Made by a program: the position numbers and the translations under genes. 64,000 nt of DNA from Metridium senile (taxonomy: Eukaryota > Cnidaria > Anthozoa > Actiniaria > Metridiidae). Location: positions 14,079,179 to 14,143,178 of the forward strand of contig OX459107.1 in NCBI GenBank assembly GCA_949775045.1, written 5' to 3'. The notes under the pieces were generated by a model, which was not told the DNA's origin, did no database searches, and saw only the letters and a program-made list of their open reading frames with translations. Below, piece after piece: positions 1 through 64,000 of the stretch (position 1 is its first letter; each line of letters begins with the position of its first letter).

Positions 1-197
1 AACAGGTCCCCATTTAAATCTGTACTTATGCAAATTTTGTTGATGTGTGCTAAACACACAGATCAACCAATCAGAGTATATTATTCCTGAAGTGAATTTC
101 TATGATTGGTTGATCTGTGTGTTTAGCACACATCAACAAAATTTGCAAAAGTACAGATTTAAATGGTAAAGTACAGATTTAAATGGGAACCTGTTCA
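1..197. mobile_element. Foldback (MITE-like) element
   Basis: The first 197 bases fold back on themselves. The left arm (about 9-80) and the right arm (about 108-180) are near-perfect reverse complements around a short loop, and the ends read AACAGGTCCCC and GGGAACCTGTT. The right end holds an extra partial copy of the AAAGTACAGATTTAAATGG motif. No coding potential is seen. It lies just downstream of the last visible exon of the SWIB gene, so that gene's final exon or exons must be beyond the window edge. Confidence 0.75.
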
Positions 198-249
198 TTA
201 TATAAAAGAAAACAATATGTAGACACTAACTAAGAAAAGTATAATTTAC

Positions 250-3200
250 CAAACACTTTCAAGAGTTCGTCATCGCATATATGAAACCGTCTGTCTTTGG
301 GATCCTGGAATTAAAGAAAATTTAACCTCAGATTATGATGTTATACCCATGGTGCTAATGTGGCCGCTTTATCTGACAAGGAGCAAGAATAGCACAGTTG
401 GTTAGTGCGCGGCTTTCTGTGCGAGAGGTCCCGATTTCAATTCCCAGTGACCTCATATTCTTGTTTTGACTTCTCTTCTTTCCGTGTTACTTTAAGTAGC
501 TTTAAATACCCGTAAAACAGAGCACTGTTGGAGAGAGGGGAGTAAAATGTGCACACCGTCAGCTCTCTGGAAGATTAGCTTTGGCTAAAGGGACTTTCAA
601 CATAAAATACTGTCCGTTACTTAACTTTATTTTAAACTTAAGACCATCATTGAGGAGGACATCAGTTTGTGTGGCTCAGACTTAGTTAACATGATGCAAG
701 ATTGTGATCAATGGAGGAAACTCATAGTGTCATTGACTTAATAGGATAACACTAACTAACAATGGTGATGACAATGATGATGTTGACAGCAAAGATCATG
801 ATAATATTGATGACTATGATAATGTATACATAGTGTTGATGATGAAGATCACTTATTATGATGTTGTTGAAGATGATGGTGAAGATGATGATGGTGATGA
901 TGGTGTTGAAGAAGATGATGATGATGATTGTGAAGATGATGGTGATGGTGATGGTGTTGAAGATGGTGTTGAAGATGATGGTGAAGATGATGATGGTGTT
1001 AAAGAAGATGATGATGATGATTGTGAAGATGATGGTGATGCTGATGATGGTGATGATGATTATGATGATGATGATTATGTTGGGGATGGTGGTTGTGACA
1101 ATGATGATTGGTGATGATAGTGTTGAATGGTGGTGATGATGATGATGATGATGGTGATTATATTGTGACGATGATGATGATCATAGTGTTGATGATTATG
1201 ATGGTGAAGATGATGATGATGATGATGGTGTTGAAGATGACGATGGTGATGGTGTTGAAGATGATGGTGTTGAAGAAGATGATGGTGATGATGGTGATGA
1301 TGATGATGGTGTTGAAGATGATGATGGTGTTAATGATGATGATTGTGTTGTTGATGAAGATGATTGTGATGATTGTGTTAATAATGATTGTGTTAATGAT
1401 GATGATGGTTATGATGACTTACTCTCAAGTCTCTTTCTTTAATGACTTGCCACATCTTTTTGACAACATCAGACCTTGACATCTAATAAAATAGAAGTCA
1501 GTTTATCTATCACTTGTATACTAAATAATTACAATCATGATAGAGTAAATTCTAACAAAAAGTCACTATTTAGTGACTAATTGTTGCTACTATTCACCCA
1601 GAATAAATAATAAAACAAAGGATAATGAGGTTTCTAGACGTGTATTACTCTGTTGTTTCAAGATGTTTACTATTTGTTATTACTTTCTTAGATTGCATTT
1701 CATGGTTTAACAGCATTTGCTCTAAATGAACACTACAACTCCATAAGCAACACTTAAAAGACATCCCATAATAGGTGCGTGTAGTGTTTACAAGTGTTGG
1801 TATTGTGATGCTAATTTGCCAACCATAGATTTTCTTAATTTTCTTTGTTCTTATAACCATGGTTTGTTGGCAAAACCATAACAAAATACGACATTGTCCA
1901 CCTATAGGTGAGCGTAGTGTTTACAAGTGTTGGTATTGTGATGCTAATTTGCCAACCATTTTAACAATAGACTTGTTCATTTTCTTTGTTCTTATAACAA
2001 TGTTTGGTTGGCAAAACCATAACAAAATACGTCACTGTATGTCCACCACCTATACAGTTATCATCATAAAGTACAAATTACATTGTAACACTAAAAGCAC
2101 TTTTAGTGTTTGTACTCTAATTCTGATTGTTGGTGTTAGGTGTATGTTAATAGAGCCATTTTTATTAACCTGCGAAACACACTTTAGTGTATCACTCTTT
2201 ATTGCACCTTAATTCCATTGTGTTCTTTTGTTGTTATTTGACTATCACACTTTAACTAATACACTTTGTTTCAGGAAACACAGCTCTAACAATCTTAACA
2301 ATAACTGTAAGAGATCTATAGTAAGCAATTTGAAAGCAACAAATGAATCAACAAACCTCGTCTGCACCAACAATTTTTGCAAGATCTGGAGATAATACCA
2401 TCATTTTAGAAAACCCTGAGGAATAAAAATATGAACACATTTACATGGAGGAATGAATGAATAAATAAATATATGAACATATTTATAGACAAATGGAGGA
2501 ATGGATGAATAAATAAATATATGAACATATTTATAGACAAATGGAGGAATGAGTGAATAAAAAATGAACATATGAACATATTTTTAGAGAAATGGAGGAA
2601 TGAATGAATAAATAAATGAATGAATGAATAAAATCATGGATATTTAAATAATTTATATCATTGTTTTCTTACCTGATTTTCCTTTTTCGCCAGGTTTCTT
2701 TGTTGTTGTTTTCTGATTTGAAAATATAATATCAGTAAGAAACTGGATATGAAAATGATCACATTTGTATTATCATTTATTAAACATTTCAATCATTGTT
2801 ATCGTCATCATCATCATTCCCACTTCCGTCACAATCATCACCATCATCATAAAATAAAATAAAAATAAAAAAATAAAAAAAATCACCATCATCATATTTA
2901 TCATTATCATCATCATCATCATGACGATCATTATCATTATTATCATCACCATCATCACATTTATCATTAACATCATCATCATAGTCAATACAGTCATCAT
3001 CACCATCATATCTATCATGTCCATCAATCAGCACCTTTCATTGTCATCATCATTATCATCATCACCATGGCCGTCAACATTATCATCATCACAATCATTG
3101 TCATCACCATTATCATTGTCATCACCATTATCATTGTTATCATCATTATCATTGTCATCACCATTATCATCACAATCATCATTGTCATCACCATTATCAT

Positions 3201-6200
3201 TATCACAATCATCATTGTCATCACCATTATCATTGCCATCACCATTATCATTGCCATCACCATTATCATTGCCATCACCATTATCATTATCACAATCATC
3301 ATTGTCATCACCATTATCATTGTCATCACCATTATCATTGTCATCACCATTATCATTGTCATCACCATTATCATTGCCATCACCATTATCATTGTCATCA
3401 CCATTATCATTGCCATCACCATTATCATTGCCATCACCATTATCATTGTCATCACCATTATCATTGCCATCACCATTATCATTGCCATCACCATTATCAT
3501 TGTCATCACCATTATCATTGCCATCACCATTATCATTGTCATCACCATTATCATTGCCATCACCATTATCATTGCCATCACCATTATCATTGTCATCACC
3601 ATTATCATTGTCATCACCATTATCATTGCCATCACCATTATCATTGTCATCACCATTATCATTGTCATCACCATTATCATTGTCATCACCATTATCATTG
3701 CCATCACCATTATCATTGTCATCACCATTATCATTGCCATCACCATTATCATTGCCATCACCATTATCATTGTCATCACCATTATCATTGCCATCACCAT
3801 TATCATTGTCATCACCATTATCATTGTCATCACCATTATCATTGTCATCACCATTATCATTGCCATCACCATTATCATTGTCATCACCATTATCATTGCC
3901 ATCACCATTATCATTGTCATCACCATTATCATTGCCATCACCATTATCATTGCCATCACCATTATCATTGTCATCACCATTATCATTGTCATCACCATTA
4001 TCATTGCCATCACCATTATCATTGTCATCACCATTATCATTGTCATCACCATTATCATTGTCATCACCATTATCATTGCCATCACCATTATCATTGTCAT
4101 CACCATTATCATTGTCATCACCATTATCATTGTCATCACCATTATCATTGCCATCACCATTATCATTGTCATCACCATTATCATTATCACAATCATCATT
4201 GTCATCACCATTATCATCATCACAATCATCATTGTCATCACCATTATCATCATCACAATCATCATTGTCATCACCATTATCATCATCACCATTATCATTG
4301 TCATCACCATTATCATTGCCATCACCATTATCATTGTCATCACCATTATCATTGTCATCACCATTATCATTGTCATCACCATTATCATTGCCATCACCAT
4401 TATCATTGTCATCACCATTATCATTATCACAATCATCATTGTCATCAACATTATCATCATCACAATCATCATTGTCATCACCATTATCATCATCACAATC
4501 ATCATTGTCATCACCATTATCATCATCACAATCATCATTGTCATCACCATTATCATTGTCATCACCATTATCATCATCACAATCATCATTGTCATCACCA
4601 TTATCATTGTCATCACCATTATCATCACCATTATCATTGTCATCTTGATTATCATTGTCATCACCATCGTCATCGCCATCACCATTGTCATCACCATTAT
4701 CATTGTCATCACCATCGTCATCGCCATCACCATTGTCATCACCATTATCATTATCATCATGATTATCATTGTCATCACCATTATCATCATTGTCATCACC
4801 ATTATCATCATCATCATGATTATCATTGTCATCATCATTATCATCATTGTCATCACCATTATCATCATTGTCATCACCATTATCATTATCATCATGATTA
4901 TCATTGTCATCATCATTATCATCATTGTCATCACCATTATCATCATCATCATGATTATCATTGTCATCATCATTATCATCATTGTCATCACCATTATCAT
5001 CATTGTCATCACCATTATCATTATCATCATGATTATCATTGTCATCACCATTATCATCATTGTCATCACCATTATCATCATTGTCATCACCATTATCATC
5101 ATGATTATCATTGTCATCACCATTATCATTATCATCATGATTATCATTGTCATCATCATTATCATCATTGTCATCACCATTATCATCATCATCATGATTA
5201 TCATTGTCATCATCATTATCATCATTGTCATCACCATTATCATCATCATCATCATGATTATCATTGTCATCACCATTATCATCATTGTCATCACCATTAT
5301 CATCATGATTATCAGTCATCACCATTATCATTATTATCATCATTATCATTGTCATCATCATTATCATCATTGTCATCACCATTATCATCATTGTCATCAC
5401 CATTATTATTATCATCATCATTATCATTGTCATCACCATTATCATCATCATCATGATTATCATTGATGTCTTACCGGTGTTCTTTTCACAGGCTGTTTTC
5501 TTGTTCTTAATCCTTTTTCTCTTCCCTGCAACTTTCTAGCGACCTCTGCATCTTCTGCATTCTAAATAGTCAATCAATTCAATTTAAAATGGTCAGACAC
5601 ACAAGAGGAACAATTATTGTGGGTGAACCAAGAAAAGAATGAGAAAAATTGCTCACCTCTTTTTATTATAAATCCGGATTTTATCTTCTCGTTTTCAAAT
5701 GATATCAATTGAACACTTGAAGATAAAATCCGTATCTCCGCACGCCCATGTAATATCCTCTATATATCTTGAATGAGAGAAATGGAAAAAGATTAAGAGA
5801 ATTATTCTCTTAATCTTTTTCCATTTCTCTCATTCAAGATATATAGAGGATATTACATGGGCGTGTGGAGATACGGATTTTATCTTCAAGTGTTCAATTG
5901 ATATCATTTGAAAACGAGAAGATAAAAGCCGGATCGGCAAGCACCCATGTAATGTAATGTTTATTATATAACTCATATAACTCATGACAAATGAAATAGC
6001 AAAAGTTTTATCAACATATGCATCAAAAAACCACGAGTTTGCACGGAGTATCCATGGTAACGTGTTATTTTCACAATGTGAAGATATCACTTTTACGCGT
6101 GGGAAATTAAATCACCTGATATTTCACTGAAGTTTATATAATAAACATGTATTGTACACAGCTTCAATGTAAATAAGTGTCAGCTTTTTGAATTTTGTGT

Positions 6201-9200
6201 TTATTATCACTATTATCATCTCAATCACAAATCTGAGAATTTCCAGAACAATTCCAATAATGCAGTGCTAAAATAGCTCCAAGACTCGGACAAACATTGT
6301 GTTCAGTTTTACCGTGTTGAGCAATATATGAACTGATCTTATCATTTCCTGCTAAAATTAAAATAACAACGTGTTTAAACAAAGATTTGCTTCGATCGGC
6401 ATTGAAAATTGTCTGCTGAAAGTTAAATAAAAGTTTGTTGTCTGAGTTAGGCCTTTGTCTCCGTTTTTGTGACATCATTCATGCGCTGCACTATTGGAAC
6501 TTGGACACATGCCCTTTGTACATTGTATATCAACCACAATTTCATTATTCTTACATGTACCTCAGCCTGTTCATTATACATTTATTTTGAAGAGGAGGGC
6601 AACCTACCTGCTCTTTTTTGGTTTTGTTTTTTTTGACTTTTTTGACAGGAGGTTCGTCCTGTTAATGAAACATCAACATGATTCGTTATTACTACCGTTA
6701 TCATCATTATCACCATCATTATCATTATCAAAATCATCATCATCACCATCACCATTATTATCATCATCATTATCATCATCATTATTATCATCATCATTAT
6801 TATCATCATCATTATTATCATCATCGTAATCATCATCATCGCCATCATGAGGTCCTTTTTGAAAATCATGTAACTAATAATACAAAAAAGTTTTCCTCAA
6901 TAAAGATTATTGGGTTGTTCCAGAAAATAACCATACCCTACGACGGTTGGCATCGATTTTTATTGTTATTTTCTGGAACGACCCATTATAACATCATAAT
7001 AATCATCATAATTTATAATAATCATCATAATTATAATCACATAAGGATGTAAAAATGAGAATAAGTAAGGAAATAATTTTATGACGTTTGGAGACATCAC
7101 GCTCCATTATCAAATAATAATAATAATTATGCATAAATATAATGATATTTATCATTTTTATCACCATCATCATGATTCAACATGAATCACATAACCACCA
7201 TTACTACTACTGTTATCAGCATTATCAAGTGAACATCATTATCATCATCATCAAAATCATCACCATCATCATAATAATCTTCATCTTCGTTACTATAATT
7301 ATTGTAATCAGCATCATCATCATACATGTAATTATCATAGTAATCATATCATTATTATCACCACCACCATCATCATCATAATCATCACCACCATCATCAT
7401 CATAATAATCATCATCACCATAATCATCACTGTTATCATCATCATCATCAACATAAAATTTCATCATCTTAATCATCATCATAATCGTCATCATTATTAA
7501 CACCATCATAATCGTCATCATTATTATCACCATCATCATAATCATCATCATCATTATTATCACCATCATCATAATCATCATCATCACCATGATCATTGTA
7601 ATCATGATCATCATATTTACCTCTAATTCATCTTCTTCACTCTCACTATCAGCTGTTCCATTTGTAGGCTTTTCATCCTCTTTTTCCTTTTCTTCCTGTT
7701 TCTTCTTTTCTTCTCTTTCTTGAATCATAGACATCAACAATTCATCGATTTCTTTTTTCCTAAAAATAGAAAAAGACTAAAAACTTAACTTACAAAGTCT
7801 ACTAGAGCAAAAACACTATATCCATAAAATACAATTTGTACTCTGTAATTGCAACTAGAGTGATTTTCATTTGACCGTGAAAGAAAAACGACTATTTAGT
7901 TTGTACTTGTTAATGTTAGTAAAGAACAAAAGAAAACAATAGACCCAGATTGTAGTAACAACTGTTAGTTTGCCAATTCTTTCACGGTCATATGAGAATC
8001 ACTCTGGTTGCCGAAACACAGTACAAAATCTACTAGAGCAAAAACACTATATATCCATAAAATACAATTTGTACTGTGTAATGCAACTATCAACTTCTTT
8101 CCTAGAAAAGAGCTAATCCTAAGCTAACCAAGGGGGGCATGTGGGATATTTCAGGGGGGTTTGACGCTAATACCCATCTTTCACCAAGTCGTTCAAAATG
8201 AAACTCAATACGTTACTTTTTAATTCCTAGGTTTTCTTCTCTAATTACTATTCCTATCATTATATTCCATACTGTCATTATAATCATTTACATTTCCTGT
8301 TCATATATTCTATTTTCTATCTATATTAGAGCGATTTCACATAATGCATTTTAGTATACTAATGAGTAAAATAATATGCTAATGAGCTTCGCACTGTTGA
8401 GCACACATACATGTATTTATATCACAAATCTCGTAAATTAAGAAACAAAGTATCAGTACTGTCTGACGTATTAGAAACAATATTTAAATAGATTTTGCAC
8501 ATTTATCAGATAGAACGAAAAAACAAGATATTTATGTACGCTAAATGTGTATTCCCAGTGTGAAGCTCATTAGCATATTATTTAACTCATTAGCATACTA
8601 AAATGCGTTATGTGAAATCGCTCTAATGTAAGAGCATTATATATACTGTATTGTAAATACAAAATTGGGATTCCTATGGTACAGAAAATCAGAAGGAGGC
8701 CATAAAATGACGTAGCAACTGGCATTGAGCTCAAAGCGATTTCAAATGATCACATGGTATGGAAGATCCAATATTGTCATTGGCCAAGAGGTGGGCAACG
8801 CCCACTTAGGTCCTACCCTTTCACTTTATATGAGTCGATCGATTCATTTTCTTAGCAAAGCAACCACGCAATATTTTTGGACGCGTTCTCTCACTAAATT
8901 ATAACACTGATAACTAGTCTAACAAACATTGCCGCTAGCTTGGTAGACAGTTGATATTTACAACAGAAAAGGAGAAGATTTGAAGCAGATTTGACTATAC
9001 TATTTGTTATTAGAAATTAAAATAGAAAATTTCCCTGTACAAATTACATTAATACCACAGATTCATCTTACTTTGAACACAATTGTAAGTTGAAATGATA
9101 CATAATTACCAAACATGTCAAAATTGACATTTTTACAAAGTTTGTAGGCCTTTAGAGCAGGACAGCGGTGGGTTTGAAGTTTGGTTGGCAGCGACAAATT

Positions 9201-10733
9201 TTGTCCTGACACAAAAATATCTTTTGCACTTTTCCTACCTCGTTGATGACAGATTTTTTTCGTAAAGCAAACAAAATTTGCTCTAGTGCGAATGGGGTCT
9301 TAGTGACTATTAGTCACTATCAAAGACAAATAAAGTTATGATGAGGTATTGTTTCCTTTTGTATTTGATGTTTCTGGTTGAGCGATACTAACTGAAACAG
9401 TCTGTATAAATGCAAACTATTCGCCATTCTTAAGTTGTGCAAGGGATTGGGTCGAGTTGTAATCGCAAAGCATTTTGGGGCTGTCTTTGGGGACGCCACC
9501 AAAACATTACTGCTAACTGACCGCTAAACCTTTTGAAATACTGAGACGAAAAATGATATTTTTAAGTCAGAAAAACAAGATATTCCTTGAGCTGAACCAC
9601 CATAGCCATTACAGATGTGCTCAAAAGCTATTTTAAAACACTGGTGTTCGCGTAGAACTGAAGATATGTCGAAGCAAGATCGTTTCAAACAACCTCAACT
9701 TCGGATTACATGTAGCTCGTTCGATTACCGGATAATTTTGCACTTCTAAACAGTGCAAAACGGTTTGAATTGTCCAATGAAAGTTTGTGTAAGAAAGAGC
9801 ATCATCGAAAGCCAATCAGCATCTAGTATATATAATTGTGTAGTTCGCTGGGGGCCAGAACAGGGTTTGTTGCTCTGATTCACAGACGGACTTTCGAGAG
9901 AAAAATTCCGGCTGTAACACAGGCTATAAGAGTTTGAACAATCAGAAAAACACCAAAACGAGGCATCAAAGGCCTCAGTAGGAAATTGCATACAAATCTT
10001 TACATTTTTCATTGAGCATAACTTCTTGGGTATTTTAGCCAGAGCATCAAAACCTTCCAAACATGCCTATTTCAGGTGGTTCTTTCATATTCATGACAGT
10101 GCTAAAATATTAAAATATCTGTTTGCTTGATAAATCATTTTCCGGTACATATTATGGTATAATTTATGAAAGTGGTCTTTTAGTAAGCATTTATTTTATT
10201 GTTACACAATTTTATTTTTTTGGCTGTTTTTGCTACTTGCAGCATGACCGAAGTTTAGACATAATTTCATGATTTTAAACAACAATTCTGCGAGATGATA
10301 TTTGTTGTCACAGACTTAAGGAGAATACAATGTATTTAAATACATTAAATTTTCCATGTGTCATTCAAGCAAAGATTTGAATACAATGTATTAGTAACTA
10401 CCGAAACTTAACTTATCTAAATTCCTACCCGAATATCGGAACACAAAAGACGACAATGCAGATACAAATAATAAAGATAATTTAACGCTTAAGAGTGTCG
10501 AACTGACCTGTCTTTGAGACCAACACTAAATCTTTGTTCAAGAGTGTTTCGGACCATTCGGGAAGTCAAGGACTCCAACTCCTTCGTTTCTAAAATATCT
10601 TTAGAAAAAATACCAGTCAGTAAGACGAAGTGGTAGTTAATTCTGCTTTAAGTTGGATGAAAACTGTTGTAAATAAGATACCTGCAATAGCAGTGCGAAT
10701 TTTGTCAACACTGAGTTTGGCCCCATCCGCCAT
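250..10733 (-). CDS. DEK_C + SWIB domain chromatin protein (UAF30-like), 3' end outside window
   Basis: Eight exons on the minus strand, in transcription order: 10733-10682, 10589-10508, 7759-7621, 5561-5475, 2712-2673, 2415-2357, 1482-1423, 304-250. All have GT/AG borders and the phases agree, giving 191 codons plus one base. Residues 1-58 (starting MADGAKLSV, with LTSRMVRNTLEQ and DRKKEIDELL) look like a DEK_C domain. Residues 60-130 are a charged linker. From residue 134 the SWIB fold begins (GFSKMMVLSPDLAKIVG, then SRSDVVKKMW, then DPKDRRFHICDDELLKVFG). The last SWIB helix is missing because the window ends. SWIB proteins act in the nucleus on chromatin and transcription; DEK_C+SWIB is the layout of yeast UAF30-type factors. 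The start was chosen at the ATG within the AAGATGGCGG context. The introns are unusually repeat-laden. Domain calls are from motif recognition. Confidence 0.88.
381..471 (+). repeat. tRNA-derived SINE head
   Basis: A polymerase III type promoter is visible: an A-box-like TAGCACAGTTGGTTAGTGCG near 390 and a B-box-like GGTCCCGATTTCAATTCC near 427, spaced as in a tRNA. The arms do not form a convincing tRNA cloverleaf with a usable acceptor stem, so a tRNA-derived SINE is preferred over a tRNA gene. It lies in the last visible intron of the SWIB gene. Confidence 0.55.
757..1420. repeat. GAT/GGT trinucleotide-derived satellite
   Basis: Imperfect GATGATGGTGTTGAAGAT-type units fill the intron between SWIB exons 7 and 8, right up to the splice donor of exon 7 (1423). 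GAT is on the plus strand here, the opposite orientation to the arrays at 3.0-5.5 and 6.7-7.6 kb. The open frames across it are low-complexity and not genes. Confidence 0.9.
1771..2036. repeat. 133-bp tandem duplication (2 copies)
   Basis: Two adjacent copies of a 133-base unit start at 1771 (ATAGGTGCGTGTAGTG) and 1904 (ATAGGTGAGCGTAGTG). Both contain GTTTACAAGTGTTGGTATTG and GGCAAAACCATAACAAAATA. It lies inside the intron between SWIB exons 6 and 7. No function is visible. Confidence 0.8.
2446..2640. repeat. 49-bp minisatellite, about 4 copies
   Basis: Units of about 49 bases beginning GGAGGAATG start at 2446, 2495, 2543 and 2594 and end in AAATAAAT/ATATGAACATATTTATAGAC runs. Located between SWIB exons 5 and 6. 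Confidence 0.8.
3030..5465. repeat. 2.4-kb ATC-type satellite (18-bp higher-order unit)
   Basis: A dense array built from ATTATCATTGTCATCACC and variants (GCC for TCC, or ATCATCACAATCATC inserts). It fills most of the intron between SWIB exons 4 and 5. The 18-base phase is best kept from 3230 to 4180; from 4640 the units become more mixed. Several frames on both strands stay open for hundreds of codons only because the repeat lacks stop codons. Confidence 0.95.
5668..5938. repeat. Near-perfect 270-bp palindrome
   Basis: The arms of about 130 bases are reverse complements centred near 5803 (ATTAAGAGAATTATTCTCTTAAT at the centre), with almost no spacer. The outer ends read ATCCGGATTTTATCTTCTCG and its complement. 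It could extrude a long cruciform. It lies about 110 bases upstream (5' on the minus strand) of SWIB exon 4, within intron 3. Confidence 0.85.
6680..7620. repeat. ATC/ATT-rich satellite blocks with an embedded hairpin element
   Basis: Two ATC-rich blocks (6680-6850 and 7140-7620) flank a spacer. The spacer includes a 75-bp hairpin at 6911-6985 whose arms read TGGGTTGTTCCAGAAAATAA and its complement. The right block touches the donor site of SWIB exon 3 (7621). The open frames are low-complexity. Confidence 0.8.
7797..8085. mobile_element. TIR element flanked by 55-bp direct repeats
   Basis: Direct copies of CTACTAGAGCAAAAACACTA and about 35 further bases occur at 7798-7851 and 8030-8083. Between them is an inverted pair (AGAGTGATTTTCATTTGACC at 7857, its complement ending near 8006). 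The same terminal sequence recurs at 53,845-53,870 (GGTCATATGAAAATCACTCT), so it is a dispersed family. Confidence 0.55.
8325..8627. mobile_element. MITE with 70-bp terminal inverted repeats
   Basis: Terminal arms ATTAGAGCGATTTCACATAA...GCTAATGAGCTTC at 8325-8394 and their complement at 8558-8627 enclose about 160 non-coding bases. Related TTAGCATG/GCATGTTA motifs occur near 19,170-19,410 and 59,815-59,890. It lies in intron 2 of the SWIB gene. Confidence 0.75.
8628..10507. other. Intron 2 remainder of the SWIB gene, no further gene seen
   Basis: About 1.9 kb of AT-rich sequence between SWIB exons 3 and 2. The short open frames here have no recognisable domain, coding bias or splice context. 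I see nothing else supportable. Confidence 0.6.
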
Positions 10734-10832
10734 CTTGTCTTTGTAGTTGAACCCACGTGCCACGAGCCCGTAGTCCAGCGGTACACTACATTTCAACTCG
10801 TGGATTGCATGAGCGCGCGCACAAGCCAGAAA

Positions 10833-11041
10833 GCCCAGGCAAATGGTTTCAACATTTGCTTCAACATCCGTTCGATTTTGTTGAATGGCAATGTTTAAAC
10901 GCTTTTAAACATTTTCAATATCAATTCAACATCGATTCAAAACGATTCAAAAATGTTGAAAGAGTTGAAAAGCGTTTAAACATTGTCATTCAACAAAATC
11001 GAACGGACGTTGAAGCAAATGTTGAAACCGTTTGCCTGGGC
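10833..11041. mobile_element. Foldback element upstream of SWIB gene start
   Basis: A 209-bp inverted repeat with ends GCCCAGGCAAA / TTTGCCTGGGC and arms containing TTCAACATTTGCTTCAACAT and TCGATTTTGTTGAATG. It sits 100 bases upstream of the SWIB start codon (10733), in its presumed promoter or 5' UTR region. The open frame across it is a palindrome artefact. Confidence 0.8.
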
Positions 11042-11374
11042 CTTTAATTGCGTTTAATAGAACATATTAACACTAGACTAAAATAAAACATGTTTAATGC
11101 ATCATAACTTCCAGCGTTAGTAATCGTACATTTAGTTTTACAATAATTTTATCCCATGCATGCAATACATAATTATCGAATATTTTAACTCCGCGGCAGG
11201 TGTCAGATTTTCATTTATTATCCAACTAGTCATAGACGAGTAAAAATATCGCAGGAGTAGGACTGGATCGAGTAAAAATATCCAGCGATATTTTTACTCT
11301 TCTATCTAGCGCTCAAGTAAAACAACATTTTGCATTATAAAAGAACAAAAACCTTTTGATCGGATAATAAATAA

Positions 11375-11511
11375 CTTATTAAACAGTTTGATGTGTAATA
11401 TGGCTGGATATTTTACTCGTTTACTTGCATTTTGACTCGCCCAGAGGCTCGTCAAAATACAGCGTTTCACTCGTAAAATATCCAGCCATATTAAAAAAAC
11501 TGTCTAATAAG
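11375..11511. repeat. Hairpin repeat with GTAAAATATCCAGCC arms
   Basis: CTTATTAAACAGTTTG...GGCTGGATATTTTACTCG at the left pairs with CGAGTAAAATATCCAGCC...CTGTCTAATAAG at the right. A degenerate partner lies just upstream (11,236-11,305, also an inverted ATATCGC...GCGATAT). A similar motif (CTCGTAAAATATCAGCACG) is seen at 40,230-40,255 within the nested element. Confidence 0.65.
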
Positions 11512-11826
11512 ATATATATATTAGATCCACCAAAAAAGATACTAGGCATTCCGCAGGACCTGATCACGTGACATTTTCAATCAAAACATAGCACAAAATT
11601 AATTTCAGGCTTCAAAATATATATTAAACAAACATATCAGCTATATAACTTCAAAGCGGCCGCTGGAACGCCTGGCTACGCAGTCTAGGACGTGAAAGAA
11701 CCACTGAGGAAACTCACAAGAGGTTAAAATGTGCAGCAATATATACCCATGGTCTAAAATATTCAGGTATATAAATAACAAGTTTTTACTTATCGTGTAC
11801 AAAGCGCACGATACAAAAAATATACA

Positions 11827-11892
11827 ATTCAACCTCGTACCCAGGGCCCCATCCAAAAGCAAAGGGAGAGGGCCCTGGGTACGAGGTTGAAT
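11827..11892. mobile_element. 66-bp perfect hairpin MITE
   Basis: Arms of 23 bases (ATTCAACCTCGTACCCAGGG and complement) surround a 20-base loop. A very small foldback element, 3' of gene A. Confidence 0.75.
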
Positions 11893-11897
11893 ACACA

Positions 11898-12104
11898 TGT
11901 ATCTAGAAATTGAATATTGTAAATTCATATTAGAACGAGACTCGTCTTTTTAGTATTTTCTTAGTATTATAGTGCTGTGAAGAACATGTCCTTGTATCTA
12001 GAAATTGAATGTTGTAAAGTCATTAGAACGAGACCCATCTTTTTGGTATTTTCTTAGCATTATAGACCATTATAGTGCTGTGAAGCACTTGTCATTGTGA
12101 TCTA
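11898..12104. repeat. Tandem repeat in the 3' flank of gene A
   Basis: Two copies of a roughly 100-base unit (TCTAGAAATTGAATRTTGTAAA ... TATAGTGCTGTGAAG). The homologous tandem pair lies 3' of gene B at 30,485-30,673 in opposite orientation, so the tandem duplication predates the A/B gene duplication. Confidence 0.7.
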
Positions 12105-12303
12105 GAAGGCCAGGGAAGGGGGGATTCAGGGGTAAAAGCTTCGGGGATGCTCGTTGGGAATCTCAAAAACACCTCTAAAAGATACCGGAAGTCTTTTAAA
12201 AGGGTTGTGACAAATACGACACAATAACCTAAAAGATACCAAATTGCTGAGCAAATCTGATACCATTTACCCCCTCCCCCTGGGGCATGCAAAGTCACTA
12301 GAA

Positions 12304-17853
<5,550 letters not shown>

Positions 17854-18557
17854 CGTTGTTTCATGATATCTTGGTTTTCACTGAGATATTTGTCAGTGCA
17901 ATCTTTGACCGTCTTCTTCGCAGCCGTTTTTCCTTCACAGGAAACCAGAGAATCCGTCTAGACACCTCGGACCATCCCGCTTTTTTATAGTCAATCCTCT
18001 AGAGGCACCTAGCCAATCATTGCGATGCAAACATGCACAACTTGTTAGTGTCACCCCGAGGGGAAACTATTGTCGGGTCAATGCTAACCTGACCGGGATA
18101 GGGAGCTTTCTATGTTTTTGTAATCCATCGAAAACCGTATAAAAAGTGGAAAAACGCTTTAAAAACTTTACACCAAAAAGAAATGAGGCGGATTCAGTTA
18201 TAAGTTTTAGAGTTCAAAAAATAATATTCTTTAAACTTGAAGCTTCAAACAGATTTGTTCATAAGTACAATATACCCCTCGCTGTTATAATCTTTTCACA
18301 AAACGGGTTTAATTTGTAAACTCTAGATCTTTCTATGAGTCGTTCCTTCGAAAGTTGTTGCTGAAGCGAACGTTTTCACCACAATATCGTGATATTATCT
18401 ACTTCGTGTCCTGGCCAGATTAGGTGTGTGCTTCAACAATGAATAAAAGTTATAAAAACTAAATAGAAACTAGCGAATAAACTAGTATAGTTATGAAAAC
18501 TAGTGAAATTACAAGACGTTTCGATGCCGAGCTTGAAATTGAACAACTATATAATAT

Positions 18558-18848
18558 TAAAAATTGAAGATTACGTTTCTTTTGCTTCATAATTTATTAT
18601 GAGTTAATACCAAGCTTTCGGACATCTTGACCATCATCAGGGTGGCTCTATTCAATGTACTACCTCGCGCTGTTGTATTTTCTCTATGATTGTTTCTGTG
18701 TGCGCGCGCTTATTGTTAACTACGTACGTTAATTCAAACATATTACGTCAGTGTACTACCACCCTGATGATGGCCAAGATGGCCGAAAGCTTGGTATCTA
18801 GTTCATAATAAATCATAACGCAGAAGAAACGTAATCTTCAATTTTTAA
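18558..18848. mobile_element. Foldback element with CTGATGA...GAAA motifs on both arms
   Basis: The left arm (18,558-18,650) and right arm (18,755-18,848) are near-perfect complements (TTAAAAATTGAAGATTACGT at both ends). Each arm reads CTGATGATGG...CCGAAAGCTTGG outward, which resembles the catalytic core order of a hammerhead ribozyme (CUGAUGA - stem - GAAA). The same CTGATGATG...GAAAGCTTGG tail occurs at 33,557-33,586. Confidence 0.6.
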
Positions 18849-20146
18849 CTAAATGCCTGCGTGCAAACAAATATTGGAAACTTTAATATTCTTGAATGAA
18901 TAATACGTATTTGCATATAGTCCTAAATGATACTGAGTGAAGTACTGACGTATCAGTTTTAATTTTATTGATCTGTACAATTGTAAAATTAATTTGTAAA
19001 CAAATTAAATTGTGAGGTATAATTTATCATAACTATATATATTTGCCCGCAAACGTCCTTAAACAGTATCCAGAATTCGTTAAAAAAGTTGCTAGGTTTC
19101 TGATAACGATGGATTATTGAAAAACACATTTACAACAAAACGCCTCACTATACATTTTAGTATGGAATTCTTTTAACATGCAAATTAGCATGTCTTAAAA
19201 AAACCATACCAATGAGTGAAAATACCAAACCAGTGAAAATCGAACATTGATAAAAGTGGTTTCAAATAAATCTATAACTGTTTTCGTTTTATTTTGATTA
19301 TTTCAAGCCAAGAGCGCGACTTACTGAAGCATTTTGCAACAGCCACACCTCATTAGCATGTTATTTCACAAATATGCTCATTTGCATGTTAAAGTGGGTT
19401 ATATGGAAACGTTCTAATATATGGTAATACCATTAAAATATAGTGCATTTTTCAATTTTTTCTCGAATAGGGTATGGATTAATTTTTCTCAAGCGTCTAT
19501 TCAAACGTGCCGGGTCGTGGACATCTTCCTTGAAGCCCAAACCGAGTCTCGTTCAGAAATGTAATTTCATTTTTTTAAGTACCTCTTTGGAAAAAGCTGG
19601 ATTTTTTTTCGGGTTTGAATCTCATATATATCTGAAAACAACAACTTTTCAATAAGCTTCGCTTAAGTTTTAATCTTTGTTTTAAACGTATCAGTTTTAC
19701 AACTTTTGATGAAAACATCTGCCGGAAATATGGAAACGCAGGTGAATTATTGTTTGTATGTCTGCTTAAATCTAAAAGATAGATCAAAATATTGTTGTGG
19801 CTTAAACATGTTTGAAAATAGCCTTAAAAGGGAAATCAGATGTATAAAACAAACTTAACAACATTAGTTGGCACTTTCCAGAATGTTTTTTTGATTTTAT
19901 TTTATTTTGTACAATTAGTGATAACATTGCGGGAGCTGTTAAGTTACATAACTCACATTGTCTTCTGATTAGCTCTAGAAAAACCGAAAACAACATTATT
20001 CTAGTTTTTGAAGGGGAAAGTGCAATACTTTGGTAGTCAACTTTGGAGGTCTCTGAAAGGTAATCTTTACTTCTAAACTTATATAAATGCTCACTGCAAA
20101 CGTTGTTCGAGGAAATCGATGCATCTATGTGTACTCATTGAAACAA

Positions 20147-20510
20147 TCGACTGCAGCTTAGGTCTATCAAATGAATGACTACCTCGATGTTTGGCCACAG
20201 TTATTCAGGGCGAAATCGATGTATCTGTATAGTTAGCATACAACTGCAAAAGGACCTGGTAGTGGTTAATGATAAAATTACTGTTATAGCCATGGTTACT
20301 CATTACAACAAGTACTGTCGTACTTAAAATCGACTGCAGCTTAGCTCTATCAAATGAATGACTAACTCCGGCGATGAATTGGCCACAGTTTATACTCAGG
20401 GCGAAATCGATGCATCTGTATAGTTAGCATATCAATGCAAAAAGACCTAGTAGTGGTTAATGATAAAATTACCGTTATAGCCATGGTTACTCAATGCAAC
20501 AGTTAGTCGT
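20147..20510. repeat. 182-bp direct tandem repeat
   Basis: Two copies start with ATCGACTGCAGCTTAG at 20,147 and 20,329 and share GGCCACAGTT...TCAGGGCGAAATCGATG, GTTAGCAT and TAGTGGTTAATGATAAAATTA. Copy 2 of the segmental duplication has one unit here (about 60,608) plus a displaced fragment at 59,657-59,740. Confidence 0.8.
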
Positions 20511-22748
20511 GAGTATGTTAAACTTAAATAACTGAGTATTACTGAAATCGATGCATCTACTCACTACACATTATAATGAGTTTGGATCCACTATGGCAAG
20601 CCCCGACTCTTTCAATTTTGTTTTGCGAGGGCACACACCATTGAGTAATTACAATGAGTTTGGTATTTCAAAATTCTTCACAATAATTCTTTTACGGCTC
20701 ATCTATCCTAGACCATCGTCTTCGCTACAATCGTCAATCCAAAATTACACATTTTCGGCAGCTCACAACTCACAAAACTGAATATAAAACGCTAGACCAA
20801 ACTTTTTTTAACCAAAGCTTTTACATTTATTCCAGCACAAAATGCGCAAGAAAAATTTGAATGTCAAATAGAAGGGGAAAAAGGCACAATATACTGAGTG
20901 ATACGCGTTTTCGGCTTTTTAAATCATGAAAAACCACCCGTTATACTAAGTAGCTTATATCTCGCAAGGTCAACGCGATAAACTTTCAATTTTTATTGAA
21001 ATCTACTAAGCTAAGGTGGGTTAAGGTAGATATATTCATAAAAGCATTTTGCGCTTCTTATCTATATTCAATTCTGTACAGCAACATCGAAATTTCTGTT
21101 GTTTTTACTGATTTTATGCATGGCAAATGCAAACTAGGCTGTGAAAAATTATTATTATTTATGAGCTTGTTTATAAATTTTTCAAATATATCGTGCGAAA
21201 AGCCTTTGACGCTGGCATGGTGATTATTGCGACAGTTGTTGCAAAAGACTGAATAAATGGAATACAATTATATACCTGCATGCAATATTTCAGTTTCAAC
21301 GTTGTCTAAATTCATTTTTCATTTTTTACCTGAACCAATTGGTATAAGAATTGTACACATTCTTTGAATTTTCTTGGACATTTCGCAGCTCACTGCATAG
21401 CGACTTTTCGAGCGTTTTTGGTCTGGTCCACCTTGATGTACTTGATATAGGCATGCCGTACTAGGGCGCCAAAATTTCTCGAGGTTGTGGCGGGACTATG
21501 TGCATATTTTCATAGTTTGTATTACTGCATCATCTTAACGCTTAAACATACAAGCCTGAACATCTCTTTTAAAAACTTTATTATAACTTGTAAGTGACTT
21601 TACGTGTAATTACGAAAGTGCAATGAATTAAATCAACAACGTTTTATTATCGACATTTCATGGTATGTAGTAAATGGCATGTACATCTATCTTCACTATT
21701 TGTCTTCAATTTTGTTATCTAGAAGAATCAGTTATATTAGTATATATTTCACAAGTATGTATGCTAATTCAAGACAGCAGAAGAGAATGAATGAAGTTAG
21801 AAGTTTTTTATTTCGTTAAAATAAGTTTGCATAAATAACAAGCAATTTAGGCAATTTGCATAAACTTCAAAACAATACATCTACCTCACTGAAGCTGTCG
21901 TCAACTGGGTTCTATTTAGTTTTGAGAGGTTTGAAATCAAAAACAAGATTGTATTTAGTGTAGTAAGACCAAATAAAATAAAATTGAAGGGAATAATAAC
22001 GTTTATTTCCGACACTTGACACGGTTTTTACTTGTTATTCATAGGGATGTATCTCGATCGGATATAAAATTAAAGTGTACATTGAACTCTCGCGTTTGAT
22101 TGGCGTTTTAAGATATTGATATATAGCTAAGTCATGAACGGAAAGAAAATTGGATTTGAACATTTATTCGCGGAGAAATAGCGCTCTAAACTTTAAAATC
22201 GACCGCTCCCCTTCGGGTTGGCCGGGAATTGGGACTTTGAGGAGACTGGCCCTAGGGCATTGATGACGTAAATTTGGGACTATTTCGCAACTTGTGCAAA
22301 GGCTAGTATGAGGACTTCAGTAAACTTATCATCGTTTTACTGGAGTTTTTTAGACACTTTACCAAGCAAATCCGTTTTGAGAGGCTGTTCTATCACAGTA
22401 GAGGACAAGAGAGGCATCCGAATGCATTAATATATTTAGGCAAAGATCGTACGCTTGGTAAAGCGAGAAGACGTCAAAGGGACAACTTGGTTTTACAAAG
22501 ACTCCTTCTGCTACTTTAGCAATAATTATTTCTATGGCTAACCTCAAAATTATTCCCTGAAAAATAACCCGCTTTTTTGTATGATACCCTGCAAGTTTAT
22601 CACAATTCATTTCTAAATTTCTTATCATGGGGCGTCGTTCCTCATAATTTATTTATATGTAAGTAATATATTGCCATCTAAAGTAATAAAGTTTCACTCA
22701 CTCTATAGAAGATCCAGAATGAACTCAGCTTTTTAACTCTCTCCAACC

Positions 22749-25700
22749 ATGGTTGCACTCAAGTTAGCCTTGCTTTTGAGCCTACTTCTTCAAGTCGAAG
22801 GTACGTACAATTACTCAATTTAAGCGTCAACATTTCATATAATAATGTTACATATATAACAATAGTTTTAGGAGATAAAGCATCTAAATATAAGCTATAT
22901 GTTTCACATGTGAAAAAGCGATACGTCCAATCAGCGTCAAGAACACACTTTCGCACATGTGAGAAATATAACCAATCAGATTTGAGAACTGAGAGTCTCA
23001 GCCAATCAGGAAACGAGAGAAAAACACCTGATTGGCTTTCCCGGCCAAAGAGCGAAAAGTGTTTTGAATCAATGTTTGAAATAATAATGAAGGACTGCTT
23101 TGGGCTGTTAATTTGTTTTTTCAGGTACTTTCATACATTTACATTTTATTTTTATTTTTTTTCTACTTGTTATTATGAATGATTTATTTGTAATAATTGA
23201 ATAGCTATTTACGTAAACCCTACAGAGGCTGAGTTTGAGCCGAGAAAACCGTGAAATGTTTTTATACTTTTATATATTTTGGATAAAGATTTACTTTCCT
23301 CTCCCTCCCCCTAAGGTAAAGATGGTTGTAGAGATCTCCAATACCTCGAGTGCATTGGAAACAAGACCTTGACAGGTCACGTGATCGATTCCTCCAGGAT
23401 GGTAACACCTGTCAAAGCCAATTGTCAGAATAAGTGTTACCATGACAACAGGTGTGTGTCGTATAACTTGGGCCCAGTAGGTGGAGTAACGAGACAGTGT
23501 GAGTTGAATGCCGCTGACCACTCGAGCCGACCCAGTTTCTTCGTGGACAAAACAGGCCATGAATATTGTCCAATAAAGGTTAGTAAGTAAGTAAGGAAGT
23601 AAGGAAGGAAGGAAGGAAGGAAGGAAGGAAGGAAGGAAGGAAGGAAGCAAGTAAGCAAGTAAGCAAGTAAGCAAGTAAGCAAGTAAGCAAGTAAGCAAGT
23701 AAGCAAGTAAGCAAGTAAGCAAGTAAGCAAGTAAGCAAGTAAGCAAGTAAGCAAGTAAGCAAGTAAGCAAGTAAGCAAGTAAGCAAGTAAGCAAGTAAGT
23801 AAGTAGGTGAGTAAGAGGGTAAATAAGTAGGTGACTAAGTAGGTAAGTAAGTAAGTAAGTAAGTAAGTCAGTAAATAAGTCAGTAAATAAGTAAGTAAAG
23901 TTCTCATTCTTTCCCAGAATCCTTGTCTGTCCAAACCTTGTCCTGCAAGACTTTGTATACCTGACTTTGATTGGGACACGTTCAACTGTGATGGTGAGTA
24001 TCAGTTAATTGCTCTTTTAAAAGCTACTAAAGCATGTTACCAATACAGTAAACACCCGCAAGTAAGAACCTGAAAATTAAGAACTTGTTAGCCTCAAATT
24101 TGTCATTTATACCCGCTATAATTTAGGCTAACTCCAAAAAATGTAGGTTCTTACTTGCCGGTGTTTACTGTAGTATATGTACGCACGCACGCAAGAAGTC
24201 AGGATATTCAAAGGGCGCGTACATCGTTCCAAGAATGCATTTTTTCAAGCTTAACTTTCATAATTGTTGCTACACCAATTTCAATAAACGTGTAAATTAC
24301 AATTTATTCTCGTCCACTTGAATAGCACTGAATTACAGGTAATTAACTGTATTTTAAAATTTTAATTCAATTTTAAACATTGATATTTAAGCGTTATTAT
24401 AATAGTGCAATTACAATTTATTCATCCACTTCCACAAATCCTATCTGTCTTAGATCAGCCATTTGTACAATGTAGATCTTAAAGCTCGTACTACATAAGA
24501 ATCGGCTTAGAAATTAAAGGCCACCACAAAGAAGAAGTGCTTAATGTATCTTTTTGACTCAGGTGGAGGCTGGACGCAGTGGGGTCCGTGGCAATGGACA
24601 CTCTGTTCTCGGCTTCCATCGAGCTGTGTTCCAAATGCAACAAGGACAAGAACATGTACAAGTCCTGCACCACAGAACAACGGTGCTAGTTGTGATGGAC
24701 CAAGTGATGACACAAAGCAGTGTGAACCACTACCACACGTTAACTCCGTTAACACAACTGGTAACAATCACTTTATTATTAGATAAAAAATATTTGTCTG
24801 AAACGTTTTACCATTTTTAGCGGTTAAAACTGCTAGTTTTTGATCATTTTAACTCAATTTGTTATCTCAGAAACATCGACGCAGTTCCCATTAGTTTCAA
24901 GATTCATGGTCGCGCGCGCTTACCGGCATGTTTTGCATTGTTGTTGTTTTTTATTTGAATGTTATGATTAATTCAGTCAGTCGTGTTAGCAGAAAACAAA
25001 TAAAACAAAACGCTAAACGATTTAGCAAGAGCGTAAATACCCACTCACATCGTAAAAGATATAAAAATGTCTGAATGGCGATTTTTATGGTCCAGGAAAT
25101 TCAGTCTTTTGCGCGGTGCATGCTAGTAAGTGACACAACTATAGCTAGTTATCGTACATTTTTACTCCATGCAATTGTTTCCTTAGAAACACTGACGCAC
25201 AAAAAACATTAGTTTAACCGCTAGCTATTGTACATTTTTATTCCAATTGTTTCCTTAGAAACATTAAAGAAGTCCACACTAGTTTAACCGCTCGTTATCG
25301 TACATTTTTACTCCAATTGTTTCCTTAGAAAAACTGACGCAGTCCACACTAGTTTAACCGCTAGTTATCGTACATTTGTACTCCAATTGATTCCTTAGAA
25401 ACACCGACGCAGTCCACATTAGTTTAACCGCTAGTTATCAAACATTTCACTTCTGGTATTATCTTTGTTTGTTGTTTTTAAGGCTGTGAAAAGGCATTAG
25501 GAATGGAAGACGGAAGAATAACAGACCAACAGATTACAGAGTCATCTTGCAAAAACGATCATCAATTTTACGAAGGAAGGTATTTCTTGTTGTTTATTTG
25601 TTTTGCCTGGGGGATGGGAGGGATATGTGCCGCTGAATAGGGCATATTTTGCAGTACAGCACAACTAGGAAAAAAACTGTATGCCATCACCAAAACTCGA

Positions 25701-28700
25701 CAAATAAAGTTAAGGTGGCTCGACTGAGTATGTTTGATCGCAAAGTACGTCGTGCGTAGAAAAATAATTTCAAATTAATTTCCATTGCGAGTTCAGGCAT
25801 AGACTGAAGTTTGTTCTGATGTTTCAAATATTGCAATCGGAACTAGCAATATTTTTTTATGATAGAAAAGTAGCTTTGACAAATACGACAATTTTAGGCG
25901 AAATAGAGTTTTCTATAAAACCGCATTGATTGTTTCACAAACTTCAGATGAAGGTCTTCGTTGTTGCTGAAAATAAAAGATTTATATGGATGCATTTTTG
26001 AATAAAACGCTTGTAAACATTTACACAACAAATAAATTAAATTAATCAAGCATCCATTTCACTTGATCAAAAACATCACTACAAAAGCTCAGAAAAAGTT
26101 GCTTTTGGTCTCATTTGGTCAACAAATGTCTTAGTTATCCTTCTGGCGAACATGAACGAAATCACTTCAGGATATTAGGACATACATGATTTTTCGTTTG
26201 GTGAGATATAACTGCACTTTTTCTTCGACCTTTTGTCTAATATTGCACACATTTTTACAAAATATTTCAAAACTTAAAATTTCCTTGATGAATTTTTTTC
26301 TTACCGCAGCATTGGCTTTTTGAAATAGTTACTCATCGAGCCCTGCAGTTTTATGACCATTGATACATTGGAAGATATCGAAAATAATTTTCAAAATAGG
26401 TAAATTTTTCGACCGCTTACTCAAGGCTCGCATTGTTTTGGTTGTCCGAGACCGCTATTGTCTATATTTTTTACTCAAGTTGTGAATTCCGATATGCATT
26501 GTCACCTCACAAACAACACTTGACTACCGTTCGATAGCCGAGCAGCTCCGAATGTGATCGCTTGAATATTATATTATAAATGACAAAGGACGGTTACGAT
26601 GGGTGCTTGTAACGCTATTCCAGATGATATGCAGTACTTCGAATAACATGCCTCTAACTAAACTTGATAAAAAGCGAAAAATCACTGGGCAAAGATTCGA
26701 AGTACAGCATATCAGCTGGAATTGCGTTACCGTCCTTTGTCATTATAATATAATATTCAAACGATCACACTCGGAGCTGCTCGGCTATAAACGAACGGTA
26801 GTCAAGTGTTGTTTGTGAGGTGACAATGCATATCGGAATAGCTCTTATCGTAGATGTACACGCCGCTCCGACAACTTGAGTAAAAAATATAGACAATAGC
26901 GATCTCGGACAACCAAAACAATGCGAGCCTTGAGTAAGCGGTCAAAAAGTTTACCTATTTTGAAAATTATTTTCGATATCTTCCAATCTATCAATGGTCA
27001 TAAAACTGTAGGGCTCAACGAGTAACTATTTCAAAAAGCCAATGCTGCGGTAAGAAAAAAATTCATCAAGGAAATTTTAAGTTTTGAAATATTTTGTAAA
27101 AATGTGTGCAATATTAGACAAAAGAAGAAAAAGCGCAGTTATATCTCACCAAACGAAAAATCATGTATGTCCTAATAGCCTGAAGTAATTTCGTCCATGT
27201 TCGCCAGACGGATAACTAAGACATTTGTTGACCAAATGATACCAAAAGCAACTTTTTCTGAGCTTTTGTAGTGATGTTTTTGATCAAGTGAAATGAATGC
27301 TTGATTAATTTAATTTATTTGTTGTGTAAATGTTTACAAGCGTTTTATTCAAAAATGCATCCATATAAATCTTTTATTTTCAGCAACAACGAGGACCTTC
27401 ATCTGACGTTTGTGAAACAATCAATGCGGTTTTATAGAAAACTCTATTTCGCCTAAAATTGTCGTATTTGTCAAAACTACTTTTCTATCATAAAAAATTA
27501 TTGCTAGTTTCGATTGCAATATTTGAAACATCAGAACAAACTTCAGTCTATGCCTGAACTCGCTATGGAAATTAATTTGAAATTATTTTTCTACGCGCGA
27601 CGTATTTTGCGATCAAACAGCGACGGTGGCCCTTCAAAAATACTCAGTCGAGCCACCTTAAACAACTACCATCAAATCACGCCATCACAAAACGCCAAAA
27701 ATCTGATAACCTTTGCAGCCAGTGTTTTAAAAATACATGTAGTTTGTTTTTGGCAGCGACAAAGCTTTTTAAAATAGGTGTATAAAAACTTCGGTTAACC
27801 TCGGTATAAAGTACAATCAAGTGTACTAGCGTTTTCCATATCGAGCAAGGGTCTGGGTACGAGTGTGAAAAACTAAATTTGATTATGGTTCCAGAAAAAA
27901 TAACCCCGTCTCATGGGAGAGTAACCAAATATAAGCTTATTGACCCAGTTTCAGAACGTTAGAAGAAAAAATAGACTAATTGAAAAAAATTATGAGCATC
28001 CAAACTCTGCCAAAATTACAGAGAAATGTATGGTGTATGGTGGCCCATTAACACCATAGCAATATTTGATATTTTCGATTTATTTTTTATCAATTTTTTT
28101 TTCTTTTTCTAATTTTTTTTTTTTTTTTTTTGAGAAAATATTTATATAAGAATAAGAATAATGAAAAAAAAGTTATATGTACTATTTAATAAACGAGCAG
28201 CAGTGTACAGTGTACAGCGAAGCCCAAGGGATTTTATACCTGATAAAACACGTGCTGCGAGTTTATTGAATGACTTAACAAACTCATTTATAATTCATGA
28301 CCATTTTGTCCAATATCGATGAAACAAAAGAAAACGGAATGTTGTTTGCATTTGGGAATTGACCTACAGTAATAATAGAAGAATTAAAATCAGCAATTCT
28401 AATGTGCAGGACTTTGTCAATATTTTATTCGCATGTATAAGTCTTCATTCGGAACTTTGCTTTTGCATGAATAACAACATGCCTCCAAAGAGGCAATTTA
28501 GGCCACCAAAGTCTAAGGAAGAAGAAAAAAACACATTGGAAGAGTGTATCCCAAAGTCTACATGATGCTCTACGAAGTGGGCATTCAAATTGTTTTCCGA
28601 ATGGCAAACCAATAGAGTCAACAAAGATCCTTCCAAAGAGCAGCGTTCGTTTGAAATTGACATTGGAAAAGTACAGTCATTAGATACGAATATTGCCAAC

Positions 28701-30189
28701 ATGAATGCAGAAACTCTGAACTTTTGGTTGACTAAGTTTGTTCAGGAAGTGGTGAAGGTAAACGGAGAGAGATATCCAGGAAGAAGTCTATACATGATTG
28801 CTGCGGGCCTTCAACGCCATCTAGCTGAAAGTGGAAATGCAATTTTACTGCTAAGTCAAAACGATAGAAGGTTAGATATAAATAAGTTTATTTTGTACGA
28901 GTATTACTATGATTCTGGGGTTGATCGGACTAGATTCTTCGTTAGATTTATAAATCTCAGATGAATTATTAAGTAATATGGTTTTGCCAGATTCTTGTAA
29001 CTCAGCCAAAGTTGTAATGTCGGGCTCTGTTTTCAATAACTGTACATTTAATTTGATTAAGTAAATAAATGTTATGATTATTCAATGCCTGTTATATTTT
29101 ATCTTTACTAACTATGGACATGGAGCATTATATAATGACACATGTGTCATTATATAATTTAAATAATACTTCATGTTCATTTGCATTCCATTGTTCTTCT
29201 ATTCTACCCCATTATTCCCCTGGGCCGAATTCAAATCCCTCCCCGGGCTTTAAATTACAAGCGTAGATTATGCGGTATACAAGGCTATCCTCGTGACCAG
29301 AGAGGAGCATCGGATTGAACAAAATGGTCATGAATTATTGATGAGTTTGTTAAAATGATATAATAAAATAAAAAAAGAATACCAAACCATATATTCTTTG
29401 TATTTAAAAAAAATAACATCACATAACTTCGTTGCAATTTGCACAAACTTGTTCCAACTTCAATTCTTACTAAATTATATTTGTTCTTTCCTGTGAAGGG
29501 GTTTATTTTTGAATTAAAATTAATTTTGAGAAACTTGGTTCCAGTATCTTGCTCGATATGAAAAAGGCTAATAAGGCCATACTCATGACGTTTTTGCACA
29601 TAGGCATGGTCGCCTTAATAAGATATGGACGCGCGGAATTGCAATTGGGGGCTGGTCAGCTGGTTCCCGACAGGTTGGAGAGCACATCCAAATTGACCTT
29701 GGAAGCAAGAAGGTCATCACCATGGTAGCCACCCAAGGAAGACAGGATACTAATGAGTGGGTGACCAAGTATTCACTGTCTTACAGTGATGATGGAAATA
29801 ACTGGAAAAACTACCAGGGAGATTGTATCAAGGTTAGTTGATGATATCAGCATTATCATCATCACCAGTACCGCCATCATCATAATCACCATCATTATCA
29901 TCACCAACACCATTTCCAACACCATCATATATAAGTGTCATCGTTATCATCATCATTTTTACGATATACACGTAGAAACTGATGTCTGCTTCGCTTTCAT
30001 TGCCAGTCACAACATCTCTTTGCTTTTCTTGTCCAGATTTTTCCTGGCAATGCCGATAAGAACACCATTGTCACCAACAAGCTTGAAGTACCAATCAAAG
30101 CAAGATATATTCGATTGATTGTAAAAGAGTTTTACAGGCATGCAACGTTAAGAATGGAACTGTATGGCTGCTCGCAGTTAGCCGTTTGA
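22749..30189 (+). CDS. Gene B: secreted PAN/apple - TSP1 - F5/8C (discoidin) protein
   Basis: Seven exons, 355 residues: 22749-22800, 23316-23578, 23918-23993, 24563-24760, 25483-25579, 29604-29832, 30037-30189 (stop TGA). All GT/AG, same phases as gene A. Exon 1 is a short, strong signal peptide (MVALKLALLLSLLLQVEG). PAN domain exon 2 is the same length as in gene A (263 nt) and nearly identical. The TSP1 exon is 18 nt longer (WTQWGPWQWTLCS). The F5/8C domain carries CEKALGMEDGRITDQQIT, HIQIDLGSKK, SYSDDGNNWKNY and MELYGC. In exon 6 it differs from gene A by an in-frame 21-nt gain and 3-nt loss around residues after GRLNK. Likely secreted, cell-surface or matrix adhesion. Intron 5 is 4.0 kb because two elements inserted. 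Divergent from gene A, so possibly co-regulated (inference). Confidence 0.92.
23579..23900. repeat. GTAA/GGAA/GCAA microsatellite at the gene B intron 2 donor
   Basis: Starting at the splice donor (GTTAGTAAGTAAGTAAGG), intron 2 continues as GGAA units, then an alternating GCAAGTAA array, then GTAA with variants, and ends 17 bases before the exon 3 acceptor (ending CTTTCCCAG). The composition differs from gene A, which has almost pure GTAA, but the position is the same. Confidence 0.95.
24046..24170. mobile_element. 125-bp MITE with CAGTAAACACC termini and TA duplication
   Basis: Ends CAGTAAACACCCGCAAGTAA and TTACTTGCCGGTGTTTACTG are inverted repeats flanked by TA on both sides. Gene A intron 3 has the uninterrupted site (ACCAATATTGTATATGTAC on its coding strand), so this is an insertion in gene B after the A/B duplication. 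TA duplication and CAGT termini fit Tc1/mariner-pogo type MITEs. Confidence 0.85.
25714..27657. mobile_element. 1.94-kb foldback element, TTAA target site
   Basis: GGTGGCTCGACTGAGTATGT at the left and its complement at the right bound two arms of roughly 900 bases that are near-perfect inverted copies, meeting around 26,650-26,690. TTAA flanks both ends (25710-25713, 27658-27661). Gene A intron 5 keeps the empty site (AAATAAAGTTAAACAACTAC on its coding strand). There is no convincing reading frame, so it is non-autonomous. TTAA duplication is typical of piggyBac and Kolobok superfamilies. Confidence 0.88.
28036..29384 (+). mobile_element. Inserted element in gene B intron 5 carrying a Crypton-type gene remnant
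   Basis: The corresponding intron of gene A lacks this segment; homology stops near GAGAAATGTATGGTG and resumes at CCAAACCATA. Inside, a 35-bp inverted pair (AACAAACTCATTTATAATTC at 28,270 and its complement ending at 29,352) flanks a coding remnant. The precise ends and target duplication are unclear. Confidence 0.65.
28467..28964 (+). pseudogene. ZMYM/QRICH1-like (Crypton-derived) domain protein, interrupted by one stop
   Basis: One reading frame runs from MNNNMPPKRQ (28,467) to the stop at 28,964 with a single in-frame TGA at 28,563-28,565. The pieces on both sides join in the same frame (IPKST - stop - CSTKWAFKLFSEW). The second part has ETLNFWLTKFVQEVVK and GERYPGRSLYMIAAGLQRHL, the pattern of the N-terminal domain shared by animal ZMYM2-4/QRICH1 proteins and related to Crypton tyrosine recombinases. 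No recombinase catalytic half follows. With about 165 codons it is a truncated, probably dead copy; a recoded or polymorphic stop is possible but less likely. Confidence 0.6.
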
Positions 30190-30484
30190 TTGTAGTGACA
30201 TTTCAAGCCACAGGGGGAGGTGAAGGGGTAGATGGTATTGGAATATGCTCGGGATATCTCAGTGGTTAAATCTCAGTGATTTATTATCTTTTGGGTAAAT
30301 TATGACATATTTTGGTATCTATAAGGATACATTGATCGTGAACTAAGAGAAATCCGCGCTTTGTTCGACCTTTTAAAAGGACTTCCGGTTTCTTTTAGTG
30401 TTTTTTTGTTTTTGTTTTGTTTAATTCCCCGACCAGCAAATCCAATATCTTTACCCCTGAAGCCCCTTGCCCTGCCATCCGAGC

Positions 30485-30673
30485 TCTAGATACAAGGACA
30501 TGTTTTTCACAGCACTATAGCATTAAGAAAATATTAAAAAGACGCGTCTCTTTCTAATGACTTTACAACATTCGATTTCTAGATACAAGGACATGTTCTT
30601 CACAGCACTATAATACTAAGAAAATACTAAAAAGACGCGTCTCGTTCTAATAACTTTACAACATTCGATTTCT
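30485..30673. repeat. Tandem repeat in the 3' flank of gene B
   Basis: Two copies of a 94-base unit (CTAGATACAAGGACATGTT...AAAGACGCGTCTC...CATTCGATTT) start at 30,485 and 30,579. The homologous pair lies 3' of gene A at 11.9-12.1 kb. Confidence 0.8.
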
Positions 30674-33042
30674 CACATTGTGGCGACAAAGCTTTAAAAA
30701 AAAAAAAACAAGGCTTCCTTGTAAGGTGAAGTTTGAATGTGATTCTACTTCCGCATTGTTGCTCAAGTCAAGAAACATCTTTTCCTGTAAAAAGACGTAC
30801 AAAACAATTAAATTTTCTTCCCTTCTCTAAACGCAATACAATATGACCTTTTTCTACGCATACGCAATCTCACGGGATTTCCAATATGCAAATGGGGAGG
30901 TAGAATTGCTTTCGAAATCACCGCTGATATCACACGACAGAATTGCTAGTGTAAACGGCCCTAGTGTAAACTTACGCCTATTTCAAAAATCCCTGTCATG
31001 GCCAGGGCTACAGTCGACATTCCAAGTTGCTTGCAAAGGATGTCGGTATTCAGTTTCTCTCGACCCAGTTTATTCACAGTACATTTTAATTGTATATTTA
31101 TTTGTGATTGGATCTGGAGTTGAACCAAATATCTCGACAAAAGACATAAATTGACTAATATATAGTGTGCATAATTACTCGATTTTAATTGGACGAGATC
31201 GTGCGATTTTCTATACCATTGCCAGATATATCGGACAAAATGGCGTCACGCATGCGCATTTTGCATGGTAATGGCTTCAGAACTTTACAAGAGAATGTAT
31301 AGGACTAGGCAAACAATGCTAGATTAAAAGAATGAACGATAATGTTTTTCTTTTCTCTTCATCGAATTGTGTTCTGTAGTATTTTTGCTACGTTCGGAAG
31401 TTAAAAAAACCATCTAAAGTAATGTACTCAGGGTTCCTGAGCTTAAGAAATATAGAGCTTGACATACCTCCTAATCGTCAAACATTCTTTAGAATATGAG
31501 TGATGTTGTGGTAAAACTTCGTCGATTATTGTAAAACGTAGTTGATGTACAACGGAGCTCTTCATCCAAATCACAACAACAAAGATTAAAATGCTTAGAT
31601 TCCCCCAAGAACAGCCATTTCTTGCTTTAATGGGGGTTCCTCGAGCACTTGAAGTTTCCTTAAATTCAAATATGGAGGCCGAAGGCCACAGGAAGGATGA
31701 AATGTTCGGCGAAAGTGAAGAATAGAAAAGTATATTTTTTAGCTTCGGTTCGATCGCCATTTTGTTTTGGATCGTTCCCAGGCCCTTTTCGAGCAAAACA
31801 CAAAGCCAGGTTTGCAGTTTTCAGTTTTCCCGCGCAAATAAATTGTGTTTTTCTGAGGCTGTTTTGTTAACCGCTGACAAGATATCGCGGGCGCTAAAAG
31901 TCCGATATTTCTGGCAATGGCTAATTATCAATTTATTACCGACAACCTTTGCAGTATTGGAGTGTTGAATGTCACATCCGTAGAGACTCTAGATGATATA
32001 TGCATGCATGTATATATGCGACAACGATAGATGTTATATATTATATATATGTAATCTATAGCTTTGTATCTATTCTCAATATGGAAACTCGTGTAATACT
32101 TAAAGTCGCTTTTTGCACTGTGCAAAACATCTCAACAACTGATCTCTTACTGTCGTTGCGACACAAGTTGCTGAAGAATTGCACAGTGTAACAGAGGCTG
32201 TCTCGCATTTTTGTTGCAGACAGCATTGCACAAAGTAGAGTTCATTTCTACTTTTAACATCGGAACTCAGTCACTTACAGCACCATTAAAAAGTGTATCA
32301 CTCCTCCAGCAACTTGTAATGAACCGGCCGCGTTGCGAAACAAGTTGCTGGAAACAAATACTAAGTACATCACCTTAAAATTGTATTAATCTCAGAATTG
32401 TTATGTTGAAGAAACTGAAATAAAGTTGAGTTTAATATCTTTAAATTTCATATTTTAAAACCTATATAAGCACGTGACAATAGAGCTTTTCGGAGAAACT
32501 GACGGGGCGAACGCGGTCATGGCACATCAAAATTCTAAAACTTCATGGTCGCGGCAAGGCACGTACACAGCGCTGAACTTCCTCACAGTTATACGAAATG
32601 TGCTCTATAAGCAATTAGATATATTGCACCCCTCGCAGGGGTTGCATGCTTGCATGATCCTTTGATCTTTGTGCATTTTCTCCCTTGTTGCCCATAAGTA
32701 AAATAACTGTCTCTCTAAAATGTTTTACCTTGTGTTCCCATGATCCCCAAAAAACTATTGTTTTATCATATTTTGCTCCTTTGTTCCCTGGAAATATTTT
32801 GGCAGTATCCCTTGTTCGATTCCCTAAATATAAATGCCTGTGCTCCCTTGTTCATTAAAACCCCTGGGAGGGGTTTAATATTGTACATTAAATGGCAATC
32901 GACCATTATTCTGTGCAAGTGAAATGTGCCCTATGTTTAATTGGTCGCTTAGTGTGGGACCATTATATGATATAACACGATATAGTTCTACTATATAAAT
33001 CTATGAAGAACTATCATGCGAGACTGAAATATTCACTGTCTA
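30674..33042. other. Non-coding spacer, no supported gene
   Basis: CpG-containing stretches with GCATGCGCA (31,250) and AACCGAAGC/CGCCATTTTG (31,745-31,765) could be promoter-like, but no exon with splice support follows. The minus-strand frame of 117 codons at 31,796-31,443 has no domain I recognise. Around 32,120-32,350 are dispersed GCGACACAAGTTGCTG / CAGCAACTTG motifs that look like degraded transposon ends. Confidence 0.45.
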
Positions 33043-33329
33043 CACCTAATTCTAAAAAGGTTGACGGGGCGAACGGCTATTGGTGATTGGCGATTGCACG
33101 AGCGAAAGGCACTGTGGTTAATACCAATTCCTTCTTATTCCATTCTAAATAACCCAAACACCGTTCAGCGATGAACTTATATGGGTGTCTCGAAGATTTT
33201 GCTGAACGGTGGAGGCATTGTTTGGGTAATTTAGAAACGAATAAGAAGGAATTCGTATTACCCATATTACCTTTCGGTCGTGCAATCGCCAATCTCCGTT
33301 CGCCCCGTCAACCTTTTTTGAATTAGGTG
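33043..33329. mobile_element. 287-bp hairpin MITE, TA target site
   Basis: Termini CACCTAATTCTAAAAAGGTT and complement, flanked by TA on both sides (33041-42, 33330-31). The arms continue through GACGGGGCGAACGG and TTGGCGATTGCACGAGCGAA almost to the centre. No coding capacity; TA duplication suggests a Tc1/mariner-type relative. Confidence 0.85.
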
Positions 33330-33556
33330 TATTTAGTCAATGTCAATCGTTGTCCACGTAAAGTAGAAATTAACACTACAACAAGTGACACGTGATTCTT
33401 TGTTTATTTGTTTTCAACAGTTGAGATTTCAATTTGTAACTGTATAATAAGTAACAGTGAGCAGGGAATAAGAATTATGAATTTAGAAAAAGAAACGGTT
33501 CAACAAACTCTGTCATTGTTTTTAAACGATAAAACGATAAATCGTTCACATTTACC

Positions 33557-33809
33557 CTGATGATGGGCGAGTAGCCTGAAAGCTTGGTTCAAATAAAATC
33601 AATAAATTTGATGAAACGTTTTCTTTTTAAAATCAACACAACGTACAAACTTTACTGGAAGAATTATGAAATCGATGTTGAGATTAAGATGAATGCACTT
33701 AAAGCGAGCTTATGTGTAGTCTACCTTGCAGCCGTTATTAGTATTGTGCTTCCTGTCCTTAGGTGAGGGACAGGAATCCCGACACTAATAACGGATGCGA
33801 GGGAGACTA
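33557..33809. repeat. CTGATGA...GAAAGCTTGG tail followed by a 93-bp hairpin
   Basis: At 33,557 CTGATGATGGGCGAGTAGCCTGAAAGCTTGG matches the tail motif of the 18.6-18.8 kb foldback. At 33,717-33,809 TAGTCTACCTTGCAGCCGTT...GTGCTTCCTGTCC pairs with GGGACAGGAATCC...GGGAGACTA, a small foldback element. Confidence 0.6.
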
Positions 33810-34000
33810 GCTTAGGTGGTGTCACGTGACATTTCTTTTAGTGTTAATGTATTTTTGGTATAGACAGTATTTTAATATAAAATGACATTGTCTGAATATT
33901 AAAATAAGAAATACAGAGAATAAAACATGGACGCGCAGAGATATAGTTTAAACTGACAAGAAGATTAATTCCATATCTACAAACATCAATGTATTATTTA

Positions 34001-34160
34001 GGCTCAGATTTCAGCCGTTGGGGTTTCGTGCGCCCGCGATACTCTCCCCCGTAACGGCTGGGCGCATCGGCTTGCCATTGTTTTTCTCAGCCAATCAGCG
34101 ATTTGCCCCTCGAAAATCGAGCGGGAAAAATTAACTAGACGCTCTGTGAGCGATTACTCG
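34001..34160. repeat. Dispersed repeat shared (partly inverted) with 59.36-59.64 kb
   Basis: CAGCCGTTGGGGTTTCGTGC...CCCCGTAACGGCTGGGCGC (34,010-34,068) occurs as the reverse complement at 59,365-59,425. The following TTAACTAGACGCTCTGTGAG...TACTGAACAGAAGGGATTC (34,130-34,182) recurs directly at 59,581-59,632. The AACGGCT/AGCCGTT ends make the first part a small foldback. Confidence 0.7.
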
Positions 34161-34237
34161 GGCTACTGAACAGAAGGGATTCCGAGGGATTGAAAGTCAT
34201 AATGTATCATACCGTAGATCATACACAATACATATAC

Positions 34238-34400
34238 AGTGGTACCTCTATTAAGCGGTCACCCATAAGCGGTCACCCTCTATTAGGCGGTCAGAATAAA
34301 AAGTCCCAAATCTATTCCTTTAACTATTCTATAATTCTTTCCTGCGGCCAACCCGGCTCTATTAACCGGCCACTTTGGAAAGTCCCGAGGGTGAGGAAGA
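34238..34400. repeat. Pogo/Tigger-like terminal repeat remnant
   Basis: CAGTGGTACCTCTATTAAGC followed by GGTCACCCATAAGCGGTCAC and a degenerate inverted half (GGCTCTATTAACCGGCCAC). The CAGTGG-ACCTC-TATTAAGCGG pattern is common at ends of Tc1/mariner-pogo elements. Only a fragment is present. Confidence 0.5.
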
Positions 34401-34659
34401 ACTAAATTGGCTGATTAATATAATGTTAACAAAATGTTTAAAATGTGCACAAAAATAAACATGTGCACATAAATAATCATTTATGACTAATTTTAGGTTA
34501 TTTTAATGAGAAATGTACTTATCCCAAATTTCATAATGTTTTTATTGAGAAAACTAAATCTCAGAAACATTATTATCAAGATTAACCTTTTGAGAAATAA
34601 ACGTCAAGAAAATAAAGATGGATTTTGGGCTGTATGAATCTGCTCGACATATATTTAGC

Positions 34660-34757
34660 AATTAATCGCCGAAGGCGAAGTGGCTATCAATATGAATATT
34701 TACCGAACGGCGAGTCTTCGAGCCGCGAGGTAAATATTCATATTGATAATCACTGAG
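34660..34757. repeat. CGAAGGCGAAGTG hairpin repeat (copy 1)
   Basis: AATCGCCGAAGGCGAAGTGG followed by a hairpin (CTATCAATATGAATATTTACC ... GGTAAATATTCATATTGATA). A diverged copy lies at 40,848-40,945 inside the large transposon, so it is a dispersed element. Confidence 0.7.
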
Positions 34758-35063
34758 CCTGAGTTTTGTTTTTGTGTTTTGTGGAATTGCGTTTTGTTGA
34801 ATTTTTTTCAATTTCTTCATCGGTAATTGTTGCAAAACGAGACGCCATTTTGCCGAGAAGCAATATTCCGAGCTTGAGCAGTTAATATGGTCTCAGATTC
34901 CGAGATAGCTAGCCAATGAGAGCGCGCGTTCTTATGAGGTTGTGAATCATGTATATACTAATTCTATGTACCGGGATGCCTGCATGTGTTACAATGTGTT
35001 GACATTTCATCCCGTCCCCTCCCTCCAAAGCGCCGCTACGAAGGATCAGATTTGTAATATTTA

Positions 35064-35390
35064 TTTTTCATGGATATGTTTGCTACTAAAATAATCTACG
35101 TAATCATAATACCCAGGAATATGGATACACCGCTAAGCTTCGATATTTATTCTACAGTAGCAATCTGATTTCTATTTCATGGATATGTAGTGTACATTTG
35201 GCGCTCTATTCTACAGTAGCGATCTGATTTTATTTCATGGGTATATAGTGTTTAATTTACACTCTATTCCAAAGTAGCAATCTATTTATGGGTATATAGT
35301 GCTTGTGCTCAGTCACTTCCACACTGGTATGAACGGATTTCTATTTCATGGGTATAGTGTTTGCGCTCTATTCCACAACCACTTATCTTG
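35064..35390. repeat. Degenerate ~60-bp repeats (TTCTACAGTAGCAATCTGATTT)
   Basis: Variants of CTATTCTACAGTAGCRATCT + GATTTCTATTTCATGGRTAT + AGTGTACATTTGGCGC follow one another. The first ~150 bases (from GGATATGTTTGCTACTAAAA) are also present at 50,857-51,005 and 57,866-58,020. Immediately left of the large transposon. Confidence 0.75.
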
Positions 35391-35482
35391 TTGAAAAACA
35401 CTATTGATTGTTTTTTAGGATAGGTGTAGTACATTATGGTGTATGGTGTATTTAAAGTTGTGAAAAAGAGCTCAAACTATAA

Positions 35483-35491
35483 GCAATGATG
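35483..35491. other. Left 9-bp target site duplication GCAATGATG
   Basis: GCAATGATG directly precedes the TAGCCTGCAG terminus at 35,492 and reappears directly after the opposite terminus at 47,070-47,078. A matching 9-mer at both exact borders of an inverted-repeat-bounded segment is the signature of transposition. Confidence 0.8.
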
Positions 35492-35769
35492 TAGCCTGCA
35501 GAGCAGGCGTTCTTTTGGCTTTTTGGAGAATTTAGGATTTTGGGCTTCCTGTTTTACTTTTTTGACCGCGCGAAATATGGAGCTTAGCCAAAAATGGAGT
35601 GTGGGGGGGGAGGGGGAAGGGAGAGAAGGGAACGCCTGCCCGCAGCCATTGTCTTTTTGTGCCACTCGTTCGTGGACGAACGAACGTCGCTGATTGGCTC
35701 TTGTCGACCAGTTTGACAAGTGACAAAGACAAGTTTGACAAACAAGAGTTTCCAGTCGTAGTTTTCAAA

Positions 35770-37955
35770 ATGGCGGATTATAGACAAGATTTTTGTAGCG
35801 CGTTAGATAGTGTTTTGGATTCATTTGAGTCACACTTAGGCTTTCGTTTTGAGCTTAAATCCGAGCAGAGACAAAGTGTCGAGCAACTTATTTATCGAGG
35901 AGACCTTCTTGCCGTTTTACCGACCGGCTTTGGTAAAAGTCTGATTTTTCAACTTCTCGTACCGATGAAGAAAATCATGTTGAAGAAAAGTTGTTGTGTT
36001 CTCGTAATTTGCCCGCTGAAAAGCATCATCGAGGATCAAGTGGCCGAAGCAACGTCCTTGGGCCTTAAAGCTGGAGCCATAAGCGATGTGAAGATGGAGG
36101 ACGGAGAGCTTGCATCTTACGATTTATTGTTTGGATCGGCTGAGGAAGTTCTACAAAAACGATTATTGGCCATTCTCAAGAAAACCGGTTCCAAACTATG
36201 TGGAAATATTGTGGCCGTTGTTGTCGATGAATCGCACACTTGCGAAAGTTGGACTGGTTCAAGGTAAATTATACAAATTCGCTTTTCTACGGGTATTTGC
36301 GGAGTTAGACGAGTGCTCAAGTGGTCTTCACTAATGCGAAGTAATTATGCAATATATTTCATTTTCAATGCTTGAAGCATTCAAATCATTTTTAATTTCA
36401 GGGAGACTAAGAAAGGAAAAGCATCGCATGCCTTCAGGGAATCATTTGGCCAACTAGCTAACCTAAGATCTTACTGTCAACCAGGTAAAATTATACATTT
36501 CCATGACGAATACCAGTTTGGAATAGCTCTTAGAATTGACTCACAAACCCTCAAAATATTCCACTGTATAATTAATTAATTTATTAAGTATAATCAATTG
36601 TTATTGTTATTTTTTTTTGTAATATTGGCCTTAAAGCAATCAAACATTGCCAATTAAAATTTAGATTCAGATATTTACATATTCATACTATATACAGTGT
36701 AGTTATGTTCCTAAATTTCCTTTCTTTCATTTCTATTTTAGGGACTCCTGTGGGTGCCATTACAGGAACTGCTGACACAAACACCCAGCAAACAATAAAG
36801 ACTGTTCTTTGTCTAAACAAGCCATTGACAATTTACGTGAGCCCAAACAGGCCAAACCTTAGATTTACCGTAAAGAAGGTGAAGAAAGCAGGTTACTTGA
36901 AACAACTGCAATGGCTTGTCGAGATGGCCAAAGACTTGGGATCACAAACACCGAAAACAATAATATTCTGCACAGTCATGAATGACATGGCCTCTGTCGT
37001 TAACTATTTAGTGTCCCAATTGGGAGATGCACTGTATGCAACTCCAGATAACAGATCACCAGGAAACGCTATAATAGGCATCTACCACTCCAACTCCTGG
37101 CAATCAATGAAAGACAGAGTTACACAATCATTCAAAGGTAATGGACACAAACGGATTGTGGTGGCAACCACTTCATTGTGTATGGGGGTAAATTTCCCCG
37201 ATATCCGTTATATAATCAACTGGGGACCTCCTAGGTCAATTCTTGACCAACACCAACAATCTGGAAGGGCTGGCAGGGATGGTCAACAATCACATGTGGT
37301 TGTGATTTACCATGGGCAGCAGGCAAGCCCTTGTGAGAGAGAAGTCAAAGAATTTATTCGTGCTGAGGGTTGCTTGCGTGTTTCTGCATACATTTCTCTC
37401 GATTCTGAAATCAAACCAAGCAGAGTTCAACATGACTGTTGCTCAAATTGTGCAAGGGAATGCAAATGTGATGGAGAAAGGTGCAAGCAGGAATTGTTAC
37501 CATTTGACAAAAATCTTGAGGAAAAAAGTGTTTTCCAGGATTTACCCAAACGAACTGTTTCCGCTGAGGACAAAGCAGACCTGAAGAATGCTCTTGTTGA
37601 AGTTTTGCATGAGTTGCAAGGAAAGAGTGTTGGATTGGACAAAGATTCTACTGAATGGTTTTCTATGGCACTTATTGATGACGTTGTCCAACATTGCAGT
37701 ACCATATTCTCTATAGATGACTTGATTAGACATTTCCCTGTTTTCTCATTTGTCAATGCTTTACGAGTACTTGAACTCATTCAAGAATTGTTTGAGGATA
37801 TTCCGTCATTGGATGAAACTGTGTCCCTCCTTATGTCCAAAGGAATGTGTTTGGATGTTAGCCATGTGAACAATATTGATTTTGGTGACCATTCCATTTA
37901 TGATGACAGGTCAGATAGTGACATTGATGAACTGGCAAGTATGCTTGAAATGTAG
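35770..37955 (+). CDS. RecQ-like SF2 DNA helicase (transposon-borne)
   Basis: Three exons, 596 residues: 35770-36263, 36402-36484, 36742-37955 (stop TAG), GT/AG borders, phases 2 and 1. Residues 25-40 resemble a RecQ motif 0. Walker A LPTGFGKS is at about 50-57 and motif Ia (CPLKSIIEDQV) at 81-91. The DESH box (VVVDESH) is at 151-157, motif III as AITGTAD near 198, motif IV IIFCTVMND, motif V (ATTSLCMGVNFP) near 335 and motif VI QQSGRAGRDGQ near 361-371. A Cys/His cluster (CCSNCARECKC) near 424-434 stands where RecQ proteins bind zinc. HRDC is not seen; residues 440-596 are helical and unassigned. All catalytic motifs are intact, so an active 3'-5' DNA helicase is expected. Start ATG at 35,770 (AAAATGGCGG) is preferred over the in-frame upstream region, which is TIR sequence. 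Likely serves transposition rather than the host (inference). Confidence 0.93.
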
Positions 37956-38337
37956 ACTAATTAACAAAGGTATGACAGATTTGTGAATAACTTTTATTGT
38001 ACTTGATTAAAATAGTCAATAAGATTAGCAACTTATCCAGGTGAAAGCCTGTACAAGAATTGTATTCAAATTATAACTCTTATAGTTCTTCTTTCGCCTG
38101 GATAAGTTGCCAATCCAATCGTCGACGATAAAGTTGTGTTTTCTGCCATTGACCATGTATCATTTTGACATTTTGTACAACATTCAAAAAATCAAAAAGA
38201 ATAAATTTGACATCAATGCAGAAAAAATACATATATACATGTGAAAGGGGTTCATTATTATTATATTCTGTCCAATGCATGATTTTATAATAAATGTAAA
38301 GAAGTTAGACCACATTCTCTTGCCATACACAATTATA

Positions 38338-40343
38338 GCGGAGCTCCCGCGCGGGCCGAAGGCCCGCGCGAGCGAAGCACCATACTTAAGAAAAAATGGT
38401 AATGCATCGAGTCTATTTTCGATGGTTTTTACACAGGTATCCCAAGCGTACGTCCGACGTCCGACGTCCGACGTCCGACGTCCGCGCCCATCGCGATGCT
38501 GATTGGCTGTTACATTTCGGCGGGAACAAAAGTGACGCGCGCGCCAAATAGCACTAGACCAACAAAGCAAAGTTTTCTTTTATCTTAAAAAAGGCAAACA
38601 AACAACAACAAAATACTACTTGCTAATAGCAGAGCTTTCATTAATTCAAAATAACAACGGAGAAAGATGAACTTCGAAGAACATAAAGAGAGTTGTGACC
38701 GAAGAAGAACATAAACTTGAAGGACATAACAACGAAGAAATTATACTAAAGAAAAGCAAAAGACTGATTCCAAAAGATCAAGAAAACGTATTTGCAGATA
38801 CCTTCGTGGAAGAATATTAAAAGACTACAGCAATTCAAAACAAATTGATAAAGAAGCGACCTTGTTTGTTATGAAAACTGTCTTCAAATTGCTTCCCTCG
38901 GCACAGTTTATTGAAGGATTTTCAAGCTTGGCAGTTGAACTATGAACAATGTTTAATCCATCAAAATTCAAGTACATAAGCTTACATATATTCGTCAAAA
39001 TATGATCAATGTCATTGAAGAAAGAAAACCTCAAGAAAATAATCACCGATAAAGTAAGTTCAAGTGTTTTTTATTATCCATGGTTCAAGATTATCATTTG
39101 TTTCAAGTTTTTGAGAGACAAAACTCAAAAATTAGTTCAATCTTCAATGAATTGAAATACAAACATAATTTAAAATTGGTTGAATAACTTCTGTTTATTT
39201 AGCAATATTAACTATTTTATGCTTACTAAACGAGCTTTTTTAGTAGTTTTTACTTCAAAGTCGTTAAAGTTTTTTTTTACAGAACAAAATGATGTTTTAC
39301 ACAAAGTTTTTCATAATAAAATACCTTGTTTTAAAATCCTTGTCTTTTCAAATCGATCTTGTGTTGGTAGAACTTATAATTCTTGAGGCGTTTAATTCCA
39401 TTTCAAAATAACTTTTTGTTTTGTTTTATGATTTGCCATGACTACTTTTTAATAAATCTAATACGATGAAAAGGTTTAACCTTTTCTATCCGGAATCCTA
39501 ACTAACTTTGGAAAATAAAAGAAGGTAAAAAGCGGCCGTAAAACGACTGTTCAGCCAAAGCACTTTTTCAAGGCGTTATCAAAAGCAAAATAAGCTTAAT
39601 GACTTAAAAATAAAAGGGATAATAATAAGGCTATTCACACTATCGTTTGGGAATCGTATTTTCCATCAAAAATATTTCTGTATTTTCCATCAAAAACATT
39701 TCTGAACACTTTTTTGTCTGAACAACACTATTGACTGAAGTGACAGTTGAAAATTTGAGAAAAAGATGAAAAAGTGCATAGAATGAAAACGATAACCAAC
39801 CTAAGAAAAAGCAGTGGAATTTATTACAATTTTTTTACTTACATTAAATCAATTTCCATTCATGAATTGTCCATTAACATGCTTTTATCGGACTTTTTTC
39901 AATGAGAAATCTCCGTCCCTCGTGTAAATGACAAACTTTCCTTTCGTGCGTTGCGTTACATGATGGCGTCATCTACATCGATAGCCAATGAGGTTTTTGA
40001 CATTATGTCAATCAAAAAGAGAGCGAGAAATATCTTACATTTTACTGGCTTTTCCAGGGCTTTGTTTTGATTCTCTCTCCGCGCGATGATCGAATCTCCG
40101 AAAGGTTATATTTTTCGATGAAAAATGCTATATAAATTACAATAAACAGTAAGTTGTATAATAAATCCCTTATTAGATATTTTTTTGGGTATTACGGGCT
40201 GGCATTTTACTCATTGCTTGCTGATTAAACGTACGCAACTCGTAAAATATCAGCACGTATATTATACCCAAGAAAATATATAATAAGTGGTATTGACATG
40301 CACATATTGATGTTGTAAGAAAAAATTAAACTGGGAGCTCCGC
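38338..40343. mobile_element. Nested 2.0-kb non-autonomous element, GCGGAGCTCCC termini, TA flanks
   Basis: GCGGAGCTCCC at the left and GGGAGCTCCGC at the right are perfect short inverted termini with TA on each side (38,336-37; 40,344-45). Inside are a GC-rich hairpin (CGCGCGGGCCGAAGGCCCGCGCG), a CGTCCGACGTCCGACGTCC minisatellite (38,449-38,483) and AT-rich sequence without a credible gene. Near the right end ATTTTACTC...CTCGTAAAAT forms an inverted pair. It lies between the converging helicase and DUF6589 genes. Confidence 0.7.
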
Positions 40344-40847
40344 TATTAGGTATTACCTAATTTGTATATTAGTTTTTAATTGAGAGAAATAACACTTGAA
40401 TATATAACTATAGTGCACCAATGAACCCTCTGAAAGCTGCAAAACTCTAGTTACAAAGCAAATCTATTTCTATTATAATGAGTACTATGTGACAGCACTG
40501 ATTATATAGTACTGTTTCACAGGTTCATTGTCTGTACTTTTAAACTTTGTTTCTATGTGTTCATATGGACTTAAATAACTTGCAAATACTTGAAGCTTTG
40601 ACTGGTTTTTTTTATCACAACAACAATTTGGGCTGCATCTGAAAGGTGTATATGATAAGTGAATAATACATGTAACCACCTTCAGTATATGTTTCCTCAC
40701 TTTGATTATAATTAGTGTTATTTTTATGTCATTGTTACATGTAATATAAACGTTTTGGAACACTAACTTGAAATTTGCAATACAACTGTAACATATTGAT
40801 GTACATATAAGCACATCTTATTCATCTCAATCTTGTGTATATTTAAC

Positions 40848-40945
40848 AATTATTCGTCGAAGGCGAAGTGATTATCGGTGAATATCTACCGAAGGGCGAG
40901 TCCTCCAGCCGTGAGGTAGATATTTACTGATAATCACTGAGCTTG
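40848..40945. repeat. CGAAGGCGAAGTG hairpin repeat (copy 2)
   Basis: AATTATTCGTCGAAGGCGAA then TGATTATCGGTGAATATCTACC pairing with GGTAGATATTTACTGATAATCA. A diverged copy of the repeat at 34.66 kb; located downstream of the DUF6589 gene inside the transposon. Confidence 0.75.
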
Positions 40946-41108
40946 AGCTTGAAACCTCAACACAAAATGAGAATTTCAATCGTTTTATTTTGACAAAATG
41001 ACAGATAATCGAAAGTGAAAATACCGAGCGTGCGCTAAATGACGTGTGACGGCAACTCAAAATGCACGAAACTGTGCTCATATTTTAATATATGAATGTC
41101 ATTTACAA

Positions 41109-44100
41109 TTAATTGTTAAAAATTGATCCCCAAAGGTCTACATGTTCTTTAATATAATTATGCAAGTTTCTATAGTCAAGACCATGTAACAAGCTACGCT
41201 CAAACTTAGGAAATGATGGGTACTCTCTGCCAGGAATAATTTGAAAAACTTTGTGTTCCATTAAGTCCTGTACAATTTGTTGCACTGCCTCTTCTTCTCC
41301 AGCGGATGATCTGTTCCTTGAATGGTTGTCCTTCTCACAGTCTCTGTCTACTGATTCATAAATCACCTCCATACTCTCAAGAGATCCTGCAGTCCTTTCA
41401 GCATTTATCTCGTCTAAATTTGCACCCAAGGCACGCCACATGGTTTTCAGTATCCTGTTCTGTTGCTCCTTCTTTAGATCTAGGGGTATATTCTTTCCTG
41501 GAATGCCTCTACCATTATAAAATCTATTCCATTTCAGACGTAGTGCTTGTGCTGGGGGGAGAATTGAGATGCATTTCACGAGGTAGAGTAGAACAGCATA
41601 AGCATATTTGTAATGCCCATGGTTGTGGTATAACAGCAGAGCTAGTTTGTACACCTCATATAGCCTTTCGCCGTCACCTTCTTTGATTGCATCAGATAAT
41701 TCAAATAAGATTAGACCAAAAGATATCTTGGCACTGTGGTAGTTAAATTTGTAGTCAACAGGTTTGACATCACTGGCGGACGGAGATGGCTCATTTTCTG
41801 GTAAATGCTGGTCATGCTGCTTCTGCTCATGTCTACATGAAATTAAACAAAACAAATGAATCACATTGAAGTAGACCTGAATAATAGTCATTTGAGAGTT
41901 GTCACCCTAGCTTATGTGGCGTGTAATATATTCTGTAGAAATTGACTACTGTCCACAGCAATTACTACACAGCAATTACTACACAGCAATTACTACATAG
42001 CATTCCGAGTAATGCACACAAACAGATGAAACTTCAAAAATCCACTGAAAAATATATTACACACTTAGAGGCTGCAGCGACAAAAGCTATTAAAAGGAGC
42101 AGGAACGAATATTTTTCGAAACACAAATAGTGAGGGTTATTGTTTTTACAGCATTCAATTAGGCTTCCTCTTTTGAAAATAGAGTTTGTTCTTTTTCTCA
42201 AACTCATGAATAATTAATGAAGAGAAAACAAAGAAAAATCACCAGGGTGAAGGAGTTTGAAATCTGGTCGAGAACATTGCATAAAATTAAGCCAACTCCG
42301 CTTTGAACATTTACATCTTACACTAAATAATGTTTACCTGTTTCTTGTTGTCGTTGTTTTGAATACTTGACCACATCGCATTCTACAGTAGTAGTAACCA
42401 AAGTTATCTCTATCCGTCCCATTGTCAAATGTCAGTTGGTGAACTTGTGTTTCATGCCTGTATTGTAAATTAATGAAAATGTGTATAAATATAATATTAC
42501 TACCGGTACTATAATACAAATACTTATTTATTTTTGTTTTCATTACATTTTTTGTCAAATAAAGCATGGAGAATCACCATCATCATCGTACACATGGGAG
42601 TTTCATCTCCACTCAGGCTGTCTCTTAAACAGAAGTTATTAATCATTATTATCATTATTGTAGTAACTAGTATTATTTTTACTTTCATTATCATTATAAG
42701 CAATTTTGATTATTAATATATATATTATTAAGCTATTAATGGCCATTGTTATTAATATTTACCTCACTCTTCCTGAGTGGTAGACAAATTGAGCAGTACA
42801 GCCTTCCTCTCTGCATTTCCAAGTAGATTGATTGGCAGCTTCTTGTAATTCACTGGTTTGGTTGACTAAGCCACTGAGCTCACCCCTGTCAAACACAAAC
42901 TTCTCCACATGCTGCTTACAAATTTCTAGCAACCACTGAGATTTGGTTCCATGGGATACTGTGGCATCAGGTAACACTAAATTTGGCTGGTCTGAAATGA
43001 ACATGAGAACAAAATAATAGTATTATTGTAATATATTATAGATAAAATCTGTATGTCAAAAAAGGCTAAAGTCAAGGGACTTAAGTCGAATAGGTCACTG
43101 AGATTTAATCATGACAACAATTAAAAATTAAAACAATTAAAAATTCAGTTACATATTAATTTCAATATTTTTTGGTTTCAAATTGGCATGTGAGAAGTGA
43201 TTGGAAAATTTTGAACTAGGCCTGATTGGACGATCATGCCTATTACGCCTGGGATCAGACCATTCACTCTTAATATGTATAGCATTACCATCAATTGTTT
43301 TCATGCCATGCATCTCCATAAAGGATGCACATATATGGGCTTCAATTTCCCTTGAATGAAACTCCGAATACTCATTGTAATGGTTTTCTACACCCTTTGA
43401 AGCATTGGTTTTGCCTGTGCGGTTGATACTAGCACGGGTTGTCCCTATCTCCCCAGCCGATGAATGGTCGACAAACAATTTGAATTCAAGCTGTTATAAA
43501 TAAGAATGGAAAACAATGATTTAGACACTGATTTTAAAGAAAACAAATAAATGATATCTCCTATACATGTGTAGAGAGTGCAAACACTAAAAGTGTGAAA
43601 TAATACTAAATAAGTAGTACAAAATAGCACTAATAAAACAATATAAAACAAGGGAATTTGCATGATTTTAGATTTAGTACTATTTCATACTTTTAGTCTT
43701 TGCACTTGAGTGAGTCATTGATTGATTACTAATTAGTACAAAATATTACACCTACTAATTATTGTTGTACCAATCAGATATAACATTACATTGCCCTTTA
43801 CAAAAATTTAAAATAATCATCACCTTATAGAGAGTGTACTTGGCATGCCAGTCTGCAAACTCGGTGTCTATTCCTTCTAACCGTTCATAGGAACTATCTC
43901 CATCTTGATATGTCCAAATAACATTCCGGGCTCGCTCCTCAAACAGCTGATCTCCATGTAGAGGTATGGTTTCCAACACAACTTTGCCTGTGTCTTTGTG
44001 GAGGCAAGGCACAAACTTCTCCTGGTCATGAATTAACAACTGGGCCATATCTCCAGAGACATTTGGGTTCAGAAATTCCATACCCAGACAGCACTGACAA

Positions 44101-46613
44101 AGAAATTAATGCAATCTGCTTTAGAAAATGGTGCTCTCATGATATATTTATTACACAGACATAGAATTAAGACCTGAGGAAAAACACAGCACATTGTAAC
44201 AATTGCTCGGTACTGATCGATTTGTATAGGTAATAGCATGTTATTTAGTGATATTTGGCATAAATACCAAAATTGATAATCCAAAATTATTAAACAAAAT
44301 ATCACAAGCCCAGATATTGAAATTAGGGATAATTTTCACATATATTTATGATAAATATGACTACAAAACATGCTATTATTATAATATGGTTCAATAACAT
44401 TCTGCAATTCTGATCACGCGTCATTTGTATGTTAACATGAAAAAATGACTTCTTTATTGCATTTTTAAATCATGTGATTTTATACAAACTGTTTAAAATA
44501 TTTGCAATTAACATCTTATAACAGTAACTCTATTAGCTCAACAAATTTCAGAATTTTATTGAACTATATTTTAGATATGTAGAATAAACACATAAAAATG
44601 CAAAAACACTTACAGTCTGAGATTTAGTTGCCATTTCTTTTTTAAACTGGTGTGGCACATGACGAACAGCAGCATTCTGTAGAGCTTGAAAGTGTTTCAA
44701 GTACTTAGTTACAATCCTGCTCACAATAATGGCAAAATTATTCAGGAGATGTTCTTGTACTTCTTGGTTAGGTAGAAGCTCCACAAACTGGATTTCCTTG
44801 GTGGGCTTTTGGGCCTTCTTTCTATCTAGATTGGGATCTTGCACTTTGTCAAGTATTGCAAACTGGTGAGTCCAATGTATGGACTGGTTCTTGTGTTGTG
44901 TAGATTGAATACGAGCATGTATTTCATGATCCAAATTGTCTCCCACCAGTCTGTGTACAATAGAGATTGAAAGTAAGAAAAATTACTTGATCTAGATCAG
45001 AAAATAAATTAGTAATCAGCATTATAATTATCTAGTGTATTAGATATTGTTACATTTATCCCTGAGCCCTGGATTACATTTTTATGGTAATATTAATAAT
45101 CAATTATCATTATAATAAAATCAATTATTATCATTTAATACATACATTCAATTTCAATCTTAGTGTAGTTATGTTTTATAATTATTACTATTGTCATTGT
45201 TTTTTTTTTGCTTTTTATTTCTATTCTTGTTATGCATGAACAAATAATAACTTACTTGTATAGTGGTAGGATTGTAGTTTGAAGACAGTTAATGACAGAA
45301 TCCAAACAGCCCTTGGTATGGTACAACTCTCCCCTTCTCTGTTGCTCCTCATCCATCAGCTTAATAAGTAGATTGAAAGAATCGTCAGTAAACATGCTAT
45401 GCCCCTCTAAAGTGACTCTAGTAGTGTCTATACTATCGTCTTGGACACCTTCATCTTGGGTTGGTTCAACGGATGGTTCATGACAATGTTTTACTTCTAC
45501 ACATAATGCAAGAGTGGATCTATTCTTCACGATTTCTTCTTTCCAAACTTGCACTTTACTTTCTAATGTCTCACCCATTTTTCGCTGCAGACGAATAATT
45601 GAGTCTGGAGAGACACTAACTCCTAGTCGATTTAACCGAACTAAATCTTCATATCTTACACCACTGTGGAATAGAATAGTAGAAATCCTGTAGTGCAATG
45701 CAGAAAGACTACTGTTTCGCACTCTCACAAGAGTCGCGGTAGCGAGAGCGGCAGCGTTGATGTTGTAGCTACCAAGATATTTAAGGTCCGTCTCCTTTAA
45801 GCCACATGCTCCAAGGACTAAAGTATACCAAAGAGGGCAATATACTTTGATTTCTTTGATGAAGATTCTGTTTGAAAATCCTGCGATTTCGTCCGGGCTT
45901 TTTAAGTCTAGCATACTACCAGACTTTAGGTATTTCTCAAACTCAGAAGACACCTTCGTTCGAATAGCAGTGTTCAAGTCTTCTTGCATTTCATGATGCT
46001 TGAGTACAGCATTAGATGCCGCACTCCAATTCCTCAGTGCAATTTGCTTCACGAGAGATTTGCTGTCCTCATCTCGTGGGATGCGAACGACTACATTGCC
46101 ATTTGGGTTTCGCAAAACAACTTTTACTTGAAGACCATCACTAGGTAAGTCGTCAATGTTAAGATATTCTACGTCTTTTTCGGCTGCAGAATATTGCCCG
46201 CTGAGTGATTTCCTTACTTGCCGCGAGGGACTTTTTACCTTGGCCGCTTTAGATCTTCTCCAAGACGGGCTCGACTTATCCGGCGTTTCCAGAGGTCGCT
46301 TTCCTTGAGATTTCAACGGGGTTGTAGTAACGTATACTTTGCTTTTCACAAAGCTATACAACTGTCCAAGATTCCTTATTTTTCTTGCACACGGGTTGCA
46401 GCAACGTTCTGAACAGTTGTTGTTCTTGGCTATTGTAAGGCCTACTTCTTCGCAAATGTTTGCGAGGACGATCCCCAGCGAGTCTTTCCTTCTAGATGGT
46501 TTAAATAAATTTTCGTAAGAAATAAAAGATGCCTTTGCAGTGTTCAAATTTCCAAATTTAACTTTGAAGTAACAATTACAGAATCTACAATACTCGTTTG
46601 CTTTGCAATCCAT
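41109..46613 (-). CDS. DUF6589-type protein with Cys-cluster N terminus and two C2H2 fingers; candidate transposase
   Basis: Seven exons, 1,079 residues: 46613-45256, 44950-44614, 44093-43824, 43490-43289, 42991-42763, 42457-42338, 41832-41109; GT/AG and phases 2,0,0,1,2,2 agree. The exon 4 donor (GATG|GTAATG) is the best of several in frame. N terminus: Cys pairs at 3-14 and near 69-77 (ZAD/zinc-like). The core matches my memory of DUF6589: GDNLDHEIHAR (456-466) with SIHWTHQFAILDKV, then LHGDQLFEERAR (610-621), LEGIDTEFADWHAKYTLYK, and C-terminal RGIPGKNIPLDLKKEQQNR (about 946-964). Two C2H2 fingers (782-805, 822-844) are spliced into the middle. Asp457 and Asp613 in GDN/GDQ boxes are plausible catalytic acids of an RNase H-type fold (inference). 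Intact. Position in a TIR element makes it the likely transposase; a host gene is less likely. Confidence 0.85.
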
Positions 46614-46784
46614 GAAAACACTTCGAAATATATTTTTGACACCGTTCCACGTGTGTCATGTTTTTATCGGAAGTGTTTTTTTACTTCCGTTAAAATAAAT
46701 CTCCATTGTGATTGGCTATTTTTGACAGCTCGAAATTCGATCGATGCATAACTAATTAGGAGGCGTATTTCAAAATCACAGGGG

Positions 46785-47069
46785 TTGCGGGCAGGCGTTC
46801 CCTTCCCCTCTTCCCCTCCCCCACCCCCTTCGCTTCCTTTTCGCTCGCCCGTTCAACACAGGAAGCCCAAAACCCGATTTTTCCCAAAAAACCCCAAAAT
46901 ACAAAAAAACGCCGCTCGCCCGTTCAACACAGGAAGCCTAAAACCCGATTTTTCCCAAAAAACCCCAAAATACAAAAAAACGCCGCTCGCCCGTTCAACA
47001 CAGGAAGCCCAAAACCCGATTTTTCCCAAAAAACCCCAAAATACAAAAAAACGCCTGTCCTGCAGGCTA
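46785..47069. repeat. Right terminal inverted repeat with 3x71-bp tandem expansion
   Basis: Three copies of a 71-base unit (CGCTCGCCCGTTCAACACAG ... CCAAAATACAAAAAAACG) start at 46,842, 46,913 and 46,984, followed by the terminal CCTGTCCTGCAGGCTA. The left TIR has one corresponding unit. An inner GCGGGCAGGCGTTCCC mirrors the outer AACGCCTG, so each TIR contains its own small inverted repeat. Confidence 0.85.
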
Positions 47070-47078
47070 GCAATGATG
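47070..47078. other. Right 9-bp target site duplication GCAATGATG
   Basis: Identical to 35,483-35,491, immediately outside the GGCTA terminus. A further ATG follows, so the pre-insertion site was probably AAGCAATGATGATGTATTG. Confidence 0.8.
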
Positions 47079-47454
47079 ATGTATTGTGATCGTCCGCTTG
47101 GTGTGTGAAGTTGTGAGAAAGACCGTTAGTGTTTGATGTTTGCACTCTGAAGTTGACTTGCACTCAGGACAGTTCTCGAAAAGTCAGAAAATAGCGCCGG
47201 TCAACATTCCTTCTCAGAATTTACAATCTGGACGTTCACAACACTGACTTTGAGCAATAGATGTTCAACAAGAAGTAAAAACATACATCAAATAAGAGAA
47301 AGAAGAACCGCAAATGATGTCAAATAGGAAATGTTAGTTGCTGCACGTAATATTGTGACCCGGTTATTGCACATGCTGCAGCTAACAACATGGTTTGTTA
47401 AATTGTCCATAGGTGTGCATCTAGGTGAGTGTATCAATGTCCATGACATACCTC

Positions 47455-47840
47455 AACGAGTAGACGGTGGCTGCATGGGGATCGTGGTCAAATAAGCCTG
47501 ATTTCCAGAGCGGACCTGGGTCCTACGATATCACAGAAAGCGATAGCGTAGGACCCAGGCCCGCTCTGAAAACCAGGCTATGGGGCGATTGTTCTCGTAC
47601 GTGTGGTGGTGGCGTGTCACATTCACAAAGAAACTGCGAGAATCCTAGATAGGCACTTACAAACGGTTAATATAATATCAATTTACTAATATCTTACCCG
47701 CTGCTGCAGGAACTTTCAATTGTTTTTTTTTTAGTCCTAGGCCTGGTGTTGTACATGCTCACAGCCCGTGCTTAGATGCATGTGGTAATCTTTTGTACCA
47801 CGGTGAAAGACTGACCATCTATGATCGCATGAGGTGCATT
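47455..47840 (+). pseudogene. Decayed TSP1-domain exons
   Basis: Near 47,460 a TSP1-like start (VDGG then AWGSWS after a frame break) is followed, beyond an inserted hairpin, by WGDCSRTCGGGVSHSQRNCENP. The expected donor after CCTAG reads ATAGGC rather than GT. A second exon at 47,735-47,840 joins in phase (SPRPG...CLDACGNLLYHG...DRMRCI) and has a good GTAAGT donor. Frame break, insertion and lost donor argue for a pseudogene of a thrombospondin-repeat protein. No further exon could be attached confidently; a possible one starts at 50,121 (GWGWCLDDASSEYPDLQ) but its phase does not fit. Confidence 0.5.
47493..47580. mobile_element. 88-bp hairpin element inserted in a TSP1 exon
   Basis: Arms TAAGCCTGATTTCCAGAGCG + GACCTGGGTCCTACG and CGTAGGACCCAGG + CCGCTCTGAAAACCAGGCTA are reverse complements around an 18-base loop. 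It splits the sequence between GGATCGTGGTCA (WGSWS-like) and TGGGGCGATTGT (WGDC). The TAGCCTG terminus resembles the first seven bases of the large transposon's TIR. Confidence 0.7.
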
Positions 47841-50132
47841 GTAAGTACTAATCACATATTTTACATAATGGCTTCCTTAGGGCTTCTTTAAACGGGCCAA
47901 ACACGTTGGTCCAACGTTGTTGCGATATGGTTTGTTGTACACGAGAACGAAAGAAATCATGATGTTAGATGATGTTTCATTCAACATATCACATCACACA
48001 TATATATATAGACACGTGCGTGATTTCAGTGAGCTCTATTAAATAATAAAAAACGCGTGCACTTGCTTATTGTAGTGTTCTGCCAATCCCCAATTGTTCA
48101 CACCTCAGTTAGCAAATTTCTATTTCTTTTATAAAATACAAACATATTTGATCGACATGCAAACTCGCGTACTGTGCGCTCTCAATCGTTGTTTTCTATT
48201 TGTTGATATTAACGAGCAGTAACGTTTTTGTGGCTACTGCATTCTGGGAATGCGTAGCCACTAAGTCATCGAGTCGTGTAAGGTTGTAAGGCTGTAAGAA
48301 ATCGGTATATACTTCATTGCTGAATGTCCATGTAGTCGTTTTATTCGTTTTGTCAACTATAAGTGATTAATATGAGACCACACGAAGTATATACCCGTAA
48401 CTCCACACGAAGCCTCCTTCGAAGCCAATCAATATCTATTCGATTTATAACTTTGTAACCAATAGTTATCGACTAGCTCGCATTCGTTATTTCGATTCCT
48501 TCACGAAGGAAAACAAATGTCAATCGATAATACCTCATGCTTGCAATTGATCTTGATCTCTGGAACCTTTGACAAACCTGACCGGGAAGTTGTGGGACTT
48601 CAAGATCATGACAAGTTTTTTCGATGTTTATTTTTCGAAAAATAATTCAAACTTTTACTTATCACAGCTTTTGTAATTGAATAAATGAAAGGTTTTTCAA
48701 GTTTTATTTAGCTTTTAGGCCGATATTTACGCCGGGATTTATGAGTCAGCAAAATCGCTCGCTCAGTATTTTCGATGAATCAGCTCCGTTTGCAGATCCC
48801 AAACAACAAAAACCGAACTGAAAACACCGTTAGGGAATACATGAGCCTCTCATGAGAATGAATGAGCCTCTTTGTAGCAAAACTGAGTCACATTGTGGAA
48901 TAAATCAGCCCCATTCAGTGGGATATTAATTCAACCTCGAAGGATATTCAAGACATCCTCAAGTTGTATATACAAGGAAAATGACAGACCTGTATATTTA
49001 CAGGTTCTACTACCTTTCATCTACCAAACAACAATGGAAGCTGTGATTACTAAATTTGAGCATTCTTATGACATTGTCGATAATTCTAATGACAATTTAT
49101 GCCAAAATCAAACGTACAAAAAGTGATCTGTTGGAAATAATGCTGCCGACAAGATTATGTGAACATTGAAGAGAGAGAAAATAAGGCAAAAATAATAAAA
49201 AATCCTTAGAAAGTCAACACCTAGATTATCTATCTATCTAGACAACAACCATTATTGTTATTGATATAGAGCTAACATTCTAGACTAAAAAAAATGAATA
49301 TTTTTTCAAACTGCTGTATAAAATTGAAAACTACAACCCTATAAACTACATCTGACAAAAAATAGGTGGAAAATAATTTTCTTTGTGCACAATATTCAAA
49401 ACCAACAAGACCATGAACAGCAACAAAAAGCTAACAGCTTCACCTAGAGTTTTCATGTTTTTCCAAATCATATTCAACCCAAATTCAATAAGCAAATAAT
49501 TCATTGACTATATATCACTATTAAAGGACTAACTTTTCAAAATTCAAAACTTCAACTATTTATTTCTCTGCTTCATCTTTTGTAAACCGAAAGTGTTGAT
49601 TAATTAATTATGTTTTCTTTTTTATTCATCAGGTCTATGTAAACACTGCCAAGTTCAGGTCTTGACTTTTGTAATTTAGTGGGAAAGGAATTAATTAAAA
49701 GACTTGATCTATCTCTCTTGTATTTCAGTTTAATTAACTCTATTATATAAAAAAGCAGTCGAATAAACATTATGGTTCTTGAAAACTTTTTCCATACAAT
49801 TCCCTCATATGATTGCACTACTCTTGCTTCTGCTCCAAAGACTAATTCCATTTGTTCCAACAAATTGCACTGCACTGTCAATATATGTAATCTGTGTGCG
49901 ACTGTAGAAGCACAATAGCATACCACATCATTTCTAGCATAATATTTACATTTCCAAAATACCAATAATTTAATATTATGCACTGCTCATTGGACGTGTC
50001 TTTACAAAATATTCCGATGGAAGGGCTATAAACTAGTAATTATATTTACTTTTGCTTACGATTTCTATTCACACTATTCAGTAGCCACATGCGCTCATTG
50101 AGCGTCTATTTTTTTACTAGCAAAGGATGGGG
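47841..50132. other. Non-coding stretch
   Basis: AT-rich sequence with short direct runs (48,830-48,870 CATGAGCCTC/AATGAGCCTC). The minus-strand frame of 127 codons at 49,983-49,600 has no domain I can recognise and no splice partners. No supported gene. Confidence 0.45.
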
Positions 50133-51480
50133 ATGGTGTCTAGACGATGCATCATCAGAATACCCTGATCTCCAGGCCTGCGCTAAACTTCTGGTACAAT
50201 CTACGACGCAGACCATCAATGTAGAGTACAGTATGGAACAAACTCATCACAGTGTAAAGATCTTTTTCTTACAATAGTAGAAACAATCAATAAATACAAA
50301 TTTTTAATTAAAAGAATAATAATAATTCTGACACTTGATGTTGCCGGTATTGAATAAAATATGGAACTATTATGTAAATAAAAAAAATAAAAAAGTAGAA
50401 AATAGTCATTGATGGAGACTCGAACCCTGGTCATGGTGCGTTCAAATGCCAGGATTTAACGACGCGCGCCACGGTTACACTTAATTTGCATAACAATATA
50501 CAGTCCATTCACGCTGTACACTAGGTTATTGTGAACCCTAAAACAATCGGTAGACATGATGGTGGAGCGGTAAGGTGCGTCATTGATGGCCTAGAATCCG
50601 AGCGTTTCCTCCCTCTTTGACTGCAAAGCTATCTGTCAGGCCAGCAACCATAGCATGGTGGGGGACCCAAATCCCCTGCCTTAATGTAAATCCATACGAC
50701 GATTCAGCGCTTTGACGTCTGGATGTATGGTCCTTTTTTTAGGTTTTGCATAAAATTAGCATATTAAATCGATCCTACGGACCAGGGTTCGAGCCTCTAT
50801 TTTTCAGTTCTGTTTTTCTTTTTTTTTTCTTTCTAGTTATTTATTTTTCATGAATATGTTTGCTACTAAAATAATCTACGTAATCATAATACCCAGGAAT
50901 ATGGATACACCGCTAAGCTTCGATATTTATTCTACAGTAGCAATCTGATTTCTATTTCATGGATATGTAGTGTACATTTTGCGCTCTATTCTACAGTAGC
51001 GATCTAGCTGATTTTATTTTTTGCAGCCAAAGAGAGGGGGTGGGCAGTTTTTTTAAAGGGCTACCAAGGAAAATACACCCCCCACCACCCTGGTAAAAAT
51101 GAACGGTCGATATCCCTGAGTTACTTTGAAATGATATAGAGTTCGAAAACTTGAAAGCTTCGAAAACTTGAAGTTGTTCTTGAAAATTGAACGTCAGAAC
51201 AAGGAAAATAGATAATTTTTTAAGCAATTTGTGTAATTTTTGAGGCGATTTGGGCTGTTTAAGAGTGGGTTTTCAATCGATTTCAATCGATATTTATTCG
51301 TTCGTATTAACCTTCGGTCAGCGATCGTTGCTCATGCGCTGTCATGTACTACTAGGAACGCCTTGGACCTGACCCTCTAATTTGACGACCACGAAAGAAA
51401 AAGAACCGTTTGCATTTTTAGACTCAAACTACCACACGTAGCCCGAGTAATAAACAGACCGGTTAAAATACAAATTGGTT
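50133..51480. repeat. 1.35-kb dispersed repeat, copy 1 (SINE-like modules)
   Basis: Highly similar to 57,147-58,475, with small indels. Contains a B-box on the minus strand (complement of GACTCGAACCCTGG at 50,417), a B-box on the plus strand (ACCAGGGTTCGAGCC at 50,781), a T-rich run, and the CTACAGTAGCAATCTGATTT repeats also seen at 35.1 kb. No long reading frame. Probably a composite of tRNA-type SINE heads in opposite orientation. Confidence 0.75.
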
Positions 51481-51645
51481 TGACAAATTGGACTGACCTT
51501 CATCAGTGATCGTTACAAACTGAGTGATTCGTTATAATGTTTGTAACAATCACTGATGAAGGCCTAAGTGTAGATCGAAACGTCTGAATAAATTAAATCA
51601 AAATCAGGCCAGAGTCAAACCAATTTGTATCTTGATGTGAAATTC
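51455..51645. repeat. Inverted repeat with CTGATGA...GAAACGTC tail
   Basis: ACAAATTGGTTTGA and CCTTCATCAGTGATCGTTAC on the left pair with GTAACAATCACTGATGAAGG and AAACCAATTTGT on the right. The right arm reads CACTGATGAAGG...GATCGAAACGTC (51,551-51,584), the type of tail found in Penelope-like element terminal repeats, which can encode hammerhead ribozymes. Confidence 0.5.
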
Positions 51646-52681
51646 AATATTTTTAGACAGACAGGTATTTGTTTTCAAATAATTTTTATTTGAACAAAAC
51701 CATTTTTACAAAGGTTTTTTCTATTCATCGATAACTATATCACCATCATGTAACAAATATTCTCATATAATTATATATCATTGCTATACATTGTTATTAA
51801 CATTATTTATTTGGTATATTTTATTATTGCTTGCATTATGATTATTCTTGTAAAGGCCTAGGAGTTATTGTTTTGGAGGGGGGAGGGGTGGGGTAATGAG
51901 ATGGTATGCAATGATGGTATGTTATTCAGCCTATACAGGCATCACGTGACGTGCAACGGTGCTTTGGCAAGAAAAACACGCAAAACGGAACCATTCGTCC
52001 CTTCCCCTTCCCCGATAGGGGTTTAAACTAGTAAACTAGTATAAAAATATCGTTCATAAGTGGAGACGCCTTACCTTAACAACTGCAAGTTATTACTCGT
52101 GCCCAGGCCTTTGGCCGGCGCGAGTCTTAAAATGCAGCGCGTTCTGTCTTTCATTTCGGCGTCGAAGATCGAAATCGAGGCGATAACACCCAGGATGCTT
52201 TGCGACATTAGCACGTGGTCAAACTAGCTACACAAAGCTTCACTGTTGACCTTGTCCCTTGTTGACTGCTTTGATATCAAAACTATGGATTCTACGTCTT
52301 TAAATACGCTCAAATCACTCACAAATCCACACACCATTCGCGGTATGGCCACACTAAAAGATGTCGAGTGTTTTCGGAAAGGCCATTTAGAGAGATACCG
52401 CGAATCTATCGTGAAACTGCCTATGAAAATGCCTATCGTGAAACTTATCGTGAACTATCCCGGGGAACTATCTATCAAACAAGCTACCTATCTATTCAAA
52501 AGAGACTTATATTTCAGCTTATACAAACTCTAAAACCACAAAGAGCTCAACTACACAATGTGAACAAAGGTCTACCGATGAAAAAACGACGATTGCAAGC
52601 ATTTTAAGCGAAGAAGATACAAGACTAGCGACTTCTGTTTACAGTCAACCATGCGACTGTCAAAGTAAGGCCGTCTTCTCA

Positions 52682-53065
52682 AGAGGGTCCTGAAGGGGTA
52701 AATTGGGAATTGGGATTTGCCTTTTTTCGAGGCTGGGAATTGGGATTTGCCCATTGGGATTGGGATTTGTCCATTGGGATTGGGATTTGTCCATAGGATT
52801 TGCCTATTTCTTGTCCATCCGTTTTCTCTTTAGATGCTAAAATAATGTTTTAAATTGAGTAATTTGCAACATTTTACGTCGTTTTAGTAGACTAGAAGAG
52901 AAAAACGAACTATATTGGGCTTCCTGTGGTTAGTATTCAATTTGGGCTTCCTGTGGTTAATGTTTGGGCTTCCTGTGGTTAATGTTTGGGCTTCCTGTGG
53001 TAATTGGGATTTTGATAAAAAATTGATTGGGAATTGGGGTTGGATACCCCCCTTCAGGACCCTCT
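52682..53065. mobile_element. 384-bp G-rich TIR element, CTCA flanks
   Basis: AGAGGGTCCTGAAGGGG at the left and its complement at the right are inverted termini flanked by CTCA (52,678-81; 53,066-69). Inside are GGGATTTG/GGGAATTG minisatellite units and three or four copies of GGGCTTCCTGTGGTTA. It is non-coding. The GGG spacing could allow G-quadruplexes on the plus strand. Confidence 0.75.
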
Positions 53066-53069
53066 CTCA

Positions 53070-56000
53070 AAGATGATCACTTCTTTCATAATAATAATGC
53101 TAAATACCTTGCTTCTTTTGTTATTTTTAATTCAAGGAAGTATTTTCTGTTTTCCCTATTAATATTTGATATTAGTAACTTTATTAGGGTACAAAACAGT
53201 CAAATTCTTCGAGTGCTACACTCAAACTATTGTCATTTTCATCGTTCAGTGATTGTGATATATTAGATAAAACTAGTTGTTTGACTGTACATGTATATAA
53301 TGATGCAGAAGTCACAATAAAGATTACAAATAATACCAGATCTCGTTATTCAAGGTTTGTTTTTTATAATTTATAGACATTTTCGCTCTCATCGTACTCG
53401 TGAGCCAAGTAGAGTTTAAACACCAAGAGTAGGAAGCTTAGACGGTTTGTTTATCATAGAATACGCTCAAATATACCCAGGTCTTCTAAGTTACATAATT
53501 ATATTAACAGTGCAAAGGTCAAAAACGAGCATTATTCTTCAAAGTTCAAGGGGATTGGTACACAAGCATTTATTTCTCAAAGAACTTTCAAATGTAAAGC
53601 CAATCGGTATATATCGTCCCTTTTTTGTAACTGAGACCAACGTCTCTCTATAAGACTCAGAGAATCCCGAGTTCACGCAGTTATGCATCTAGTTATAATT
53701 CTTGATGCATCTTATAATAGTTTACTCCTGCGTTTCACAAATTTGAAATAACTAAAATCTTTTTTTTTAGAGAATCCCGAGTTCACGCAGTTATGCGTCT
53801 AGTTCTTTATCAACTACCACAAACTAAATGGTCTATTTCCTTGCACGGTCATATGAAAATCACTCTAGGGCACGAGTGCACGCTACGTACAGCGTCTAGT
53901 TATTAGTAGCATGTAGGCATTCTGTCTGCGCACGCTCAGAAAAATCCAATTTTGATTTTATTAACCGCTGACATGCGCCTGCACTTCGCAAAAACATAAA
54001 CAAGCTATCGGCAATGGCGAAATATAACAAGCGTTTTATTTACTTTCCTCTTGTTTATCAGCATTTTTAGTGTGAGCCATAGGTCTCGAACTGGTTGTGT
54101 AGTGTGTGGAAAAAAAACCAGTGTGAAAATTAGGAGTTTTAGGCAGATTTTCGGACGTGTTTTGGGACAGAAATTACGAAAATAAATTGAATCATGAAGA
54201 TCACAGAAACCTGCAAACATGTCTCGGAAAAACCTTTCACCACGTTAATACTATTTAAAATGAATTACAAAATTCATGGATTTATTCATTTGCGAAATTT
54301 TTGCGAAAATGTTTTTTTTTTTTTTAATTTATTAGTTGGCAATTATGCAAACAAATAGTTATATCTACATCCAGAATGGGTTGGTAACTCAGCACATGCA
54401 TTGTACTTGACAACACTTGTTCAAGGAAAACTGCACACAAAATCCTTACAGACCTTTCGAATAACCTGCAACATAGCTCTTTTGATTCCTTTATTGGCAA
54501 TGAAATTTAAAGAAATCAATGGCTGTTATTGTTAATCAAAACAAAAGACCAGAAAAAATGAATTCACACAAGTTAAGACATTGTACACAATTGTAGTGAG
54601 CAGTATTCAAAAATATACAAGCCATACCAATCAAGTAGACGTATAAAATGCAAGAGCATAATGGGCTAAACATAAATGAATGTCAAAATATAGTCACTTC
54701 TTCTTCTTCACATCTAAGCATGCATACTCTTAGTGAAACATGCTATGAGCATGCTCAATTGGTTGACTTGTGCCTTTTCCAACCAAGAACATGACCGACA
54801 AATAATAAATATTCTTCAGTTTAGTCAAAATGACAAGTGAGAACAATGATATTTTAACTTTCTTGATTTTATTGAGTTAAAACTAAAGTCAAGAGAAGAT
54901 TTCAATGCCACATATGACATTGTCTACTTGAATACATGACAAACTGTGTTGTTATACAGCCTGGTGATTAGCCATAACAATTTGGTTGTAGAAAAAATGC
55001 TTATGAATCTAAAGATTATTTGATAGCAATAACCCTGGCATTATGTGTGACCTCCACAACCTAAGTACAGTCAATAATTCCTATGATCACTCGACGTATA
55101 CATATCCACTGACAACAAATTATATAATTGAGAATTCCAGCAAAGCCTTGGTGCCACAACCATCCCTCTTGTCTGTTGTTCTAGTAATTGGTCCATTGCA
55201 TATTTCCCTGAATAGTAGAGAACATATAATCAGTTTCTTTCATCCTTTTTATAAATTTATTAATTTCTCTAAAAGCAAATTTGCTGCACTCCCTAAGCCT
55301 TGCAGGGCAAGTTTACTTTTAGAGGTTTTGTATCGAGGCTAGACACAGCTATTGCTAAGTTTGTGAAAGATGTAGTGATATGGCACATTTTTTAATTTAC
55401 TGGATGACTATAAATGCATGACTATAATTGCTTATAGTGTCACTGGAAGAGTCAGTAATTTTAACATAACCTTCAGATCATGGTCATGCAGGATTGCTTG
55501 GCTATCCTATAACTGAAATAATTGAATTATGGTTATGGTATTAGGTATTATACAGTGTTATATGGGACACAAGTTAGTTTATTACAGCAATTTAGAGCAC
55601 AATAGTCTATTTGAAACATATAGGTGTTATATTAAATAGTGTAATTTTTATACTTATATAATTTCATACCAAAACTATATTTTGCATGAACATTACTCTG
55701 GTTGAGAGCCATGGTAAATAGAAAAAATATATATATACAGTGAAAGAGAATGATTTGTGGTTGCATGGAACAAGAATGTGCAAAAATTAATCTATAAACA
55801 TTTATGTACAAAAATGATTAAGTGTGAAAAAAACAGTAATTTTGGAAACATAAAACGTCGTCTTCAATCATAAACATTCAACAATGAGTTCGAATGCTCA
55901 CGTGATCACAAATACATATCGAGACGTTTTCAAAGTGGTCAATTTGGATTGCCCGTACAAGAGCTGTGCAATTTTTTATGACCAATAAATAACACAAGTT

Positions 56001-57146
56001 ATTCTTTGATTTATTAGCATCAAAATGATGACAAAAAGAAAGCTGGGGGACGGTAAAAATTTCAACTTATTTCATGTTTTTTGATTCGAGGTAGTACTGA
56101 GTGAATGCAATTTTCAGCGTATAAATGTCTTCGAGCTAAAAATATGACTGCGTGAATTTAGAAGAGGTGACTAAAAATCAGAAAATAGACAACAATATTT
56201 AAACACTTAAGTTACCTTGTGCAATGCAATTTGACGATCAATAACTTGACGATCTTCGTAAACCATGGCAGAGAAAAATACTCCTTGTCTGACAAATATG
56301 CAAGATAGTTTGGGTGGTCTTCAGTATTCCTTTAAAACCACATAGCTATGCACTTTTAAGAAGCAAAAAAGCTATACCCCTGCAAAGATAAAGTAAAAAG
56401 GTTTGTTATAAAGGCCATTTCCAACGTGGGGGACGGTAAAAATTTTGAGTAAATTGGTATTGCAAATGAGTGAAAATTGGCCAATCCTCAAATTTCTCGT
56501 TTAAACAACAATATATTTTAGATCATCGGCTTCAAGACAAGACTAGTGTTTGGGCAATTTTAAAACACCATTACATAATTACTCACCTCTAATTGAGATT
56601 TCTTCAAAATAATAGCTGGATGTAGGAAAACGACAACAGCAAAGAAAGTCCTCTCTCGAGGTTTTTGCTTTTTGAGCACATTTTGACGACTTATTTCTAT
56701 CCAAATAAATACATGATCGCATTGTTGATATCCTGAAGCGCTTGCTCTATGTAAGTAGATTGGATTTCCAATCAAACTCTTCCATCGAAAGCCCTATGGT
56801 TCTTAGATCGTTCCATAGAAAACCCAAAGAACGCTTTCTGCAAACAAAATGGCGACCGCATTCCTTTTCGTTCCATTTACACGAGCATGCGCAGACAAAA
56901 TGCCCATATGCTGTTATTAGTAAATAGAGCACGCAGTTGAGTACAATTTATCAAATTTTATTATTTTAATAGTTTTTCACACAAAAGTGACATTTTCTCT
57001 TTCTACTTTGTCCATTAATTTTCCCATTATCCCTCCTACTTCGTTATAAAAACGAATTATTTCATGATTCGTTTAAAATACATGATTAAAGCGGACGCAA
57101 TATAGATCGATAGAGTTTCGTAGTAGCTCGGCATTGGATCGCTCGA
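53070..57146. other. Non-coding stretch with repeat and transposon debris
   Basis: A 35-base direct repeat (AGAATCCCGAGTTCACGCAG...) lies at 53,660 and 53,771. A possible transposon-protein remnant is at 55,120-55,342 (listed separately). Around 56,200-56,650 two minus-strand segments have splice-like borders (ending CTCAATTAGAG|GTGAG and CATTGCACAAG|GTAAC) but no domain, so I do not call a gene. GCATGCGCAG near 56,885 is a possible NRF1-type promoter motif. Confidence 0.4.
55120..55342 (+). pseudogene. Possible transposon-protein remnant
   Basis: A frame containing IGPLHISLNSREHIISFF and ALPKPCRASLLLEVLYRG resembles, from memory, a protein repeatedly found in cnidarian genomes next to transposons (pattern GPLHISLNSRE...KPKPWRxSLLLEVLYGGW). 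Only about 65 residues are recognisable, with no extension on either side. No function can be given. Confidence 0.3.
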
Positions 57147-58475
57147 CGATGGTGTCAAGACGATGCATCATCAGAATACCCTGATCTCCAGGCCCGCGCT
57201 AAACTTCTGGTACAATCTACGACGCAGACCATCAATGTAGAGTACAGTATGGAACAAACTCATCACAGTGTAAAGCGGATCTTTTTCTTACAATAGTAGA
57301 AACAATCAATAAATACAAAATTTTAATTAAAAGAATAATAATAATTCTGACACTTGATGTTGCCGGTATTGAATAAAATATGGAACTATTATGTAAATAA
57401 AAAAATAAAAAAGTAGAAAATAGTCATTGATGGAGACTCGAACCCTGGTCATGGTGCGTTCAAATGCCAGGATTTAACGACGCGCGCCACGGTTACACTT
57501 AATTTGCATAACAATATACAGTCCATTCACGCTGTACACTAGGTTATTGTGAACCCTAAAACAATCGGTAGACATGATGGTGGAGCGGTAAGGTGCGTTC
57601 ATTGATGGCCTAGGATCCGAGCGTGTCCTCCCTCTTTGACTGCAAAGCTATCTGTCAGGCCAGCAACCATAGCATGGTGGGGGACCCAAATCCCCTGCCT
57701 TAATGTAAATCCATACGACGATTCAGCGCTTTGACGTCTGGATGTATGGTCCTTTTTTTAGGTTTTGCATAAAATTAGCATATTAAATCGATCCTACGGA
57801 CCAGGGTTCGAGCCTCTATTTTTCAGTTCTGTTTTTCTTTTTTTTTCTAGTTATTTATTTTTCATGAATATGTTTGCTACTAAAATAATCTTCGTAATCA
57901 TAATACCCATGAATATGGATACACCGCTAAGCTTCGATATTTATTCTACAGTAGCAATCTGATTTCTATTTCATGGATATGTAGTGTACATTTGGCGCTA
58001 TATTCTACAGTAGCGATCTAGCTGATTTTATTTCATGGGTATAGATTTTTTTTGCAGCCAAAGAGAGGAGGTGGGCAGTTTTTTTTAAAGGGCTACCAAG
58101 GAAAATGCACCCCCACCACCCTGGTAAAAATGAACGGTCGATATCCCTGAGTTACTTTAAAATGATATAGAGTTCGAAAACTTGAAAGCTTCGAAAACTT
58201 GAAGTTGTTCTTGAAAATTGAACGTCAGAACAAGGAAAATAGATATTTATTTAAGCAATTTGTGTAATTTTTGAGGCGATTTGGGCTGTTTAAGAGTGGG
58301 TTTTCAATCGATTTCAATCGATATTTATTCGTTCGTATTAACCTTCGGTCAGCGATCGTTGCTCATGCGCTGTCATGTACTACTAGGAACGCCTGGCACC
58401 TGACCCTCTAATTTGACGACGACCACGAAAAAAAAGAACCGTTTGCATTTTTAGACTCGAACTACCACAGGTAGC
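57147..58475. repeat. 1.35-kb dispersed repeat, copy 2
   Basis: Matches 50,133-51,480 along its length (GATGGTGTCAAGACGATGCATC ... AGGTAGCCCGAGTAATAAA). The two copies diverge right after GTAGCCCGAGTAATAAA. Differences are small indels and substitutions, for example an extra TTTCATGGGTATAGA segment at 58,030. Confidence 0.8.
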
Positions 58476-58511
58476 CCGAGTAATAAATTAAATTCATCGT
58501 GAACATCGTGG

Positions 58512-58870
58512 CGGATGAGATTGACTTCGAAAGTGTTTGTTAAATGCTTTGAAATCGTTTGGTTTCAAGAAATATAAGGATATTCAGCGAAGGGCCTTGA
58601 AAGAAATCGTAAAAGGCAAAGATGTTATTGTTTATCTACTGACTGGCTCAGGAAAATCATTGATTTTCCAAACAGCACTGCTTGTTTTCGACCATGGAAG
58701 GGTCGAGTGGATCCATTGTTTTGGTTATTTCACCTCTGGTTTCTCTCATGAGAGACCAAGTGAACTTCTTAACATCCAAAGACATCAACACTGCCTTTAG
58801 ACCAAGAACAGGATGACGAATCAGTAATATGCTTGACAACTACGAAGTTTTCATTATAAATTACGGCGGT
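58512..58870 (+). pseudogene. Frameshifted fragment of a second RecQ-like helicase
   Basis: NALKSFGFKKYKDIQ...LLTGSGKSLIFQTA is a RecQ motif 0 plus Walker A region. After HG the frame shifts and motif Ia (SIVLVISPLVSLMRDQVNF) continues in another frame, then the sequence ends without a DEAH box. Residues around Walker A (TGSGKS) differ from the 35.8-kb helicase (TGFGKS), so it is not simply a broken copy of that gene. It starts within 40 bases of the end of the 1.35-kb repeat. Confidence 0.75.
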
Positions 58871-59744
58871 GATTGTAAGTTGTCATTTGTATCGAAACTC
58901 GTAATTATCGTCTTCATTGCTTAAATTTTTCTCAATAAACCTAAAATACACAGCTATATTCTTAGAATAACTACATTTAAATCCAATATGTTTACTTTCA
59001 AATTGAAACTGGTTTATTATGCGCGGTTGTAACATATACTCAAGCGGTTCTCTTAAAGAGTCAACAATGTGTATCGAAACGACTCTAGCTGTCATTATCG
59101 TCTTCATTGCTTGATTTTTTTCTGAAGAAACCAAAAATACACACCCGATGGAATTGCTAAATGATATGCAGGGTTTTGCTAGGAGATGTTTCGAATTGAA
59201 TTCGAATCATTAACATATTTTAATAAAAGACTTTTTGACAATCAAGCTGTTGGAAAGTTTATTTACATTAGCTTACATTTCAATAAATTTTATTTCCGTT
59301 TCCGTTTTTTTATGCTTTTAGCATAATTACGTCACGGACATGCGTGACACGTTTCGAAGCCGATGCGCCCAGCCGTTACGGGGGAGAGTATCGCGGGTGC
59401 ACGAAACCCCAACGGCTGAAATATGAGCCTATGTATTATTCTGTTTATTATATAAACGAAATATTAATAAGATGTTTGTTTTTAGTAGTTTTAAGTATAA
59501 AATTCAAAACGACAAGGTTTTTCTTTTTTCTCGACGTTTCGACGCCATCAGGCGTCATTTTCTAGAGTGGAAATTCTATTATTAACTAGACGCTCTGTGA
59601 GCGATTACTCGGGCTACTGAATAGAAGGGATTCTGAGGAATTGGAACACATTGAAAAAATCGACTGCAGCTTAGGTCTATCAAATGAATGACTAACTCGA
59701 TGTTTGGCCACAGTTATTCAGGGCAAAATCGATGCATAAAAAAT
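58871..59744. other. Non-coding repeat debris left of the duplicated block
   Basis: Contains a GTATCGAAACKACT...ATTATCGTCTTCATTGCTT direct repeat (58,890 and 59,070), the inverted copy of the 34.0-kb repeat (59,365-59,425), a tail GACGTTTCGACGCCATCAGGCGTC (59,532-59,555, complement of a CTGATGGCGTCGAAACGTC motif) and a displaced piece of the 182-bp repeat (59,657-59,740). Confidence 0.6.
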
Positions 59745-62700
59745 AAATATTTTCGTTTTATTTTGATTATTTCAAGCCGAGAACGCGACTCACTGAAGCA
59801 TTTTGCAACAGCCACACCTCATTAGCATGTTATTTCACAAATATCCTCATTTGCATGTTAAAGTGGGTTATATAGAAGCGTTCTAATATGTGGTAATACC
59901 ATTGAAATATAGTGCATTTTTCTCGAATAGGGTATGGATTAATTATTCTCAAGTGTCTATTCAAACGTGCCGGGTCGTGGACATCTTCCTTGAAGCCCAA
60001 ACCGAGTCTCATTCAGAAATGTCATTTCATTTTTTTAAGTAGCTCTTTGGAAAAAGCTGGATTTTTTTCGGGTTTGAATCTCATATATATCTGAAAACAA
60101 CAACTTTTCAATAAGCTTCGCTTAAGTTTTAATCTTTGTTTTAAACGTATCAGTTTTACAACTTTTGATGAAAACATCTGCCGGAAATATGAAAACACAG
60201 GAGAATTATTGTTTGTATGTCTATTTAAATCTGAAAGATAGATCAAAATATTGTTGTGGCTCTTTAAAATATTTGAAAATAGCCTTGAAAAGTGAAATCA
60301 GATGTATAAAACAAACTTAACCACATTAGTTGGCACTCTCCAGAATGTTATTTTGATTTTATTATATTTTGTACAATTAGTGATAACATTGCGGGAGCTG
60401 TTAAGTTAATTAACTCACATTGTCTTCTGATTAGCTCTAGAAAAACCGAAAACAACATTATTCTAGTGTTTGAACGAGAAAGCGCAATACTTTGGTAGTC
60501 AACTTTGGAGGTCTCTGAAAGGTAATCTTTACTTCTAAACTTATATAAATGTTCACTGCAAAAGATGTTCGAGGAAATCGATGCATCTGTATGTACACAT
60601 TGAAAAAATCGACTGCAGCTTAGGTCTATCAAATGAATGACTAACTCGATGTTTGGCCACAGTTATTCAGGGCGAAATCGATGCATCTGTATAGTTAGCA
60701 TATAACTACAAAAAGACCTAGTAGTGGTTAATCATAAAATTACCGCCGTTATAGCCATGGTTACTCAATGCAACAGTTACTCGTGAGTTTTGTTAAACTT
60801 AAATAACTGAGTATTACTAAAATCGATGCATCTACTCACTACACATTATAATGAGTTTGGACCAACTATGGCAAGCCCCGACTCTTTCAAGTTTGTTTTG
60901 CGAGGGCACACACCACTGAGTAATCACAATGACTTTGGTTTTTCGAAATTCTTCACAATAATTCTTTTACTGCGCATCTATCCTAGACCATCGTCTTCGC
61001 TACACTCGTCAATCCAAAATTACACATTTTCTGCAGCTCACAACTCACAAAACTGAATATAAAACGCTGGACAAACCTCTTTTACTCAAACCTTTTACAT
61101 TGATTCCAGTAGAAAATGCGCAAGAAAAATTTGAATGTCAAATAGAAGTGGAAAAAGGCACAATATACTGAGTGATACGCGTTTTGGCTTTTTAAATCAT
61201 GAAAAACCACACCTTATACTAAGTAGCTTATATCTCGCAAGGTCAACGCGATAAACTTTCAATTTTTATTGAAATCTACTAAGCTAAGGTGGGTTAAGGT
61301 AGATTCATAAAAACATTTTGCGCTTCTTATCTATATTCAATTCTGTACAGCAACATCGAAATTTCTGTTGTTTTTACTGATTTCATGCATGGCAAATGCA
61401 AACTAGGCTGTGAAAAATTATTATTATTTATGGGCTTGTTTAAAATTTCTTCAAATATATCGTGCAAAAAGCCTTTGACGCTGGCATGGTGATTATTGCG
61501 ACAGTTGTTGCAAATGACTGTAATAATAATGGAATACAATTATATACCTGCATGTAATATTTCAGTTTCAACGTTTAGACAATTCATTTTTTACCTGAAC
61601 CAATTGGTATAAGAATTGTACACATTCTTTGAATTTTCTTGGACATTTCGCAGCTCACTGCATAGCGACTTTTCGAGCGTTTTTGGTCTGGTCCACCTTG
61701 ATGTACTTGATATAGGCTTGCCGTACTAGGGCGCCAAAATTTCTCGAGGTTGTGGCGGGACTATGTGCATATTTTCATAGTTTGTATTACTGCATCATCT
61801 TAACGCTTAAACATACAAGCCTGAACATCTCTTTTAAAAACTTTATTATAACTTATAAGTGACTTTACGTGTAATTACGAAAGTGCAATGAATTAAATCA
61901 ACAACGTTTTATTATCGACATTTCATTGTATGTAGTAAATGGTATGTACATCTATCTTCACTATTTGTCTTCAATTTTGTGATCTAGAAGAATCAGTTAT
62001 ATTAGTATATATTTCACCAGTATGTATGCTAACTCAAGACAGCAGAAGAGAATGAATGAAGTTAGAAGTTTTTTATTTCGTTAAAATAAGTTTGCATAAA
62101 TAACAAGCAATTTAGGCAATTTGCATAAACTTCAAAACAATACATCTACCTCACTGAAGCTGTCGTCAACTGGGTTCTATTTAGTTTTGAGAGGTTTGAA
62201 ATCAAAAAAAAGATTGTATTTAGTGTAGTAAGACCAAATAAAATAAAATTGAAGGAAATAATAACGTTTATTTCCGACACTTGACACGGTTTTTACTTGT
62301 TATTCATAGGGATGTATCTCGATCGGATATAAAATTAAAGTGTACATTGAACTCTCGCGTTTGATTGGCGTTTTAAGATATTGATATATAGCTAAGTCAT
62401 GAACGGAAAGAAAATTGGATTTGAACATTTATTCGCGGAGAAATAGCGCTCTAAACTTTAAAATCGACCGCTCCCCTTCGGGTTGGCCGGGAATTGGGAC
62501 TTTGAGGAGACTGGCCCTAGGGCATTGATGACGTAAATTTGGGACTATTTCGCAACTTGTGCAAAGGCTAGTATGAGGACTTCAGTAAACTTATCATCGT
62601 TTTACTGGAGTTTTTTAGACACTTTACCAAGCAAATCCGTTTTGAGAGGCTGTTCTATCACAGTAGAGGACAAGAGAGGCATCCGACTGCATTAATATAT

Positions 62701-63013
62701 TTAGGCAAAGATCGTACGCTTGGTAAAGCGAGAAGACGTCAAAGGGACAACTTGGTTTTACAAAGACTCCTTCTGCTACTTTAGCAATAATTATTTCTAT
62801 GGCTAACCTCAAAATTATTCCCTGAAAAATAACCCGCTTTTTTGTATGATACCCTGCAAGTTTATCACAATTCATTTCTAAATTTCTTATCATGGGGCGT
62901 CGTTCCTCATAATTTATTTATATGTAAGTAATATATTGCCATCTAAAGTAATAAAGTTTCACTCACTCTATAGAAGATCCAGAATGAACTCAGCTTTTTA
63001 ACTCTCTCCAACC

Positions 63014-63842
63014 ATGGTTGCACTCAAGTTAGCCTTGCTTTTGAGCCTACTTCTTCAAGTCGAAGGTACGTACAATTACTCAATTTAAGCGTCAACATTT
63101 CATATAATAATGTTACATTATAACAATAGTTTTAGGAGATAAAGCATCTAAATATAAGCTATATGTTTCACATGTGAAAAAGCGATACGTCCAATCAGCG
63201 TCAAGAACACACTTTCGCACATGTGAGAAATATAACCAATCAGATTTGAGAACTGAGAGTCTCAGCCAATCAGGAAACGAGAGAAAAACACCTGATTGGC
63301 TTTCCCGGCCAAAGAGCGAAAAGTGTTTTGAATCAATGTTTGAAATAATAATGAAGGACTGCTTTGGGCTGTTAATTTGTTTTTTCAGGTACTTTCATAC
63401 ATTTACATTTTATTTTTATTTTTTTTCTACTTGTTATTATGAATGATTTATTTGTAATAATTGAATAGCTATTTACGTAAACCCTACAGAGGCTGAGTTT
63501 GAGCCGAGAAAACCGTGAAATGTTTTTATACTTTTATATATTTTGGATAAAGATTTACTTTCCTCTCCCTCCCCCTAAGGTAAAGATGGTTGTAGAGATC
63601 TCCAATACCTCGAGTGCATTGGAAACAAGACCTTGACAGGTCACGTGATCGATTCCTCCAGGATGGTAACACCTGTCAAAGCCAATTGTCAGAATAAGTG
63701 TTACCATGACAACAGGTGTGTGTCGTATAACTTGGGCCCAGTAGGTGGAGTAACGAGACAGTGTGAGTTGAATGCCGCTGACCACTCGAGCCGACCCAGT
63801 TTCTTCGTGGACAAAACAGGCCATGAATATTGTCCAATAAAG
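63014..63842 (+). CDS. Gene C: third PAN-TSP1-F5/8C paralogue, first two exons only
   Basis: Exon 1 (63,014-63,065) encodes the same signal peptide as gene B (MVALKLALLLSLLLQVEG). Exon 2 (63,580-63,842) is the PAN/apple exon, identical in reading frame and apparently in sequence to gene B. The window ends in the intron 2 microsatellite, so the TSP1 and F5/8C exons are expected beyond 64,000. Same orientation as gene B. Confidence 0.85.
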
Positions 63843-64000
63843 GTTAGTAAGTAAGTAAGGAAGTAAGGAAGGAAGGAAGGAAGGAAGGAAGGAAGGAAGG
63901 AAGGAAGGAAGGAAGGAAGGAAGGAAGCAAGTAAGCAAGTAAGCAAGTAAGCAAGTAAGCAAGTAAGCAAGTAAGCAAGTAAGCAAGTAAGCAAGTAAGC
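63843..64000. repeat. GTAA/GGAA/GCAAGTAA microsatellite at the gene C intron 2 donor
   Basis: Begins GTTAGTAAGTAAGTAAGG as in gene B but has a longer GGAA run (about 63,867-63,926) before the GCAAGTAA array, which continues past the window edge. Confidence 0.95.

Follow-up and report, generated by a model that had tools for sequence, protein, structure and literature searches.

What kind of mobile element carries a RecQ-like helicase gene and a DUF6589 gene between inverted ends, and which of the two proteins moves it, is the question raised by a locus in a 64-kb stretch of Metridium senile DNA (the window; positions are counted from its first nucleotide). We consider it to be a DNA transposon that looks autonomous and belongs to the AcademH lineage (Academ superfamily), with a probability of about 0.92. 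This reading is based on discrete ends, 9-bp duplications, unlinked near-identical copies, derivatives, open genes and a recurrent convergent gene pairing. The assignment to AcademH, in which we have high confidence, was made against the printed description of that group.

The transposon unit extends from 35492 to 47069 and has TAGCCTGCAG inverted at both termini. These two copies of the motif (35492-35501 and 47060-47069, in opposite orientation) are the only ones in the 64-kb window, and none of 100 shuffles of the window contained two (shuffle expectation 0.08). With imperfect pairing (76% complementary), the terminal inverted repeat can be followed for 46 nt, and more inverted matches occur subterminally. 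The inverted termini and the duplication at the exact borders announced in the original prediction are thus seen directly. The features of the element are the following.

35483-35491, no strand: left target site duplication, 9 bp, GCAATGATG, adjoining the left TAGCCTGCAG
35492-35537, plus strand: left terminal inverted repeat, a perfect match over the outermost 10 bp (TAGCCTGCAG); end shared by five other copies
35770-37955, plus strand: RecQ-type SF2 helicase gene, 596 aa, spliced open frame, exons 35770-36263, 36402-36484 and 36742-37955
roughly 38335-40371 (approximate borders), no strand: unrelated high-copy repeat, ~2.03 kb, inserted within the element and no part of the element proper
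41109-46613, minus strand: gene of the DUF6589 protein, presumed Academ transposase, 1079 aa, seven-exon spliced open frame with a Pfam match, exons 46613-45256, 44950-44614, 44093-43824, 43490-43289, 42991-42763, 42457-42338 and 41832-41109
46842-47055, no strand: 71-bp unit in three tandem copies by the right end, the length differing among element copies
47024-47069, minus strand: right terminal inverted repeat; same end in six other copies
47070-47078, no strand: right target site duplication, 9 bp, GCAATGATG, adjoining the right TAGCCTGCAG

The helicase gene (three exons, plus strand) and the DUF6589 gene (seven exons, minus strand) are convergent and both open, as had been proposed, in predicted models whose splice sites were set by hand. 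When both proteins were searched against Pfam, the 596-aa protein matched DEAD (8.1e-14) and Helicase_C (1.9e-14), and its best match among solved structures was the Bloom syndrome protein (6.9e-27), with RecQ and WRN also found. Since these are its closest solved relatives, we regard it as a RecQ-type SF2 helicase, in agreement with the initial description. Its relatives (the best 120 of 245) include Montipora, Acropora, Oculina, Dendronephthya and two fishes. Residues 511-1006 of the 1079-aa protein correspond to Pfam DUF6589 (8.9e-32), and no other family was found in that protein at E values up to 1; for KDZ (Kyakuja-Dileera-Zisupton) transposases, of which Pfam has a family, the same scan likewise gave DUF6589 as its one match. 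Neither protein contained a nuclease family or a Rep/PIF1-type domain in the Pfam scan (E up to 1). An initial search yielded nine relatives of the DUF6589 protein, among them Paramuricea, Exaiptasia, Clytia and one brittle star, Amphiura.

Does the element move? With its left 1.5 kb as query, the 389-Mb genome gave 46 matches (best 40 of 504 candidates scored): the window itself, six long copies that are ~100% identical over the query, and 39 shorter matches, nearly all of the end region. At least six other copies with the same borders therefore exist in this genome, five of them two-ended. The four full-length ones (c2-c5) measure 9402-9546 bp and are flanked by the exact 9-bp duplications GACTGTAGA, TTGAGCCCG, AAGTCTTTT and ACACAAACT; c1, internally deleted and truncated in both genes, has an 8-bp duplication, and c6 lacks the left end and is left out of the duplication counts. 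Counting the window copy, six copies keep both ends; the duplication is 9 bp long in five of them and 8 bp in the other. Six of the short derivatives were fetched; in two of these both ends were not found, and the other four, 186-1235 bp long, have both ends and a 9-bp duplication each (4/4). Both genes are open in four of the six other long copies; in c2 a stop codon interrupts the last exon of the DUF6589 gene. The near-identical copies, their own duplications and the two open genes uphold the proposal of an autonomous, recently active element: it is real, mobile and young, and probably autonomous.

Its size needs correction. The nested repeat, which has inverted ATAGCGGAGCTCCC motifs and is matched over nearly its full length, at 93-99%, by at least 18 other stretches of the genome, sits between the helicase and DUF6589 genes, both of which stay open. 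The site is uninterrupted in five of the six other copies (c2-c6), and c1 is uninformative because its larger deletion spans the place of insertion. Since the repeat is present in the window copy alone, the typical element is ~9.4 kb long; the transposon originally described as 11.6 kb long stands as a transposon, its typical length having been overestimated because the repeat of ~2.03 kb was overlooked.

The pairing of the two genes recurs throughout the genome. We found a helicase match within 20 kb at 60 of 86 DUF6589 loci, 58 of them convergent, where uniform placement would give ~0.9; many of these loci are near-identical copies and therefore not independent. The 86 loci result from merging 103 Pfam DUF6589 exon matches and the helicase matches (97) come from a genome search with the last exon of the helicase gene, all matches being used in both cases; because both searches score the best candidates, the locus and helicase counts are lower bounds. 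Among 16 hand-picked distinct pairs (one per near-identical group with fetched sequence), transposase and helicase identities to the window proteins are correlated (Spearman 0.76), the helicase identities being rounded and partly taken from short matches. In the C9 pair, reading the helicase showed DEAD and Helicase_C domains. There is also a second family of DUF6589-helicase elements, a divergent one (C3:2692290 and C6:5963667 groups, L080-L083), which has 30-bp perfect inverted ends and a helicase 34% identical to that of the window element in the search with the last exon; both copies read have TACCCTGGGTTCCAGCGGCTCTAGAGGGGA ends and 9-bp duplications (AGCGATAAA and CTGTCACCT; 2/2), measured at borders fixed by the inverted ends. 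Because the pairing is met again in divergent families, the element would seem to need its helicase.

The remaining 26 of the 86 loci had no helicase match within 20 kb among the matches listed. Ten of these have, 814 bp away, an XPG-like stretch within a 926-aa frame, a tally taken from 49 hand-picked listed matches. Five further helicase-less loci share one common profile stretch, and L059, read among them, has a related frame. For the other 11, neither a helicase match within 20 kb nor a nuclease-like frame was found; these are C1:2810227, C1:34739785, C1:35879623, C2:28778292, C4:9885348, C10:9639423, C12:4192499, C15:6380748 and three loci spaced 3.1 kb apart at C8:9829014-9835675. In the 926-aa frame of L058, DUF6589 (3.6e-8) lies close to the beginning, and there is a TCR-like cysteine-rich match that scores under its cut-off. 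Pfam showed no XPG domain in the sister-group frame. We presume the region to be XPG/FEN1-like from its motifs; it was non-significant in every search, exonuclease 1 (E 0.49) and the Xni flap endonuclease (E 0.77) ranking first and second among solved structures for L058.

The DUF6589 element with this XPG/FEN1-like stretch is 6.4 kb long and has TAGTCAGGGAGC ends (C1, C2, C5, C8, C10 and C15; L058, L060). Each of 10 copies, out of 10, is flanked by a 3-bp duplication. The borders were chosen for agreement between the first two copies (TAT, TAC) and then fixed for the eight further ones, which gave GTA, TAC, TTA, GTT, CCT, ACA, TAT and AAT. It looks like an AcademX element.

AcademH is a known, little-studied group, and a 2020 article by Kojima (Mobile DNA 11:15) reportedly, to go by its title, deals with AcademH from animals and fungi. 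According to a published account, AcademH makes duplications of 9 or 10 bp and AcademX of 3 or 4 bp, a difference that seems related to the encoded helicase in AcademH and nuclease in AcademX (PMC10045372). Like AcademH, the window element has a helicase (596 aa) and mostly 9-bp duplications, and we found no difference between the two when matched on the printed description. AcademX has in common with it the DUF6589 domain, as far as the AcademX-like helicase-less group is concerned, and differs in its 3- or 4-bp duplications and its nuclease, the window element having a helicase and duplications of 9 bp. Because both halves of the printed statement recur in one genome and with one domain, we file the element as AcademH. 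The helicase-bearing branch of Academ that the original prediction had mentioned was thus the right one, helicase and 9-bp duplication fitting AcademH as printed (PMC10045372).

Could a transposon of another superfamily have a helicase of this kind? KolobokH, with its DDD/E transposase and RecQ helicase, is one such candidate, and we hold this reading to be very improbable. Kolobok elements make TTAA duplications, whereas those found here are 9 bp long and varied in sequence. In its favour, one report describes a RecQ helicase encoded by KolobokH of fungi, and one on the complementary strand of a rhodophyte Kolobok, so that a DDD/E transposon with a RecQ helicase occurs there as here (PMC9587614). 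Against it, a sister group with 3-bp duplications exists here within the very same family of transposases, as printed for Academ (PMC10045372). DUF6589 as the sole Pfam family in the 1079-aa protein (E up to 1) also speaks against Kolobok.

Helitrons have a helicase, of Rep/PIF1 type, and are not known to make a target duplication. A Helitron-like element, in which the helicase would be the mobility enzyme and DUF6589 a passenger or regulator, has in its favour that the helicase is the better characterised of the two proteins and accompanies DUF6589 at 60 of the 86 loci. We give this even less credence than KolobokH, as the window element has inverted ends, duplications of fixed length (9 bp) and a protein of RecQ type rather than Rep/PIF1 type, and as a DUF6589 element with no helicase match within 20 kb still gives clean 3-bp duplications. 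Two host genes between chance repeats, or an assembly artefact, found nothing in their favour and would be next to impossible to reconcile with six other near-identical copies, five of them two-ended with their own duplications and different flanks, and with short derivatives sharing the same ends.

Returning to the AcademH reading, we consider the DUF6589 protein likely to be the transposase of the element, as first suggested; its linkage, its conservation and the exchange of the enzyme that accompanies it all point that way. A candidate triad, D457, D613 and E961, is conserved in the alignment of relatives: D457 in 9 of 10 rows, D613 in all 10, and E961 in all eight rows that have a letter there. 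Among distinct loci of the same genome that cover each site, D613 is present without exception (20 of 20), as is E961 (25 of 25); D457 is covered in only two, with D in both. Other acidic residues (D646, D865, D886, D892 and D957) are equally conserved, so that we infer this particular triad rather than read it from the alignment. A structure model of a DUF6589 homologue, poor in quality (mean pLDDT 64.8), gave no match to the RNase H fold. DUF6589 is most likely the transposase domain of Academ, with indirect support from the 3-bp, nuclease-like sister group that has the same domain. No mention of the word DUF6589 was found in the literature searched. On this assignment, a Pfam domain of unknown function would be tied to the Academ transposase.

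In the mechanism that we propose, the DUF6589 protein would act as a DDD/E transposase using the candidate triad. It would bind the TAGCCTGCAG ends, cut the element out and insert it at a target whose strands are cut 9 nt apart, the gaps then being filled by host repair to leave the 9-bp duplication. The RecQ-like helicase would most likely act on DNA alongside the transposase: it might separate strands at the ends or at the target, or it might remodel the strand-transfer intermediate ahead of repair.

A further possibility, which we regard as doubtful, is that the partner enzyme, and not the transposase alone, sets the chemistry. An exchange between a RecQ helicase and a FEN1/XPG-like nuclease, in either direction, would have shifted the stagger between 9 and 3 bp, the helicase being obligate in the transpososome and unwinding the target, which would place the two cuts at a distance of almost one helical turn. 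The obligate unwinding is our own extension of the printed relation between length and partner (PMC10045372). Because DUF6589 occurs in one genome either with a helicase and 9 bp or with an apparent nuclease and 3 bp, the published suggestion of a link between partner and duplication length can be put to the test.

The likely DUF6589-Academ transposase assignment, the corrected size and the contrast of 9-bp and 3-bp duplications within a genome are what this analysis adds to a known group. The family itself is very young and probably complete. Represented by several near-identical copies within a single animal genome, it offers a convenient entry point for experiments on the movement of helicase-bearing transposons. 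Elsewhere in the window, two tandem arrays (13754-13988 and 25144-25447) consist of similar units of ~70-90 bp in opposite orientation, ~11 kb apart, and, judged by eye, might be the termini of another element.
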